64,000 nt of DNA from Marinobacter sp. LA51 (GTDB lineage: Bacteria > Pseudomonadota > Gammaproteobacteria > Pseudomonadales > Oleiphilaceae), in the NCBI RefSeq assembly GCF_030297175.1, contig NZ_AP028070.1, forward strand, positions 2,170,001-2,234,000. The letters are read 5' to 3'. Within the stretch, counting starts at the first letter, position 1. Each line of letters begins with the position of its first letter. Positions 1-64,000 of this stretch are shown here, piece by piece. The notes beneath the pieces were generated by a model that made no database searches, was not told the DNA's origin, and saw nothing but the letters and a program-made list of their open reading frames with translations. Made by a program: the position numbers and the translations under genes.

Positions 1-28
1 ACGCGCGACACGCTCACCAGCAGGCGAA

Positions 29-1054
29 TTAGCTGACGATCCCGGGCTCCATCTCCAGCTCCACCCCGAACTTGTCCTGCACCGATGCCCGTATCTTGGC
101 GGCCAGCTCCAGGATATCCCGTCCGGTACCGCCAGAATGATTAATCAGCACTAGCGCCTGACGGTTATGAACGCCGACATTCTCGTTTCGGAACCCCTTC
201 CAACCGCACTGATCAATGAGCCAGGCCGCGGCAAGTTTGACGCTGGAGCTCTGGGCGTAACCAACCATATCGGGATAGCGTGCCAGCAAATTCTCATAAT
301 CAGCGGACGGTACCACCGGGTTCTTGAAGAAGCTGCCGGCATTGGGGATCAATTCCGGGTCTGGGAGCTTGCGGCGACGGATCGCCATCACCGCAGTGGC
401 AACATCCTTCACCGTCAACTCCGAGGGTGAGGTCCCAGCCAGATACTCCTCCAGATCCCGGTAGCCCAACTGCAAGGGCTTGCTGCGCGACAGCCTGAGC
501 CGGACCTCGGTTATGACGTAGCGCCCCGGAGTACGCTTGAACAGGCTGTCCCGGTAGGCAAATTCACAGTCGTCACGGTCCAGGGTAATAACCTTACCAG
601 CCTCACGATCCAGCGCCGTAACAGACACCAGTGTGTCACACAGCTCCACCCCGTAGGCGCCAATATTCTGTACCGGCGCCGCGCCCGCCGTACCGGGAAT
701 CAGGGCCAGATTTTCAATTCCACGGTAACCGGCGCCGGCGGCGTAAAGAACGGCCTCGTGCCAGTTTTCGCCAGCGCCGAGTACCAATGTGGCCTCCTGA
801 CCCGAAGCCTGCTCCCAGCGCCGACCACGCATGGCCATACGCACCACCAGCCCGTCGAAGTCGCCGTCAAACACCAGATTGCTGCCGCCACCCAGAATCA
901 GGGTGCGGAGTTCCTGGCGCTCGGCCCAGGCCAGGGCCTCAGCAAGCTCTTCGGCATTCTCGACCTCAAGGTAGTAACGGGCAAAGGCTGCCACTCGCAT
1001 CGTATTGAGCTCAGCCAGCTCGACAAATTCCAATGGTTGCGTGTTCAGGCTCAA
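29..1054 (-). CDS. murB: UDP-N-acetylenolpyruvoylglucosamine reductase
   Basis: Cytoplasmic FAD enzyme that reduces UDP-GlcNAc-enolpyruvate to UDP-MurNAc with NADPH, the second committed step of peptidoglycan precursor synthesis. The 341 residues match the length of the E. coli-type (type I) enzyme. Visible are the FAD-binding stretch LILGGGSNLVF near residue 52, the PGTAGAAPVQNIGAYG loop near 120, the YRDSLFK segment, the GSFFKNP motif carrying the catalytic serine, and a C-terminal LEMEPG with the expected glutamate. The start is a TTG that overlaps the stop of the upstream phosphatase gene (TTGA), with GGGAG about 8 bases before it. It is the last gene of the exbB-to-murB operon; the 28 bases beyond it hold nothing recognisable. 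Confidence 0.96.
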   Translation of the reverse strand: MSLNTQPLEFVELAELNTMRVAAFARYYLEVENAEELAEALAWAERQELRTLILGGGSNLVFDGDFDGLVVRMAMRGRRWEQASGQEATLVLGAGENWHEAVLYAAGAGYRGIENLALIPGTAGAAPVQNIGAYGVELCDTLVSVTALDREAGKVITLDRDDCEFAYRDSLFKRTPGRYVITEVRLRLSRSKPLQLGYRDLEEYLAGTSPSELTVKDVATAVMAIRRRKLPDPELIPNAGSFFKNPVVPSADYENLLARYPDMVGYAQSSSVKLAAAWLIDQCGWKGFRNENVGVHNRQALVLINHSGGTGRDILELAAKIRASVQDKFGVELEMEPGIVS

Positions 1055-1530
1055 GCCAGACGCTCCCGGATATCGGCCAGCAGACCCTCGCCTGCCTCGT
1101 GGATCAGATCCAGTACGAACTCAAAGCCGTCCGGGCCGCCGTAGTAGGGGTCGGGAACTTCCTGGTGGCGAGACCGCCCGTAACTGAGGAACAGTTCCGG
1201 GCGGGTGCCGCCACTCTGGCGCCAGATGTCGGTGACATCAGCCAGATTCTGCTGATCCATCACCAGCACATAATCAAACTCATCGAGATCGTCCGCCACA
1301 AATTGCCGGGCTCTCAGGTCACTGATGTCGATGCTGCGCTTGCGGGCGGCCTGTATCGCCCTGGAATCGGGCGCCTTGCCGATATGCCAATGGCCTGTGC
1401 CGCAGGAATCGATCTTGATGAAGTCCTCAAGGCTCGAGTTCTCTACCAGTGACCGAAACACGCCTTCGGCACTGGGCGAGCGACAGATGTTGCCCAGGCA
1501 GACAAACAGCACATTCACTTGCTTCGACAT
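1051..1530 (-). CDS. Low-molecular-weight protein tyrosine phosphatase
   Basis: Small cysteine-dependent phosphatase of the LMW-PTP/Wzb family. The N-terminal P-loop CLGNICRSP (C-x5-R-S) holds the nucleophile and the phosphate-binding arginine, and the C-terminal PDPYYGG carries the general-acid aspartate. The ORF can be extended upstream, but an ATGATG doublet lies over the kdsB stop codon, and AGGAG sits 6 bases before the second ATG, so I start there (159 residues). It lies between kdsB and murB, an arrangement I recall from Pseudomonas. In capsule loci such enzymes reverse tyrosine-kinase phosphorylation, but no BY-kinase or capsule export gene is in this window, so its substrate here cannot be inferred. 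Confidence 0.92.
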   Translation of the reverse strand: MSKQVNVLFVCLGNICRSPSAEGVFRSLVENSSLEDFIKIDSCGTGHWHIGKAPDSRAIQAARKRSIDISDLRARQFVADDLDEFDYVLVMDQQNLADVTDIWRQSGGTRPELFLSYGRSRHQEVPDPYYGGPDGFEFVLDLIHEAGEGLLADIRERLA

Positions 1531-2315
1531 CATACGCTCCTCGTTTCCAGCCATTCCCGGATGCGCTCCAGATCGGCTTCGGTATCAACGCCGGCGGGTG
1601 GCTTTTCAGCGGCTACGTCCACGTGGATACGGGCACCGTTGTACAAAGCCCGCAACTGCTCCAGAGACTCCGCCTTTTCGGTAGGTGCCGGCGCCCAGTT
1701 CACGAACTGCTCCAGAACATGGGCCCGGTAGCCGTATATGCCGATATGACGGAAATAATCGACACCGGCCGGCATGGGTGCATCGTGGCCGCTCAGTGGG
1801 CCACCGCCCATCCAGGCATCCCGTGGCCACGGAATCGGCGCCCGACTGAAATAGTGGGCCATGCCCTGGTGGTCGAACACCACTTTCACGGCATTAGGGT
1901 TAATCAACTGATCAACATCGTGGATTCGCTCGCACAGGGTGGCGATGGCGGCATCGGGGTAGAATTCCAGATTGTCTGCTACCTGATTGATCAGCACCGA
2001 TGGAATCAGGGGCTCATCACCCTGCACGTTGACCACCCGGTGATCGCCTTCCAGGTCGAGCTTTCGCGCCACTTCTGCCAGCCGATCAGTGCCACTGGCA
2101 TGGTCCGGCGATGTCATCACAACATCGGCGCCAAAGCGCTCGCAAGCTGCGCGAATACGGTCATCATCGGTGGCCACCACCACCCGATCAGCACGGCTCG
2201 CCAGTGCCCGTTCGTAAACATGTTGAATCATCGGCTTGCCCACGATGTCCGCCAACGGCTTGCCGGGCAAACGGCTGGAGGCATAACGGGCTGGGATAAC
2301 CACAGAGAAAGACAT
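1530..2315 (-). CDS. kdsB: 3-deoxy-manno-octulosonate cytidylyltransferase (CMP-KDO synthetase)
   Basis: Transfers CMP from CTP to KDO, giving the activated sugar used to build the inner core of lipopolysaccharide. The 261-residue protein has the N-terminal nucleotide-binding signature [15 protein letters not shown] and the conserved [10 protein letters not shown] segment that includes the metal-binding aspartate. Length is close to the usual 250-260. It sits between the trm112-like gene and the phosphatase in the lipid A/LPS operon and its stop overlaps the next start, suggesting translational coupling. The neighbourhood (msbA, lpxK) fits a cytoplasmic role in LPS assembly. Confidence 0.96.
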
Positions 2316-2341
2316 GAGCGGAAGTATCCTGAAACAGTGAC

Positions 2342-2530
2342 TTAGCGCTTATCGAGGCGCTCATCGGTAGTGAGCGTACGAGCTTCACTGGATAGCATGA
2401 CCGGTATCCCCTCGCGAACGGGGAACGCCATGGCGTCCTGGTAGCAAACCAGCTCGGTTCGAGCCTCGTTGAGTTTCAGATCGCCCTTGCAGACCGGGCA
2501 CGCCAGCATTGCCAGCAGTTTTTTATCCAT
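2342..2530 (-). CDS. Trm112/YcaR family small protein
   Basis: A 62-residue protein of the UPF0434/Trm112 family. It begins [18 protein letters not shown], with the CPxC knuckle typical of the family, and later has [19 protein letters not shown], the conserved hydrophobic strand. Eukaryotic Trm112 is an activating partner of methyltransferases; the bacterial role is not settled. In many gammaproteobacteria this gene lies between lpxK and kdsB, as here, so it is probably co-transcribed with LPS genes. Only one CPxC pair is evident, so zinc binding is uncertain. Confidence 0.9.
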
Positions 2531-2546
2531 GATGTCCCATCCAGGG

Positions 2547-3575
2547 TTAAGAGATTAACTGTTCGGAACTCTGCCCAATGCGGGAGATCACCGAACGTGA
2601 AAATTCATCCGACAAACTGGCCTGTACGGAAAAAACCCAGGCGTTGTCTGGCGCAAACGGACGGCATTTCACCGCATCCTTGGCAGTCATCACCACCCAC
2701 TGGCCCGTTTCCGCAGCCAGGTCGCTGGCCTTGAAATTATGATGATCCGAAAACGGTGCCTCGGTGACCGTGGCCCCCAAGTTTCTTAGTGTATCGAAAA
2801 ACCGTCCAGGATTGCCGATTCCGGCAACCGCTCGCACGGCCTGCCCCTGCAAATCGGTGATTGGCCGCGCCTGCCCGGATTTCAGGTTAACCAGCGTCGA
2901 TGGCTCAAGCGCCATGGTGTGGATTTCCGGATGCTCAATATTGTCGAAGGCGTCGAGATGCTGGCCGGCCTCAAACTCGCCACCATTCACCACCACAAAG
3001 TCCACAGAAGACAGGCGCGAAACAGGCTCACGTAGGGGGCCGACGGGAATTACGGCGCCATTGCCCGCACCACGGGCACCGTCGAAGACCGCCAGCTCGA
3101 CATCTCTCGGTAAGGCATAGTGCTGCAGGCCATCGTCGCAGACGAGAATATCGCCAAGCTTCTGATCCAACGCCCAAAGCGCACCGCGGCGGCGAATGGG
3201 ATCGACCACCACTGGAACACCGGTTGCTTGCGCCAGCATCACCGGCTCATCGCCCATTTCGGAGGGTTTGCTGTCGGCACTGACCAGTGCCGGGTAGTGC
3301 GGGGACTTGCCGCCATACCCGCGACTGATGATAGCTGGGCGCCAACCCGCTGTCCGAAGCTCGGCGACCAGCCAAGCAGTAAGAGGGGACTTTCCAGTAC
3401 CGCCCGCGGTGATATTGCCCACCACCACCACCGGGACCGGCAGCGCTTCATTTCTCGCCTCCCAGGCCTTACGACGCCGGGAGGCAGCCACCGCCTGGAA
3501 CAGCCAGCTCAGCGGAGCCAGGGGCCACAACGGGCGCGACTTGCCATACCAGAGCCGGTCAATCAGCGAGCTCAT
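2547..3575 (-). CDS. lpxK: Tetraacyldisaccharide 4'-kinase
   Basis: Inner-membrane-associated kinase that phosphorylates the 4' position of the tetraacyldisaccharide-1-phosphate to form lipid IVA. The 342 residues begin with the basic and hydrophobic segment expected for membrane attachment. A P-loop [11 protein letters not shown] lies near residue 52, and [11 protein letters not shown] carries the catalytic acidic residues typical of LpxK. Its start overlaps the msbA stop by 4 bases, so the kinase and the lipid A flippase are likely translationally coupled. Length and motifs are those of a full, intact enzyme. Confidence 0.96.
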
Positions 3576-5353
3576 ACCGATTCGCTGAATTGCATCTGAT
3601 GCAGCTGGGCGTAGGCACCACCGGTCTTCAGCAGCTCGTCGTGCCGCCCGGATTCAACAATTCGGCCGTTGTCCATCACCAGGATTCGGTCGGCTTTCTC
3701 AATGGTGGACAGACGGTGCGCGATGACCAGGGTGGTCCGGCCCTTCATGACCATTTCCAACGCTTCCTGAATGTGACGCTCAGACTCGGTATCAAGCGCC
3801 GAGGTGGCCTCATCAAGAATCAGAACCGGCGCGTTCTTGAGCAGCGCCCGGGCGATGGCCAATCGCTGGCGCTGACCGCCCGAGAGCATCACGCCGTTGT
3901 CACCAATCATGGTATCCAGCCCCTCGGGCATCCGGTCGATAAACTCAAGGGCATGGGCCTTGGCCGCAGCCTCCCGGATCTCCTCGCGACTGCAATCCCG
4001 CAAGGCACCATAAGCGATGTTGGCCGCAATGGTGTCGTTGAACAGCACAACGTTCTGGGTTACCAGGGCTATCTGCGAGCGCAGGGCTTTCAGGGAATAG
4101 TCCCGCAACGAGTGGTCGTCGATCAGGATATCGCCACCGGTGTACTCGTAGAAGCGTGGCAACAGGCTAACCAGTGTGGACTTGCCGCTGCCGGAGCGGC
4201 CCACCAGCGCGACACTCTGACCTGCTGGAATATCGAGCGTGATGCCCTCGAGCACGTTGTCGAGCTGATCCCGGTACCGGAACGATACGTCCTCAAACCG
4301 GATGTTACCTTCCACTCGTGACGGCGCGTAGGTGCCTGGATCCTGTTCGGGCTGCTCGTCCATGGTTTCGAACACATCGTAGGCGGCGGCCAGGCCTTTC
4401 TGGATCTTGGCGTGCACCGAGGTGACCTGGCGGATCGGTTTCGCCATGGTGGTCGCAGCGGTAATGAAAGCGACCAGCTGGCCTGTGGTCATGCCACCCC
4501 GAATCTCCGGCGCCAACATGGTCCACACCAGCGCTGCGATAGCGATGGCTACCAACACCTGAATTACCGGCACACTGATAGCCTGGGTCGAAGCCATCTT
4601 CAGGCTCTGGGTAAGGTTGCGATCGTTGACCTCACGAAATCGCTGCTGCTCGTAGTCTTCGCCACCAAAAGTCCGGACTACGCGATAACCGGCAATGGAT
4701 TCAGAGGCCACATGGGTAATGTCGCCCATGGAGCCCTGAATGCGCTTACTGATTCGACGGAAACGCTTGCTGGCATAGCTCACCACAGCGCCGATGACCG
4801 GACCAACCGCAAGAAAGATCAATGTGAGCACCCAGTTGGTGTAGAGCATGAAACACAGCAGACCAATAATGGTCAGCCCTTCCCGGAGCGTGATGGTAAC
4901 TGCGTTGGTGGTGGCTTCTGCTACCTGCTCCACGTTGAAGGTCAGCTTGGACACCAACCGACCGGCAGCGTTGTCATCAAAATAACGGGACGGCAGGGAC
5001 AGCAGGCGGTCGAAGACATCGTTTCGCAGCACGTTGATGACGTGGCGGCCAACGTAACCGATGAAGTACTGGCTCATAAACGTACCCACACCACGAAAGG
5101 CAAACACCCCCACGATCAGCAGTGTGAGCATGATCCGGTTGCCCTCAGTCGGGTTTTCGATGGCGGCAATCACATATTCCATGGCGGCCGCCATGCCGGT
5201 GGAGGCCGCCGCATAAATGACGTTACCAACTACGGCGAGAGAAAACGCCAGCCAGAAAGGTTTCACGTAGGCCAGCAGGCGCTTGTAGGTTTCCCAGCTG
5301 CCGGAAGGTTGGGCGACGGGCCCCTGGGCCGGGAGCGGGTCTGGACTGCTCAT
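3572..5353 (-). CDS. msbA: Lipid A export ABC transporter, fused permease/ATPase
   Basis: Flips core-lipid A across the inner membrane. The 593-residue half-transporter has a six-helix membrane domain in roughly the first 330 residues. The ATPase domain follows, with Walker A GRSGSGKST near residue 385, the signature LSGGQRQRLAIARAL near 488 and Walker B VLILDEATSALD near 507, then the H-loop IAHRLSTI. Size and domain order match MsbA rather than a drug exporter, and lpxK lies immediately downstream with a 4-base overlap. It also overlaps the exbD stop. The protein is expected to work as a homodimer. Confidence 0.95.
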   Translation of the reverse strand: MSSPDPLPAQGPVAQPSGSWETYKRLLAYVKPFWLAFSLAVVGNVIYAAASTGMAAAMEYVIAAIENPTEGNRIMLTLLIVGVFAFRGVGTFMSQYFIGYVGRHVINVLRNDVFDRLLSLPSRYFDDNAAGRLVSKLTFNVEQVAEATTNAVTITLREGLTIIGLLCFMLYTNWVLTLIFLAVGPVIGAVVSYASKRFRRISKRIQGSMGDITHVASESIAGYRVVRTFGGEDYEQQRFREVNDRNLTQSLKMASTQAISVPVIQVLVAIAIAALVWTMLAPEIRGGMTTGQLVAFITAATTMAKPIRQVTSVHAKIQKGLAAAYDVFETMDEQPEQDPGTYAPSRVEGNIRFEDVSFRYRDQLDNVLEGITLDIPAGQSVALVGRSGSGKSTLVSLLPRFYEYTGGDILIDDHSLRDYSLKALRSQIALVTQNVVLFNDTIAANIAYGALRDCSREEIREAAAKAHALEFIDRMPEGLDTMIGDNGVMLSGGQRQRLAIARALLKNAPVLILDEATSALDTESERHIQEALEMVMKGRTTLVIAHRLSTIEKADRILVMDNGRIVESGRHDELLKTGGAYAQLHQMQFSESV

Positions 5354-5775
5354 TTTGTCTCCGCCTCCCGCTCAGTGGTGATGCTTAGTTTGGCAAAGCC
5401 GAGACGACCGGCGACGTCCATGGCACGAACCACAAACTCATGGGGGGTGCGGGCATCGGCGGTAATAATGAACGGCAGGGATTTGTCACCCTCCGCCAGC
5501 TCTTTCACACCCCTTTCCAGGGTTTCGCGGCGGTTGTTGACCAGGGCCTGGTCATTGAGCAGGTATTGGCCTTCGGCGTTGATCACCACATCAATCTGGC
5601 GAACCTCTGAAGGCGATACCGGCTCCCCGCTAGCCTCAGGCAATTCGACCTGGAGATGGCTCTCGCGGGTGAAGGTGGTTGAGACCATAAAGAAAATCAG
5701 CAGCAGGAACACCACATCGATCAGTGGTGTCAGGTCAACCGCGACTTCCTGACTTCTCTGGCGCTTGAACTTCAC
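5350..5775 (-). CDS. exbD: ExbD/TolR family proton-channel subunit
   Basis: A 141-residue single-span inner-membrane protein. The helix at about residues 17-36 contains the conserved aspartate (PLIDVVFLLLIFFMV, Asp20), the protonatable residue that couples proton motive force to work across the periplasm. The rest is a periplasmic domain. The start is a GTG (MKFKRQR), with GGAG about 10 bases upstream. It pairs with exbB just upstream (5-base gap). No tonB gene is in the window, so whether it powers TonB transport or an LPS-linked process cannot be told; the exbBD-lpxK order recurs in Pseudomonas from memory. Confidence 0.93.
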   Translation of the reverse strand: MKFKRQRSQEVAVDLTPLIDVVFLLLIFFMVSTTFTRESHLQVELPEASGEPVSPSEVRQIDVVINAEGQYLLNDQALVNNRRETLERGVKELAEGDKSLPFIITADARTPHEFVVRAMDVAGRLGFAKLSITTEREAETK

Positions 5776-5780
5776 GGCGT

Positions 5781-6407
5781 TCAGGCTCCTTCCACGTCGA
5801 TTTCGCGGTCTCCGTGCACAACCTCAACCAGCTTGATGGCCTCTTGCTCCATGCTGACCACCAATTCGTCGACACGACGAATGAAATAGCGGTGGGCAAT
5901 CAGGGCCGGAATCGCAACGCTCAGACCCGCAGCCGTAGTAATCAGGGCTTCTGATATGCCGCCCGCCAGATTACCGGCATTGCCGACACCTGCCAGTTGG
6001 ATCTCGGCGAACACCTTGATCATGCCGATCACCGTGCCCAGGAGACCAAGCAGCGGCGTGATGGTAGCCACCGTACCCAGCGGGTTCAGGAACCGTTCGA
6101 GGTCATGAATAACCTGGCTGGCTTCATGCTCAATACTTTCTTTCATGATCTCGCGACCGTGCTTGGCATTGAGCAGACCACCCGCCAGAACGCGGCCCAT
6201 GGGAGAGGACCCCTGGAGCGCCTTCAGCTTACGGCCATTGAGTTCTTTTTTCTTGATCCAGCGCCAGAGCTCATTAAGGGTCTGGGATGGTGCCACCCTG
6301 GACGCACGCAAGGTCCAGAAACGCTCCAGGATAATGGCGAGGGCCAGAATGGAACACGCAACAATAGGCACCATCAAAATGCCACCGGCTTTTAACAGCT
6401 CGAACAC
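5781..6407 (-). CDS. exbB: ExbB/TolQ/MotA-type proton channel
   Basis: A 208-residue inner-membrane protein with three predicted helices: an N-terminal one (about 10-28) and two near 105-130 and 150-175, separated by a cytoplasmic loop. The conserved LGLLGTVIGMI and GGISEALITTAAGLSVAIPALI segments identify the MotA/TolQ/ExbB family. The start is GTG, preceded by AGGGAG at good spacing. It is the first gene of the envelope operon that runs through murB, so the promoter should lie in the 72 bases between it and the end of comEC. Its partner is ExbD. Confidence 0.94.
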   Translation of the reverse strand: MFELLKAGGILMVPIVACSILALAIILERFWTLRASRVAPSQTLNELWRWIKKKELNGRKLKALQGSSPMGRVLAGGLLNAKHGREIMKESIEHEASQVIHDLERFLNPLGTVATITPLLGLLGTVIGMIKVFAEIQLAGVGNAGNLAGGISEALITTAAGLSVAIPALIAHRYFIRRVDELVVSMEQEAIKLVEVVHGDREIDVEGA

Positions 6408-6479
6408 GCTCGGTCTCCCTGATAGTTTACAAGCCGCGCTACTTTAGCATAGCTGTCGTAACAGGCCACACCCGTTATG

Positions 6480-8963
6480 TCACGGTATCGCACATTCGTC
6501 CCGGGCCTGCCCTTTCGCGCCAATCCAGAACGGTGTATCCAGGCGCTTCTCTTTGATGGTCAAGCGGTTATCTTCAATGGCTGCCACCAGCATTCCGGAA
6601 CAGGCAGTACTGAACGCGCTCACGCCACGATTACGGTAGCGGGCCGTTACGCTGCTGTGAGGGTGCCCGTATCGGTGCCGGTAACCGGCGGAATAGATCA
6701 CCACCTCCGGAGTTAAAGCTGATACCCACTGGGGCGAGGACGACGTCTTACTGCCATGATGAGGCGCAAGCACCAGCCGCGTCACATCCGCCGCCAAAGC
6801 CTCTCGCCTGCGCAGGTGGGCAAGATAGAGCGCCTCAGTTGCGGCACTGATATCTCCGGGTAGCAGCCACTCAGTACCAGATGGCGGATGCTCAATCCGC
6901 ACCACGCAGGAGGCATCGTTGCCGGTACGCGAACCAATAGTGCGCCAATAGCGAATGTGCAGCCCTCCTAGCTCTTCCTTCGCCACCGCGCAGGGCTGCA
7001 CGACAAGGCCGGACGCTTCGCCCAGCTTCTCGCGAACGGCCAACACCTCACCGGTAACCAGCTTTCCTATCTTGATAGACCTGGCCAACATGGCCAGGCC
7101 ACCGGAATGATCACTGTCGGCATGACTGATCACCAGGGTATCGATACGGTGCACCCCCAGTGCTTTCAGATTCGGAAGCAAAGTCGACTCCACAGCCGAG
7201 AACACACCCGGTACGGCTGGTCCGGTGTCGTACAACAATACCTTGTCCTGATGCCGCACCAGTACCGCCAGGCCCTGCCCGACATCCCAGACTCGCACCT
7301 CTGGCTCAACCAGATAGGCATTGGGCCGCGGGGATGCGGGTGATTGAACCATTGCCAGCCAAACCACGAACAACAAACCGGCGCAAGTGCCACCTCCGGG
7401 CGTAGGCACTTTCACCAGCAACAGTACCAGTCCCGCCAGCCCAATCACCTCCCACGGCCCCACTTCAATGACCGGAGACGGCAATTCCGCCAGGTGCGTC
7501 AACGCCACCCAGAGCACTTCCATGAGTCCGTCACAGAACGGAACCACCACCTCAATTGCGGCCGGCACGATCGCCACCACCACAGCACCGCCAATCAGAC
7601 CGGGCATAACCACCAGCGACACCCAGGGAATAGCCAACAAATTGGCCAGTCCGCCGATCAAAGGCTGGTCCTGTCCGAACACCTGCAGCAGTGGCCAGAG
7701 CCCGGCAAACAAGGCGCCCTGGGCCAGCAGAAGTGTCCCGAACCACCCCAGAGGCCGAAGCCCCGCTGCAAAGACCCAGATCAGAACGGCAACCGCACCA
7801 AACGACAGCCAGAAACCCTGATCCAGCGGCGCAAACGGATCCAGCAATAAAACCGCTGCCAAGGCCCAGATCCATGCCTGCCAGGCTGGAAGCTGACGCG
7901 CGAACAGCAACGACCAACCGCCCACCAACACCATGAGCAGCGCCCGTTGGGTTGGAACGGTAAACCCGGCCGTCAGGGCATAGACCAGACAACAGATCAT
8001 TACCGCCGCAAAAAGACAGCGCCGCTGAGCAACCTCACCCAGCCAGGTCAAGGGCAATGCCAACAGGAGCCTTCGAACCAGAAAGCCGGCGCCGAGGGCA
8101 ATCAACCCCAGATGCAGACCGGAGATGGCCACCAGGTGAATGGTGCCGGTGGCCTGCAAAACCTGCCAATGGACGGGCGTCAGATGCCCCCGATCACCCA
8201 CCAACAGGGAGCTGATCAAGGGCCGATGGTCGGCACTGGCAAACCGATGCTCAACCCAACTTGCAATCCAGCGGTGTGCCTCGTGGTATCGGCACTTTAA
8301 GCTGCACACCACGGCCTGATCCGGAACTGCCTCCCGGACCGTCCCCGTGGCCCGGTAGCCTTTGCGAAAAAGCCAGTCTTCATAGCGAAATCCAGCATCG
8401 TTCAAGGTGCCGTGGGGACGCTTCAGGACCAGCTCGAGTCTCAAACGGCGTGATGGCAAACGGCGTTCGGCTTGTCCGTACCAGGCAAGGCGCAGAAGCT
8501 GTGGTAGCTTGACGGCTTGATTCGAGGAATGGGGGCGCTTGTGCCATTGAGTGACACAGAAACTGAAACGGAGACTGTTGAAGCTTCCGGGCGATGGGAT
8601 GTCACAGACGTAGCCGGAAACCGACAGGCGTTGCCCTTCCATGCCCGCAGGCAATCTCTCAGCCAGACGACGGTCCGCGTGCCAGCTGGCCCAGGCCAAC
8701 CCCATGATCAGGGCCATGCTCAAGACAGCGATACGGCGAAGTGGATACTGACGGGCTCGAAACGCAATGCAAAAAGCTGCAATAAAGCTCGCCACGATCC
8801 ATTCCGGAGGTGGCAACATCGACAGCCAATACAGTAAGATAACGCCGCACGAGAAGGCGAATGCGCCCGCGACCGCTGAACCGCGCCCAGATGCGGACCC
8901 GGGTCGGGTAATTGAGTTTCCGGACAATCCTTGTCCTCCGGTTTGATGATCCACCGGCAGCAT
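6480..8963 (-). CDS. comEC: ComEC/Rec2 family DNA-uptake channel
   Basis: Inner-membrane channel through which single-stranded DNA enters the cytoplasm during natural transformation. The 827-residue protein has an N-terminal membrane/DUF4131 region, a multi-helix competence domain marked by HLVAISGLHLGLIALG, and a C-terminal metallo-beta-lactamase-like domain with HADSDHSGGLA and LAPHHGSKTSSSP. All three parts are present and the frame is intact. The start ATG has GGAAG about 5 bases upstream. It is divergent from the DUF2062 gene with 44 bases between starts. Competence itself cannot be judged because no other com or pil gene is in view. Confidence 0.93.
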   Translation of the reverse strand: MLPVDHQTGGQGLSGNSITRPGSASGRGSAVAGAFAFSCGVILLYWLSMLPPPEWIVASFIAAFCIAFRARQYPLRRIAVLSMALIMGLAWASWHADRRLAERLPAGMEGQRLSVSGYVCDIPSPGSFNSLRFSFCVTQWHKRPHSSNQAVKLPQLLRLAWYGQAERRLPSRRLRLELVLKRPHGTLNDAGFRYEDWLFRKGYRATGTVREAVPDQAVVCSLKCRYHEAHRWIASWVEHRFASADHRPLISSLLVGDRGHLTPVHWQVLQATGTIHLVAISGLHLGLIALGAGFLVRRLLLALPLTWLGEVAQRRCLFAAVMICCLVYALTAGFTVPTQRALLMVLVGGWSLLFARQLPAWQAWIWALAAVLLLDPFAPLDQGFWLSFGAVAVLIWVFAAGLRPLGWFGTLLLAQGALFAGLWPLLQVFGQDQPLIGGLANLLAIPWVSLVVMPGLIGGAVVVAIVPAAIEVVVPFCDGLMEVLWVALTHLAELPSPVIEVGPWEVIGLAGLVLLLVKVPTPGGGTCAGLLFVVWLAMVQSPASPRPNAYLVEPEVRVWDVGQGLAVLVRHQDKVLLYDTGPAVPGVFSAVESTLLPNLKALGVHRIDTLVISHADSDHSGGLAMLARSIKIGKLVTGEVLAVREKLGEASGLVVQPCAVAKEELGGLHIRYWRTIGSRTGNDASCVVRIEHPPSGTEWLLPGDISAATEALYLAHLRRREALAADVTRLVLAPHHGSKTSSSPQWVSALTPEVVIYSAGYRHRYGHPHSSVTARYRNRGVSAFSTACSGMLVAAIEDNRLTIKEKRLDTPFWIGAKGQARDECAIP

Positions 8964-9007
8964 CCATGCTTCCGGAATTCACTCGCAAACAACAGGCAGA
9001 GCTTCCA

Positions 9008-9538
9008 ATGCCAAAGAAGTTCATGAAACGCTATCTGCCAACACCAGAGAAGGTGCAAGCGATGAAATCGCTACGCTTTCTTGGCGATATCCTTCATGAA
9101 CCCAATCTCTGGCACATCAACCGCCACAGCGTTGCCCGTGCGTTTTTGGTCGGCATCTGGTTCTGCTTTATCCCTATGCCCTTCCAGATGATCGGTGCTG
9201 CCTTGTTCGCGATCTGGTTCAATTCGAACCTACCACTGTCGGTGGTACTGGTCTGGATCAGCAACCCGGTGACCATGCCGCCAATTTTCTATTTCAACTA
9301 CAAGGTAGGCGCCTGGGTCCTGAACCGGCCAGTCCTCAACTTCGAATTTGAGCTGTCCTGGGCCTGGATCAGCGAACGCCTGCTGGATATCGGAATTCCC
9401 CTGTATCTGGGCTCGCTGATGGTAGCCACAGTGTCCGCCTGCATAGCCTATCTGATCATCCAGTTCCTGTGGCGACGCAAGATACGCTCCGACTGGCGTT
9501 TGCGCCGTGGCCAACGGGCTGCTGATCAAACCTCCTGA
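9008..9538 (+). CDS. DUF2062 membrane protein
   Basis: A 176-residue protein of the DUF2062 family. It shows a basic N-terminus (MPKKFMKRYLPTPEKV), an amphipathic stretch LHEPNLWHINRHSVARAFLVG, and hydrophobic helices at about 45-70, 75-95 and 140-160. The family signature around SNPVTMPPIFYFNYKVG is clear. The reading frame could begin about 96 bases earlier, but that would run into the start of comEC and adds a poorly conserved tail, so I use the ATG at the family's usual N-terminus. Function is unknown. It stands beside comEC and lolD, as in Pseudomonas, and its stop overlaps that of lolD by 13 bases. Confidence 0.88.
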   Translation: MPKKFMKRYLPTPEKVQAMKSLRFLGDILHEPNLWHINRHSVARAFLVGIWFCFIPMPFQMIGAALFAIWFNSNLPLSVVLVWISNPVTMPPIFYFNYKVGAWVLNRPVLNFEFELSWAWISERLLDIGIPLYLGSLMVATVSACIAYLIIQFLWRRKIRSDWRLRRGQRAADQTS

Positions 9539-10236
9539 ACCAGCCGCCCCTGCTCCAGACGCAAGACCCGCCCCAGGCTTCGTGCCATCTTCATGTCGTG
9601 AGTAACCATTACGAACGAGATGCCCAGTTCATCCCGAAGCGACTCGATCAGTTTGCGTACGCCTTCTCCAGTATGCTCGTCAAGGTTGCCGGTCGGCTCA
9701 TCCAACAGCACGCACTGGGGCTCATTCACCAGGGCGCGGGCGATAGCCACACGCTGACGCTCACCGCCAGACAACTCACCAGGTTTGTGGGCAAGCCTCT
9801 CCGCCAGTCCCACTTGGGCCAGAAAACCCTCCGCCTTTTCCTTGGCAGCGCTAACGGCCATACCACCCAGCACGCACGGCATCATCACGTTTTCCAGTGC
9901 CGGAAACTCGGGCAGCAGGTGATGGAACTGATAGACAAACCCGAGGTGCTTGTTGCGGAACCGGGCCCGCCCGGCCTCCGACAGCCGGTGAATATCGTTC
10001 CCGCAGATTGAAATTTGGCCCGAGGACGGCCGGTCCAGGCCACCGAGCAGGTTCAGCAGGGTGGTTTTTCCGGCACCACTGCTACCCACTATGGCCACCG
10101 TCTCTCCAGCCACCACCTGCAGCGAAATGTCCGAGAAGATTGTCAGCTTTTCCGGCCCCTCGCTGTAGGTGCGGGTAACCTGACGACAATCGATAACCGG
10201 CGCTGTTTCGTGCATGTTCCCGTTTTCCTTACTCAT
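9526..10236 (-). CDS. lolD: Lipoprotein-releasing ABC transporter ATPase
   Basis: Cytoplasmic ATPase of the Lol system, which extracts outer-membrane lipoproteins from the inner membrane and hands them to LolA. The 236 residues contain Walker A GSSGAGKTT, the LSGGERQRVAIARAL signature and Walker B CVLLDEPTGNLD, plus the LolD-typical GFVYQFHHLLPEF segment at the Q-loop. The start chosen is the ATG inside the lolC/E stop region (ATGAGTAA), giving an 8-base overlap and tight coupling with the membrane subunit. An earlier in-frame start would only add a nonconserved tail. Confidence 0.95.
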   Translation of the reverse strand: MSKENGNMHETAPVIDCRQVTRTYSEGPEKLTIFSDISLQVVAGETVAIVGSSGAGKTTLLNLLGGLDRPSSGQISICGNDIHRLSEAGRARFRNKHLGFVYQFHHLLPEFPALENVMMPCVLGGMAVSAAKEKAEGFLAQVGLAERLAHKPGELSGGERQRVAIARALVNEPQCVLLDEPTGNLDEHTGEGVRKLIESLRDELGISFVMVTHDMKMARSLGRVLRLEQGRLVQEV

Positions 10237-11470
10237 AACGCAGCGCCTCTGCCGGATCAACCCGGGAAGCCCGCCACGCGGGATAGATGGTCGCCAGCAG
10301 ACTCATGGCAAGGCCGGCACCGCTGATGATAAACACGTCCTGCCATTGCAGCTGGGACGGCAGATAACTAATGAAGTAAACATCGGCACTCAGGAACTGG
10401 TGCCCCAACGCCCCCTCCAGCCAGGAGATAAAGGCACTGATGTTAAGCGCGCCGACGATCCCCAAGGCAGTACCGATGAGCGTGCCGAACACGCCGATTA
10501 CGGCGCCCTGCACCATGAAAATACGCATGATTCGCCCGGGTGTGGCGCCCATGGTTCTAAGAATTGCTATATCCGCGGTTTTATCGGTCACCACCATAAC
10601 CAGGGTCGAGACAATGTTGAAGGCGGCAACCGCGACGATGAACATCAACAGCAGACCAATCATGGTCTTCTCCATGCGAATAGCCTGGAACAGGTTGCCA
10701 TGAGTACGAGTCCAGTCGGAGATGTAGTACCGGCCCGGGAGCGAACGGGCGGCCTGCTCCGCCACCTTGGGCGCTGCGAACAGGTCATCCACCAGCAGTC
10801 GAACGCCCAGCGCCTTACCACCGGTGCGCATTAGCTTGGAGGCATCGTCCATGTGGATCAGGGTGTAATTCCCGTCAAGTTCAGCGCCAACGCTAAACAC
10901 CCCCTTCACAGTGAACCGCTTCAACCTCGGCAAAACACCGGCTGGCGTTACCGAGGCCTCGGGCAGCACCACCGTAACCTTGTCGCCCAATTTCAGGCGC
11001 AAGCTGGCAGCCATCAGTCGGCCGATAATAATGCCGAACTCACCGGATTTGAGGTCGTGCAGACTGCCATCGACCATGTGCCGTTCGATAATCGATACTG
11101 TTTTTTCCTGCTCCGGCAGGACGCCATTCAGCAGCACCCCGCGAACGTTGCCGCCACCGGTCACCATGCCCTGCCCCTGAATAAACGGCGCCGCCGCCAA
11201 AACCCGTGGATGCTGTTGAACCTGCTCATCGATCGATTCCCAGTCCTGCAGCGGGCCGGAGCCTTCAATGACGGCATGAGGAACCATTCCGAGGATGCGT
11301 TGCTTGAGCTCCCGGTCAAAGCCGTTCATCACCGACAGAACGATGATCAACACCGCCACACCCAGCATCAGCCCGATCATGGAGGTCAGTGATATAAAGG
11401 AAATAAAGTGATTTCGACGTTTGGCCGCTGTGTAACGCAAGCCGATATAAAACGATAAAGGTCTAAACAT
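10229..11470 (-). CDS. lolC: Lipoprotein-releasing ABC transporter membrane subunit (LolC/LolE family)
   Basis: A 413-residue MacB-type permease. The N-terminus YTAAKRRNHFISFIS leads into the first helix (about 22-48); a large periplasmic domain follows, then three helices in the last 150 residues and the C-terminal DPAEALRYE typical of LolC/E. I start at the ATG giving MFRPLSFYIGLRY, because the upstream extension lacks family resemblance. Only one such gene lies next to lolD, whereas E. coli and Pseudomonas have both lolC and lolE. It may therefore be a homodimer-forming LolF-type subunit, or a second subunit may lie outside the window. Confidence 0.9.
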   Translation of the reverse strand: MFRPLSFYIGLRYTAAKRRNHFISFISLTSMIGLMLGVAVLIIVLSVMNGFDRELKQRILGMVPHAVIEGSGPLQDWESIDEQVQQHPRVLAAAPFIQGQGMVTGGGNVRGVLLNGVLPEQEKTVSIIERHMVDGSLHDLKSGEFGIIIGRLMAASLRLKLGDKVTVVLPEASVTPAGVLPRLKRFTVKGVFSVGAELDGNYTLIHMDDASKLMRTGGKALGVRLLVDDLFAAPKVAEQAARSLPGRYYISDWTRTHGNLFQAIRMEKTMIGLLLMFIVAVAAFNIVSTLVMVVTDKTADIAILRTMGATPGRIMRIFMVQGAVIGVFGTLIGTALGIVGALNISAFISWLEGALGHQFLSADVYFISYLPSQLQWQDVFIISGAGLAMSLLATIYPAWRASRVDPAEALRYE

Positions 11471-11592
11471 GGGGAGGCGCCTGTCGCTACCTGCGGATCT
11501 GTCGTGGTCTGGTTTTCCCGACCGCCTTCCTGCGCATCGGGAAACTGCTAAACTATTCTCAAATAATGATAAATGAACGCTTCGGAGCCAGG

Positions 11593-12180
11593 ATGACATC
11601 ACCCAACAACCCCAGCGATCCAGCCGAGCAAAGCCTGGAACGTCGAGATTACTTCCGCATTGAGGACCGGATCGGTCTCGAAATCCGAAAGCTCTCGCCG
11701 ATGGCGAACCCTGACGAACAAGCGTTTGGCGACGATCACCTGGAAAGCCTGAAGGCCGAGTACCGGCGACTGGACCAGGATGTCAGATCCCAGCTTGCCA
11801 GCCTCGCCGAGCGGGACCGCCTGCTCACCGGGCTAATTAAGTCCCTGAATGGCAAGCTCGATACGCTCGCGCGCATTATGGCCTTTGAGCAAAATCCGTT
11901 GCAACCGGAAGACTGGCAGGAAGTTACGCTTAGCGAGGGCGGACTCGCCTTCAGCGCCGCCCCGGAAACCTTCCGGACTGGTGACTTGCTTACCCTCCGG
12001 ATGACTCTGCCCCCGGAGCTTTTTCAGCCCCGGGCGGTTGCCGAGATTATCCTTACCCACCCTGATAACGCTGGCGGTGTGCGTATCCACAGCCAATTCG
12101 TGAACATCCACGACAGCGACCGCCAGCAGATTGCGCGGCATGTGATGCGCTGGCAAATTCGCCAACGCAAAAAAGAATAA
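11593..12180 (+). CDS. PilZ-domain protein
   Basis: A 195-residue cytoplasmic protein probably responding to cyclic di-GMP. The N-terminal RRDYFRIEDRIGLEI resembles the RxxxR part of PilZ, a charged, probably coiled-coil region follows (about 45-95), and the C-terminal half carries LSEGGLAFSA and beta strands ending in the HVMRWQIRQRKK helix. The canonical D/N-x-S-x-x-G motif reads TLSEGG here, so the first position is not acidic or Asn and nucleotide binding is unproven. Start chosen: ATG with GGAG 5 bases upstream; an in-frame ATG 27 bases earlier is possible. It is divergent from lolC/E with 122 bases between starts. Confidence 0.82.
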   Translation: MTSPNNPSDPAEQSLERRDYFRIEDRIGLEIRKLSPMANPDEQAFGDDHLESLKAEYRRLDQDVRSQLASLAERDRLLTGLIKSLNGKLDTLARIMAFEQNPLQPEDWQEVTLSEGGLAFSAAPETFRTGDLLTLRMTLPPELFQPRAVAEIILTHPDNAGGVRIHSQFVNIHDSDRQQIARHVMRWQIRQRKKE

Positions 12181-12288
12181 ACTGCCGCACGTTTATGACT
12201 TTTCCCCGATGCAGAAAGACATTACGCTTTATCCACATCGATCCGATAACAATTTTCAGGCAAATCAGGCTCTAATGGAGAACAGTCA

Positions 12289-12588
12289 ATGAAGAAAAAT
12301 AACATGATGCTAAGTGCACTGGCTCTAACGGCTTTTATCCTGGCGCCGTCCGGCACCGTCGTTGCCGAGCAGATCACCATCCCGGTGGGCTCGCAGACGG
12401 ATCGCGCAAGCATCAGCACTCCCCAAATCGGCATGAGCCAAACCTCTGTACGCGCCAAGTGGGGTGCCCCCATGGAAATCCAGGGACCGGTTGGTGAGCC
12501 GCCCATCAGCCAATGGTACTACCAGGACTTCATCGTCTACTTCGAAAATAACCGCGTGTTGCACACAGTACTCAAGCCCAAGCGCTGA
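12289..12588 (+). CDS. Small secreted protein, unknown
   Basis: A 99-residue protein with a clear Sec signal peptide: basic MKKNN, a hydrophobic core LSALALTAFILAP, and a likely cut after VVAEQ or nearby. The mature part has IGMSQTSVRAKWGAPMEIQGPVG, reminiscent of the short MxxxxVxxxWGxP motif of SmpA/BamE-like and DUF2845-like proteins, followed by a WYYQDFIVYFENNRV strand. No cysteine lipobox is present, so it should be soluble in the periplasm. The function is not known. It has its own upstream gap of about 108 bases and no co-directional partner closer than aguA. Confidence 0.75.
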   Translation: MKKNNMMLSALALTAFILAPSGTVVAEQITIPVGSQTDRASISTPQIGMSQTSVRAKWGAPMEIQGPVGEPPISQWYYQDFIVYFENNRVLHTVLKPKR

Positions 12589-12702
12589 ACTCTGTTACAG
12601 TCCAACAACCTGTACGGGCATGCCATTGCTGGCATCGCCCCTGATGTTTTAACGCCTGTTTTGGTTAGAATGGCGGCTTTTACGATTTAAGGTGGCAGTA
12701 AA

Positions 12703-13755
12703 GTGACATCCAGACGTGTGATGCCCGCGGAATGGGCTCCGCAAAGCGCAGTAATGCTGACCTGGCCGCATCCGGGAACGGACTGGGCGGCTGTTCTCGA
12801 CCAGGTTGAACCCGTCTTCATAGCGATTGCTGAAGCGGTGCTGCGTTTCGAGCATCTGCTGATCAGCTGCGAACATGTGGTTCGAGTCCAGGAACTGGAG
12901 CAGACTCTGAATCGCTTCGCCCGCGAACAGGGCCTGCCGGGACGGGCCGTGTGCGTTCCTGCCCCCGCCAACGATACCTGGGCCCGGGATCATGGCCCGC
13001 TGGCGGTGCAGAAGGACGATGGTTTGACCCTGCTGGACTTTCGCTTCAACGCCTGGGGCGGGAAATTCCCCTGGGAAAAAGACGACGCCCTCAATCGACA
13101 CCTGGCCAATGCCGGCGCTTTTGGGACCACCCCCCTGGAAGCGGTGGATTTCATATTGGAGGGCGGCTCTATTGAATCCGATGGTGAAGGCACATTGCTC
13201 ACCACCAGCGAATGCCTACTGACACCGACCCGTAATCCGGCCCACGATCGCGCTGCTATCGAACAGTTGTTATTCGACCATCTAGGTGCCGACCGAGTGC
13301 TCTGGCTCAACCACGGCTTCCTGGCTGGCGACGATACCGACAGCCACGTTGATACCCTGGCTCGGTTCTGCAGCCCGGACCGTATCTGTTACGTAGCCTG
13401 TGATAACCCGGAAGACGAGCATTTTGGCGCCCTATCAGCCATGGCCGAGGAGCTGCGGGAATTCCGCCAGCGCGACGGTTCGCCCTATCAGCTGACTGCC
13501 CTACCCCTGCCCGATCCGATTTATGACGACGAAGGCACCCGGCTTCCGGCCACCTACGCAAACTTTCTGATCATCAATGGCGCCGTGCTGCTGCCCATCT
13601 ATGGCGCGTCACAGGATGAAGACGCCATTAGCATCATGGCGGACCTGTTCCCGGACCGGGAAATCGTGCCCATTAATTGTCGGGCGCTGGTCCTGCAGCA
13701 TGGCAGTCTGCATTGCGTCACCATGCAAATTCCCGAAGGAGTTGTCGCCTCATGA
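12703..13755 (+). CDS. aguA: Agmatine deiminase
   Basis: Hydrolyses agmatine to N-carbamoylputrescine and ammonia, a step of arginine-derived putrescine synthesis. The 350-residue protein is of the peptidyl-arginine deiminase fold: NDTWARDHGP carries acidic substrate-binding residues, ILEGGSIESDG and AGDDTDSHVDTLARF follow, and the nucleophilic cysteine lies near the end in HGSLHCVTMQ (about Cys338). The start is GTG with AAGGTGG about 7 bases before it. The last codons overlap the start of aguB (ATGA), so the two enzymes of the pathway are coupled. Confidence 0.94.
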   Translation: MTSRRVMPAEWAPQSAVMLTWPHPGTDWAAVLDQVEPVFIAIAEAVLRFEHLLISCEHVVRVQELEQTLNRFAREQGLPGRAVCVPAPANDTWARDHGPLAVQKDDGLTLLDFRFNAWGGKFPWEKDDALNRHLANAGAFGTTPLEAVDFILEGGSIESDGEGTLLTTSECLLTPTRNPAHDRAAIEQLLFDHLGADRVLWLNHGFLAGDDTDSHVDTLARFCSPDRICYVACDNPEDEHFGALSAMAEELREFRQRDGSPYQLTALPLPDPIYDDEGTRLPATYANFLIINGAVLLPIYGASQDEDAISIMADLFPDREIVPINCRALVLQHGSLHCVTMQIPEGVVAS

Positions 13756-14675
13756 GCAGCCGCCACGACAGTCAACTGTTGAACCTGGCCGCGATCCAGC
13801 AGGCATGCAGTTCCGATAAGGCAGCGAGTCTCGCTACTACCGAAAAACTGGTGCGCGAAGCCGTCGCTAATGGCGCCAACCTGGTTGTGCTACAAGAGCT
13901 TCACGCCACGCTCTATTTCTGCCAAACCGAAGATACCGATGTATTCGAGCTGGCCGAGCCGATTCCAGGCCCTACCAGCGAGCGCCTTTCCAGCCTGGCG
14001 AAGGAACTCGACGTCGTTCTGGTCGGCTCCATCTTCGAGCGACGGATGAATGGTGTCTACCACAACACCGCAGTGGTGTTTGAATCCGACGGTTCACTGG
14101 CGGGCATGTACCGGAAAATGCACATACCGGACGACCCGGGTTTTTACGAGAAGTTCTACTTCACCCCCGGCGATGCCGTATTCAACGATGGTCGCAGCGG
14201 CTTCACCCCAATTGAGACCTCTGTTGGCAAACTGGGCGTGCTGGTGTGCTGGGACCAGTGGTACCCCGAGGCTGCGCGCCTGATGGCGCTGGCCGGCGCC
14301 GAAATCCTTATTTACCCCACGGCCATTGGCTGGGACGTAACCGACGACCCAGACGAGCAGGCGCGTCAGCTTGAAGCCTGGGTGACGGTTCAGCGGGGCC
14401 ACGCGGTCGCCAATAATCTGCCCGTGGTTGCCCCGAACCGGGTCGGCACCGAGCCGGATCCCTCCGGGCAATCGGATGGCATCCGTTTTTGGGGTAACAG
14501 CTTTGTCTGTGGCCCTCAGGGCGAATTCCTCGCCCGCGCCGACGAATCCAGCGAATGCATTCTGAGTGTCACCATCGACCGAACCCGAAGTGAATCGGTC
14601 CGCCGCATCTGGCCGTATCTGAGAGACCGTCGCATCGATGCGTACAGCGACATCCTCAAACGCGTAAGGGACTGA
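13752..14675 (+). CDS. aguB: N-carbamoylputrescine amidase
   Basis: Converts N-carbamoylputrescine to putrescine, CO2 and ammonia, completing the pathway begun by aguA. The 307-residue nitrilase-fold enzyme has the Glu-Lys-Cys triad in VVLQELHATLYF (about Glu49), YRKMHIPDDPGF (Lys122) and LGVLVCWDQWYPE (Cys166). I start at the ATG overlapping the aguA stop rather than a start further upstream inside aguA; the MSSRHDSQLLNLAAIQQ N-terminus is as expected for the family. Confidence 0.95.
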   Translation: MSSRHDSQLLNLAAIQQACSSDKAASLATTEKLVREAVANGANLVVLQELHATLYFCQTEDTDVFELAEPIPGPTSERLSSLAKELDVVLVGSIFERRMNGVYHNTAVVFESDGSLAGMYRKMHIPDDPGFYEKFYFTPGDAVFNDGRSGFTPIETSVGKLGVLVCWDQWYPEAARLMALAGAEILIYPTAIGWDVTDDPDEQARQLEAWVTVQRGHAVANNLPVVAPNRVGTEPDPSGQSDGIRFWGNSFVCGPQGEFLARADESSECILSVTIDRTRSESVRRIWPYLRDRRIDAYSDILKRVRD

Positions 14676-14682
14676 TCCCGGA

Positions 14683-15594
14683 ATGAAGAAACTGATTGAT
14701 ACCGTTGTTCACGAGCTGAACCAGATACTGCTTGGCAAGGATCAGCAAGTGCGTCTGGCCATGTGCGGCCTGTTGGCTCGGGGCCACCTGCTGATCGAAG
14801 ATATTCCCGGGATGGGTAAGACCACCCTCTCGCATGCGCTCGCTAAAATCATGGGTCTGAGCTATCAGCGCATTCAGTTCACCAATGACTTGTTGCCCGC
14901 CGACGTGCTGGGCTATTCCATGTACGACAAGGAAGCCGGCAGCCTGGTGTTCCACCCGGGTCCGATCTTTGCCCAGGTGGTGCTTGCGGACGAAATCAAC
15001 CGGGCATCACCGCGCACCCAGAGCGCGCTGCTCGAAGCCATGGAGGAGCGCCAGGTTTCCATCGAGGGCGAGACACGCCCCCTGCCCCAGCCGTTTTTCG
15101 TCATTGCCACCCAGAATCCCATTGAACAGGGCGGCACCTTCCCGCTGCCCGAGTCGCAGCTTGACCGGTTTCTGATGCGCCTGCGCCTGGGGTACCCGGA
15201 TCCGCGGGCGGAGCGGGAACTGCTGGAAGGCGAAGACCGCAAGGTAATGACCGACCGGCTCCAGGCCATGCTGCCGCAGGCGGAACTTGCAGAGCTGCAG
15301 AGTGCGGTCAGCCGGGTAAAAACCAGCCCTGCCCTGCTCGACTATGTCCAGCGCCTGCTGGAACAAAGCCGGCGCATGCCAGGACTGCTGTACGGTTTGT
15401 CTCCCCGCGCCGGCCTTGGCCTGGTGCGCGCCGCCAAGGCCTGGGCCCTGATGGAAGGCCGCCAACACGTGCTGCCCGACGACATCCAGACAGTGTTCCC
15501 ATCAATTGCCGAACACCGCCTGGAACAGGGTGAATCCGGCAAGAGCGCCGAGCGGGTTCGACAACTTCTGGCGACCGTCTCTGTCCTTGAGTAA
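14683..15594 (+). CDS. MoxR family AAA+ ATPase
   Basis: A 303-residue cytoplasmic AAA+ ATPase. Walker A GMGKTTLSHALA lies near residue 43, Walker B VVLADEINRA near 102, and the sensor region TQNPIEQGGTFPLPESQLDRF is characteristic of MoxR proteins, which act as chaperone-like remodelling factors. It begins 7 bases after aguB. MoxR genes are usually followed by DUF58 and von Willebrand A-domain genes; here trxB follows instead after about 137 bases, so this copy appears to stand alone and its client is unknown. Confidence 0.92.
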   Translation: MKKLIDTVVHELNQILLGKDQQVRLAMCGLLARGHLLIEDIPGMGKTTLSHALAKIMGLSYQRIQFTNDLLPADVLGYSMYDKEAGSLVFHPGPIFAQVVLADEINRASPRTQSALLEAMEERQVSIEGETRPLPQPFFVIATQNPIEQGGTFPLPESQLDRFLMRLRLGYPDPRAERELLEGEDRKVMTDRLQAMLPQAELAELQSAVSRVKTSPALLDYVQRLLEQSRRMPGLLYGLSPRAGLGLVRAAKAWALMEGRQHVLPDDIQTVFPSIAEHRLEQGESGKSAERVRQLLATVSVLE

Positions 15595-15722
15595 ATAGCA
15601 AAGTTTTATAAGCGGAATTGGCCAAATCGAATGGCAGAAAGCACCATTCGTGTTAGCCTTTCGCCCTTTCTTGACAGAACTGGGCCCGGAAACGGCGCTC
15701 AACGTCGTACTGAATTTAGTGA

Positions 15723-16685
<963 letters not shown>

Positions 16686-16724
16686 ACTAAACTGACGCAA
16701 ACGACTCAATAGTTTGCGGAGATT

Positions 16725-16821
16725 GGCGGGGTGAGTGGTCTTAGACTGTGCGGAGCCAGGGATGGCGGAGCCAAGCGTCCAGGGAAGGATTCACAGCGGG
16801 TCTAAGACCACTCGCCCCGCC
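16725..16821. repeat. Long inverted repeat with embedded intergenic repeat motif
   Basis: Between trxB and aat, a 22-base arm at 16725-16746 pairs with 16800-16821 with a single mismatch (G-T compatible on RNA), enclosing 53 bases. The enclosed segment contains GCGGAGCCAGGGATGGCGGA and a direct recurrence of GGAGCCA, a composition I associate from memory with a repeated intergenic element of Marinobacter and related genera. On RNA it would form a long stable hairpin and may end trxB transcription, although no clear U tract follows. It could also be a REP- or MITE-like element. Confidence 0.7.
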
Positions 16822-16873
16822 GATCGATACTCCGATCACGAGCAATGCTGGCAATCTCTGACATTGGAGCAGG

Positions 16874-17587
16874 ATGACCTCACTACCTTGGCTTGACCCG
16901 GACCAGCTCTGGTTCCCTCCTGTAGATGAAGCACTGGACGACCCCGACGGGCTGCTGGCTCTCGGCGGCGATCTGTCCACCGAACGACTCCTCCTTGCCT
17001 ACCGGAATGGCATTTTCCCCTGGTACAGCGATGACCAGCCCATCCTCTGGTGGTCACCCGATCCACGCTGTGTATTGTTGCCCGGAGACATCCACGTATC
17101 CCGTAGCTTGCGTCGAACCCTGAATCAGGGTCGCTTTCAGGTAACCGCCGATCAGGCCTTCGGCCGGGTTATTCGCCTGTGTGCGAGCACACGGGCCGAG
17201 GGCACCTGGATTACCGAAGACATGATCGCCAGCTTCTCCAATCTACACCGGCAGGGTGTGGCCCACTCCATTGAAGTCTGGAACCAGTCCGGCGAACTGG
17301 CCGGCGGCATGTATGGGCTCGCGATCGGGCAGTGTTTTTTCGGGGAGTCCATGTTTTCACTGGAAACCAATGCCTCCAAGGTGTTGATGGTGCACCTGGC
17401 CCACCAACTTCAGGAATGGGATTACAAGATCATGGACTGCCAGGTGGAGAGCCGCCACCTGCTGACTATGGGCGCGCGAACTATTTCACGCAGCGAGTTT
17501 TTATCTATACTCAGGGCATGCGTTGATCGAAAACCGAATCAACGTGACTGGAAAATCCGCTGGCAATGGTCTGGGCCGGAGGCGTGA
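16874..17587 (+). CDS. aat: Leucyl/phenylalanyl-tRNA-protein transferase
   Basis: Adds Leu or Phe from aminoacyl-tRNA to proteins with N-terminal Lys or Arg, making them ClpS/ClpAP substrates (N-degron pathway). The 237 residues contain FPPVDEALDDPDGLLALGGDLS, split here as FPPVDEALDD and GLLALGGDLS, the conserved RNGIFPWYS, WWSPDPRCVL and the GGMYGLAIGQCFFGESMFS-type active-site stretch. GGAGCAGG precedes the ATG. It abuts bpt directly and lies near clpA and clpS, which act downstream in the same route. Confidence 0.96.
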   Translation: MTSLPWLDPDQLWFPPVDEALDDPDGLLALGGDLSTERLLLAYRNGIFPWYSDDQPILWWSPDPRCVLLPGDIHVSRSLRRTLNQGRFQVTADQAFGRVIRLCASTRAEGTWITEDMIASFSNLHRQGVAHSIEVWNQSGELAGGMYGLAIGQCFFGESMFSLETNASKVLMVHLAHQLQEWDYKIMDCQVESRHLLTMGARTISRSEFLSILRACVDRKPNQRDWKIRWQWSGPEA

Positions 17588-18301
17588 ATGAGCAATCTTA
17601 GAACACTGGTGTTCTTCGCAACCCCACCTCACGATTGCAGCTACCTTCCAAATCGAGAAGCGACCACCATGTTCGTGGATCCGCGCGCTCACATCGACAA
17701 GAAACTGTACAGCCAGCTCACCGCTCTGGGTTTTCGTCGCAGCGGCTCACACTACTACCGTCCCCACTGCGAAAACTGTAACGCCTGCATTCCCGTTCGC
17801 CTGAAAGTGGATGACTTTGAGCCCGATCGGAACCAGAAGCGAGTACTGCGTAAGAACCAGGACCTGGAATACAGCCTGGTTCCGGCGCGGTTTAACGAGC
17901 ACTATTACCAGCTGTATGCCCGTTACATCGAAGAGCGTCATAAGGACGGTGACATGTACCCGCCCTCCCCTGAACAGTTTTCTTCGTTCCTGGTGGAAGG
18001 TGCCACCGATTCCTGGTTCCTGGAGATTCGCCTGAACCATGAGTTGATTGGCCTGGCAGCGATTGATCTGCTCGACGACGGTCTTTCCGCCATCTATACC
18101 ATTTTCAAACCCTCGCTTGAGCACCGAAGCCTCGGCACTTTCGCCATTTTGTGGCAAATCCAGGAGGCCAAACGACGAGGCCTGCCCCACCTGTACTTGG
18201 GCTACTGGATTCGGGAATGCCGGAAAATGAACTACAAAACCCGCTTCCGGCCCATTGAAGCCTTGCGGGAAGGGCAATGGCTGCCCATGGAGTTTAACTG
18301 A
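17588..18301 (+). CDS. bpt: Aspartate/glutamate leucyltransferase (Bpt/Ate family)
   Basis: Transfers Leu from tRNA to N-terminal Asp or Glu, creating a destabilising residue recognised by ClpS. The 237-residue protein shows the family's cysteine-rich N-terminus (HDCSYLP and HCENCNACIP), RSGSHYYRPHC, and a GNAT-like C-terminal domain with LYLGYWIRECRKMNYKTRF. The start directly follows the aat stop with no gap, so the two transferases are certainly co-transcribed. Length is normal for the bacterial bpt clade. Confidence 0.95.
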   Translation: MSNLRTLVFFATPPHDCSYLPNREATTMFVDPRAHIDKKLYSQLTALGFRRSGSHYYRPHCENCNACIPVRLKVDDFEPDRNQKRVLRKNQDLEYSLVPARFNEHYYQLYARYIEERHKDGDMYPPSPEQFSSFLVEGATDSWFLEIRLNHELIGLAAIDLLDDGLSAIYTIFKPSLEHRSLGTFAILWQIQEAKRRGLPHLYLGYWIRECRKMNYKTRFRPIEALREGQWLPMEFN

Positions 18302-18383
18302 TTTTTGCCAAAGGCTGATAAATCAGGCAGAATTGCGCAATTTAAAATCACGAGAAGTACATTCCACGAGAGGTTTCTACTGA

Positions 18384-18602
18384 ATGGCGAAATCAGATGT
18401 CATTGAAATGGAAGGCGTCATTATCGATACCCTTCCGAATACCATGTTCCGTGTTGAACTCAGCAACGGTCACGTGGTGACTGCTCACATCTCCGGAAAG
18501 ATGCGCAAAAACTACATCCGCATCCTGACTGGCGACAAGGTCAAGGTTGAGCTGACTCCCTACGACCTGAGCAAGGGCCGCATTGTGTACCGCGCCCGTT
18601 AA
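18384..18602 (+). CDS. infA: Translation initiation factor IF-1
   Basis: A 72-residue S1/OB-fold protein that binds the 30S A site during initiation. It reads [19 protein letters not shown] at the N-terminus and ends [12 protein letters not shown], both nearly invariant in gammaproteobacteria. An 82-base gap separates it from bpt, so it may also have its own promoter. A strong intrinsic terminator begins about 16 bases after its stop. Confidence 0.98.
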
Positions 18603-18618
18603 GGCCGACTGACATCTG

Positions 18619-18643
18619 AAAAGCCCCGTCCCGGGGCTTTTTT
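18619..18643 (+). terminator. Intrinsic terminator of infA
   Basis: GCCCCG pairs with CGGGGC around a 3-base loop, flanked by AAAA before and a six-T run after. It lies 16 bases beyond the infA stop codon. Confidence 0.9.
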
Positions 18644-18671
18644 GTTGGCAAAAACAGTTAGTCGCCGATAC

Positions 18672-18704
18672 AAAAAAACCGCTGCCATAGGCAGCGGTTT
18701 TTTT
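18672..18704. terminator. Bidirectional terminator between infA and clpA
   Basis: A perfect 15-base stem (A7-CCGCTGCC with GGCAGCGG-T7) around an ATA loop. The A and T runs on either side allow it to end transcription in both directions, serving clpA on the minus strand and backing up the infA terminator. Confidence 0.92.
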
Positions 18705-18727
18705 ATTCCTGACAGAGAGCCGGTGCC

Positions 18728-20998
18728 TTAAACCGCCTCTGCGGGCTCGTCCTCATAATCAAAGACGAGTTCATCATCGCGCAGATGGATGAACACATCC
18801 CCGCCCTTCTCGGAAAGGCGCCCAAACAGGATCTGCTCGGCCAGCGGTCGCTTGATCTTGTCCTGAATCAAGCGGGACATCGGCCGTGCCCCCATGGTGA
18901 CGTCATAACCTTTCTCTGCCAGCCACACCTTGGCGTCCTCATCCACATGCAGGACAACATGCTTCTCATCCAACTGCGCCTGCAGCTCGGTGAGGAACTT
19001 GTCGACCACATGAGTGATGGTCTCCTTCTGCAGATCGGCAAACTGGATGATGCCATCCAGACGGTTGCGGAACTCCGGCGTGAAGGTCTTGCTAATAATC
19101 TCCATACCGTCGGTGCTGTGATCCTGCTCATTGAAGCCGATGGAACGGCGAGCCATGCTTTCTGCCCCCGCGTTCGTTGTCATCACCAGGATCACATGAC
19201 GAAAGTCCGCCTTGCGGCCGTTGTTGTCAGTCAGGGTCCCGTGGTCCATCACCTGCAGTAGCAGGTTGAACACTTCCGGGTGGGCCTTTTCGATCTCATC
19301 CAGCAGCAGTACGCAGTGCGGATGCTTGCTGACCGATTCGGTCAGCAGACCACCCTGGTCGTAACCTACGTACCCCGGAGGCGCACCAATCAGGCGTGAC
19401 ACTGTATGCCGCTCCATATATTCGGACATATCGAATCGAACCAACTCAATGCCCAGCACTTTCGCCAACTGTTTGGTGACTTCGGTTTTACCAACACCAG
19501 TCGGACCGGCAAACAGGAATGCCCCTTCCGGTTTCTCCGGCGCTTTCAACCCAGCGCGCGCCAGTTTGATGGCCGTGGACAGGGATTCAATGGCCGGATC
19601 CTGGCCAAAGACAACCATTTTCAGGTCACGCTCCAGGTTGCGGAGCAGATCCTTGTCGCTGGTGGACACGTTCTTCGGCGGAATCCGCGCGATGTTAGCC
19701 ACCACATCTTCGATGTCGGTTACATCAATGGACTTCTTGCGCTTGTTTTCCGGCTGCAGACGCTGGCGCGCCCCCGCCTCATCAATGACGTCAATGGCCT
19801 TGTCAGGCAGATGACGATCAGTGATGTAACGGTCAGCCAGTTCAGCCGCAACCCGCAGGGCTTTGTCGGTGTACTTCAGATCGTGATGCTTCTCGAAGTT
19901 AGGCTTCAGCCCCTTCAGGATCTGATAAGTGTCTTCAACGCTCGGCTCATTCACGTCGATTTTCTGGAAACGACGCGCCAAGGCGCTGTCCTTCTCAAAA
20001 ATCCCACGGAATTCCTGGAACGTTGTCGAACCGATGCAACGAATCTCACCAGAGCTCAGCATGGGCTTCAGCAGGTTGGAGGCGTCCATCACGCCACCGG
20101 ACGCTGAACCAGCCCCGATGATGGTGTGGATTTCATCGATGAACAGGATCGCGTGCTGCTCTTTTTTCAGTTCAGCCAACAAGCCCTTCAGGCGCTTCTC
20201 AAAATCGCCCCGGTACTTGGTGCCGGCCAGCAGTGCGCCGAGATCCAGTGAATAGACCACCGCGTCGGAGATGATATCCGGTACCTGGCCATCGACGATG
20301 CGCTTAGCCAAACCTTCGGCAATCGCAGTCTTGCCAACCCCGGCCTCACCCACCAACAGCGGGTTATTCTTCCGGCGCCGAACCAGAATCTGCACGACAC
20401 GCTCAACCTCGTGTTCTCGCCCGATCAGCGGATCAATCCGCCCCTGGCGAGCTTGCTCATTAAGGTTGGTGGCATAGCTTTCCAGAGGCTTGGAATGCCC
20501 ACCTTCTTCACCGGTTTCATCCGGAGCGGCCTGATCATGGCCCTCCTGATCTTCCGCACCCTGCACCCTGGAGATGCCGTGGGACACGAAATTGACCACA
20601 TCAATGCGAGCAATATTCTGCTTCTTCAGAACGTAGACCGCTTGGCTCTCCTGCTCACTGAAGATAGCAACCAACACGTTGGCACCAGTCACTTCTTTCT
20701 TGCCAGAAGACTGGACATGAAATACAGCCCGTTGCAACACGCGCTGGAATCCGAGGGTAGGCTGGGTTTCGCGCTCACTGTCACTGCTCGGAATGAGCGG
20801 TGTTGTTGAGTCAACGAATTCCATAAGTTCTTCCTGAAGACGCTGGAGATCTGCCCCACACGCTTTCAGTACGCCCACCGCCGAATCGTTATCTAACAAA
20901 GCCAACAACAAGTGCTCGACGGTCATGAATTCATGACGCTTGTCGCGCGCACTCTTGAAAGCCGTATTCAGCGTAATTTCTAGATCTTTACTCAGCAT
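18728..20998 (-). CDS. clpA: ATP-dependent Clp protease ATP-binding subunit ClpA
   Basis: Hsp100 unfoldase that feeds substrates to ClpP. The 756 residues comprise the double Clp-N domain (about 1-145), a first AAA+ module with Walker [16 protein letters not shown] near 216 and Walker [15 protein letters not shown], and a second module with Walker [16 protein letters not shown] near 498. The ClpP-binding IGF-type loop is in the second module. I start at [11 protein letters not shown], matching E. coli ClpA, rather than 4 codons upstream. The adaptor clpS lies just upstream, within the same transcript. Confidence 0.97.
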
Positions 20999-21016
20999 GG
21001 GCCACCCCAACGTCTG

Positions 21017-21379
21017 TCAGTCCGCACGTTCAATCTCGCAAAGCAGCGGATGTTCGCATTCCGAGGAATACTGGTTCACCTGTGCTGCCTTCGTCTCTGC
21101 GATGTCTCGGGTATACACCCCACATACGGCCTTTCCTTGCGTATGGACGAGCAGCATCACCTGCGTCGCCTTCTCTTCGTTCATGCCGAAGAACTTCATC
21201 AACACGTCCACAACGAAATCCATAGGCGTGTAATCGTCATTCAGAAGCACTACGCGAAATCGCGCCGGGCGCTTCAGGGCAGGTTTTTCGGGCGCAACAC
21301 TGAGATCGTCTTGGCGTCCCGGTTGTTCGTCCTCCCCCTGATTAAATACTAGTAGAGAATCTTCGATAGTCCGCATCAT
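21017..21379 (-). CDS. clpS: ClpS adaptor of ClpAP
   Basis: Recognises N-terminal Leu, Phe, Tyr and Trp and delivers such proteins to ClpA. The 120 residues have a flexible N-terminal region (to about 38) and the core [19 protein letters not shown] with the acidic residues that hold the substrate amino group, then the [20 protein letters not shown] helix region. Two adjacent ATGs could start it. Its context beside clpA and near aat-bpt puts the writers and the reader of this degradation signal in about 4.5 kb. Confidence 0.96.
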
Positions 21380-21692
21380 TCTTTACCGGTTTATCGGTGC
21401 CCTTTGCATAATGTGGTTGTCTGACCCCGTGTTTTCAAGCTAAGTCGAGAACCGGGCGCGAGGAATTTAACTATACGCGCATGATACCGGTTCCAGACCG
21501 CGTTCAACCACACATTCCGGCAACAGAAACTATTGACTCGACGCGCTGATTGGCCGAAAGTTAACTTGCATTGTTAAATAATGTAAATTTCAACGAATGT
21601 TATGTAACCGAAATCCGCATCCAGTGACACAGAGCGGAATGCTCACAACACCAATAATAAAATGTGACAGCACATGAACAGGGGAGTTCATC
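21380..21692. other. Divergent clpS/cspD intergenic region
   Basis: The only gap over 300 bases. The right half is A+T-rich (around GTTAAATAATGTAAAT, about 21574-21590) and must hold the cspD promoter and leader; the left half should hold the clpS promoter. I see no ORF with a convincing start, no tRNA and no clear terminator in it. A GGGGAG ribosome binding site lies 6 bases before cspD. Confidence 0.6.
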
Positions 21693-22004
21693 ATGCCAAG
21701 AGGCAAGGTTAAGTGGTTCAACAATGCCAAAGGATACGGCTTTATCATTGAGGACGGCTGCAGTGACGATCTGTTTGCCCACTTTTCATCGGTCCAAATG
21801 GATGGCTACAAAACACTGAAAGCCGGCCAGCCCGTCACCTTTGACAAAAAACCCAGCGATAAAGGCGTCCACGCCATCAATATTGTCCCCGATGCACAGC
21901 CCCAGAAAGCGACACAAGAGCTTGCTGACGCATCGGCGGGAGCCAAAACTGATGACCCGGACCCAGGTCGGAGCGATTTCCCGTCGCGTGCAGCGAACGC
22001 CTGA
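21693..22004 (+). CDS. cspD: Cold-shock domain protein, CspD-like
   Basis: A 103-residue protein whose first 68 residues form a cold-shock OB fold, with RNP1-like KGYGFI and RNP2-like LFAHFS motifs that bind single-stranded nucleic acid. The remaining 35 residues are an acidic, low-complexity tail (KTDDPDPGRSDFPSR) absent from the 70-residue Csp proteins. Divergent placement next to clpS-clpA is the usual position of cspD, which inhibits DNA replication in E. coli stationary phase. Whether the tail alters function cannot be judged. Confidence 0.9.
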   Translation: MPRGKVKWFNNAKGYGFIIEDGCSDDLFAHFSSVQMDGYKTLKAGQPVTFDKKPSDKGVHAINIVPDAQPQKATQELADASAGAKTDDPDPGRSDFPSRAANA

Positions 22005-22028
22005 CCAATCGTTGACGAGTGGCCCCAA

Positions 22029-22052
22029 CACGCCTGCCCTGAGGCAGGCGTG
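22029..22052 (+). terminator. Hairpin downstream of cspD
   Basis: A perfect 10-base stem (CACGCCTGCC with GGCAGGCGTG) around a CTGA loop, 25 bases after the cspD stop. No T run follows, so it may be a weak or factor-assisted terminator or an mRNA-stabilising hairpin. Confidence 0.5.
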
Positions 22053-22276
22053 GGTGTCAGTGCGTGATATCAAAACCGCAAGCGGGCCTGCGCACTCGAT
22101 CCCTGCAACACCCTGAACCCAATTCAGGTAGCTCTGCCTGCTCCCGCCTAAAACCTGCACTCATCCAGCAGATCTCATTGCTTCACAACGACTTTGCCAG
22201 CCACCATTGGTAAAGTGACCCTGCTATCGATATTTTTACTGAGCTCCACCCTATCACTGCGGAAGCGCTAGACGTA

Positions 22277-22915
22277 ATGGCCAACCTGATCCTCTTCAAC
22301 AAACCCTTTCGCGTACTCAGCCAGTTCACCGACGATCGCCGCGACAGCGAAAAACCGGTCAGGGCGACCCTGGCGGACTGGATTCAGATACCCGATGTCT
22401 ATCCGGCCGGCCGGCTCGACTACGACTCCGAGGGCCTGCTTTTACTGACCGGTGAAGGCGCCCTGCAGCATCGCATTGCCTCACCCACGGCCAAAATGCC
22501 CAAAACTTACTGGGTACAGGTGGAAGGTGACATAACCAATGACGCTCTCTCCCAACTGGAGCGTGGCGTCCGCCTCAAGGATGGCAACACGGCACCGGCA
22601 AAGGCCCGACTACTCGACCAGCCGGTGATTTGGCCCAGGACACCGCCTGTCAGGTACCGGGAATCGGTGCCCACCAGCTGGCTGGAGCTGACCATTACCG
22701 AGGGCCGGAACCGTCAGGTACGGCGAATGACCGCCGCAGTCGGCTTCCCAACCCTCCGACTGATCCGCTACCGTATAGGTGACTGGACACTGGATGGGTT
22801 GCTGCCGGGCCAACACCGCGCAATCACTGTCCATGTACCTACGCCGTCCCCGCGACGAAACCGCGCAGGGCGCCGGCAACCGGGCAAAACTCACAGCAGC
22901 AGGAGCCGAAAATAG
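22277..22915 (+). CDS. rluE: 23S rRNA pseudouridine synthase RluE-like
   Basis: RsuA/RluB/E/F-family pseudouridine synthase of 212 residues. It begins directly with the catalytic domain ([17 protein letters not shown]), lacking the S4 domain as RluE does. [14 protein letters not shown] holds the catalytic aspartate, and [21 protein letters not shown] is the conserved C-terminal segment, here split by Arg-rich contacts. The last 25 residues are a basic tail. In E. coli RluE modifies U2457 of 23S rRNA; the site is inferred. The nudJ-like gene starts 2 bases after its stop. Confidence 0.92.
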
Positions 22916-22917
22916 CC

Positions 22918-23367
22918 ATGACCTGGACCCCACACGCCACCGTCGCCGTGATCGTTGAAGACCAGGAAGGCCGATTTCTGGTGGTCGAAGAAACCAGCGG
23001 CGGCCGCGTTGTCTTCAATCAGCCAGCGGGCCATGTCGAGGAAGACGAGGCCATTCTGGATGCGGTCAAGCGTGAAACCCTGGAAGAAACCGGCTGGGTG
23101 GTTGAGCCAGAGCATTTCCTTGGCGTTTACACCTATAAGGCGCCTGCCAATGGCGTCACCTACTACCGCTTCTGCTACTCAGCCAAAGCTTTGGAGCAGG
23201 TCAGCGAGGAACTCGATACCGGTATCATTGCCGCGCACTGGCTGTTACTGGAGGACATCCGTAGCTTGAAAGACCAACTCCGCAGTCCGCTAGTGCTCGA
23301 ATGTATAGAAGATTACCGAAATGGCCGGCGCTACCCACTCGATGTCATCGTCGACGCACAGACGTAA
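22918..23367 (+). CDS. nudJ: NUDIX hydrolase, NudJ-like
   Basis: A 149-residue Nudix pyrophosphohydrolase. The Nudix box runs from GHVEEDEAIL to RETLEETGW around residues 38-60, with all the metal-binding glutamates. E. coli NudJ hydrolyses nucleoside di- and triphosphates and the thiamin precursor HMP-PP; substrate here is inferred from position between rluE and mnmA, as in E. coli, and from length. Only 2 bases separate it from rluE. Confidence 0.91.
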   Translation: MTWTPHATVAVIVEDQEGRFLVVEETSGGRVVFNQPAGHVEEDEAILDAVKRETLEETGWVVEPEHFLGVYTYKAPANGVTYYRFCYSAKALEQVSEELDTGIIAAHWLLLEDIRSLKDQLRSPLVLECIEDYRNGRRYPLDVIVDAQT

Positions 23368-23417
23368 TGCCCTACAAATGGTAGACTTCGCAGCTTTTCA
23401 CTCAGACTGATGTTTTC

Positions 23418-24596
23418 ATGACACACGCATCCGAAACACCTCCCGCAGCAAATACCCGAGTGATCGTCGGCATGTCCGGCGGCGTCGATTCTTCTGTCGC
23501 CGCCTGGTTACTAAAAGACCAGGGCTATCAGGTCGAAGGCCTGTTCATGAAGAACTGGGATGAAGACGATGGCACCGAGTACTGCACAGCGATGACCGAC
23601 TTGGCCGACGCGCAGGCAGTTGCCGACAACATCGGCATCAAGCTTCACACTGCCAGTTTTGCTGCCGAGTACTGGGACCGTGTGTTTGAGCACTTCCTGT
23701 CGGAATACACCGCTGGTCGCACCCCCAACCCGGACATCCTGTGCAACAAAGAGGTGAAGTTTCGGGCGTTTCTCGATTACGCGGTCACCCTGGGTGCCGA
23801 CTATATCGCCACCGGCCATTACACCCGCCAGCGCCCGCTATCGGAAGAATCCGGCCGAGCCCAGCTGCTGAAAGGCCTGGATACCAATAAAGACCAGAGC
23901 TACTTCCTGCACGCCGTGTCGGGTGAACGCATCGCCCGGACCCTGTTCCCGGTAGGCGAACTCGAGAAACCCGAAGTTCGGCGAATCGCAGAAGCCCAGG
24001 GCTTTGTCACCCATGACAAAAAAGACTCCACCGGCATTTGCTTCATCGGCGAACGCAAGTTTACCGACTTTCTCAAGCAGTACCTGCCAGCACAACCGGG
24101 TGACATCGAGACACCGGACGGCAAGGTTATCGGTCGTCACCAGGGCCTGATGTACCACACCATCGGCCAACGCCAGGGCCTGGGCATTGGTGGCCTCAGC
24201 GAGTTCGGCGATGAGCCCTGGTACGTCGCCGAAAAAGACCTCACCCGCAACGTCCTCATTGCCGTTCAGGGTAAACACCACCCGCTGCTGTTTTCGCGCG
24301 GACTGGTGTCCGGGCCAATCGACTGGGTCGCTGGCGAACCACTGGCCGCCCAGTTCCGCTGCAAGGCCAAAACCCGCTACCGTCAGCCGGACCAGGACTG
24401 CGAGGTCCTGGTGCTCCGTGGCGGCGTCAAGGTGGTCTTTGACGACGCCCAGCGAGCGGTCACCCCTGGCCAGTCCGTGGTTTTTTACGATGGCGAGGTT
24501 TGCCTCGGCGGTGGCGTGATCGAAGAAACCTGGCGTGATGGTGAAGACCTGCCGGCCCGCCTTTCCGAACAACCTCAAAAGGAACTGGGCGCATGA
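23418..24596 (+). CDS. mnmA: tRNA-specific 2-thiouridylase MnmA
   Basis: Installs sulfur at position 2 of the wobble uridine in Lys, Glu and Gln tRNAs. The 392 residues carry the ATP-binding PP-loop MSGGVDSSV near residue 19, the catalytic cysteine in [11 protein letters not shown] (about Cys109) and the second, persulfide-receiving cysteine in [12 protein letters not shown] (about Cys208). TusA, an upstream sulfur carrier in this relay, is encoded elsewhere in the window at about 42.4 kb. The stop overlaps the hflD start (ATGA). Confidence 0.97.
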
Positions 24597-25231
24597 GTCG
24601 GTCCCTCAATGATCAGACGCTCGCCCTGGCAGGTGTATGCCAGGCCGCCAACCTGGTTCAGCAACTTGCCCACAATGGCCAGTGCTCGGAGACCAGTCTG
24701 GAAACCTGCATCCGCTCGCTGTTCGCCACCGATCCGGCCTCAACCCTGGACGTCTATGGCGGCGATCTCGCAGACATTCGCGAGGGACTGGTTACACTCT
24801 CATCGGTGCTGAGCCAGCAAAGCAAGCAACAGGACATTGAGGTACTGCGGTACGTGCTCAACCTGATCCAGCTGGAAGCTAAACTCAATCGCAACCCGGA
24901 AATGCTGGACGCCATTGGCTCCCGCATTGATCAGGCTCGCCACACGGCCAGCCACTTTGGCTATACCCACAGCAACCTGATTAGCAATCTCGCCTCAGTT
25001 TACGCCGATACCATAAGCACCTTTCGGTTACGCATACAGGTGAGCGGCAATCCCAGCGTCCTGCAGCGCGAGGAAAACGCAGCCAAAGTGCGCGCCCTGC
25101 TGCTTGCGGGCATCCGTTCTGCAGTTCTATGGCGCCAATCAGGCGGCCGACGCTGGCAGCTGATTTTCAATCGCAAGAAAGTCATCGAGCACGCCCGGCA
25201 ACTGGCCGACAAAGCTAACAGTCCACTGTAG
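24593..25231 (+). CDS. hflD: HflD family protein
   Basis: A 212-residue, mainly alpha-helical protein of the HflD/YcfC family. Recognisable segments are [19 protein letters not shown] at the N-terminus, [12 protein letters not shown] and [18 protein letters not shown] near the C-terminus. E. coli HflD is a peripheral inner-membrane protein that affects phage lambda CII degradation; its housekeeping role is unclear. It follows mnmA with a 4-base overlap and precedes purB, the usual gammaproteobacterial order. Confidence 0.93.
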
Positions 25232-25321
25232 CTCTGAAACAACAGCTCCCAGACAACTGCGTCCGACGCGGCGCTGGTGTATCATATGCGCCCCTAATTT
25301 TCTTTTGGCCCGATCCGTTAA

Positions 25322-26707
<1,386 letters not shown>

Positions 26708-26723
26708 AACTGGGAGCACAGGC

Positions 26724-27875
26724 ATGGATATGCTCGGTGGGCTGACCGCCTCTGAATTTCTGCGGGATTACTGGCAGAAAAAGCCGCTGGTCATCCGCCA
26801 GGCGTTTCCGGGACTGACCTCTCCGGTCAGTCCCGACGAACTGGCTGGTCTGGCCTGCGAAGAGGGCGTGGAATCCCGCATTGTTCTGGAAAATGACAAT
26901 GGCAAGCCCTGGCAGCTACAAAACGGCCCGTTCACACCGGAACGCTTCAGCGAGCTCCCGGAACAGGATTGGACCCTGCTGGTGCAGGGGCTCGATCATT
27001 GGGTTCCCGAGGTGGCAGATCTGTTGGAGCACTTCCGGTTCGTGCCCAACTGGCGCCTTGATGACATCATGGCCAGTTACGCTCCCAAGGGCGGCAGCGT
27101 AGGCCCGCACTACGATCAGTACGATGTTTTCCTGCTGCAAGCCCAGGGTGAACGCCACTGGACCTTCGGTGGACACTGCGACCAGACGTCGCCACGGGTA
27201 GAAGGAACGCCACTGCGCATCCTCAGCAGCTGGGATAGTGAGGAAACCGTCACCCTGGCACCGGGCGACATGCTTTACCTGCCCCCGGGCGTTGGCCACC
27301 ACGGGGTTGCCGTCGACGACTGCATCACCCTGTCCATTGGCTTCCGGGCCCCCACTGTTGATGACGTGCTGACCGGCTTCACCGACTTCCTGTGCAGCCA
27401 GGCCGACGCCAGCGAGCACCTGGGCGATCCGGACCTTCAGGTTCAGGACAATCCCGGCACCATCCAGCCCGCCGTGATCGACACCCTGGACGACCTGCTA
27501 CGCGAGAAACTGGGAGATCGTCGAAAGCTCTCACTCTGGTTCGGCCAGTACGCCACCGCGCCAAAGAGCATGGACATTGTCGTTCCCGCCGAGGAGCCGG
27601 CGTCACCCGAAGAACTGGCCGCGGCCATTCAGTCCGGAGAACAGCTGCGCTGGAACGAGGGCTCCCGCTTTGCGTATTACGATTTCGACGACGACACCGC
27701 GCTGTTCGTGGATGGCGAACAGTATCTGCTGAAAGGTGACGCCCGCCCCATGGCCCCCCTGCTCTGTGCCGGCGCCTACATTGATGCCGATCGTCTGGCC
27801 CAATTCACCAATGACGAAGCCCTGCTCGGACTGCTGTGCACGTTGTATAATCAGGGATCGGTCTACTTCGAATAG
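26724..27875 (+). CDS. roxA: Ribosomal protein L16 arginine 3-hydroxylase-like oxygenase (cupin/JmjC)
   Basis: Fe(II)/2-oxoglutarate oxygenase of 383 residues related to E. coli RoxA (YcfD). It has the opening GLTASEFLRDYWQKKPLVIR, the iron-binding HYDQYDVF motif (HxD) near residue 130, and a distal histidine in PGVGHHGVAVDD. The C-terminal half is the winged-helix-like extension of the ribosomal oxygenase group. I start at MDMLGG, 7 bases after GGAG; the frame is open further upstream into purB. L16 as substrate is inferred from the family. Confidence 0.91.
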   Translation: MDMLGGLTASEFLRDYWQKKPLVIRQAFPGLTSPVSPDELAGLACEEGVESRIVLENDNGKPWQLQNGPFTPERFSELPEQDWTLLVQGLDHWVPEVADLLEHFRFVPNWRLDDIMASYAPKGGSVGPHYDQYDVFLLQAQGERHWTFGGHCDQTSPRVEGTPLRILSSWDSEETVTLAPGDMLYLPPGVGHHGVAVDDCITLSIGFRAPTVDDVLTGFTDFLCSQADASEHLGDPDLQVQDNPGTIQPAVIDTLDDLLREKLGDRRKLSLWFGQYATAPKSMDIVVPAEEPASPEELAAAIQSGEQLRWNEGSRFAYYDFDDDTALFVDGEQYLLKGDARPMAPLLCAGAYIDADRLAQFTNDEALLGLLCTLYNQGSVYFE

Positions 27876-27884
27876 TTGGTCGCC

Positions 27885-28850
27885 ATGAGAGTGAAATTCA
27901 GGAAATACAGCTGGCAACTGGCTCCGGGTCATATCCATGATATCCGCCAATGTGTGTTTATTGACGAACAAAAGGTGCCACCGGAGCTGGAGTGGGACGA
28001 TACCGACGAGATTGCCGACCACTACCTCGCGGTGCTGCCGGATAACACGCCCGTAGGCACGGCGCGGCTATTTTCCACCCTTGGCGAAACTGCGCACATC
28101 GGCCGCATGGCAATTCTTCCCGGGTTCCGTGGCCGCGGCGTTGGCGAGGCGCTGCTGCGCCACCTGATTACCGAAGCCGCCTGTGACTACCACGAGATCC
28201 GGCTCTCGGCGCAGGAATACGCCATTCCCTTCTACCAGCGCTCCGGTTTTCATGTCTGCTCTGATCGCTACGACGACGCCGGCATCAGCCATGTCGATAT
28301 GCGTTGCCTGGCGCCCGCCTTGCTCGCCGAAGCACTGGAACAAAAATCGGCGCCGATGATTCTCGGCGAAGACTCCGACACCTGGCTGTTCTCCGACGAG
28401 AATCGCATGCTCGACCTGATCGATTCCGTGGCCGGCCAATCCAGACAGCGGCTCTGGCTTTACGATCACGTACTTGAGCACAACCTCTATGACCGTCATC
28501 GTTTTCAAGAACTGATCTCCGCCCTCGCCCGCCGGCACCGGCTCAGCGAAGTGCGATTGCTGATCCACGATGACAGCCCGCTGGTAAAGCGCCGACATAA
28601 GCTGGTGGAACTGATGCGACGCCTACCAAGCCGTATTGAACTGAGGCTGGTAAGCCAGGACTATCCGGTGGAAGACCAGCCATTCATGCTGGCCGACCGT
28701 GACGGGCTGCTCTATCGGCATGACTTCTCCAAACCGGAGGGCTACGCCAAATTCTCCGACCCCGGCCGGGTCAAACTGCTGGCCGAGAATTTCCAGCGCA
28801 TGTGGGATGCAGGTCGAAGCTCCCTGGAGCTGAGAGAGTTACCGCTCTGA
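27885..28850 (+). CDS. GNAT acetyltransferase with C-terminal PLD-like/DUF7931-type domain
   Basis: A 321-residue two-domain protein. Residues 1-150 form a GNAT fold with the acetyl-CoA-binding GFRGRGVGEALLRHL stretch and the YQRSGFHV motif. Residues about 165-320 form a second domain (LYDHVLEHNLYDRHRFQEL, then VRLLIHDDSPLVKRRHKLVEL) that looks like the partial phospholipase-D-like fold found fused to or beside GNATs in Pseudomonas; it lacks an obvious HKD motif. The gene starts 10 bases after roxA, so it is co-transcribed. Substrate unknown; tRNA or protein are possibilities only. Confidence 0.85.
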   Translation: MRVKFRKYSWQLAPGHIHDIRQCVFIDEQKVPPELEWDDTDEIADHYLAVLPDNTPVGTARLFSTLGETAHIGRMAILPGFRGRGVGEALLRHLITEAACDYHEIRLSAQEYAIPFYQRSGFHVCSDRYDDAGISHVDMRCLAPALLAEALEQKSAPMILGEDSDTWLFSDENRMLDLIDSVAGQSRQRLWLYDHVLEHNLYDRHRFQELISALARRHRLSEVRLLIHDDSPLVKRRHKLVELMRRLPSRIELRLVSQDYPVEDQPFMLADRDGLLYRHDFSKPEGYAKFSDPGRVKLLAENFQRMWDAGRSSLELRELPL

Positions 28851-29849
28851 GTGATGGGCCTGGGGGCTTTCGGCAGACTCGAACTGGGCACCAAATGGCG
28901 CGAACTCCTGATCTACTTCACTGGCCACTTCCGCAATCAGCTTACGTAACCACTGGTGATCCGAGTTGTGCTGGAGCAGCGGGCTCCACGCCATTTTCAG
29001 CTCAAATGGCGGAATCTCGAAAGGTGGCACCTTTACCACCAGATTCGAATTATCCTTCTGCAGCCATGCCGCCCGCGACGGCAGCGTGGCGATCAGGTCG
29101 TGCTGCTCGGCCAACAGCATCGCCACCTGATAATGCCGGGTAAACACCGAGATCTGGCGTTTACGGCCCATGCGCGAAAGCGCCTCATCAACCCAACCCA
29201 AGCGCTGCACATCTTTGGGATTGACCCCGACACCGACTCCAAAACCGGTTTTGCTGACCCAGATGTGGCTCGCATCCAGATAGGTATCAAGCGTAAACGG
29301 CGCCTTCAGAATCGGATTGCGGGCGTTCATCAGACAGGCGAAATACTCGGTCCACAGGGTTTTCTGGTGAAACGACTGGGGAATTTTGTCGAACCGGTTG
29401 ATCGCCATGTCTAGCCGGCCCTGCTCCACGTCCAGAAAGCTGACGTCACTGGGGGTCAGTACATCCAGGGTAACGTGCGGGGCTTCCTGGCGAATCCGAC
29501 GTAACACCCGGGGCATCAGGCAGGACTCGGCGTAATCACTGGCCATAATACGGAAGACTCGCTGGCTTTCCAGCGCCGAAAATGGAGTTTTCTCCTGCAC
29601 CGCCTGTTCAATATCCGAAAGGATTCCACGCACCAGGGGTTGCAGCTCACGGCCTCGCTCGGTGGCGGTCATGCCCTCACTGGTCCTGATCAGCAAGGGA
29701 TCACCGAACAGATCTCGCAAGCGGCGCAGACCGTTGCTCATCGCCGGCTGGGTGATGCCCAGGTGGTTGGCAGCCTTGGTGACGTTTCGCTCCCGCAACA
29801 GAACGTCCAGGTACACAAGCAGGTTCAGGTCAACGCGGGAAATATCCAT
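28839..29849 (-). CDS. LysR family transcriptional regulator
   Basis: A 336-residue LysR regulator. The N-terminal winged helix-turn-helix reads DLNLLVYLDVLLRERNVTKA and HLGITQPAMSNGLRRLRDLF, followed by a linker helix and a periplasmic-binding-protein-like effector domain from about residue 92. The DLNLL-type start and the FGDPLLIRTSEGMTATERG segment place it in the NodD/LinR/SyrM-like branch whose members often respond to aromatic or quorum-type small molecules; the effector here is unknown. It ends overlapping the GNAT gene by 12 bases and is divergent from the next membrane-protein gene. Confidence 0.92.
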   Translation of the reverse strand: MDISRVDLNLLVYLDVLLRERNVTKAANHLGITQPAMSNGLRRLRDLFGDPLLIRTSEGMTATERGRELQPLVRGILSDIEQAVQEKTPFSALESQRVFRIMASDYAESCLMPRVLRRIRQEAPHVTLDVLTPSDVSFLDVEQGRLDMAINRFDKIPQSFHQKTLWTEYFACLMNARNPILKAPFTLDTYLDASHIWVSKTGFGVGVGVNPKDVQRLGWVDEALSRMGRKRQISVFTRHYQVAMLLAEQHDLIATLPSRAAWLQKDNSNLVVKVPPFEIPPFELKMAWSPLLQHNSDHQWLRKLIAEVASEVDQEFAPFGAQFESAESPQAHHSER

Positions 29850-29953
29850 GGGCAACTCCGGGTACGTCGTACATCAAAAACCATCGAACAAAAGGCCTTA
29901 CCCTCCATTCACCGGAGCAATATACAGGAGATCAAAATTCACGTAATCAATGG

Positions 29954-29966
29954 ATGATTGCATCAT
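29954..29966. promoter_or_regulatory. Palindrome in LysR divergent promoter region
   Basis: ATGAT-TGC-ATCAT, a perfect 5-3-5 inverted repeat about 105 bases upstream of the LysR start and 133 upstream of the divergent gene. It is a plausible LysR operator core, on position alone. Confidence 0.35.
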
Positions 29967-30098
29967 TCACATTTCGCAACGGATTGACTACGGTATTTCT
30001 GCTAGTCTTTGTGACACTTGCTGAATAATATCGGTAACTTGAGGCCGGGCAATGCGCCAGCTAACTCTCAAACTGAAGCCGGAGCCACCACAGACCTG

Positions 30099-30872
30099 AT
30101 GGATACCACCACCATTGTAATAATACTGGCAGCCGTCGTGGCAGTGTCGATCTTCCTGATCGTGTTAAGCCAGATGCGTGAGAAGGCCCGCATTGAGCGT
30201 GCCCGAAAGATCACCAACCAGCAGGATGCCTACAACCGTGCCAATCGACTGCTGTCGGAAATTCCCGGGCAATACCTGACATCCGATCTGAAACTGCTTT
30301 TGATCAAACGCATGGAAGAAGCTTGCGCGCAACTGACAGGCCTCAAGTCCGATCTTCCGATCAAAAAATGGCAAGAAGCGGCGCAGCAGCTGAAAGACCA
30401 GATTCAGGCCAAGCAGGACACCCGGTCTCCGGTGAAAATCGATACACCGGAAAAGGCTACCTACGTAAAGGAGCTGCTGCAGAATCTGTTCAAAATGATC
30501 GAAGACATGCACAAGAGCGGTAAGCTGGACGCCGCAACCGCCAAGAAGAACCTCAAATTCGTGCTGTTTCTGGTCCACAAGACCCACGCTGACCTGCATA
30601 TGTTTCAGGCCAGGGAATACGTCCGTCAGAACGAGATCCGAAAGGCCATCCACGCTTACCATCTCGCCAGTACTGAAATGGGCAAGTCGCGAGACAATCC
30701 GCTGGCTATGAAAGCCGTCAAGAGTTTCCGGATCCGGATCAAAGAACTTGAGGCCCTGATTGTGGAAGGAAAGGACACCGCACATACCGAGTCTCAGGCG
30801 AAGTTGGATCGGGAATGGGACACCTTCCTGCACGATGAGGAATGGAAGAAAAAGGCCGACTACGACGAGTGA
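30099..30872 (+). CDS. Single-span membrane protein with helical cytoplasmic domain, unknown
   Basis: A 257-residue protein that I do not recognise. A hydrophobic helix occupies about residues 4-25 (TTIVIILAAVVAVSIFLIVL), followed by a basic stretch REKARIERARK and a long, charged, mostly helical region with coiled-coil character to the C-terminus, rich in Lys and Glu. No catalytic motif is visible. The frame is open further upstream from a TTG, but the ATG giving MDTTTIVII is the more natural start. It ends 55 bases before the hybrid sensor kinase and may be co-transcribed with it, so an accessory role in sensing or membrane organisation is possible but unproven. Confidence 0.72.
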   Translation: MDTTTIVIILAAVVAVSIFLIVLSQMREKARIERARKITNQQDAYNRANRLLSEIPGQYLTSDLKLLLIKRMEEACAQLTGLKSDLPIKKWQEAAQQLKDQIQAKQDTRSPVKIDTPEKATYVKELLQNLFKMIEDMHKSGKLDAATAKKNLKFVLFLVHKTHADLHMFQAREYVRQNEIRKAIHAYHLASTEMGKSRDNPLAMKAVKSFRIRIKELEALIVEGKDTAHTESQAKLDREWDTFLHDEEWKKKADYDE

Positions 30873-30927
30873 CGGCTTTAGCATTCGGGCAGCGGGCGCT
30901 GCCCTGACACAGGGACAGTAAGTACTC

Positions 30928-33264
30928 GTGATCAATGGTTTCAGAAAGCGGCTTTCCTTCCGGCTGACCCGGGATACGGTGTTGATCGCCATGGCGTTGG
31001 GGCTGGTGCTTAACCTCATCCAGATCACCATCGACTACTTCAATGCCCGGGCAGCCATGGAAGAAGACGTTCACGCACTGATCGACATCAGTGTCAGTCC
31101 GGCTTCCCAGATTGCCTACAACATCGATGTCCGCCTCGCCGAAGAACTTCTGGATGGCCTTCTGCGCCACCCGGCGACGACTGACGCCAGAATCATCGAC
31201 AACGACGACCAGACGATGGCAGCTGCCAGCCAGAGCAGCCCGGATTCCCCCTACCGCTGGGCCAGCGACCTGCTGTTCGAATCAAACCGGGTGTTTAGCC
31301 AGGAACTAAGAGTGCCTCAGCTGGAGGACCTGCCGCTTGGCCGGCTCATTGTTACCATCGACACCTATCACTACGGGCTTCAATTTCTCGAACGGGCCAC
31401 GTACACGTTGATCAGCGGCCTGCTCAAAAGCCTGGCCCTCACCGCCGCCCTCCTGGGCATCTTCTATCTGGTACTGACCCGGCCGATGCTGAACGTCATC
31501 AATGCCCTTGGCGAGGTGCAGGCCAACTCACCGGAAAAGGCCCGCTTGCCCGTTCCGGCGAACCATCAGCAGGACGAAATTGGCACCATGGTGGGCATTA
31601 TCAACCGACACCTGGAAACCATGGATTCAAGTCTGGCCCAGCTGCGCTCCGCCGAGAGTGCGATGAAGGATTATTCTTCCCAGCTCGAGCGAGAGGTTGA
31701 CGATCGCACCCGTGAGATATCAGAGAAGAACGACGCCCTCCAGCGCAGCAACCGGGCTCTGATCAAGGCCAAGGAAGATGCTGTACGCAGGGCCCGGGCC
31801 AGGGCCAACTTCCTGGCCAGCATGAGCCACGAAATCCGAACACCACTTAATGGTGTGCTGGGCATGCTGGGGCTCGCCCTGGAAGGCGAGCTTGATCCCA
31901 GCCAGCGCTACCGCCTTGAGGTCGCCTTCAGTGCCGGCGAAAGTCTGCTTGGCCTGCTGAATGACATTCTCGATATCTCCAAGGTGGAAGCCGGCAAACT
32001 GAGCCTGGAGAACATCCCTTTCAATCTGCGCAACCTGATCGAGGAAGCCTCAACCCTACACGCCCAACAGGCCCGGCGAAAACACATTGACCTGGTCAAT
32101 GAAATCGACCCCCAATTGCCAGAGAGCTTTCTGGGCGATCCGACCCGCACTCGCCAGATCCTTAACAACCTGCTCAGCAATGCTATCAAGTTCACCGATG
32201 AAGGCTCGGTGCTTGTCAAAGTCAGCTACTCCGCTGGCATGCTCCGGCTTGATGTAATCGACACCGGCATTGGCATGTCTTCCGGCGGTCTGCACAAGAT
32301 ATTCTCGCCATTTTCCCAGGCTGATGCTGACACCACACGGCTCTATGGCGGAACCGGGCTGGGGCTGACCTTGTGCCGGCAACTGGTTGAACGGATGCAC
32401 GGTCGAATCATGGTGGATTCCACCGAGGGTCGCGGCACCCACTTTACCGTCACGGTGCCGCTACCGATGCACGAAGACAGTAGCCCGGATCAACTGCCCC
32501 AAGCAGCCAAAGGACTCGTGGATACTGGCGTCACCCTGGCGATCCCGGCCGACAACTCACACCGGCCAGCCATCGAGCGCCAACTTCAGGCCTGGCAGAT
32601 TCCGGTCTGGGACCTCGGGACGGAACACCGGGGAATTCTGATTACACTGATTGGACAAGACGGTATCGAGGGAGCGGTTCAGGCAGAAAACTGGCGCGGA
32701 CCGGGGCTAATTCTGGCCGATTCACTCGGAACCTCCGCACAAGGAAAATCCGACCATCCGATCCTTTCACTGCCCCTGCGCCGGGATGAACTCTATCGCT
32801 GCCTCTGCAGCGCTGTCGGCATCCTCAGCAGCGAACCTACCCTCCACAGCCCAGAAGCACTTGAACCGAAGCAAACCGCTCAATCGCTTCGGATTCTACT
32901 GGTGGAGGACAACCAGGTTAACCAACTGGTAGCCAGCAGTATTCTGAAGAAGCTGGGGCACGCGGTCGAAAGCGCTGAAAATGGCCAGCGCGCGCTCGAC
33001 GCCATGGCGGACGGGGAATTCGACCTGATCCTGATGGATTGCCAAATGCCGATTATGGACGGCTACGAAGCCACCCGGAGAATCCGGCAGAACTCGGACT
33101 GGCAAGCGGTTCCGATCATTGCCGTGACCGCCAACGTGATGCAGGGTGATCGGGACGACTGCATCACGGCCGGCATGAACGACTATGTCACCAAGCCTTA
33201 CAAGCGTGAAGAACTGCGCGCAGCCATCAACCGCTGGGCCCCGCCTCTCCCTCAAGAGCCGTAA
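30928..33264 (+). CDS. Hybrid sensor histidine kinase/response regulator (BarA/LuxQ-like)
   Basis: A 778-residue inner-membrane kinase. Order: helix 1 (about 17-36), a periplasmic sensor (37-155), helix 2 (160-184), HAMP (185-240), coiled coil, HisKA with FLASMSHEIRTPLNG (His301), HATPase with N-box NNLLSNAIKF, DTGIGM and GGTGLGL, a degenerate receiver-like region (about 530-635) lacking phosphorylation residues, and a true receiver with DLILMDCQMPIMDGYE (Asp704) and KPYKR. There is no C-terminal Hpt domain, so phosphate must pass to a separate Hpt protein. GTG start. The sensed signal is unknown and no partner regulator is adjacent. Confidence 0.92.
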   Translation: MINGFRKRLSFRLTRDTVLIAMALGLVLNLIQITIDYFNARAAMEEDVHALIDISVSPASQIAYNIDVRLAEELLDGLLRHPATTDARIIDNDDQTMAAASQSSPDSPYRWASDLLFESNRVFSQELRVPQLEDLPLGRLIVTIDTYHYGLQFLERATYTLISGLLKSLALTAALLGIFYLVLTRPMLNVINALGEVQANSPEKARLPVPANHQQDEIGTMVGIINRHLETMDSSLAQLRSAESAMKDYSSQLEREVDDRTREISEKNDALQRSNRALIKAKEDAVRRARARANFLASMSHEIRTPLNGVLGMLGLALEGELDPSQRYRLEVAFSAGESLLGLLNDILDISKVEAGKLSLENIPFNLRNLIEEASTLHAQQARRKHIDLVNEIDPQLPESFLGDPTRTRQILNNLLSNAIKFTDEGSVLVKVSYSAGMLRLDVIDTGIGMSSGGLHKIFSPFSQADADTTRLYGGTGLGLTLCRQLVERMHGRIMVDSTEGRGTHFTVTVPLPMHEDSSPDQLPQAAKGLVDTGVTLAIPADNSHRPAIERQLQAWQIPVWDLGTEHRGILITLIGQDGIEGAVQAENWRGPGLILADSLGTSAQGKSDHPILSLPLRRDELYRCLCSAVGILSSEPTLHSPEALEPKQTAQSLRILLVEDNQVNQLVASSILKKLGHAVESAENGQRALDAMADGEFDLILMDCQMPIMDGYEATRRIRQNSDWQAVPIIAVTANVMQGDRDDCITAGMNDYVTKPYKREELRAAINRWAPPLPQEP

Positions 33265-33694
33265 GCACCGCCCGCAATTCCTGGCGCAGCGCTTGCAGCC
33301 TTTCCGGCTGGAGCGCTACACCGCAGAGCAACTTTTGTGGCACGGACCTGGCCTGCTCCTGCAACGCCCAGCCGGCGTCGGTCAGCGCCAGAGTTACCAC
33401 CCGCTCATCCTGGCTAATGCGCTGACGATTCAGCAGCCCACGCTCTTCAAGACGCTTCAGCAGCGGGGTCAGTGTGCCCGAATCCAGCCGCAATCGCCGA
33501 CCAATATCGGACACCCGGGTCTGCGCGCCCGACTGCCCTTCCTCCCAGAGTACCAGCATCACCAGATACTGCGGATAAGTCAGATCCAAATCTGCCAGCA
33601 GCGGCCGGTATCGGGCTGTTACCGCTCTATTGGCGGCGTAGAGCGCAAAGCAGACCTGGTTGTCGAGCGACAGCGCGTCGTCCGGCTTGGTCAT
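33227..33694 (-). CDS. ohrR: MarR family organic-peroxide regulator OhrR
   Basis: A 155-residue winged-helix repressor. The N-terminal LDNQVCFALYAA carries the reactive cysteine at residue 15, the same position as the sensing Cys of Bacillus OhrR; the DNA-binding part includes LRLDSGTLTPLLKRLEERGL and the wing DERVVTLALT. No second conserved cysteine of the two-Cys OhrR type is obvious except one near residue 124. It lies 2 bases after the glutathione peroxidase gene and is co-transcribed, so it probably represses its own operon. Its end overlaps the convergent sensor kinase by 38 bases. Confidence 0.9.
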   Translation of the reverse strand: MTKPDDALSLDNQVCFALYAANRAVTARYRPLLADLDLTYPQYLVMLVLWEEGQSGAQTRVSDIGRRLRLDSGTLTPLLKRLEERGLLNRQRISQDERVVTLALTDAGWALQEQARSVPQKLLCGVALQPERLQALRQELRAVLTALEGEAGPSG

Positions 33695-33696
33695 GG

Positions 33697-34200
33697 CTAC
33701 AGCAGCTTCTCAATGTCTTTGCGGATGTCCTGCGGCTTCGCGGTCGGCGGGTAGCGCCGGATCACCTGACCGTCCCGGCCAACCAGGAATTTGGTAAAGT
33801 TCCACTTCACCTTTTCCGATCCCATCAGGCCCTTGGCTTCGCTCTTCAGGAACTGGAACAGCGGATGGGTGCCATCGCCATTCACTTCAATCTTCGAGAA
33901 CATCGGGAAATCCACGCCATAATTCAGGCTGCAGAATTCGCTGATGGCATCGTCTTTGCCCGGATCCTGATTCAGAAACTGGTTGCACGGGAACCCAAGC
34001 ACCTCCAGACCACGCTCGCCCAACTCTGAGTGCAGGCCCTGCAGGCCCTCGAACTGAGGCGTAAACCCGCACTTGCTGGCCGTATTCACGATCAGAAGCA
34101 CCTTGCCACGGTAATCCGCCAGGCTTTTCTCGTTGCCCTTGATGTCTCGAGCGGTAAAGTCGTAAACGCTGGTTGCTGACACAACAGTCTCCTTCGCCAT
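33697..34200 (-). CDS. Glutathione peroxidase family thiol peroxidase
   Basis: A 167-residue peroxidase of the GPx/BtuE type, reducing hydroperoxides with a thiol. The catalytic cysteine is in NTASKCGFTPQ (Cys44), with the FPCNQF motif (about 70-75) and the tryptophan of KWNFTKFLV completing the active site; Cys72 or Cys90 may serve as resolving cysteine, implying thioredoxin rather than glutathione as reductant. It heads an operon with ohrR, where OhrR more usually accompanies ohr, so organic peroxide induction is likely. Confidence 0.93.
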   Translation of the reverse strand: MAKETVVSATSVYDFTARDIKGNEKSLADYRGKVLLIVNTASKCGFTPQFEGLQGLHSELGERGLEVLGFPCNQFLNQDPGKDDAISEFCSLNYGVDFPMFSKIEVNGDGTHPLFQFLKSEAKGLMGSEKVKWNFTKFLVGRDGQVIRRYPPTAKPQDIRKDIEKLL

Positions 34201-34207
34201 TGCTGGT

Positions 34208-34238
34208 TTTAATTTTTCGAAATTAAATTGTGCACAAT
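34208..34238. promoter_or_regulatory. Operator candidates upstream of gpx-ohrR
   Basis: Two perfect inverted repeats abut: TTTAATTT-TTCG-AAATTAAA at 34208-34227 and ATTGTGCACAAT at 34227-34238, starting 8 bases before the peroxidase start codon. Their A+T-rich dyads resemble MarR/OhrR boxes. They are the likely site of autoregulation, though binding is inferred. Confidence 0.6.
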
Positions 34239-34439
34239 GCTTCTTGAAAAGCCAAGGAATGGATGCGATTCCGGCCCCAAACCTGAGACAGAACTTCAGG
34301 ATTAACCGCTAAATCTGCCTTAACCTGCCACAATTCATCATAATTTCCCTGTTGCCGCCGCCCCTCGCTCCGCTAGAATGAAAAGCCATTAACTGACTGT
34401 TTTATTTTTACGAATTCAGACCAAGGAAACCTGGGCCTT

Positions 34440-35654
34440 ATGCAGAACTACTACAAATCCGCCAAGCTGGATAACGTGTGCTATGAAATTCGTGGCGTAG
34501 TTCTGCGGGAAGCACGTCGACTGGAAGAGGAAGGCCACCGGGTGCTCAAACTGAACATCGGCAACCCGGCAGCGTTTGAGCTGGATGTTCCAGAGGAAAT
34601 CCAGCAGGACGTAATCTACAACATGCACCAGGCTCAGGGTTATGTGGAATCCAAGGGCCTGTTCTCGGCGCGCAAGGCAGTCATGCACTACTGCCAGCAG
34701 CGCGGCATCGACAAAGTCGACATCGACGATATCTTCCTCGGCAACGGCGTCAGCGAGCTTATCGTGATGTCGATGCAGGCGATGCTGAACACCGGCGATG
34801 AGGTGCTCATTCCGGCTCCGGACTACCCGCTCTGGACGGCTGCCGTCACCCTGTCGAGTGGCAAACCCGTACACTACCGGTGCGATGAACAGCAAAACTG
34901 GTTTCCGGACATCGACGATATCCGGAAAAAGATCACCCGCCGGACCCGCGCCATTGTCCTGATCAACCCCAACAACCCTACCGGGGCAGTTTATACCCGG
35001 GAGCTGCTGGAACAGGTGATCGAACTAGCGCGCCAGCACAACCTGATCGTGCTGTCGGACGAAATCTACGACAAAATCCTCTACGACGGCACGGTGCACG
35101 TGTCCACCGCCGCACTGGCCGATGACGTGCTGTTTTTCACCTACAACGGCCTGTCGAAAAACTACCGGGCCGCCGGCTATCGCTCGGGCTGGATGATCAT
35201 CAGTGGCGCCAAGCACCGGGCCACAGACCTGATCGAAGGCATCGAGATGCTCTCCAATATGCGTCTTTGCGCCAACGTGCCAGCGCAACTGGCGATCCAG
35301 ACTGCCCTGGGTGGTTATCAATCAATCAATGATCTGGTCGCCCCGGGTGGACGGCTGTACGAACAGCGCGAGACAGCCTGGCGTATGCTTAATGACATCC
35401 CCGGCGTCAGCTGCGTGAAACCGCAGGGCGCCCTGTATCTGTTCCCGAAACTGGACCCCAAGCATTTCCCGATCGTAAACGATGAAAAGCTGGTGCTGGA
35501 CCTACTACTGCAGGAAAGAATCCTGCTGGTACAGGGCTCGGCGTTCAACATCGACGACAAGCAGCACCTGCGGGTTGTATTCCTGCCACGGGAAGACGCC
35601 CTGGAAGATGCCATGTCCCGCCTGGGTAGCTTTCTCGGTAACTATCAGCAATAA
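34440..35654 (+). CDS. alaA: Alanine-synthesising aminotransferase AlaA
   Basis: Class I pyridoxal-phosphate aminotransferase of 404 residues, making alanine from pyruvate and glutamate. It starts MQNYYKSAKLDNVCYEIRG, closely similar to E. coli AlaA (YfbQ), and has NIGNPAAF, INPNNPTGAVY, DEIYDKILYDG and the PLP-lysine in NGLSKNYRAAGYRSGW (about Lys240). Length agrees with the family. It precedes a small conserved gene by 8 bases, suggesting an operon. Confidence 0.95.
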   Translation: MQNYYKSAKLDNVCYEIRGVVLREARRLEEEGHRVLKLNIGNPAAFELDVPEEIQQDVIYNMHQAQGYVESKGLFSARKAVMHYCQQRGIDKVDIDDIFLGNGVSELIVMSMQAMLNTGDEVLIPAPDYPLWTAAVTLSSGKPVHYRCDEQQNWFPDIDDIRKKITRRTRAIVLINPNNPTGAVYTRELLEQVIELARQHNLIVLSDEIYDKILYDGTVHVSTAALADDVLFFTYNGLSKNYRAAGYRSGWMIISGAKHRATDLIEGIEMLSNMRLCANVPAQLAIQTALGGYQSINDLVAPGGRLYEQRETAWRMLNDIPGVSCVKPQGALYLFPKLDPKHFPIVNDEKLVLDLLLQERILLVQGSAFNIDDKQHLRVVFLPREDALEDAMSRLGSFLGNYQQ

Positions 35655-35662
35655 GGTTTTTC

Positions 35663-36130
35663 ATGGCCGACATTCACGTTGAGGAATTCTACAAGGACGT
35701 CGCCATTGCGCTGGTCCAGCTTTATGGCGCCTTCCCCCGCCGGGTCAATCTGTTCGTCGAGGACATAGCCGGCCCGGATGAGCCGGATGAGTTCGGACTG
35801 CACAGCAAACGCCACATGGCCTGCTTTGGAGCCCTGCTGTGGCTCCAGGAAGAAGGTTTATTGCGCTATGTGGACACCATCCGGCAAGAGGCCCTGGACC
35901 AGGCGGTGCTCAGCCATGCCGCATTCGTTCGGCTGAGTGCTCCGGCGCCGGCGTCGTTGAACCAATTGGTGACGCCGTCGTCCCAGACGAGCGACGGACA
36001 GCTGCCAGCGTCGGTCCAGCAGGACCTGTCGACCTACATCCATCTGATTCGCACGGCGCTTAAATCCGGCCATTCCGGGCGCATCAGTCAAATCGTTCAA
36101 GCCACGTTTTTTGCTGATCGCAACGGTTAA
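35663..36130 (+). CDS. Conserved hypothetical protein
   Basis: A 155-residue soluble protein I cannot assign. The N-terminal half (DVAIALVQLYGAFPRRVNLFV, then HSKRHMACFGALLWLQEEGLL and QEALDQAVLSHAAFVRLS) looks like a compact helical or winged-helix fold. A short Pro/Ser-rich linker and a C-terminal helical part (STYIHLIRTALKSGHSGRISQIV) follow. No signal peptide, cysteine motif or catalytic signature is seen. It lies 8 bases after alaA and upstream of htpX. Confidence 0.7.
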   Translation: MADIHVEEFYKDVAIALVQLYGAFPRRVNLFVEDIAGPDEPDEFGLHSKRHMACFGALLWLQEEGLLRYVDTIRQEALDQAVLSHAAFVRLSAPAPASLNQLVTPSSQTSDGQLPASVQQDLSTYIHLIRTALKSGHSGRISQIVQATFFADRNG

Positions 36131-36225
36131 ATTCAGCGGCAGGTATTGAAGCCGTGAACTGCGACCCTATATTCCGGTCTTAAGCACGGCTTCAAAGTGT
36201 TCGATAGACAATTCAGGGATTTAAT

Positions 36226-37107
36226 ATGCGGATTCTGTTGTTTCTGGCCACCAACCTTGCGGTCATCCTGGTCGCGAGTTTCACGCTAAGACTGCTTGGC
36301 GTCGACAGCTACCTCTCCCAGCACGGCATTCAATACGGACCGCTGCTGGCATTTGCCGCAGTCTTCGGCTTTGCCGGCGCCATCATTTCGCTACTGATTT
36401 CAAAGCCCATGGCGAAGTGGAGCACCAAGGCCAAGATCATCGAATCTCCGCGCACGCCGGCAGAACGCTGGCTAATGGAGACGGTGGCGGACCTGGCCAA
36501 GAATGCCGGCATCGGCATGCCGGATGTCGCTATTTTCCCGGCTTCACAGTCGAACGCCTTTGCCACCGGCTGGAACAAGAACGATGCACTGGTAGCAGTC
36601 AGTGAGGGGCTTCTGCACCGATTCAACAAAGACGAAATCCGTGCGGTACTGGGGCATGAAATTGGCCACGTGGCCAACGGCGACATGGTTACCCTCGCAC
36701 TGATCCAGGGGGTGGTGAACACCTTCGTGATCTTCGCCTCCCGGGTAATCGGTTCGTTCGTCGACCGGGTCATCTTCAAGAACGAGAGTGGCCACGGCAT
36801 CGGCTTCTTCGTGGTCAGCATTGCCGCCGAAATCGTCCTGGGCATTCTGGCCAGCACCATTGTGTTCTGGTTCTCCCGGCGGCGAGAGTTCCGGGCTGAC
36901 ATTGCTGGCGCACAGCTGGCCGGGCGATCGGCCATGATCAGCGCGCTGGCCAGACTGAAACAGGAAAGTGAGATGCCGGATCAAATGCCGGATACGCTGC
37001 AGGCCTTCGGTATTAACCGGGGCGCCAGGGGCGGACTTAGTGCCCTGTTCATGACCCATCCACCGCTGGAGGACCGGATTCAGGCCCTCAAGCAGGCGGG
37101 GCTCTAA
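36226..37107 (+). CDS. htpX: Heat-shock membrane protease HtpX
   Basis: Inner-membrane zinc metalloprotease (M48B) that degrades damaged membrane proteins alongside FtsH. The 293 residues have two N-terminal helices (about 5-22 and 32-52), the zinc-binding HEIGH motif near residue 144, two further helices around 160-180 and 195-215, and the third zinc ligand in the [14 protein letters not shown] stretch. Full length. The 95-base gap upstream can hold its own promoter, and a strong terminator follows. Confidence 0.96.
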
Positions 37108-37109
37108 AC

Positions 37110-37141
37110 AAAAAAGCCGGGGCAAATGCCCCGGCTTTTTT
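37110..37141. terminator. Bidirectional terminator between htpX and pdxB
   Basis: A perfect GCCGGGGC/GCCCCGGC stem around AAAT, flanked by A6 and T6. It lies 2 bases after the htpX stop and serves the convergent pdxB gene too. Confidence 0.93.
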
Positions 37142-37154
37142 ATGGGTCGATCAA

Positions 37155-38309
37155 TCAGATTTTCAGCTTGAATCCGATGGCCCGAAAGCTGTCTTGCAGC
37201 GATTTGCTCGTGCCCTTCAGCTGTACTTTCAAGCTGGAGCACTCGCGGCGCACCGGATAATCCCGGCGCAACTGGTCGAACGCAGCAGCCCGCTCCTGGT
37301 CTGATCCCTGCATCGCTATCCGCAATCGGGCGTCGTCCTGGCGTGGGTCGTAACAAGCCCGCAGCGCAATTTTGATCGCGTCGTCTTCGTCAGCCGCACT
37401 GGTAAAGGACACCTTGCTCAACGCCGGCTCAGGCAAAAACTGCCCTGCCTGCTTGCGCACCGGAAACCCCAGGTAACGGCTCAAGGCCCGGTAGATCATC
37501 TCAGTGCCCTGTACCTTGCCTTCGAGGCTGTAACCGGCAATGTGCGGAGTCGCCAGCCAGACCTGCTGGACCAGCTCCGGATCGATCGCGGGCTCGCCCT
37601 CCCAGACATCAAGCGCCACCACCGGTGTGCTGGCCTGAGACAACCGGGTCTTCAGGGCCTGGGTATCGATTACCTCGCCCCGTCCGGCATTGATCAACAG
37701 CTGGTCGGCCGACAGACCCTCCAGCTCATCGGCGCCCACCATGTGATGGGTGGCATGAGGCTGATTCCGGGTCAGCGGGGTATGGAGGGTGACCACATCG
37801 CAGGTCAGGGCTTCGTCCAGGGATACAAACGGGGTATCGGACTCGTTTTCAAGCTCGGCCCGGGGCGGATCGCACAGGCGCACATCGAAGCCAAGCCGCT
37901 CAAGTTTGCGGGCCAGCTCGCTGCCAACATTGCCAACACCGACAATGCCAACACTCAGCCGGGTCCAGTCCGCCAGTCCGCGCCGCTCGGCGTGCACCGA
38001 CAGCACCGACAGCACGTACTCCACCACACTGTTGGCATTGCAACCGGGGGCGGCAGAAAAACGAATGCCGTTGCGCGCCAGCCACTCCTCGTCGACATGA
38101 TCAGTGCCAATGGTCGCCGTGCCTACAAAGCGGACCTTGCTGCCTTCCAGTAGCTCAGGTCCGACCCGGGTCACCGAGCGGACCAGCAAGACTTCAGCGT
38201 CACGAACGTCGCTGGCCGTCATGGTGCGGCCAGACACCCGTCGGATTTCACCGATTTCTCCGAAGAAGGAATCCAGTAATGGAATGTTTTCGTCAGCTAC
38301 GATCAACAT
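37155..38309 (-). CDS. pdxB: Erythronate-4-phosphate dehydrogenase
   Basis: Second enzyme of the DXP-dependent pyridoxal phosphate route, oxidising 4-phosphoerythronate. The 384-residue 2-hydroxyacid dehydrogenase starts MLIVADENIPLLDSFFGEIG and has the NAD-binding VGIVGVGNVGSELARKLE, INAGRGEVID and the catalytic histidine in ATPHIAGYSLEGK. A C-terminal dimerisation domain of about 90 residues is present, as in true PdxB. It follows rhlB by 17 bases on the same strand. Confidence 0.95.
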   Translation of the reverse strand: MLIVADENIPLLDSFFGEIGEIRRVSGRTMTASDVRDAEVLLVRSVTRVGPELLEGSKVRFVGTATIGTDHVDEEWLARNGIRFSAAPGCNANSVVEYVLSVLSVHAERRGLADWTRLSVGIVGVGNVGSELARKLERLGFDVRLCDPPRAELENESDTPFVSLDEALTCDVVTLHTPLTRNQPHATHHMVGADELEGLSADQLLINAGRGEVIDTQALKTRLSQASTPVVALDVWEGEPAIDPELVQQVWLATPHIAGYSLEGKVQGTEMIYRALSRYLGFPVRKQAGQFLPEPALSKVSFTSAADEDDAIKIALRACYDPRQDDARLRIAMQGSDQERAAAFDQLRRDYPVRRECSSLKVQLKGTSKSLQDSFRAIGFKLKI

Positions 38310-38326
38310 GATGTCGTCCGGTCCTG

Positions 38327-39607
38327 TCAGTTCCTTCGCTGGCGCTGATTTCTTCCACCGGGACCACCCCGACCGCCCTGAGGGCGCCGACCCCGCTTCC
38401 GGGTAATGGGCGGGTTCTCCATGGGCGTCATCAATGCCTCATCCGGCACCGTGGTGTTCAGTTTCTGGCTGATATAGGTTTCGATCGCCGGCAGCGCAAA
38501 GGAATCGTCCTCCCCGGCAAAACTGACCGACACCCCGTGCTTGCCCGCGCGCCCGGTACGGCCGATGCGGTGCACATAATCTTCAGCATTATCGGGAAGA
38601 TTGTAGTTGAAAACGTGGGTCACACCGTTGACGTGGATACCACGACCAGCCACATCGGTGGCCACCAAGACCTGAATACTGCCTTTCTTGAACTGATCCA
38701 GGGTCTTCAGTCGTTTATTCTGGGCGATTTCACCTGACATCAAGGATACTTTCACGCCCTGGTTGCGCAGGTCCTCTTCCAGGTCCCGACACTGATCCCG
38801 CCGGTTGGCGAATACAATCGCCTTTTCCACTTCCGGGCGCTTGAGGTAATTCACCAGCACCGGCAGCTTCTCGTCCTCTCCCACCAGGTAAACCGATTGT
38901 TCAACACGTTCAGCCGTTTTCTGCTCCGGCTCAATTTCCACGAACTCGGCATTCTGGGTCCACATTGAGGCAAGGTTCAGCACATCCTGGTTAAACGTCG
39001 CGCTGAACAGCAGGGTCTGACGATCTTCCTTCGCGGTACACTTACGGATGATCCGCTTGACGTCGGGGATGAAGCCCATATCCAGCATGCGATCGGCTTC
39101 GTCCAGGATCAGGATATCGAGCTGGTCCAGGAACACATCCTGGGAGCCGAGGAAATCGATCAGGCGGCCTGGTGTCGCCACCAGAATATCCACCACTTCG
39201 TTCTGCAACTGATCCCGCTGCTTGTCGTAGTTCATGCCGCCGACAACGGTAACCACATTGTGGCCGGTGTGCTCGCACAACTGCTCGGCGTCCTTGGCAA
39301 TCTGCATAGCCAGCTCGCGGGTGGGCGCCAGCGCCAGTACCCGGGGCTCGGACGCGAAACGGTCGGTTTTCGGAATCGGGGTCTCCAGCAGCGCCTGGAT
39401 AGCAGTAATCAGGAAGGCCGCGGTCTTACCGGTGCCAGTCTGGGCCTGGCCGATCAGATCTTCACAGGCCAGGGTCCAGGGCAGGGTTTCCGCCTGAATC
39501 GGTGTGCAGTATTCAAAGCCTATTGCCGAGATGGCGTCCTGAAGCTTCTGGTTCAGATTAAGGTCCTGGAACCGGAGGTCGCCAGTGTGCTTGGGTTCAG
39601 ATGTCAT
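38327..39607 (-). CDS. rhlB: DEAD-box RNA helicase RhlB-like
   Basis: A 426-residue ATP-dependent RNA helicase. It contains the Q motif (FEYCTPIQAETLPW), motif I AQTGTGKT near residue 54, PTRELA, DEAD near 168, SAT near 200 and HRIGRTGRAGK. The C-terminal tail of about 30 residues is very basic and Gly-rich, as in RhlB, which joins the RNA degradosome in E. coli. Assignment to RhlB over RhlE rests on recalled similarity and length. Its start overlaps the epmC stop by 4 bases. Confidence 0.88.
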   Translation of the reverse strand: MTSEPKHTGDLRFQDLNLNQKLQDAISAIGFEYCTPIQAETLPWTLACEDLIGQAQTGTGKTAAFLITAIQALLETPIPKTDRFASEPRVLALAPTRELAMQIAKDAEQLCEHTGHNVVTVVGGMNYDKQRDQLQNEVVDILVATPGRLIDFLGSQDVFLDQLDILILDEADRMLDMGFIPDVKRIIRKCTAKEDRQTLLFSATFNQDVLNLASMWTQNAEFVEIEPEQKTAERVEQSVYLVGEDEKLPVLVNYLKRPEVEKAIVFANRRDQCRDLEEDLRNQGVKVSLMSGEIAQNKRLKTLDQFKKGSIQVLVATDVAGRGIHVNGVTHVFNYNLPDNAEDYVHRIGRTGRAGKHGVSVSFAGEDDSFALPAIETYISQKLNTTVPDEALMTPMENPPITRKRGRRPQGGRGGPGGRNQRQRRN

Positions 39608-40194
39608 ACAGTCTCAGTTTTCCTTGAGGGGTTCTTAGCGGACGTTGACGGTGCAATGCGCTCGGCATCCCGATGCCAGTTAATGGCATGCGTGTCAGTG
39701 GTTCCGTAAAAGATTTTCAGTGCGTCCAACAATAAGCCAGCTCGGTGTGGCAGACCCTGTGTCAGGTATTGGTTTGCCTGGGCTTTTACACCCTGCCTGA
39801 ACGCCTGCTCGTTGGCTGCGCCATCGCCAGACAGATTATCCACACTGATGTGAAACCGGGTACCCGCCGCTATGGAAAATAACCATTCCAGTGCCTGGGG
39901 CTTAATCTCAACCTGCTCGAACGCGCGTTGTTGTTCTGCTGTGCGGCCGTCCGGACAGTACCAATAACCATAGTCGTGAAGTGTGCGCCGATACTCACCT
40001 GCGATACACCAATGACTGATTTCGTGCAGAGCACTGGCATAATAGCCATGTGCGAAAATAATCTGCGCCAAGCCATTTTCGCCGTCGGCTGGTCGGTACT
40101 CGGGTTCATCGCCGCCCCTGACCAGAATTGTCCGGTGACTTTCCCGGAACAGGTCATTGAACAGCATGATAAGCTCATTTGGACTGTGATTCAT
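39604..40194 (-). CDS. epmC: Elongation factor P hydroxylase
   Basis: EpmC (YfcM) family protein of 196 residues, which hydroxylates the beta-lysylated lysine of EF-P. The metal-binding region ALHEISHWCIAGEYRR (HExxH-like) lies around residues 65-80, followed by DYGYWYCPDGRT and the conserved IKPQALEWLFS. The frame is open another 48 codons upstream, but those are not conserved, so MNHSPNELI is chosen. The writers EpmA and EpmB and EF-P itself are not in this window. Confidence 0.9.
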   Translation of the reverse strand: MNHSPNELIMLFNDLFRESHRTILVRGGDEPEYRPADGENGLAQIIFAHGYYASALHEISHWCIAGEYRRTLHDYGYWYCPDGRTAEQQRAFEQVEIKPQALEWLFSIAAGTRFHISVDNLSGDGAANEQAFRQGVKAQANQYLTQGLPHRAGLLLDALKIFYGTTDTHAINWHRDAERIAPSTSAKNPSRKTETV

Positions 40195-40375
40195 TGGCTC
40201 GCTATTGTGCGACTTTACAGCGTTCAATACCAGAGGGAACTTTGAGACGGAAAGGGTGGAACTTTGAGCACCCGCTTCTGTCCACTGGCATCGGACGCGG
40301 AACAGAACGTCGAACCAAATCGGCTTCGACGCAGTCAATTAACGTATAGAGCGAAACCAGGAACCAACATTCACT

Positions 40376-42304
40376 ATGACAGCACCTGCCGCAGTGCCCT
40401 CCACCGGCCGACAGGGCCTCGCCCTTACCCTGACACTGGCGCTCTGTGCCCTTCTCACGATAGCCAGCCCGGCCTTCGCCCTGGGTTCAGGCAGCAATTC
40501 CCTGTTCGGTGGCAATAACAGTGGTTTCCTGCCCGTCGATGAAGCGCTGCCATTCCGCCACAGCACCGATAACGGCGCCGTGATTCTGGCCTGGGACGTC
40601 ACCCCCGGTCATTATCTGTATAAAGGCCGGCTAAGCGTCAGCCCGGTCACCGAGGGCGTCGAAACCGGTGAACCGCAGTTTTCACTCGCTGGGAAAACCA
40701 CCCACGACGAATTTTTTGGCGAGGTGACCGTTTTCTATGACCCGGTCGAGGTACGTGTTCCAATCACCCTGCCTGAGGGCGTCCGGGAAGCCGAACTGAA
40801 AGTAACCTATCAAGGCTGCGCCGAGGCCGGCCTGTGCTATCCCCCGCAAACTCGCGATGTCCTGTACTTCCCGGGCAGTGATGCCAGCGCAAACACAGCC
40901 GTTGCCACAGCCTCTGACAATGCGTCCAGCGGTACCAATACTGGCGCGAACACGCCTGCCACGTCCGACATGAATACCTCCACGGCCACAGGCCTGGCAG
41001 GCTTTCTGTCGCAGCAATCGACGCTGGTCATCGCCGGCGTTTTCTTTCTGCTCGGACTCGGGCTGACTTTCACCCCCTGTGTGCTGCCCATGGTGCCCAT
41101 TATTTCCACTCTGGTGTCGGGCCGAAACACTCGCAGCTCAGGCCAGGCGTTAATGCTGTCCAGTAGCTACGTGCTGGGCATGGCACTGACCTATGCCGCC
41201 GCAGGCGTCCTGACTGGCCTGCTTGGAGCCAGTTTCAATCTGCAGGCGCAATTGCAGTCGCCCTGGGTGCTGGGCGGGTTTGCTGCCCTGTTTGTCCTAT
41301 TCGCGCTGTCGATGTTTGATCTGTTTGAAATCCAGTTACCGCGAGCTATTCGCGAGCCGCTGGACAACGCCAGTCATCGTCTGACGGGTGGCCGGATGAT
41401 CAGTATTTTCGGCATTGGCGCGCTCTCGGCACTAATCGTCTCACCCTGCGTATCCGCTCCACTGGCCGGAAGCCTGCTGTATATCTCAACCACCCAAGAT
41501 GCCGTGATAGGCGGTGCCGCCCTGTTCGCACTCGGCCTCGGCATGGGTGTTCCGCTCATCCTGGTTGCCGTTGGCGGCCGCAAGCTGCTTCCTGGCACCG
41601 GACACTGGATGACAACAGTGAAGCACTTTTACGGAGTGATGCTGCTGGCTGTCGCCATCTGGCTGGTCGAGCGCCTGGTACCGGCTTGGACGGCACTGAC
41701 ATTGTGGGGACTGCTGGTGGCCATCACCGGCGTACAGCTTGGCGCTTTCGATGCCGCCAAAGCCGGCTGGGAACGAACCCGGAAAGGCTTTGGCCTGGTC
41801 CTCTTCGCCTACGGTCTGGCGTTATTGGCCGGCGCCGTGGGCGGCGCCCAGGATCCACTGAATCCCCTGACGCCCTTTACGGCTGACTCGAGCATGTCAG
41901 TACCTTCCAGTGGCCTAACCAGTGGTACGAACCACGCGCTGTTCCAGCGCGTGGAGTCGCCAGAGGACATCCGTGCCATGCTTACCGAGGCACACAGCCA
42001 AAGTCGCCCGGTGGTGCTCGATTTTTACGCCGACTGGTGTATCTCCTGCAAAGTTATGGAACGCAACGTGTTCAGCGATCCTCAGGTCGTGCAGGCGTTA
42101 ACGCCTTACACTCTGCTGCAGATTGACCTCACCGAGAACACTCCGGCCCAACAGGCCCTGCTGAACGAGCTTGGGCTGTTTGGGCCGCCAGCCATCCTGT
42201 TCTACAGTCGTAACGGACAGGAATTGCCGAACCAGCGCATTCTGGGAGAAATGGATCGAGAAGAATTCATGCGCCACCTGGGCGGTCTGGCCACCGGGGT
42301 GTGA
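40376..42304 (+). CDS. dsbD: Thiol:disulfide interchange protein DsbD
   Basis: Carries electrons from cytoplasmic thioredoxin to periplasmic DsbC and cytochrome c maturation proteins. Of 642 residues, about 1-35 form a signal peptide, followed by the N-terminal immunoglobulin-like domain with its pair in YQGCAEAGLCYPP, a Thr/Ser/Asn-rich linker, an eight-helix membrane domain with cysteines in TFTPCVLPMVP and SPCVSAPLAG, and a C-terminal thioredoxin domain with ADWCISCKVME. All six redox cysteines are present. Trx reductase is encoded at about 16 kb, and the cbb3 cytochromes it could help mature lie 5 kb downstream. Confidence 0.95.
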   Translation: MTAPAAVPSTGRQGLALTLTLALCALLTIASPAFALGSGSNSLFGGNNSGFLPVDEALPFRHSTDNGAVILAWDVTPGHYLYKGRLSVSPVTEGVETGEPQFSLAGKTTHDEFFGEVTVFYDPVEVRVPITLPEGVREAELKVTYQGCAEAGLCYPPQTRDVLYFPGSDASANTAVATASDNASSGTNTGANTPATSDMNTSTATGLAGFLSQQSTLVIAGVFFLLGLGLTFTPCVLPMVPIISTLVSGRNTRSSGQALMLSSSYVLGMALTYAAAGVLTGLLGASFNLQAQLQSPWVLGGFAALFVLFALSMFDLFEIQLPRAIREPLDNASHRLTGGRMISIFGIGALSALIVSPCVSAPLAGSLLYISTTQDAVIGGAALFALGLGMGVPLILVAVGGRKLLPGTGHWMTTVKHFYGVMLLAVAIWLVERLVPAWTALTLWGLLVAITGVQLGAFDAAKAGWERTRKGFGLVLFAYGLALLAGAVGGAQDPLNPLTPFTADSSMSVPSSGLTSGTNHALFQRVESPEDIRAMLTEAHSQSRPVVLDFYADWCISCKVMERNVFSDPQVVQALTPYTLLQIDLTENTPAQQALLNELGLFGPPAILFYSRNGQELPNQRILGEMDREEFMRHLGGLATGV

Positions 42305-42309
42305 TTTGC

Positions 42310-42552
42310 TCAGGCCTCACCGCGCCGGATTAAGAATACAAACTCTCCGCCCTGCTCTTCCTCATTAACCAGCTCGTGGCCGAGAAACTGACAGAAGCGC
42401 GGAATATCCCGAGTAGTTGACGGGTCCGTCGCGAGCACCCGAAGCAAGCGCCCGGGCTCTACATCGTTGATGCGGTTGTGCAGCATCATAACCGGCTCCG
42501 GGCAAAACAGCCCCCGCGCATCCAGCTCTGCATCGAACTCTGGTACTGTCAA
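42310..42552 (-). CDS. tusA: Sulfur carrier protein TusA
   Basis: An 80-residue SirA/TusA protein that receives persulfide sulfur from IscS and passes it on toward MnmA for tRNA 2-thiouridine. The single conserved motif [19 protein letters not shown] has the active cysteine in CPxP. Stop lies 6 bases from that of dsbD (convergent). MnmA is encoded at 23.4 kb in the same window, but the TusBCDE relay is not seen here. Confidence 0.93.
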
Positions 42553-42637
42553 AAAAACGTCTCCTATGCCTTACCTGATTTTTCAGGGAAACCTGCTAAA
42601 TTATTGTTTATAGATACTAAAACAATAGAGGTGAGTC

Positions 42638-42928
42638 ATGATCCGAGTATTGATTGAACGCCATATCGCCGAGACCCTCGAGGAGGCTTACGAACAGCGG
42701 GCCCGCAAGGTTCTCCAGCAGGCGGTCAGTGAACCGGGATTTATTTCCGGCGAGACTCTGTCTGACCGTCACGACCCCAATCATCGAATCACCATGGCGA
42801 ACTGGCGCTCCGAGGCCGATTGGGATCGCTGGTTCCACTCCCAGGAACGTAGGGAGCTGATGGCAGAACTGGTCCCCATGATGGATCGCGAGGAAATTAT
42901 CACGGTGCTGGAACAGAGTGCGGTCTAG
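42638..42928 (+). CDS. Antibiotic biosynthesis monooxygenase (ABM) family protein
   Basis: A 96-residue ferredoxin-like dimeric alpha/beta-barrel protein. EEAYEQRARKVLQQAVSEPGFISGETLSD and HRITMANWRSEADWDRWFHS (split by a loop) are typical of the ABM/heme-degrading-monooxygenase-like family. The true substrate is unknown; many members are not monooxygenases. Divergent from tusA with about 85 bases between starts, and convergent with rlmM. Confidence 0.85.
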   Translation: MIRVLIERHIAETLEEAYEQRARKVLQQAVSEPGFISGETLSDRHDPNHRITMANWRSEADWDRWFHSQERRELMAELVPMMDREEIITVLEQSAV

Positions 42929-42942
42929 CGCCGCAACACCGC

Positions 42943-44019
42943 CTAGCCGGTCCGCTCGATAAAGCAGGTGATTTCTTCGCGGTCGTGGTAGAGGTGGCGC
43001 GCACGTAATTGAAAGCCAAGGCCCGCCTCTTTCAGCCCCTGACGAATAATATCACGGCAAATCAGCCACTCATCATAGCGCTTTTTCATCGGCAGCTTCA
43101 GATTGAACACCGTGTAACGGCAATGCCCTCCGGCCAGCCAATCGACCGCCAGCTTGGCGGTTTTCCTCGGCTGATCGACGATATCGCACACCATCCAGTC
43201 TATGCCCCGCTTGGGGCGCCAGCTGTAACCATCTGCTTCAACATGCTCAACCTGACCGGAGGCCATCAGCTCTTCGTTCATCGGCCCGTTATCCACCGCG
43301 GTCACGAACATACCCTGGCGTACAAGCTGCCAGGTCCAGCCACCCGGGGCCGCGCCCAGGTCTGCGGCCTTCTTACCGCCGCCCAGATAATCCAGTTCCT
43401 GGTCAGCTGGCAGGAATACCTTCCAGGCTTCCTCAAGCTTCAGCGCGGATCGGCTCGGTGCCGAGGCAGGCAGGCGCAATCGGGGAATTCCGCTGACAAA
43501 ACGGGCACGGTTTTCTTCCAGGCTGAACCCGACGACCGCCTCCGCGAACTCTGACAACAGCACTTCAAAGCGGGCTGGCGCCGGCGCGTTCTGGTCCGTC
43601 TTCAGAAGTCCTGCTCCACGCATACCACGGGACAGGGGTGACACCCATTTTCGGGCGAAATTACCGAGATCGCCGTCGGCATTGGTTTCCGGCAATCTGA
43701 CCTCCAGTCGCGCGCATCCCGGATACCCCCGCTCCAGGCTGCTCAGGCCATCGATCACCGCCCCCACTCGATCATATTCTGGTAGCGGAATCCGCGCCAG
43801 CACCACAAACCAGTCGCGAACGAAGACCATCGTCGACAGCTCCAGTCGCGACAGCAGGTCGTCCGCGGTCTCCGGACCACTGAGGGAGAACCAGACCAGT
43901 CCGGAGTCTTTCTGCGGCTCAAAGAAGCCAAATATGCCAGACTCTGCGGCCCGGTCTGTCAGCTCGCGACCGGCCTCGGTTTCAAAACCCGGGCGGCAAA
44001 ATACAACAACCTGTTCCAT
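42943..44019 (-). CDS. rlmM: 23S rRNA 2'-O-ribose C2498 methyltransferase
   Basis: SAM-dependent methyltransferase of 358 residues, RlmM (YgdE). An N-terminal THUMP-like domain (about 1-170) precedes a Rossmann fold beginning KKAADLGAAPGGWTWQLVRQG, the SAM-binding motif, with WMVCDIVDQPRKTAKL and LKLPMKKRYDE supplying the catalytic Asp and Lys. MEQVVVFCRPGFE is taken as the N-terminus; an in-frame start 20 codons upstream is less conserved. Confidence 0.95.
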   Translation of the reverse strand: MEQVVVFCRPGFETEAGRELTDRAAESGIFGFFEPQKDSGLVWFSLSGPETADDLLSRLELSTMVFVRDWFVVLARIPLPEYDRVGAVIDGLSSLERGYPGCARLEVRLPETNADGDLGNFARKWVSPLSRGMRGAGLLKTDQNAPAPARFEVLLSEFAEAVVGFSLEENRARFVSGIPRLRLPASAPSRSALKLEEAWKVFLPADQELDYLGGGKKAADLGAAPGGWTWQLVRQGMFVTAVDNGPMNEELMASGQVEHVEADGYSWRPKRGIDWMVCDIVDQPRKTAKLAVDWLAGGHCRYTVFNLKLPMKKRYDEWLICRDIIRQGLKEAGLGFQLRARHLYHDREEITCFIERTG

Positions 44020-44133
44020 GCAATACCTGTTTTGTTCGGGCCGACGACACGGCTCTATAAATTTCAAACTGTTTAACATCCGTGGCTTAGCCCATCGGCT
44101 ACACTTCTAGATCTGATACCCGTGGAAAACCCG

Positions 44134-45981
44134 ATGTTGCGCGCCTTTCGCCAAATCGTCCTCTTGAGTCTTTGCCTGCTGCCAGCCGCAGCCTTTTCCT
44201 ATGCATCGAATTCAGGACCGGCATGCCCAATCCTCGATGCCACCAGTGCAGAGGCCAGGCAGTCACTGATGCGCTACATCTGCTATTACAGCGCCCCACC
44301 TGGCAATCCCGCCCATGAAGCAGACACTCCCGACGAGCTGCCAGCGCAACTCAACTGGCGCCTCGCAGAAGGCCAGGACCTGGTCTTCAGCCATACCCCA
44401 TCGGTTTACTGGATTCGGCTGAACGTTACCAATCCCGACGATTATCGAAGCCTTTGGTACCTGACCCTGAACTACCCGCTGATTGATGAGGTGACGTTCT
44501 GGCAGTCGGGTAGCGGCGCAAATCGCCTGATTGAAACCGGCGACCAACGACCCTTTGATTCCCGAGGCATAGACTACCGGTACTTCTTGCTACCCGTCAC
44601 GCTCGACAGCGCCGAAACCAAGGCTATCACTATTCGGATAAAAAGCAGCGGAGCACTTAATGTGCCGCTGACTTTTGAATCTCCTAGCGAAGTCATTGTC
44701 GCAAGCAATCACCTTACCCTGAGTCACGGCCTGTTTTACGGCGCGCTGCTGGTTTTTTCCGTGTTCAACCTACTGCTGTTTTTCAGTTCGGGAGCCATTT
44801 ACTATTTCTACAACGCGTTCTACATGGCCGCCATGGGGCTGTTCATGTTTGCCATGGGCGGGTTTGCCAACCAGTATTTCTGGCCAAATAGTACCAGCTT
44901 AGCCAACACTTCCATCCCACTGAGTCTGGTGCTCTGCGCGCTGTCGATGACGCTGTTCGGTCGGTCATTCCTGGAAATTGGCGAGAAGTCCCTGGCCGGC
45001 CTGGCCACAAAAATGCTGGCCTGGGCGTGCGCGGCCTTCCTGGGATTGACCCTGTTACTGCCGTACAGCAGCACTATTATGCTAAATACTGTCCTGGCCC
45101 TGACGGTATTAGCGAGCCTGTTTGTCATCGCTATTGGCCGATGGCGCCAGGGCTATCAGCCCGCCATGTGGTACGTGGTCGCCTGGCTGGTCATGCTTAC
45201 CGGAGGGCTAATATACGCCCTGGCAGCATTCGGTTACCTTGCTGACTTCCTTGCTCGCGAAGCGCTGATGCAGTTCGTGGTGGGTGGTCAAGTTATACTC
45301 CTGAACTATGCCATGGTGCAGCGCTGGCGCCTGTTGAACGAGAAGATCCTCGCGGTGGAGCATTCCGCCCGCACCAACCTCGAATTCAAGGTTCACGAAC
45401 GTACCTCACAGCTTCGCAACACCATGCGAGAACTGGAGAAAGCCAATCGCCAACTGGCCGCACTCAGTCTGAACGATGCGTTAACCGGACTGCAGAACCG
45501 GCGCCACATGGACAACATCCTGCCCGAACTCTGTGCCGAAGCCCGCCGGACCGGACACCCTCTCACTATCGCCCTGCTGGACGCCGACCACTTCAAAAAC
45601 ATCAACGACACCTGGGGCCACAGCTTTGGCGACACCTTCCTGCAATTGATTGCCGACGTCCTGACCCGCCACACCAAGCGCCCAAGAGACGTGGCCATCC
45701 GATTTGGCGGAGAAGAATTTGCACTGCTCTTGCCGGGAACGGGCATTGAAGGCGCCCATCAGCTCTGCGATTCCATTCTCCGGGCCATTGAATCCAAATC
45801 ATTGGCAAGTCCCGACGGAGCCTCAGCCCGGATTACTGTCAGTGCCGGTGTCGCCGCCCTCAGCCCGGGCGAAGACCAGGACAGCCTGTTCAAACGCGCG
45901 GACGACGCCCTGTATCGGGCCAAGGCAGAAGGACGGAACCGAATTATCGTGTCCGATCACACTCCAGTCGACGAGGCCTAA
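44134..45981 (+). CDS. Diguanylate cyclase with 7TMR-DISM sensor
   Basis: Membrane diguanylate cyclase of about 615 residues. A signal peptide (to about residue 25) leads to a periplasmic 7TMR-DISMED2 carbohydrate-like sensor domain (about 70-190), seven transmembrane helices (about 200-400), a short coiled coil (LEFKVHERTSQLRNTMRELEK region) and a GGDEF domain with the intact active motif RFGGEEFALLLPGTG. Synthesis of cyclic di-GMP is therefore expected. The signal sensed is unknown. I start at the ATG rather than a GTG 12 bases upstream. A PilZ protein that could read c-di-GMP is at 11.6 kb. Confidence 0.92.
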   Translation: MLRAFRQIVLLSLCLLPAAAFSYASNSGPACPILDATSAEARQSLMRYICYYSAPPGNPAHEADTPDELPAQLNWRLAEGQDLVFSHTPSVYWIRLNVTNPDDYRSLWYLTLNYPLIDEVTFWQSGSGANRLIETGDQRPFDSRGIDYRYFLLPVTLDSAETKAITIRIKSSGALNVPLTFESPSEVIVASNHLTLSHGLFYGALLVFSVFNLLLFFSSGAIYYFYNAFYMAAMGLFMFAMGGFANQYFWPNSTSLANTSIPLSLVLCALSMTLFGRSFLEIGEKSLAGLATKMLAWACAAFLGLTLLLPYSSTIMLNTVLALTVLASLFVIAIGRWRQGYQPAMWYVVAWLVMLTGGLIYALAAFGYLADFLAREALMQFVVGGQVILLNYAMVQRWRLLNEKILAVEHSARTNLEFKVHERTSQLRNTMRELEKANRQLAALSLNDALTGLQNRRHMDNILPELCAEARRTGHPLTIALLDADHFKNINDTWGHSFGDTFLQLIADVLTRHTKRPRDVAIRFGGEEFALLLPGTGIEGAHQLCDSILRAIESKSLASPDGASARITVSAGVAALSPGEDQDSLFKRADDALYRAKAEGRNRIIVSDHTPVDEA

Positions 45982-45987
45982 GCCTCG
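45972..45987. terminator. Hairpin at the convergent stops of the cyclase and hydrolase
   Basis: CGAGGC-CTAA-GCCTCG, a perfect 6-base stem whose loop contains the stop codons of both convergent genes. There is no T run, so termination strength is uncertain. Confidence 0.45.
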
Positions 45988-46616
45988 CCCAGTTTGTCTA
46001 CAAAGGTTCGGGCCTGCCGGGCCGCATCGGCAATCAGGGCCGACTGGCTGCTCTGTTGACGCGCAAGCGGCTGGAAATCGTGATTACCACCTTCCAACCA
46101 CTCAACCTGCACCCGGTCCCAGGTTTCAGGATACCCATCCAGCTCCTCGAACTTGCCAAACGGGTCCCGGGTGCCCTGCACAACCAGCATGGGGCAGCGC
46201 AGCGACGCAAAGTGATCCGTGCGCCACTTGTCCAGTCGACCGGGAGGATGGAAGGGGTAACCAAACCCCACCACCCCAGCAATGTCTGACCGATTACTGG
46301 CCAACACACTCGCCATTCGGCCACCCATGGACTTGCCACCGACCAGCACCGGGCAACCATCATTCAATTCCTGCCGAACCTGGTCGACCACCTCAGAAAA
46401 ATACTCGAGTAACCGGGGCTGACGGTCGGGCGGTCTCTTACGGCCATCCTCTCGCCGTTTCTGCATGTACGGAAACTCGAACCGCACCGTCGAAATGCCA
46501 TTAACTTCAAGCGCCTGCGCAAGCGCTTCCATAAACGGTGAGTCCGCCGGCGCTCCAGCACCGTGAGCCAGAACCAAAACCGCGCGGGATCCTGTGCCAA
46601 AACTTTTCGTTTTCAT
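45978..46616 (-). CDS. Alpha/beta hydrolase, KANL3/Tex30 family
   Basis: A 212-residue cytoplasmic alpha/beta hydrolase. The oxyanion-hole region LVLAHGAGAPADSPFM, the nucleophile elbow VGGKSMGGRMA (G-x-S-x-G, Ser about 100), the acid in QGTRDPFG and the histidine in GGNHDFQPL make a complete triad. Family members are often called dienelactone hydrolase-like, but the substrate is unknown. Start MKTKSFGTG is preferred over one 14 codons upstream. Divergent from ccoN. Confidence 0.88.
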   Translation of the reverse strand: MKTKSFGTGSRAVLVLAHGAGAPADSPFMEALAQALEVNGISTVRFEFPYMQKRREDGRKRPPDRQPRLLEYFSEVVDQVRQELNDGCPVLVGGKSMGGRMASVLASNRSDIAGVVGFGYPFHPPGRLDKWRTDHFASLRCPMLVVQGTRDPFGKFEELDGYPETWDRVQVEWLEGGNHDFQPLARQQSSQSALIADAARQARTFVDKLGEA

Positions 46617-46762
46617 CAAATTCACTGAATTCACCTTCCGGTTTGAAGCAACTATCATTGCAACTCAGGTAGAGGTATCTGCGCCAATCAAACTGGCCTC
46701 CACGGTGGACCACCGAGGGGCGCCATGTTGCTGATTCCGGCGCCTTTGAGAGGGTTTTGGAG

Positions 46763-46776
46763 TTGACCTGAGTCAT
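46763..46776. promoter_or_regulatory. FNR/ANR-type box upstream of ccoN
   Basis: TTGAC-CTGA-GTCAT, close to the consensus TTGAT-N4-ATCAA, about 70 bases before the ccoN start. Oxygen-responsive Crp/FNR regulators usually activate ccoNOQP from such a site. No fnr/anr gene is in the window. Confidence 0.6.
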
Positions 46777-46845
46777 TGCAAAGCGCTCATGCTTTCTCCA
46801 TACTTGCGCCCGCATATTTTTCACTTGAAACCCATTGGTAAGGCT

Positions 46846-48276
46846 ATGAGCACAGTAAATGCAAACCTGACTTACAACTACAAGGTGGTGAGACAATTCG
46901 CCATCATGACGTTGGTCTGGGGCATTGCAGGCATGGGTATGGGCGTTCTGATCGCGTCCCAACTTGTCTGGCCAGCAATGAACCTGGACATGCCCTGGAC
47001 GCACTTCGGTCGTCTCCGCCCACTTCACACGAATCTGGTCATCTTCGGATTCGGTGGTTCGGCGTTGTTTGCCACTTCCTACTATGTCGTCCAGAGGACT
47101 TGTCAGGCAAGGCTGATTTCGGACAGTCTGGCCGCATTTACCTTCTGGGGCTGGCAGGCGATTATGGTCGCCGCAATCATCACCCTTCCCCAGGGCCTTA
47201 CCTCCACGAAGGAATACGCCGAACTTGAATGGCCGATCGATATCGCCATTGCGGTCGTCTGGGTTTCTTACGCGCTGGTCTTCTTCGGCACTGTGATGAA
47301 GCGCAGCAGCCCGCACATCTATGTGGCCAACTGGTTTTACGGTGGTTTTATCATTACCGTTGCCATTCTTCACATCGGTAACAACCTGGCGCTGCCGGCT
47401 GGAGCATTCAAGTCCTACTCCGCCTACGCTGGCGTGACCGACGCCATGATGCAATGGTGGTGGGGCCACAATGCGGTAGGCTTTTTCCTGACCGCCGGCT
47501 TCCTGGGCATGATGTACTACTTCGTTCCCAAGCAGGCCAATCGCCCGATCTACTCCTATCGTCTGTCGATCGTCCACTTCTGGGCTCTGATCGCAACTTA
47601 CGTATGGGCTGGTGGCCACCACCTGCACTACTCGGCACTGCCCGACTGGGCCCAGACCGCAGGCATGGTTATGTCCCTGATTCTGCTGGCTCCGTCCTGG
47701 GGTGGCATGATCAACGGCATGATGACCCTGTCCGGCGCGTGGCACAAACTACGCACCGACCCAATTCTGCGCTTCCTGGTGGTGTCCCTGTCGTTCTACG
47801 GCATGTCCACGTTCGAAGGCCCGATGATGGCGATCAAGACAGTGAATGCGCTGTCGCACAACACTGACTGGACGATCGGCCACGTGCACTCCGGTGCCCT
47901 CGGCTGGGTAGCCATGATCAGTATCGGCGCCATCTATCACCTGGTTCCGAAGCTCTGGGGCCTGCCATCCATGTACAGCGTTGGCCTGATCAACGTGCAC
48001 TTCTGGCTCGCAACCATCGGTACCGTACTGTACATCGTCGCGATGTGGGTCAACGGCATCATGCAGGGCCTGATGTGGCGTGCGGTCAACGAAGACGGCA
48101 CCCTGACTTACAGCTTTGTTGAATCACTGGAAGCTTCCTATCCGGGTTACTTCGTTCGGTTCATCGGTGGCGCCATCTTCCTCACCGGTATGCTGGTGAT
48201 GGCTTACAACACCTACATGACCGTTCGCCAGAAAGATGCGGTTGCCCAGGATAATGCTGTGGCTCAGGCGGCGTAA
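46846..48276 (+). CDS. ccoN: Cytochrome cbb3 oxidase subunit I
   Basis: Catalytic heme-copper subunit, 476 residues with about 12 transmembrane helices, holding low-spin heme b and the b3-CuB centre. Histidine-bearing stretches include [36 protein letters not shown] and [18 protein letters not shown]; the cross-linked Tyr region of the C-family enzymes is included. The frame is open 19 codons upstream but [19 protein letters not shown] is the family N-terminus. First gene of the oxidase operon. Confidence 0.97.
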
Positions 48277-48293
48277 GGGAAGAGAGAGACCAG

Positions 48294-48902
48294 ATGAAAC
48301 ACGAAATAGTTGAAAAGAACCTTGGTCTGATGATCGTCCTGATCATCCTGACCATCAGTGGCGGCTTTCTGGTTGAGGTGGTCCCCCTGTTCTTCCTCAA
48401 AGAGACCAACGAGCCGGTAGAGGGCCTTGAGCCCTACTCCGCTCTGGAACTGGAAGGCCGGGACATCTACATCCGCGAAGGGTGTCACGTCTGCCACACT
48501 CAGCAGATTCGTCCGTTCCGGGCCGAAACCGAGCGTTATGGCCACTACTCCGTGGCCGGTGAGTTCGTGTATGACCGTCCGTTCCTGTGGGGCTCCAAGC
48601 GTACCGGCCCTGACCTGGCCCGTGTTGGCGGCCGTTATTCAGATGCCTGGCAGCGCCAGCACCTGTATGACCCGCGCAGCGTTGTGCCTGAGTCCAACAT
48701 GCCTGCTTTCCCGTGGCTGTTCGAAGATCGGGTAGATCACACCAAGACCGTAGACAAGATGGAAACTCTGCAGACCTTGGGTGTGCCTTACACCGACGAA
48801 CAGATTGCGAACGCCGAGTCGCAAGTGGAAGGTAAATTTGAAATCGAGGCTCTGGTCGCGTACCTGCAACAGCTAGGTACTGTGATTTCAGACAAGCGGT
48901 GA
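48294..48902 (+). CDS. ccoO: Cytochrome cbb3 oxidase subunit II, mono-heme c
   Basis: A 202-residue membrane-anchored cytochrome c. A single N-terminal helix (about 10-33) is followed by the heme-binding [15 protein letters not shown] (CxxCH) and the axial methionine region [11 protein letters not shown]. It passes electrons from CcoP to CcoN. It begins 17 bases after ccoN. Confidence 0.97.
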
Positions 48903-48907
48903 TCCCG

Positions 48908-49093
48908 ATGGATATGAACGAGTTACGCGGTATCCAAACGATTCTGGTCATGATCGCATTCTTGGGCATTGTCTGGTGGGCCTACAGCGCTCACCGTAAA
49001 AAAGCCAATGATGAGGCAGCGCATCTGCCGTTCGATGACGACGATGTGGAAAAGCGTACTCTCGAACAGGAAAAAACGGAGAAGAAACAATGA
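48908..49093 (+). CDS. ccoQ: Cytochrome cbb3 oxidase subunit IV
   Basis: A 61-residue single-helix protein (ILVMIAFLGIVWWAY about residues 10-25) with a charged C-terminal tail, in the canonical third position. CcoQ stabilises the complex. A GTG 9 bases upstream and an ATG 6 bases downstream are alternative starts. Its stop overlaps the ccoP start. Confidence 0.93.
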   Translation: MDMNELRGIQTILVMIAFLGIVWWAYSAHRKKANDEAAHLPFDDDDVEKRTLEQEKTEKKQ

Positions 49094-49980
49094 GTACCTT
49101 TTGGAGCCTCTGGATCAGCGTGATCGTGCTCGGTACGATTTTCGGCTGTGTATGGCTGCTGTGGGCAACCCGCAAGAGCCAGACCACCGACACCGAGACG
49201 GACCGTACCACCGGCCATTCCTTCGATGGTATCGAGGAATACGACAACCCGCTGCCGAAGTGGTGGTTTTACCTGTTCCTGGCAACCTGCGTGTTCGCTC
49301 TCGGCTACCTGGTCCTGTATCCCGGCCTCGGTAACTTCAAGGGCATTCTGGGCTGGACCTCCGTCAATCAGTGGGAGGCCGAGGTGGCTGACGCTGAGGA
49401 AAAATACGGCGAGATTTACGCCCAGTTCGGTAACACCCCGGTAGTAGAGTTGGCCAACAACGATGATGCCCTGAAAATCGGTCAGCGCCTGTATGCCAAC
49501 AACTGCCAGGTTTGCCACGGCTCAGCGGCTCGCGGCCAAATCGGCTTCCCGAACCTGACCGACGATGATTGGCTCTACGGCGGCACACCGGAAGACATCC
49601 TGAATACCCTGCACAACGGTCGTATGGGCGCCATGCCGGCCAAAGGCGTCATGCCCAACATGACCGGCGAGCAGGTGGACCAGGTCGTTAACTACGTGCT
49701 CAGCTTCAGCGGCCGGGAAAAGGACGCCGAAGCCGCCAAAGCCGGTGAAGCCGTCTTCGCCCAAGGTTGCGCAGCCTGTCACGGCGCCGACGCCAAAGGC
49801 AATCAAGCGGTCGGTGCACCTAACCTGACCGACAACATCTGGCTTTATGGCTCCACCTACGAGTGGATCAAGGAAACCGTAGTTCATGGTCGCCAGAACC
49901 AGATGCCCGCGCAAAGCGGTCGTCTGACTGAAGATCAGATTCAGATACTCGCTGCTTACGTATACAGCTTGTCCAACTGA
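49090..49980 (+). CDS. ccoP: Cytochrome cbb3 oxidase subunit III, di-heme c
   Basis: A 296-residue membrane-bound diheme cytochrome c. Two N-terminal helices (about 5-22 and 55-75) form the CcoP anchor, then the two CxxCH sites NNCQVCHGSAARG (near 137) and GCAACHGADAKG (near 224) with following Met ligands. It accepts electrons from soluble cytochrome c and the bc1 complex. The terminator after it separates ccoNOQP from ccoGHIS. Confidence 0.97.
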   Translation: MSTFWSLWISVIVLGTIFGCVWLLWATRKSQTTDTETDRTTGHSFDGIEEYDNPLPKWWFYLFLATCVFALGYLVLYPGLGNFKGILGWTSVNQWEAEVADAEEKYGEIYAQFGNTPVVELANNDDALKIGQRLYANNCQVCHGSAARGQIGFPNLTDDDWLYGGTPEDILNTLHNGRMGAMPAKGVMPNMTGEQVDQVVNYVLSFSGREKDAEAAKAGEAVFAQGCAACHGADAKGNQAVGAPNLTDNIWLYGSTYEWIKETVVHGRQNQMPAQSGRLTEDQIQILAAYVYSLSN

Positions 49981-49987
49981 GTTAGCC

Positions 49988-50018
49988 GGCCGGAGCGTTT
50001 GCTCCGGCCTGGTCTTTT
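49988..50018 (+). terminator. Terminator after ccoP
   Basis: Perfect 9-base stem GGCCGGAGC/GCTCCGGCC around GTTT, followed by a T-rich stretch (TGGTCTTTT), 8 bases after the ccoP stop. It would partly uncouple the structural genes from the maturation genes. Confidence 0.82.
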
Positions 50019-50113
50019 CCAGCCTGAGTCCTGCTTGTCCGGGCCCAGCCTAGAACAGATCAGATAGCCCTCCGGGGCCATTTCGGGCTTTGCCCATTCA
50101 TCGGGAGGTTTCG

Positions 50114-51544
50114 ATGAGCAGTGAGATTCCGGTCAAGCAAATCGACCCATCTTCTGACCCCTCCGATAACAACAATAAACCCGGAAGCGTTGAACTTTAC
50201 GCGAGTCGAAAGAAGATCTACGTCAAAGAAGTCAAAGGCTTCTTTCAGCGCATCAGGAACGTCAGCCTGCTGCTGCTCATGGGTATGTACTTCCTGTTTG
50301 TGTGGATCACTCAGGATGGCCAACCGCTGATCCTGTTTGATCTTCCCGCCCGGGAGTTTCACCTCTTTGGGCTCACCTTCTACCCGAAGGATTTCATCCT
50401 GCTGTCGGGGATGCTGATCATCTCGGCCTTTGGCCTGTTTTTTATCACCACCCTGTTCGGCCGGGTCTGGTGCGGTTACACCTGCCCACAAACCGTGTGG
50501 ACGTTCATTTTCATGTGGGTGGAAGAACGCATCGAGGGCAGTCGGAATAAGCGCATGAAACTGGACCAGGCGCCCGGGTCCGGTAGCAAATTGTTCAAGA
50601 AATCCGCCAAGCACACGATCTGGATGCTGATCGCCCTGGCCACCGGTCTGACCTTTGTGGGTTATTTCTACCCGATCCGCGAACTGATTGCCGACATCTT
50701 TACGCTGCAGGCCAATGGCTGGGCCTATTTCTGGGTCGCATTCTTTACCGTCGCCACCTATCTCAACGCTGGCTGGATGCGCGAACAGGTTTGCCTGTAC
50801 ATGTGCCCTTACGCCCGCTTCCAGTCGGTCATGTTTGATCCCGACACCCGGGTGGTATCTTACGACCCCAATCGGGGCGAACCCCGTGGCGGTCGCAAGA
50901 AGGGTGTAGACCCGGCCGAGGCTGGCCTGGGTGACTGCATTGATTGCGGTCAGTGTGTCCAGGTCTGCCCCACCGGCATCGACATTCGTGATGGCCTGCA
51001 ATACGAGTGCATTGGCTGCGCGCTGTGCATCGACGCCTGCGACGAGATCATGGATAAGATGGACTACCCGAGAGGCCTGATCCGTTACACCACGGAAAAT
51101 GAGCTTGAGGGCAAACCGTCCAAGTTGCTGCGCCCGCGGACCTTCGGCTACGGTGCGGCCTTGCTGCTCATGATGGGCGCGATAGCGTTCACGATCGCTA
51201 CCCGTGTTCCGGGTCAAATGGATGCGCTCCGTGACCGCGGCGCACTTTACAGTTTCAATGGCCAGGGCCGGATTGAGAATTCCTACACCCTGAAGATCGC
51301 CAACATGACCGAAGTGCCCCAGACCTTCGTACTGTCGGTACAGGGCCTGGATGACATTCAGATTCTGACGCAGACCTCGATCACTGTTCAGAGCGGCGAG
51401 AACAGATCGCTGCCGACCGTGGTCGACGTGCCGCCGGAATCGATCAGTCAGTCCAATAACGAGATCTTCTTCCGCGCGCAATCCGAAACGGATGAAACGC
51501 TGATGCTGGAAACTGAGAGCCGATTTGTCGGTCCAACGCGCTGA
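50114..51544 (+). CDS. ccoG: Cytochrome c oxidase accessory protein CcoG (FixG/RdxA family)
   Basis: A 476-residue polyferredoxin that reduces copper for cbb3 assembly. About five helices span residues 40-215, with CGYTCPQTVWTF in the membrane part and two 4Fe-4S cysteine clusters: CIDCGQCVQVCPTGI and CIGCALCIDACDEIMD near residues 280-315. The C-terminal periplasmic part is an Ig-like domain. MSSEIPVKQ is chosen as start because GGGAGG lies 5 bases upstream. It begins the maturation gene block. Confidence 0.95.
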   Translation: MSSEIPVKQIDPSSDPSDNNNKPGSVELYASRKKIYVKEVKGFFQRIRNVSLLLLMGMYFLFVWITQDGQPLILFDLPAREFHLFGLTFYPKDFILLSGMLIISAFGLFFITTLFGRVWCGYTCPQTVWTFIFMWVEERIEGSRNKRMKLDQAPGSGSKLFKKSAKHTIWMLIALATGLTFVGYFYPIRELIADIFTLQANGWAYFWVAFFTVATYLNAGWMREQVCLYMCPYARFQSVMFDPDTRVVSYDPNRGEPRGGRKKGVDPAEAGLGDCIDCGQCVQVCPTGIDIRDGLQYECIGCALCIDACDEIMDKMDYPRGLIRYTTENELEGKPSKLLRPRTFGYGAALLLMMGAIAFTIATRVPGQMDALRDRGALYSFNGQGRIENSYTLKIANMTEVPQTFVLSVQGLDDIQILTQTSITVQSGENRSLPTVVDVPPESISQSNNEIFFRAQSETDETLMLETESRFVGPTR

Positions 51545-51593
51545 TCAATGGAATGCGCAGCGACCACCCCCTGTTTTTATGAGAACGAATGAT

Positions 51594-52109
51594 ATGACTG
51601 AACAAGCCCCGATAGCCCCCTGGTATCGTCAGCCCTGGTTCTGGTTTCTGACCATCTTTCCCATTGCTGCCATTATCTGGTGTATCTCTATGATCATCGT
51701 GGCAACCAACCTCGACGACACCATGGTCACTGACGACTATTCCAAGGAAGGTCGTGGCATCAACCTGCAGATCGCCCGCGATCAAAAAGCGGCTGATCTC
51801 GGTATGATGGCGGAAATGGCTTTCGACCAGCGCACCATTGCCCTTGACCTCAGCACCGCCCAGGGCCCGGCAGAGTTCCCCTATCTGATCCTGAACCTGT
51901 TCCACCCTACATTGGCCGACCGAGACCGAACCGTGCAATTCCAGAAAGTCGGTACCGGGCAATACCGTGGCAACATGCTTGAAGATATAGATGGTCGCTG
52001 GTACTACGATCTGCGCGGGCCGGACAACGATTGGCGCCTGAAAGGCGAAGCCTGGCTGCCCGCTGAGAACGGCCTGACCGTAAGCTCAGAAGGTACTGTT
52101 CAAGAGTGA
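51594..52109 (+). CDS. ccoH: CcoH/FixH family protein
   Basis: A 171-residue protein with a single N-terminal membrane helix (FWFLTIFPIAAIIWCISMIIV, about 15-34) and a periplasmic beta-rich domain. CcoH/FixH is required for assembly or stability of the cbb3 oxidase. It lies between ccoG and ccoI as usual. The start is one of several closely spaced ATGs. Its stop codon lies inside a 22-base tandem duplication that also covers the ccoI start. Confidence 0.9.
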   Translation: MTEQAPIAPWYRQPWFWFLTIFPIAAIIWCISMIIVATNLDDTMVTDDYSKEGRGINLQIARDQKAADLGMMAEMAFDQRTIALDLSTAQGPAEFPYLILNLFHPTLADRDRTVQFQKVGTGQYRGNMLEDIDGRWYYDLRGPDNDWRLKGEAWLPAENGLTVSSEGTVQE

Positions 52110-52144
52110 CCCGAGAGTGATTCAAGAGTGATCCGAGAGTGCTT
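52101..52144. repeat. 22-base tandem duplication over the ccoH stop and ccoI start
   Basis: Two adjacent copies, 52101-52122 and 52123-52144, differ at 2 of 22 bases. Each has a GTGA; ccoH ends in the first copy, and the ccoI GTG start lies in the second. Because 22 is not a multiple of 3, the equivalent GTG in copy 1 reads into a stop after four codons. Confidence 0.85.
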
Positions 52145-54575
52145 CCACTGCGGCGAGCCGGCCCCCGGCGAACCGGCCATTACCCTGGATCTCCGGGGCC
52201 AGGTCCGGCACTTCTGCTGCCAGGGTTGCAAGGCGGTCTGTGAAACCATCCATCGCGAGGGACTGACCGGGTTCTATGACATCCGCACTGAACCCGCAGT
52301 TACCCCCCGCGAGCTGGCACGCACCGAACTGGAACGGATTCGGGAACTCGACCACCCCCTGATTCAGAACACCTTTGTAACGCCGGTGAAAGCGGGCCAG
52401 GAAGCTCAGCTATTGATCGGTGGCATCACCTGCGCCGCCTGCATCTGGTTACTTGAAAACCACATGAAGCAGCAGCCCGGTATGCTTACCTTCACCGTTA
52501 ATCACACCACGCAACGCGCCCGACTGGTGTGGGCATCGGACCAGACCCGGCTCAGCGATCTGCTGATTGCCATTGACCAGCTCGGCTATACTGCCCGCCC
52601 CTACCAACCCGATGAAGCGGAGCAACTGCTGAGAGCCGAACATCGCTCCATGCTGATCCGGTTGGTACTGGCGGGCATTGGCTCGTTCCAGAGCATGATG
52701 CTGGCGTTCCCGCTTTACTTTGAAATGGTGAACGACCTCTCCCCCGACTTTGTCAGCTTCTTTCGCTGGTTCAGCCTTCTGATCGCCACCCCGGTGGTGT
52801 TTTACAGTGCGCGGCCATTCTTCAGTAACGCCCTACGAGACCTGAAGACTCGGCATCTCACCATGGACGTGCCGGTGGCGATTGCCATTGGCCTGGCCTA
52901 TCTGGCCAGCGCCTGGGTAACGGCGTTTGGTGGCGAGGAAGTTTATTTCGAGTCAGTGTGCATGTTCACCTTTTTCCTGTTGCTGGGCCGCTATATCGAA
53001 GTTCAGGCCCGATTTCGGGCCGGCCTGACCGGCAACGCCCTGGCCGGTTTCCAGCCCGGCGTTGCAGCCCGGGTGCGCGGCGAAGACGTGGACGTGGTGC
53101 CAACCCGTACCATAGAGCCGGGAGACATCATCCGGGTCCGTCCCGGAGAAACCCTGCCGGTGGATGGTGAAATCGTCAGTGGCCAATCCACGCTCAACGA
53201 AGCCGCTTTGACCGGGGAGTATCTACCGGAACCCCGCAACCCGGGCGATCAGGTGCACGCCGGCAGTATCAACGGCGAACATCCACTGGATATCCGGGTT
53301 ACCAAGGCCGGCTCCCAGACTCGCTTGTCCAGCATCATGCGGGTACTTGACCGGGTGCAGTCTGAGAAACCGCCGGTCTCACTGATGGCGGACCGGATGG
53401 CCGGCAAATTTGTTGCGCGGGTACTGATTCTGGCACCCATTGTCTGGCTTGGCTGGTGGCTGGCCGGTGCCGATAATGCCTTCGACATCACCCTGTCGGT
53501 GCTGGTGGTCACCTGCCCCTGCGCACTGTCGCTGGCGACACCGACTGCCATTACCGCGGCCACCGTAAAACTGCGCCGCCTCGGGTTTCTGCCAACTCGT
53601 GGACACACTCTGGAATCCATGAATACCGTGGATACCGTTGTTTTCGACAAGACCGGCACCCTGACTCGCGGCGAATTGAATCTGGTCCATACCACCCTCC
53701 TGGGCAGCCAGGATGAGACCACCTGCCTGAGATTGGCCGCCGGACTGGAAAAACACTCGGAACATCCGGTTGCCCGGGTTTTCCACGATCGCTCATCTTC
53801 AGCGGTGGAACAGGTGCGCAACCATCTGGGGGGCGGACTGTCCGGAAAACTCGGCGACCAGAACCTGTTCATCGGTCACCAGGACTTTGTCCAGGGTTTT
53901 GTCAGTACGCCCGCACCAAAATCACCGGGCGCCCCGGGCATGGAAATCTGGCTGGCGTCAGACAACGAATGGCTGGCGTGCTTCGCGCTGGATGACCAAC
54001 CTCGACCAGATGCCGCCCAGGCCATCCGCGAATTGCGGGACCTCGGTATTCGGACCCTGCTACTCAGTGGTGACCGCTCCGGACATGTCGAGCAGGTGGC
54101 GCGAACCCTTGGTATTACGGAGGCCATTGGGCAGGCTTCGCCCGAGCAGAAGCTTGAGGTACTGGAACGGCTCAAGGGTGAAGGCCGGCAGATCATGATG
54201 GTGGGAGACGGACTCAATGACCTGCCCTCCATGGCCGGCGCCGGGATTTCTGTTGCCATGGGATCAGCTGCGGATCTGACCCAGTTGCACGCCGATGCCG
54301 TACTGCTGAATGGGCAGCTAGTGCAGCTGATCGAGGCCCTCAAAACCAGCCGCAAAACTCGCAAAGTGATACGTCAGAACCTAATGTGGGCGTTGGTGTA
54401 CAACGTTTGCGCCCTGCCGTTGGCCGCCGCGGGCATGGTTCCACCCTGGCTTGCCGCAATTGGCATGTCGATCAGCTCCCTGATCGTGGTCCTGAACGCC
54501 CTGCGCCTTGGCAAAGCCTCCACCCAACCCCAGCATCAGCATAATCCAGCGGTTGGCGCTCAGGTTGCGTCCTGA
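52128..54575 (+). CDS. ccoI: Copper-translocating P-type ATPase CcoI (FixI)
   Basis: An 815-residue PIB-type ATPase that exports copper for the CuB site of cbb3 oxidase. The N-terminus has the FixI-type cysteine-rich domain (CFHCGEP, then FCCQGCKAVC) and a heavy-metal-binding GITCAACIWLLENH; eight helices include TCPCALSLATP with the CPC metal site. DKTGTLTRGE holds the phosphorylated aspartate and GDGLNDLPSMAGAGISVAMG the hinge. The GTG start lies in the second copy of the repeat upstream. Complete frame. Confidence 0.95.
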   Translation: MIRECFHCGEPAPGEPAITLDLRGQVRHFCCQGCKAVCETIHREGLTGFYDIRTEPAVTPRELARTELERIRELDHPLIQNTFVTPVKAGQEAQLLIGGITCAACIWLLENHMKQQPGMLTFTVNHTTQRARLVWASDQTRLSDLLIAIDQLGYTARPYQPDEAEQLLRAEHRSMLIRLVLAGIGSFQSMMLAFPLYFEMVNDLSPDFVSFFRWFSLLIATPVVFYSARPFFSNALRDLKTRHLTMDVPVAIAIGLAYLASAWVTAFGGEEVYFESVCMFTFFLLLGRYIEVQARFRAGLTGNALAGFQPGVAARVRGEDVDVVPTRTIEPGDIIRVRPGETLPVDGEIVSGQSTLNEAALTGEYLPEPRNPGDQVHAGSINGEHPLDIRVTKAGSQTRLSSIMRVLDRVQSEKPPVSLMADRMAGKFVARVLILAPIVWLGWWLAGADNAFDITLSVLVVTCPCALSLATPTAITAATVKLRRLGFLPTRGHTLESMNTVDTVVFDKTGTLTRGELNLVHTTLLGSQDETTCLRLAAGLEKHSEHPVARVFHDRSSSAVEQVRNHLGGGLSGKLGDQNLFIGHQDFVQGFVSTPAPKSPGAPGMEIWLASDNEWLACFALDDQPRPDAAQAIRELRDLGIRTLLLSGDRSGHVEQVARTLGITEAIGQASPEQKLEVLERLKGEGRQIMMVGDGLNDLPSMAGAGISVAMGSAADLTQLHADAVLLNGQLVQLIEALKTSRKTRKVIRQNLMWALVYNVCALPLAAAGMVPPWLAAIGMSISSLIVVLNALRLGKASTQPQHQHNPAVGAQVAS

Positions 54576-54610
54576 TACCGTGCTGTAAACAGTTTTCGCG
54601 AGGTCTTGCT

Positions 54611-54859
54611 GTGCAAATCGTTATGATTCTGGTCCCACTGGTCCTGATTGTCGTTGCCCTGGGTATTGTCCTGTTTTCCTGGGCGGTCAAGAACGGCCAG
54701 TATGATGACCTGGAAGGCCCGGCCCACCGGATCCTGTACGACGACGACAAGGACATGATCCCGGACGAAGCTCGCACCGATCTGCCGACCGACAACAGCG
54801 ACGAGAAATCGAGTAATCCCGAACCAGACGCTGACAAGGATTCACCGAAACACCCATGA
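54611..54859 (+). CDS. ccoS: Cytochrome oxidase maturation protein CcoS
   Basis: An 82-residue single-helix protein (IVMILVPLVLIVVALGIVLF, about 3-22) followed by the family core FSWAVKNGQYDDLEGPAHRI and an acidic C-terminal tail. CcoS is needed for cofactor insertion into cbb3. I use the GTG start because the extra residues fit the family; an ATG 12 bases later is possible. Overlaps the next gene by 4 bases. Confidence 0.92.
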   Translation: MQIVMILVPLVLIVVALGIVLFSWAVKNGQYDDLEGPAHRILYDDDKDMIPDEARTDLPTDNSDEKSSNPEPDADKDSPKHP

Positions 54860-55545
54860 GTCCGGAACTCTACCTCAGTTATCCCAGTGCCTTTCTGATT
54901 GGCTTGCTCGGAAGCACCCACTGTCTGGGAATGTGCGGGGGCATTAGCGCATCGCTGTCCATGGCTCTGCCAGTCGGCTCCGGATTCCGGTTCCGGCAAT
55001 CACTCATGCTGCTGGCCTTCAATTTCGGGCGCATTACCAGTTATGCGGTTATCGCAGCCGGCGTGGCCCTGTTGAGCACGTCCGCCGCCGACCAATGGGC
55101 CGAACTTGGTGGATTGTTGCGAACGATCGCCGGACTACTGTTGATCCTGATGGGACTGTCGATGGCGCAGTGGTGGCAGGGGATCCGATACGTGGAGCGC
55201 ATTGGCGCGCCGGTGTGGGCCAAACTGTCGCCGCTGACCCGCCGATTACTGCCGGTGCGACATCCGGGTCAGGCACTGGCACTGGGCGTGTTGTGGGGCT
55301 GGCTGCCCTGCGGCCTGATTTACAGCACCCTTGGTTGGGCTGCGCTGCAACCCTCTGTCGGCTCGGCCGCGCTCACCATGATGTTCTTTGGACTTGGCAC
55401 CCTGCCGTCGATGCTGGCAACCGGCTACGCCGCGGGCTGGATCAAGGGATTGCAAGGTAACCGGTTATTCAGGAAGGGAACGGCGGTCATGCTGATCGTG
55501 TTCGGGCTGTGGACGCTGCCGCTGACTGCGTTTATGAGCCATTGA
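54856..55545 (+). CDS. Sulfite exporter TauE/SafE family membrane protein
   Basis: A 229-residue protein with about six membrane helices. It has the paired signature GLLGSTHCLGMCGGI near the N-terminus and WGWLPCGLIYSTLGWAA in the middle, each with cysteines, typical of the SafE/CcdA-like group next to ccoS. These are proposed to take part in copper or thiol handling for cbb3 maturation, but the role is inferred from context. It ends the oxidase locus and converges on ttcA with 61 bases between. Confidence 0.9.
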   Translation: MSPELYLSYPSAFLIGLLGSTHCLGMCGGISASLSMALPVGSGFRFRQSLMLLAFNFGRITSYAVIAAGVALLSTSAADQWAELGGLLRTIAGLLLILMGLSMAQWWQGIRYVERIGAPVWAKLSPLTRRLLPVRHPGQALALGVLWGWLPCGLIYSTLGWAALQPSVGSAALTMMFFGLGTLPSMLATGYAAGWIKGLQGNRLFRKGTAVMLIVFGLWTLPLTAFMSH

Positions 55546-55606
55546 CCGGATCACGCCAACCAAACGCGCACCCGGCCTGGACCATGTCTAGTCAGAGCCG
55601 CTACCG

Positions 55607-56566
55607 CTAGATGTTCAACACGTCCAAACGACCGAAACTGGCCATATCTTCGGGCTCGGTGGACTGAACCTCCTGTCCCTTGGCACTCGTAACCTCGGTA
55701 CTCTTAACCGTGGAACCCCGACGCTCCCCTTCGCGGAAATCATAGAGCTTGTTATCAGCAAGGTGCGAAGGCTCTACGTTGCACAGGGCGCGGAACATGG
55801 TTTCCAGACGGCCCGGGTGCTGTTTGTCCCAGCTCTGGAACATATCCTTGATGACCTGGCGTTGCAGGTTTTCCTGCGAGCCACACAGGTTGCAGGGGAT
55901 GATCGGGAATTCCCTGAGCTCAGCGTAGCGGGCAATGTCTTTCTCCCGGCTGTACGCCAGCGGACGGATGACTGTGTTGCGCCCGTCATCGCTGTGCAGG
56001 ACCGGTGGCATGGACTTCATTTTGCCGCCGTAGAACATGTTCAGGAACAGGGTTTCCAGCAGGTCATCACGGTGGTGACCCAGCGCGATCTTGGTCACGC
56101 CGTGCTCTTCGGCAAAATTGTAGAGGATGCCGCGGCGCAGCCGGGAGCAGAGACCACAGGTGGTTTTTCCCTCTGGAACCTTTTCCTTAACAATGCTGTA
56201 GGTATCTTTTTCTATGATGTGGTACTCGATACCCAGCGCATTCAGGTATTCCGGCAGTACTTCCTCTGGAAATCCTGGCTGTTTCTGGTCGAGATTAACG
56301 GCGATCAGGTCAAAGGCAACCGGAGCGCTCTTCTGCAAGGCCAGCAGAATATCCAGCATGGCGTAGGAATCCTTGCCACCAGACAGGCAGCACATCACTT
56401 TGTCGCCAGCCTCAATCATGGAAAAGTCGGCTATCGCCTGTCCGACGTCATGGCGCAGGCGTTTTTGCAGCTTGTTGAGTTCCAGTTTCTGGTGGCGCTC
56501 AGACTCAGCGCTCTGGCCTTGTTCGGAACGGGCGATCATAGCTTCGGACATACCAACAACATTCAT
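55607..56566 (-). CDS. ttcA: tRNA 2-thiocytidine(32) synthetase TtcA
   Basis: Iron-sulfur enzyme that thiolates C32 of certain tRNAs. The 319 residues hold the PP-loop [10 protein letters not shown] near residue 65 and two CxxC pairs, [11 protein letters not shown] near 138 and CNLCGSQ near 225, that ligate the cluster. An internal ATG 5 codons in is an alternative start. The C-terminal 35 residues beyond the core are Ser/Thr/Glu-rich and nonconserved. ttcA next to cbb3 genes is a gene order I recall from related gammaproteobacteria. Confidence 0.95.
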
Positions 56567-56655
56567 CAGATTAGTGAACGCAGAATTATACGCATCAGAA
56601 GGATCGAGTGACAGCGGCGCTTCCCTGAGAGCCTAGACTCCCCTACCATTGAATA

Positions 56656-57324
56656 ATGACAGATTCGACTTCAATGACTGCCCAGGCGGACAGTGACGGC
56701 TACTATGATGAAGGCTTTCTGGGCCAACACATTCAACATCTGTTGGTAGCCGTTGAGCACGAGTTGCGCCACGCCCCCGACGGCATCAGTGAACTGGCGC
56801 TGATCAAGGCCCTACAGCGCCCGCCCTGGCAGCTGATTGGTGAAGTCAGTTACCACGATCCGGAGAAGCTGTATCCGGTTCATTTCCTGCTGTTCCATAC
56901 CCTGTATCGGCTCCGGGATCAGTTGGTGGAATCCGGTGAAAGCCTGAAGATATCGCCGCTAGGCATCCGCCTAACCCTGGAAGAGGTTGTCGGAGGTCGC
57001 GGGTTGCCTGACGAACCGGACCAGCTCAGGGCGTTCTATCTCGACCTGTCCCAGTACCGAATGCCGGAAGATGCGATTCAGCAGATGATGGATGATTTCT
57101 GGTCAGGTCGGCCAATCTCCGGGCCGAACTCGGATGAGGTTCTCGCAGCCGCGCAGGAGCTGGGGTTTGATGAGGTGCCCAGAGATTTTCCGGAGGTAAA
57201 ACAACGCTTCCGGCGTGCGGTCATGCAGGCGCATCCTGACCGCGGCGGAGATACCCAGGGCATCCAGGTACTGAACGAAGCGTTCTCAGTGCTCAAGGCC
57301 CATTTCAGCAGCCCTGGACAGTAG
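56656..57324 (+). CDS. DnaJ-related J-domain protein
   Basis: A 222-residue protein with a DNAJ-related N-terminal domain (about 20-165: HIQHLLVAVEHELRHAPDG and YPVHFLLFHTLYRLRDQL) and a C-terminal J domain containing the HPD motif in QAHPDRGGD (about residue 195). HPD is what stimulates Hsp70 ATPase, so this may be a specialised DnaK co-chaperone. Starts divergently from ttcA. No zinc-finger or client domain of classic DnaJ is present. Confidence 0.9.
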   Translation: MTDSTSMTAQADSDGYYDEGFLGQHIQHLLVAVEHELRHAPDGISELALIKALQRPPWQLIGEVSYHDPEKLYPVHFLLFHTLYRLRDQLVESGESLKISPLGIRLTLEEVVGGRGLPDEPDQLRAFYLDLSQYRMPEDAIQQMMDDFWSGRPISGPNSDEVLAAAQELGFDEVPRDFPEVKQRFRRAVMQAHPDRGGDTQGIQVLNEAFSVLKAHFSSPGQ

Positions 57325-57395
57325 CGCGGGCTGACAGCATTCCACTGCTTCTGTACTCACGATTCAACAGTCACAATCGAAAGGATGGATAGTTC

Positions 57396-58418
57396 ATGGT
57401 AAGACGAACACTGCTGACCTTTGCATTGAGCTCCGTTGCATTTCCGGCCCTCGCCGATCTGGTGGTGCTGCAGTATCACCACGTTAGCGATTCCACGCCG
57501 TCTTCGACCAGTACCTCGGTGTCGCTGTTCGAGGCACAGATGGAGATGATTGCGGACCTGGAGCTGGACGTGGTGCCCTTGCAGGCGGGGACCGAGCGGG
57601 CACTGGCTGGGGCAGGAAAAAGCGAGCAGAACCAGTTGGCCATTACCTTTGACGACGCCTATGACTCGGTCTATTCCACGGCCGCGCCGATGCTCTCGTC
57701 CATGGACTACCCATACACCATTTTTGTTAACACCGAAGCCGTTGGTCGCCACGGTTACATGACTTGGGAACAACTGGCCGAGCTGGAACAGCGGGACGGC
57801 GTCACCATTGCCAACCACAGTGCCGACCATGGCCACCTGGCCCGAAAGCCCGGCGAGACCGCTGAGCAATGGAATAGCAGAATCGACCAAAGCCTCGACG
57901 CTGCCCAGGCCACTCTTGAGGAAAAACTTGGAACCGAAGCGCCGCTGTTTGCCTACCCCTATGGTGAGTTTGATGCCGCCCTGGAGGAAAAACTGGCTGA
58001 CCGGGATTGGTACGGCTACGGGCAGCAATCGGGCCCTATAGGAGAGAGCTCTGGCGAAACCCGTTTGCCCCGGTTCCCGATGGCCAACGCCTACGGTCAG
58101 CTCAATGGCCTGCCGGACAAACTGCAGAGCAAGGCCTTTCCAGTGGCTGCGGACGAACTGCCAGGTGGCGTGATGACCGACAATCCGCCCCTACTGAGCT
58201 TCAGGCTGCCCGATTCCATGGAAGCATCCAGGCTCACCTGCTTTGCATCCGGCCAGGGCCGTATCGACATTAACGTGGAGGATGGTGAGGTTCGGGTACA
58301 GGCACCGGGTGCCTTCAACAGCCGGCGCCTGCGCTACAACTGCACCTATCCCGCGGGCGGCGGTCAGTTTTATTGGCTGTCACACCAGTGGCTTGATCCC
58401 CAGCAGCCCGAAGACTGA
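57396..58418 (+). CDS. Secreted polysaccharide deacetylase (NodB fold)
   Basis: A 340-residue secreted CE4-type protein. The signal peptide (about 1-19, ending FPALA) is followed by the NodB domain: VLQYHHVS, LAITFDDAYDSVYS (metal-binding aspartates), and NHSADHGHLARKPG (H-x4-H-like metal site), then FAYPYGEFDAALEE with the late NodB arginine/Pro region. About 100 further C-terminal residues form a beta-rich segment. Likely removes acetyl groups from a beta-1,4- or 1,6-linked amino sugar polymer; substrate not inferable. No pga or similar biosynthesis genes adjoin it. Confidence 0.88.
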   Translation: MVRRTLLTFALSSVAFPALADLVVLQYHHVSDSTPSSTSTSVSLFEAQMEMIADLELDVVPLQAGTERALAGAGKSEQNQLAITFDDAYDSVYSTAAPMLSSMDYPYTIFVNTEAVGRHGYMTWEQLAELEQRDGVTIANHSADHGHLARKPGETAEQWNSRIDQSLDAAQATLEEKLGTEAPLFAYPYGEFDAALEEKLADRDWYGYGQQSGPIGESSGETRLPRFPMANAYGQLNGLPDKLQSKAFPVAADELPGGVMTDNPPLLSFRLPDSMEASRLTCFASGQGRIDINVEDGEVRVQAPGAFNSRRLRYNCTYPAGGGQFYWLSHQWLDPQQPED

Positions 58419-58436
58419 CCCCCATGGGTCAGTCTT
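58411..58436. terminator. Hairpin containing both stop codons of convergent genes
   Basis: A perfect 11-base stem AAGACTGACCC/GGGTCAGTCTT around CCAT. The stop codon of the deacetylase lies in the left arm and that of the convergent lipoprotein gene in the right arm. No long T run, so likely weak or double-stranded-RNA terminator. Confidence 0.6.
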
Positions 58437-59514
58437 GCTCCACCATCTTGAGCCCCACCTCGCCTTCGGTGACGTGGGGTATGACCTTCGGTTTTCTGCC
58501 AGCGCCGGTCTCAATCACGGTTTGACCGGCAAGGTCTGCGCTGCGGGTATAGAGCACTACCCAACGCTCGCCTAGGCCGGGAAAAACCGGCACCCAGGCC
58601 TCAAGAAAACCCCGTCGACTCCAGGTCTCTGGCTCATAGGGGGTAACGAGATCGGTAACCAGCCGTACGGGTTCAAAGTTCCGGTCCAGAAACGCCAATG
58701 AAGGTACGAAGACGCCGTTCTGGGCGTAGGACCGTATTCTCATGATGAAATCCGGCCCCTGCGCCACACTGTCCAGGTCAACCAACTGATAAGGGCTGAT
58801 TCCGGTCAGAAAATTGTGGGTTGGCGACAGCTCGGTAACATTGACCCCGAACTCCCGCCCCTGCTGCCATTGCACCGCGTCCCGAGTCTCCAGGCCCAGA
58901 CAGCAGAACTCACGAAATCGTTCGAAATAGTCACCGCCGCCTTCAATACCGAGGACGGCGTATGCGTCGAGCCCCTCCTGATTATCCGTCTGGACTGGTT
59001 CAATATCGGGTCCGCTGTGGTAGACGCTGGCCGGAGTGAGTTCAATTGGCGGAGCGATGAAGCCCTTTTCGACATCACTGCGGGTATCCGGTTGAAAGTA
59101 ACTCACCCGGACATTGCCCTGGGCGTCACGCCAGGTGAAATAGGGTTGGCGTTCGCCCGGGCGGACATAGCCGTCTTTCGCCAGTTCGTTGGCGTCTGGA
59201 TAATTCTCCAGGGTGAACTCAGTCTCCTCGCTCGCTGACGAGACAGTGCCCCCTGCGTCCTCGGCGGGCGCTGCAGCGGCATTGGACTCAGCCGTTTTTG
59301 GCTGTCCAGCACCAGCGGAATCCGGAGCTGATTCCTTGGCCGGTGTCTGGTCGGAAGTGGCAACGATCGGCGAATAACGCACCCGCCCCTGCTCGTCCAC
59401 CCAGGTGTAATAGCCCTCCCGTTCAGAGACGGTGGAACCACCCAGCTGGCAACCGCCAAGCACGGTCGCCAAGCCCCAAATCATTATGTTTGTTGCCAGC
59501 GTGGGTCTGCTCAT
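58429..59514 (-). CDS. Lipoprotein with two TWxD repeats (FilE-like)
   Basis: A 361-residue lipoprotein: the signal peptide ends in the lipobox VLGGC (Cys22). Two related repeats, YYTWVDEQGRVRYS (about 36-49) and YFTWRDAQGNVRVSYF (about 124-139), resemble the DUF4124 motif. Between them is an Ala/Glu/Ser-rich, probably disordered linker (about 55-100). The remaining 200 residues form an unassigned domain with a CC pair in REFCCLGL. It is the last gene of the minus-strand cluster headed by the C39 peptidase. I recall Acinetobacter 'FilE' proteins of this sort, but have no way to confirm it. Confidence 0.75.
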   Translation of the reverse strand: MSRPTLATNIMIWGLATVLGGCQLGGSTVSEREGYYTWVDEQGRVRYSPIVATSDQTPAKESAPDSAGAGQPKTAESNAAAAPAEDAGGTVSSASEETEFTLENYPDANELAKDGYVRPGERQPYFTWRDAQGNVRVSYFQPDTRSDVEKGFIAPPIELTPASVYHSGPDIEPVQTDNQEGLDAYAVLGIEGGGDYFERFREFCCLGLETRDAVQWQQGREFGVNVTELSPTHNFLTGISPYQLVDLDSVAQGPDFIMRIRSYAQNGVFVPSLAFLDRNFEPVRLVTDLVTPYEPETWSRRGFLEAWVPVFPGLGERWVVLYTRSADLAGQTVIETGAGRKPKVIPHVTEGEVGLKMVEQD

Positions 59515-59549
59515 TGTGAAGGGGTACCCCGGTGTTACTCGTCAGCCGA

Positions 59550-61175
59550 TCAGAATTTGGTCCGAAAACTCAGGCCGGCCAATACGACCCGAAGCGAGGT
59601 TTTCACGTCGAGCCCCGCATAAGGGTTGTAGATGATGTTGGTGATATTGTCACAGTTTAGATTACAACTGGTGTTCGCAGGAACGGTTTCAATCGACTGC
59701 AAATAGCTCAGGTTCAGGTCAATCTCGGTGTCTTTATCCCAGCGATACCCCATCCCGATGCTGTAGAGGTTGGCACCACCAAACGGAGCCATGATGGAGC
59801 GCTGATCGTCAGGGATGACGGAGTCACGTATTTCCACCCCCGCCCTCAGATCCAACCGCGAAGACGCATGAAACTCGGCGCCAAAGGCCCAATTCCACTG
59901 GCTTTTGAAACCCAGGGGCAGGCGCAGGGTGTTTGATGTGGCGTTATCCGGAGAAAGAATTTTGGCGGCGTTCAGGAATTCCAGATTACGGTCGAACCGG
60001 AACACAAACGCATCCCACTGGGCGTAGTCGGTCCAGCCAATGTCCGCATTGAGTGTCAGTTTCGGGTGTACATCCACACTGATGCCAGTCTGGAAATGCT
60101 GGGGGTACACCAGATTCATGCTGACATTACCGGCTTCCCGGGGCGCGCCGGATGGCAAGCTGAGAATGGCCGAAGTGATGGCACCCAGCACCGAGCCATT
60201 GAGTCCTTGCCAAAACCCCGACCAGTCGTCGGTGTACTCGATTTCAAAGGAGCCCTTGAGGTTCATGTCGGCTTCGGAGGTGTAACTGGCGCCCCAGCGG
60301 AACCAGTCCGTGGGCTCCCACATCACACCCAGGGCATAGGTGGGCGACAGGGTTTCCTGGACATTGATACTCAAAGCTCCGATGTCATCCCAAGGACCGA
60401 TGTTACCGCCACACAGGGCCAGCCAGGGCTGCAGTGGCTCATCTCCGCTCTCGCAGTTGAAGGCGCCCTGCAGTATCTCGGCCACCCCCAGCAACATGTT
60501 GGGTGCCCGCATGTACTGATCTGCTGCGATCCCCATGTGGGACAAATGGATACCCGCCCCCACGGACCAGTGATCGTTGATTTCGTAGCCAACTGTGGGT
60601 GACAGGTAGGTAGTACGCTGCAGCGCCGTCGCCTGCGGCTGATACCGGCCCGGGTCGTCCTTGTCGCGGTAAAACCCGGCCGCCAGAGGCAGATAGAAGG
60701 CATTGCCAAAGGTCAGTTTGGAGCCAGGCGGGTTGATACTGATACCCGCCGAGGGGGCAACCGCAGGTCCTGGTGGCGCCCGCAGTATGCCGTAACCGGG
60801 CACATACAGGGCGACGTTATTGGTGTGACTGTGGGTATTGGCGACCGGATCTCTCTGTCTGCCCGTCAGCGGATCCGTTTCCAAGCCATCAATACCGAAA
60901 ATCTCATAGCCATCCGGCGCGTGGAAATCGGCATCGATATCCAGATACACGTTCATCAGGGTGACTTCCAGCTGACGCCCGTCCAGCTTGGTGAGTCCCG
61001 CCGGGTTGTAATGAATCGCCATGATACCTGGCGGATCCGCCGTCACCGCATTACCCAACGCCAGTGCCTTGGGGTGGATAGTGAGATTCTGTGCGAGCTG
61101 GGCCTCGGCACCACACGCGATGGTCGAGGCAATCAACGCCGCGAGAATCTGCCTTTTGTGGCTTATGTGTCCCAT
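59550..61175 (-). CDS. FadL-family outer-membrane channel
   Basis: A 541-residue outer-membrane protein. After a signal peptide (ending ACGAEAQ) it has the FadL-type N-terminal HPKALALGNAVTADPPGIMAIHYNPAGL region, with the NPA motif that starts the plug, then a predicted 14-strand barrel ending in an aromatic C-terminus (GLSFRTKF). FadL proteins let hydrophobic molecules such as long-chain fatty acids cross the outer membrane. At 541 residues it is longer than E. coli FadL (about 420 mature). AAGGA lies 4 bases before the ATG. M. hydrocarbonoclasticus uses a FadL homologue, AupA, in alkane uptake; whether this is its orthologue is unknown. Confidence 0.85.
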   Translation of the reverse strand: MGHISHKRQILAALIASTIACGAEAQLAQNLTIHPKALALGNAVTADPPGIMAIHYNPAGLTKLDGRQLEVTLMNVYLDIDADFHAPDGYEIFGIDGLETDPLTGRQRDPVANTHSHTNNVALYVPGYGILRAPPGPAVAPSAGISINPPGSKLTFGNAFYLPLAAGFYRDKDDPGRYQPQATALQRTTYLSPTVGYEINDHWSVGAGIHLSHMGIAADQYMRAPNMLLGVAEILQGAFNCESGDEPLQPWLALCGGNIGPWDDIGALSINVQETLSPTYALGVMWEPTDWFRWGASYTSEADMNLKGSFEIEYTDDWSGFWQGLNGSVLGAITSAILSLPSGAPREAGNVSMNLVYPQHFQTGISVDVHPKLTLNADIGWTDYAQWDAFVFRFDRNLEFLNAAKILSPDNATSNTLRLPLGFKSQWNWAFGAEFHASSRLDLRAGVEIRDSVIPDDQRSIMAPFGGANLYSIGMGYRWDKDTEIDLNLSYLQSIETVPANTSCNLNCDNITNIIYNPYAGLDVKTSLRVVLAGLSFRTKF

Positions 61176-61213
61176 GAAGTCCTTCCCTTCCCGTAAAACG
61201 TCGACGGCACCAA

Positions 61214-62224
61214 TCACTCTTTGAGGCCGGAGAAATTAATGGGCAGGGATACACCCAGGGAGAAGTCCGGGGCATCCTCGGTCAAACCGATACCAAGGCT
61301 GGTATTCACAATGGTGGTGTCACTGACCCGGGTGCCCAGCGACATACTCAGGAAGCCGGTCATCTGGTCCTGGGCCACCGCCTCGTCACCGTTGCTGAAG
61401 GTCAGTATCGTTTCATCGTTGTAGCTCAGCTGGGCAGAGATACTGAGGGAGATGTCGTAAGACAGGGAGTAGGCAAAACCGGCCGAACCCGACAGGCCAA
61501 AACCGGGACTCACCTTGACTAGCCGCCGGGCGCCACGAACCTGGTCCAGACCGTCGACCTCAAAGTTGTAGGTCAGGCTCGTAGAGCCAAACACCACCAC
61601 CGGATCCAGCACCTTGGAGAGACTCAGGCCACCAGACAGCGAGTAATAACCACTACCGGTGGACAACTGCTCCTTGATATCAATTTCATAGGGGCTTACG
61701 CCGGTCTTGGAAGTGAAGGTGCTGAACAGCGTGGTGGACATCTTACCCGGTACATAGGCAAACGGCTGCCAGCGCCCGGTAAAGGAGATATCACCGAAGT
61801 CGTACACAGTGAGCTCATCCTGAGAGTCGTATTTCACTACCAAAGGAACACGGGTACCAACGGTCAGGTTGTCCAGAAGACCGTAGTCGTAGGAAAAGGC
61901 ATTGGTGAAGTTGTGAGTGGCCGAGGGAACCACATCCAGATTCTCCACCGAGTTGTCCGAAATGCTCAAATCAATACGCTGATCAGCGGTATAGGAGTAA
62001 TCAAACGAATAGGTCAGGGAGTGAGTCCCTTTCTTCTGCAGCGAATAATTCTTCTCCGCAGCCTGGAACACCTCCTCCAACTGGCGGGATGAATCCTCAT
62101 CGCCCTCCTGCTTGGCCAGGGCTTCCCGCGCCTGGTCCACATTTCCTTCCTGCGCCAGGGCCATGCCCGGAAGCAGTCCTGCCGTGGAAACAAGGATAAC
62201 GCCTCGCGCAAACCAACGATTCAT
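61214..62224 (-). CDS. Secreted beta-barrel-like outer-membrane protein (FilC-like)
   Basis: A 336-residue protein with a signal peptide (about 1-25, MALAQ) and a charged helical segment (about 30-65, EDSSRQLEEVFQAAEKNYS). About 270 residues of alternating hydrophobic strands follow (HSLTYSFDYSYT, FAYSLSYDISLSISAQL), ending in SLPINFSG, as in outer-membrane beta barrels of the transporter/meta-pathway phenol-degradation-like group. It starts 53 bases after the C39 peptidase and is followed 38 bases later by the FadL gene, so it is the second gene of the cluster. Function unknown. Confidence 0.75.
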   Translation of the reverse strand: MNRWFARGVILVSTAGLLPGMALAQEGNVDQAREALAKQEGDEDSSRQLEEVFQAAEKNYSLQKKGTHSLTYSFDYSYTADQRIDLSISDNSVENLDVVPSATHNFTNAFSYDYGLLDNLTVGTRVPLVVKYDSQDELTVYDFGDISFTGRWQPFAYVPGKMSTTLFSTFTSKTGVSPYEIDIKEQLSTGSGYYSLSGGLSLSKVLDPVVVFGSTSLTYNFEVDGLDQVRGARRLVKVSPGFGLSGSAGFAYSLSYDISLSISAQLSYNDETILTFSNGDEAVAQDQMTGFLSMSLGTRVSDTTIVNTSLGIGLTEDAPDFSLGVSLPINFSGLKE

Positions 62225-62258
62225 CCTGACTCCCTTATCTTATTTTTAGTTTCCTGGC

Positions 62259-62274
62259 CCGGGTATGAACCCGG
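62259..62274. other. Small intercistronic hairpin
   Basis: CCGGGT-ATGA-ACCCGG, a perfect 6-base stem between the C39 peptidase gene and the beta-barrel gene. On the minus-strand transcript it could act as an attenuator or mRNA processing signal; no T run follows. Confidence 0.4.
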
Positions 62275-62277
62275 AAA

Positions 62278-63078
62278 TTAGTTGCGACGGTAGTGCAGCT
62301 GTTTTCTTGTGTTCTCGACACTGCCGTCGGGATTGTTTTTCTGGCGTTCCAGCAAGTTCTGGATTCGTCTTTCGGTTGCCTCGTGGAACGCTGGAATTCG
62401 TTCCAGTGCCAGCAGGGTCATGGTCTGGTCGTCAACGAAACGCAGGTCTTCCTCTTTCAGTTCGAGGTTATCCAGTGGCTTGTCACTGCCCGGGAAGACA
62501 ATGAACAGCACGTTGTCGTCCCATTTGTCCTCAAACTCCGACAACAGGAAGGAAATATTCCCCACCGACGGATCGGCCAGGTACACCCGGCCATCCCGGA
62601 TCGTTCGCAGCACCACAAAATGCTTGAAACCGGCATGATTGATTGGAACGATGGCGGGGTGGTCCAGATCCTTCAGGTCGTCGATCGATGCCCGGAAGCC
62701 GCCAGAGGGGTACCCCAGAGCGGTAACGAGACGCTTCATATCCAGCATCGAAAAGGCACGGCGCTCAACAATGCGTTCGCTTTCTCCGTAATGGAGCAGC
62801 CCCTCCATCACCTGTCGCTCTGACAGGCTTCGCCCGAGGTAGAAATTGAGCACCGTGGTGAGTGCGGCACTGCCGCAGCTGTAGTCGTAGGCCTGCCGAA
62901 CGATGTTCCGGTACTTCTGCTCAACCAACGGCTCTACCCGGGTATCGAAACGCAGCAACACCGGCCCTGAGTCCACGTCCTGTTCGATAACAACGCTGCC
63001 CTTTTCAAACGGCTCCACCACGGTGGCTTCCTGCACCATGGTGAATGTAAGAATGGATCCGGCGAGCACCAGCAGCAT
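62278..63078 (-). CDS. Membrane-anchored C39 family cysteine peptidase (FilB-like)
   Basis: A 266-residue protein beginning with a short hydrophobic segment (MLLVLAGSILTFTMV) that should act as a signal anchor. Residues 55-175 form a C39 papain-like peptidase with a full active site: Gln62 and Cys68 in QAYDYSCGSAAL, His153 in FKHFVVLR and Asp169 in YLADPSVGN. C39 domains usually sit on ABC exporters and cut leader peptides after a double glycine; here no ABC exporter or leader peptide is nearby. A charged C-terminal tail (about 215-266) follows. First gene of the minus-strand cluster. Confidence 0.85.
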   Translation of the reverse strand: MLLVLAGSILTFTMVQEATVVEPFEKGSVVIEQDVDSGPVLLRFDTRVEPLVEQKYRNIVRQAYDYSCGSAALTTVLNFYLGRSLSERQVMEGLLHYGESERIVERRAFSMLDMKRLVTALGYPSGGFRASIDDLKDLDHPAIVPINHAGFKHFVVLRTIRDGRVYLADPSVGNISFLLSEFEDKWDDNVLFIVFPGSDKPLDNLELKEEDLRFVDDQTMTLLALERIPAFHEATERRIQNLLERQKNNPDGSVENTRKQLHYRRN

Positions 63079-63120
63079 GTCAGACGAAGTCCCTGTTTTT
63101 ATTGGCCATAATAATTTGGG

Positions 63121-63135
63121 GTTACACGTTGTAAC
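63121..63135. promoter_or_regulatory. Perfect palindrome upstream of the C39 gene
   Basis: GTTACA-CGT-TGTAAC, a 6-3-6 inverted repeat 43 bases upstream of the peptidase start and about 190 bases upstream of the divergent regulator gene. On the minus strand a TATTAT lies 15 bases downstream of TTACAA within it, so it may overlap a -35 box. Confidence 0.5.
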
Positions 63136-63258
63136 GGTAAGATACCGAAAAGCCTCCGCCCTGAAAGATAACTGTGCCTCAAATCTGTAGCCGCAGGCGC
63201 CGCCCCCTGGATCGGTTGTGAGAACTGGTTCAAGGCTTGGTTAGTGACCGCGGCATAA

Positions 63259-63270
63259 GTTGACGTCAAC
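63259..63270. promoter_or_regulatory. Perfect palindrome upstream of the MalT-like regulator
   Basis: GTTGACGTCAAC, a 12-base palindrome 55 bases before the regulator start codon. It may be an operator or part of its promoter (TTGACG can serve as a -35 box). Confidence 0.4.
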
Positions 63271-63324
63271 CGCCAAAGCGGGTATCAACGCGGATGAGCT
63301 CTCCACTTCCAGATGTAGATCCTG

Positions 63325-64000
63325 ATGACAACAACTCTTAATCCGGGACTGACTACCTTTATCGCGGCCAAGAACGCGCCCCCCCAGGCACCCACTGCAC
63401 TTTTGCCAAGGGAAGCATTTAACGATTTCCTGCAGGATCTGGGGCCGGTCAAATTGCTGCTGGTGCATGCACCAGCTGGTTATGGAAAGACCACTACAGT
63501 AGCCGAGCGACTTGAGGCTCTGGAGCTGAACTCCGCCTGGTACAGGCTTGAGGCCAGCGATAACGACCCGACCCGCTTCGGCAGTTATCTAGCTAATGCC
63601 CTGAATCTGACCACCGCGGGCGGCTGCCAGAATACGCTCCAGACCCTGAGGGACACCGGATTCGAGAGTCTCGAAGCACTGGTTACCAGCCTGCTGACGG
63701 AGCTGGTTCCGGGGGAAAAACCCTTATTCCTGGTGCTGGACGACTACCACCTGATTACTAACCAGGAAATCCATGAAGCAATTCGCTTTCTGCTGAGGCA
63801 TCTACCGGTTAACCAGCACCTGGTGCTGGTGAGCCGAACCCTGCCGCCCATCGGCGTGGCCCAGCTCCGGATGCAAGGACTGCTCGTCGAAATCACCAGC
63901 CGGGACCTCGCCTTCGGTGCCGACGAAGCACAGGCATACCTGGAGAATCGCCTTCCATTTGAACTGTCTCGCGAAAGCATTGAGCGCGCAGTGCGGAGGG
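63325..64000 (+). CDS. MalT/LuxR-family ATP-dependent regulator, N-terminal part
   Basis: The reading frame from ATG at 63325 stays open to the window edge (225 codons). It has the STAND ATPase features of MalT-type activators: PREAFNDFLQDLG, Walker A HAPAGYGKTTT near residue 53, Walker B LFLVLDDYHLI near 143, and the SRTLPPIGVAQLRMQGLLVEI region, which matches the MalT pattern of a small residue block between Walker B and sensor 1. The C-terminal repeat and LuxR DNA-binding domains would lie beyond the edge. Divergent from the C39/FadL cluster, so it is the likely regulator of it. Confidence 0.88.
   Translation, partial: MTTTLNPGLTTFIAAKNAPPQAPTALLPREAFNDFLQDLGPVKLLLVHAPAGYGKTTTVAERLEALELNSAWYRLEASDNDPTRFGSYLANALNLTTAGGCQNTLQTLRDTGFESLEALVTSLLTELVPGEKPLFLVLDDYHLITNQEIHEAIRFLLRHLPVNQHLVLVSRTLPPIGVAQLRMQGLLVEITSRDLAFGADEAQAYLENRLPFELSRESIERAVRR

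Follow-up and report, generated by a model that had tools for sequence, protein, structure and literature searches.

Gene content of the cluster

The window, which is the whole 64-kb stretch of Marinobacter sp. LA51 DNA that was analysed, contains four co-directional genes and a divergent regulator gene (Table 1). All of these open reading frames were found where a preliminary description of the sequence had placed them, and their families were confirmed.

Table 1 Location and characteristics of the cluster features (nucleotide positions in the window unless residues are indicated)
Feature	Position	Strand	Characteristics
Lipoprotein gene	58429..59514	-	361 aa; lipobox Cys22; two TWxD motifs
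Lipoprotein domains	MalM residues 258-335		Pfam PF07148 1e-10, PF13511 (DUF4124) 7.8e-8
filD-like, FadL/TodX-family outer-membrane channel	59550..61217	-	555 aa; Pfam PF03349 3.6e-70; NCBIfam FilD 1.5e-165
filC-like, FapF-family outer-membrane polypeptide exporter (by homology)	61214..62224	-	336 aa; NCBIfam FilC 3.2e-100, FapF 2.4e-20
filB-like, membrane-anchored C39 peptidase	62278..63078	-	266 aa; Pfam PF03412 2.2e-18; NCBIfam FilB 4.6e-80, FapD 1.7e-35
22-bp element upstream of filB	63165..63186	-	exact copy in 70/81 related loci
MalT-like STAND/LuxR-type regulator, N-terminal part in window	63325..64000	+	NCBIfam MalT model 1088 bits; Pfam TPR_MalT, GerE

The regulator is complete beyond the window (918 aa; L005 7325-10081), and the 22-bp element is single-copy in the genome. 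Relatives of filD are alignable from residue 15, several of them starting 14 codons later, and two other FadL-family places were observed in the genome. The lipoprotein does carry the TWxD sequences previously described as repeats, but these amount to a pair of motifs (residues 37 and 127), the first lying within the Pfam DUF4124 match (residues 34-85). An NCBIfam search of the same protein returned no FilE or FilF match.

Family assignment and relationship to known systems

FilB, FilC, and FilD were the best NCBIfam matches for the C39, barrel, and FadL proteins, all under the curated cut-offs (269 of 475, 336 of 630, and 552 of 970 bits, respectively), which upholds the likeness to Acinetobacter Fil loci noted earlier. 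The complete set of catalytic residues reported for the C39 protein was likewise borne out, as Gln62, Cys68, His153, and Asp169 are invariant in all 21 aligned proteins (20 FilB and one FapD-like). Searched against the PDB, a FilB profile matched the C39 domains of PCAT transporters (e.g., 6mpz, 2.5e-8), and on sequence grounds the C39 protein is FilB/FapD-like. The FapF model scores only 73 of 700 bits against the FilC-like barrel, far under its equivalog cut-off, yet the two are homologous. FapF was the only PDB find (3.8e-26) of a FilC-only profile, built without the FapF-like row that an earlier, now replaced version had included, and the first 18 Foldseek matches of a FilC structure model (pLDDT 73.5) were all FapF. 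By homology and structural modelling, the first barrel is FilC, a predicted outer-membrane polypeptide exporter of the FapF family.

Compared with the Acinetobacter filABCDEF locus, described as a “putative pilus”, the Marinobacter cluster keeps filB, filC, and filD homologues linked and in the same order, and FilA-like substrates with a common leader are encoded in the genome. However, filA lies directly upstream of filB in Acinetobacter and is unlinked in Marinobacter, where a DUF4124+MalM lipoprotein replaces FilE and FilF (both identified in A. baumannii for comparison). With the Pseudomonas Fap system the cluster shares a periplasmic-type C39 peptidase outside any ABC transporter, with intact catalytic residues, and a FapF-family barrel, but differs in the DUF6160 leaders of its substrates and in its FadL and lipoprotein partners; no FapA, FapB, FapC, or FapE match was obtained for the four window genes scanned in NCBIfam. 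The C39 catalytic domain and the −12/−7/−4/−2 leader register recall the PCATs ComA, LahT, and PCAT1 (PMC6363468, PMC6959990), whereas the Marinobacter cluster has no ABC transporter, its leader follows a Sec signal peptide, and P1 is mostly Gln. Finally, Marinobacter AupA/AupB also include a FadL-family outer-membrane protein but are set apart by their description as a two-gene operon (PMC5989066), whose other product is a long protein of the inner membrane. AupB must be at least 640 aa long, because 1,920 bp of its gene were deleted in that study.

Linkage across related loci

filB, filC, and filD lie together in 20 of 20 loci in a first comparison and in 80 of 80 in a second, and the lipoprotein gene is linked in 15/20 and 79/80, the lone exception among the 80 being on a 5.9-kb contig. 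The MalT-like regulator is present in only 4/20 and 17/80 loci, so that the linkage anticipated for five genes holds for four, and the regulator is not the constant partner it had been taken for. In 12 of the first 20 loci, and likewise in A. baumannii, a co-directional filA gene precedes filB at a distance of at most 2 kb. No filA was found in or beside the 246-bp gap upstream of the Marinobacter filB, and no leader gene in the available flanks of the 80 related loci.

A common leader on DUF6160 precursors

Three genes for DUF6160/FilA-like precursors are present in the Marinobacter genome, unlinked to the cluster at distances of ~220 and ~330 kb. The earlier remark that the C39 peptidase has no double-glycine substrate therefore fails at the genome level, with a class of this type encoded outside the window. 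In DUF6160 precursors, a leader of 15-16 residues, which forms the start of DUF6160, comes immediately after a Sec signal peptide. This leader is hydrophobic at −15, −12, −7, and −4, mostly has Gly at −2, and ends in a P1 residue that is mostly Gln, sometimes Ala, and rarely Gly. Its register was taken from a MAFFT alignment without motif picking; this set replaced initial statistics (89 rows, 8 left out), which were dropped because their register had been partly chosen by motif. Across 94 leaders, L, I, M, V, or F occupies −15, −12, and −7 without exception and −4 in 76, with Gly at −2 in 90 and Ala in four, including the 263-aa paralogue of the Marinobacter genome. Leaders from outside the order (n = 27) are hydrophobic at −15, −12, and −7 in 27/27 and at −4 in 26/27, with Gly at −2 in 27/27. 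P1 is Gln in 74/94 and 25/27 leaders and Ala in 9/94, proportions obtained with a profile seed of eight leaders, every one with TGQ, which favours Gln at P1. In the A. baumannii-type FilA, the residues right after TGQ are Asp-Gly-Ile, and a chain cut by signal peptidase would begin with Met-Gln-Ser.

As judged from these alignments, the register is that of the double-glycine leaders cut by C39 peptidases, and it fits the published −12/−7/−4/−2 register and groove contacts exactly (PMC6363468, PMC6959990). The hydrophobic residues at −12, −7, and −4 and the Gly at −2 expected of such leaders are present; the small P1 residue (Gly, Ala, or Ser) is in most cases replaced by Gln. In solved C39 domains the site is described as narrow, with a preference for small residues, and Gln would be unusual there (PMC6959990, PMC6363468).

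This atypical P1 residue is among the observations that would suit a different reading, in which fibre subunits would keep the start of DUF6160 as an N-terminal motif for assembly and FilB would act on something else, such as FilC. FapF has indeed been considered a possible FapD target (PMC5557850), and in FilA-type proteins conservation extends beyond the cut site as far as about +5, which means that some of it is not specific to the leader. We nevertheless regard this reading as unlikely: the fit to the groove contacts is exact, Ala and Gly occur as natural variants at P1, and in the set from outside the order conservation falls beyond the site, with differing sequences downstream. Moreover, the common leader is found on precursors of 97 to 2,064 aa, a range that is hard to square with one assembly motif.

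Co-occurrence of DUF6160 and filC

Across the surveyed genomes, the machine and the tagged proteins are nearly always found together. In a first draw, DUF6160 was detected in 38/40 genomes with a strong filC match, 0/12 with a weak FapF-like match only, and 1/241 others, hence in 1/253 genomes without a strong filC match. A second draw, with two genomes in common with the first, gave 6/6, 0/28, and 0/287, respectively (0/315 without strong filC). The strong/weak split behind these counts was fixed after the E-values were known, at gaps from 7e-46 to 1e-25 (first draw) and from 2e-58 to 1e-24 (second), and Fisher's p for the co-occurrence takes no account of descent. Exceptions were two genomes with strong filC and no DUF6160 (G058 and G145) and one with a weak DUF6160 match and no filC (G057); in another (G301), DUF6160 matches fell under the cut-off. 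Some genomes hold at least 15 DUF6160 matches. The co-occurrence would also be explained by a retained assembly motif, with DUF6160, filB, and filC all parts of one fibre system.

A putative secretion pathway for DUF6160 precursors

The cluster resembles a machine for completing and exporting a family of surface proteins that each begin with two successive address tags, and it probably constitutes the central part of a Fil-type (FapD/FapF-like) secretion pathway for DUF6160 precursors. Precursors with a Sec signal peptide and a C39-type leader would reach the periplasm via Sec, and signal peptidase would take off the first tag. Membrane-anchored FilB would then dock the leader through −4, −7, and −12 (perhaps also −15) and cut after the Gly-Gln (Gly-Ala, Gly-Gly) site, a step expected to be periplasmic because the leader comes after a Sec signal peptide. 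The freed chain would pass to the surface through the FapF-like barrel FilC, and FilA-type subunits would build fibres there. In Marinobacter, the substrates would come from the three unlinked genes, acting in trans. FilD and the lipoprotein seem to play an accessory part, perhaps in attaching the fibre to lipid-water interfaces. As background from characterized systems, FapC secretion requires the active-site Cys of FapD, a periplasmic protein (PMC5557850), and the fibres of Acinetobacter Tol 5 are reported to have FilA as a subunit (PMC11784438, PMC3498257). The Edman N-terminus of FilA is stated to have been determined (PMC3498257). The lipoprotein linker, put forward earlier as a C39 target, is unsupported in that role because the leader fitting a C39 peptidase sits on DUF6160/FilA proteins encoded elsewhere.

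The peptide half of the “envelope-spanning lipid or peptide system” first envisaged comes close to this outcome; a lipid channel as its core is unsupported, because genome G429 (L190) has filB-filC without filD within 15 kb around them. The same locus argues against an Aup-like uptake system for hydrophobic compounds, with the FadL channel as core and the other genes in support. Such a system could draw on the presence of a FadL-family gene in all 100 loci compared (20 + 80), on the abundant, presumed Fil fibres covering Tol 5 cells grown on triacylglycerol (PMC3498257), and on alkane uptake by a FadL and partner protein in M. hydrocarbonoclasticus (PMC5989066). We consider it improbable, since export is the better fit for a FapF-type exporter with a peptidase, the partner of filD here encodes a 361-aa lipoprotein rather than an AupB-sized protein, and two further FadL-family places occur in the genome. 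The Tol 5 observation may nevertheless mean that the cluster has some link to lipids.

A strict functional-amyloid (Fap) system, in which FilA fibres would be cross-beta amyloid exported as unfolded chains, appears the least probable of these readings. FilB and FilC are related to FapD and FapF, and a FilA model is beta-rich (pLDDT 73), but the one FilA-like protein scanned in NCBIfam gave no Fap-subunit match, a separate Fap-like locus exists in the genome, and DUF6160 is absent from the 12 + 28 FapF-only genomes.

In our best reading, the Marinobacter cluster represents a Fap-type pathway in variant form, and its substrate code has no precedent among the open-licence PMC papers returned by our searches: in none of their titles or abstracts is DUF6160 said to be a C39 leader or a FilB substrate named, and the single paper mentioning DUF6160 gives, at that mention, the name only, in a list. 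FapD is necessary for amyloid export and its target is called unclear in the account of PMC5557850; with the leader described here, the FapD-related peptidase FilB gains a concrete candidate substrate class and cut site. If true, this pathway would give a role to DUF6160, a family of unknown function, turn the Acinetobacter “putative pilus” Fil locus into a mechanistic model, and make exported surface proteins predictable from sequence alone.

A second C39/FapF locus and Fap-type leaders

More broadly, we slightly favour the possibility that FilB/FilC form a general two-step secretion pathway with a sorting code (Sec signal peptide plus a 15-16-residue Gly-Gln-type C39 leader), serving families of secreted proteins that differ in other respects and are encoded at scattered sites in the genome. 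Fap would then be a sister branch, FapD cutting a Gly-Gly leader on FapE-like proteins. A second C39 and FapF-like locus in the same genome (L008) encodes a protein with weak likeness to FapE, in which a textbook Gly-Gly leader comes after the signal peptide. Two crude leader scans of 21 FapF-like loci gave 5/21 each, and control scans on 80 flanks gave 4/80 (all four apparently frames inside filC) and 1/80. Pooling both scans and dropping the L206 match by eye left six loci (L008, L208, L211, L216, L218, and L220) with a leader whose last residues, just before Phe, are [L/M]RGG, the signal peptide being clear by eye only in L008, L211, L216, and L220. These six loci provide no more than a lead towards a Gly-Gly leader in Fap loci generally.

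Composition and conservation of the fil cluster

The preliminary description placed four co-directional genes and a divergent regulator in this cluster and saw a likeness to Acinetobacter Fil loci. Their positions were confirmed and the Fil lead proved right, with the FilB, FilC and FilD families found in order (NCBIfam E-values of 4.6e-80 for the C39 peptidase, 3.2e-100 for the barrel and 1.5e-165 for the FadL-type channel, with each match scoring below its curated cut-off). FapD (1.7e-35) and FapF (2.4e-20) were the second matches of the C39 protein and the barrel, respectively, and the C39 catalytic residues Q62, C68, H153 and D169 were invariant in 21/21 aligned proteins. FapF was also the sole PDB family found by a profile of 20 FilC proteins (3.8e-26), and the first 18 Foldseek hits of the predicted FilC structure (pLDDT 73.5) were all FapF. 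Because FapF matches were returned by NCBIfam, the PDB profile search and Foldseek, FilC, formerly described only as beta-barrel-like, belongs with the FapF polypeptide exporters. The earlier emphasis on a lipid channel was not borne out; the cluster is a variant of a Fap-type pathway.

The lipoprotein carries DUF4124 and MalM domains and had no FilE or FilF match in NCBIfam, and the regulator is a full-length MalT-like protein. Within Marinobacter, identity to the 80 named loci compared (L096-L175) was often 47-57% for the lipoprotein vs 85-93% for FilB, FilC and FilD, a much faster divergence that would suit a surface-exposed part. The proposed five-gene linkage held for its core: filB-filC-filD stood together in 20/20 relatives across the order (20 of the 40 strong-filC genomes defined below) and in 80/80 named loci (the best 80 of 516 confirmed, mostly Marinobacter), and the lipoprotein gene mostly accompanied them (15/20 and 79/80), but the regulator did not (4/20 and 17/80). 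FilB was 99% identical in the fil loci of M. alexandrii LZ-8, M. sediminum R65 and M. similis A3d10. Outside the order, genome G429 had filB and filC without filD within the 15 kb examined around them.

Upstream of filB, conserved dyads (GAACCAGTTC, CGGTATCTTACCG and GTTACA-N3-TGTAAC) adjoin a 22-bp block (Table; surroundings, window 63108-63245). In L067 and L070, from genomes of 5.4 and 6.0 Mb, filBCD is accompanied by a short gene for a FilA-like protein (145 and 151 aa) and by a lipoprotein gene of the MalM type, with two MalT-like genes upstream; the arrangement probably resembles P. aeruginosa PA1759-PA1765. In A. baumannii NZ_CP077849.1, an in-frame stop interrupts filB; filA, filC, filD, filE and filF are open.

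DUF6160 proteins and their leader

Of 293 genomes drawn across the order, 40 had a strong filC match (E < 1e-40; next 1e-25) and 12 had no more than a weak, FapF-like one. DUF6160 (Pfam PF19657), which spans the start of FilA, was detected in 38/40 strong-filC genomes, 0/12 weak-only genomes and 1/241 others, that one weakly (Fisher p 3.5e-44 for 38/40 vs 1/253, a value that ignores descent). The two strong-filC genomes without DUF6160, G058 and G145, are 89% and 65% complete. Two genomes from the same genus as the window had neither filC nor DUF6160. Among 321 genomes drawn across the class, strong filC (here E < 1e-50) and DUF6160 were confined to the same six, of which two were shared with the order-wide draw and one (G301) had DUF6160 matches below cut-off; DUF6160 was found in 0/28 weak-FilC-only genomes.

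DUF6160 begins with a leader of 15-16 residues that follows the Sec signal peptide. Two sets of leaders, both gathered by a profile seeded with eight TGQ leaders, were aligned with no selection by motif: 94 distinct ones from the retrieved loci and 27 from G429, G541 and G500, genomes outside the order. Counting back from the putative cut site, L/I/M/V/F occupied -15, -12 and -7 in 94/94 leaders and -4 in 76/94, with Gly (90/94) or Ala (4/94) at -2 and Gln (74/94) or Ala (9/94) at -1; Gly-Gly occurred once (locus L049). The 27-leader set gave hydrophobic residues at these four positions in 27, 27, 27 and 26 cases, Gly at -2 in 27/27, Gln at -1 in 25/27 and Glu at -8 in 15/27. Positions -19 and -17 form an A-x-A-like motif (Ala in 43/94 and 65/94, respectively), and signal peptidase cleavage there would leave the 15-16 residues. 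Past the cut site, conservation falls in the 27-leader set and continues to about +5 in FilA-type proteins. Precursors range from 97 to 2,064 aa.

In the window's genome, the FilA model had one match elsewhere and DUF6160 three places above cut-off (Table); the leader profile found no further clear leader protein (next E 0.046). Adjoining FilA-like genes at L076 is a 205-aa secreted protein with a degenerate, leader-like start lacking Gly (E 0.058) and no Pfam match. Other lineages do place a leader gene close to filB: in 12 of the 20 loci it is found on the filB strand, no more than 2 kb upstream, and one A. baumannii record has filA in that position. No leader gene was found in the flanks examined around the 80 named loci, mostly Marinobacter. 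Several genomes carry four different leader genes in tandem (roughly 400, 360-580, 180-230 and 800 aa; L078, L079, L080, L081, L082, L087, L088, L095), unlinked to filB and in several cases near contig ends; a DUF6160 search found no such cluster in the window's genome. G429 and G541, both outside the order, each have at least 15 DUF6160 matches. Scattered over these two genomes are secreted proteins of small size (97 to 246 aa; L183-L199), with the leader in common and differing downstream sequences.

A candidate export route

In the simplest account, which we consider probable, precursors would leave the cytoplasm via Sec, signal peptidase would trim the first tag, FilB would recognise the leader and cleave it in the periplasm, and the trimmed chain would go out through FilC. 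FapC secretion depends on the active-site Cys of FapD, a periplasmic protein whose target is called unclear, with FapE favoured (PMC5557850). The chief point against FilB cleavage is Gln at P1 (-1), where solved C39 domains are described as favouring small residues (PMC6959990, PMC6363468). FilA is called the Fil pilus subunit of Acinetobacter Tol 5, and on triacylglycerol the cells are covered by long, curved structures presumed to be Fil fibres (PMC11784438, PMC3498257); these fibres may have a lipid link. FilC and FilF are increased in A. baumannii SDF biofilm (PMC8792954). What is new is a substrate code tying a Fap-type pathway to DUF6160 proteins, a link for which our searches of open-licence PMC papers listed no report.

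A separate Fap-like locus

Elsewhere in the genome, at L008, a weakly FapE-like protein (0.0027) lies between a second C39 protein (FapD, 3.1e-42) and a barrel resembling FapF (3.7e-44). After the signal peptide of the FapE-like protein comes PLSDTELASLRGG, which matches the published C39 register exactly, with Gly-Gly. A second small protein there starts with a leader-like stretch whose last residues are Gly-Arg; another is a D/N/S-repeat protein. Similar [L/M]RGG leaders appeared in 6/21 FapF-like loci by crude scans judged partly by eye; as a general feature, they are a lead rather than a result.

Table. Locations of features in and around the fil cluster and elsewhere (G000, genome of the window)
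Feature	Location	Remarks
Window	G000:C1:2170001-2234000	part of a 3.77-Mb genome
Lipoprotein gene	window:58429-59514	
22-bp block	window:63165-63186	upstream of filB; exact in 70/81 loci; single copy in genome
FilA-like pair, 298 aa + 263 aa	~220 kb from cluster	side by side; DUF6160 match
FilA-like protein, 295 aa	~330 kb from cluster	DUF6160 match
205-aa secreted protein	L076:5371-5988 (+)	
Interrupted filB, A. baumannii	L224:7995-8834	
Separate Fap-like locus	L008:8270-11810 (G000:C1 about 3293270-3296810)	FapF-like barrel, C39, leader protein, two more proteins
Further C39-domain place	G000:C1:1140429-1140803	open frame of 332 aa
Further C39-domain place	G000:C1:3308306-3308689	open frame of 712 aa
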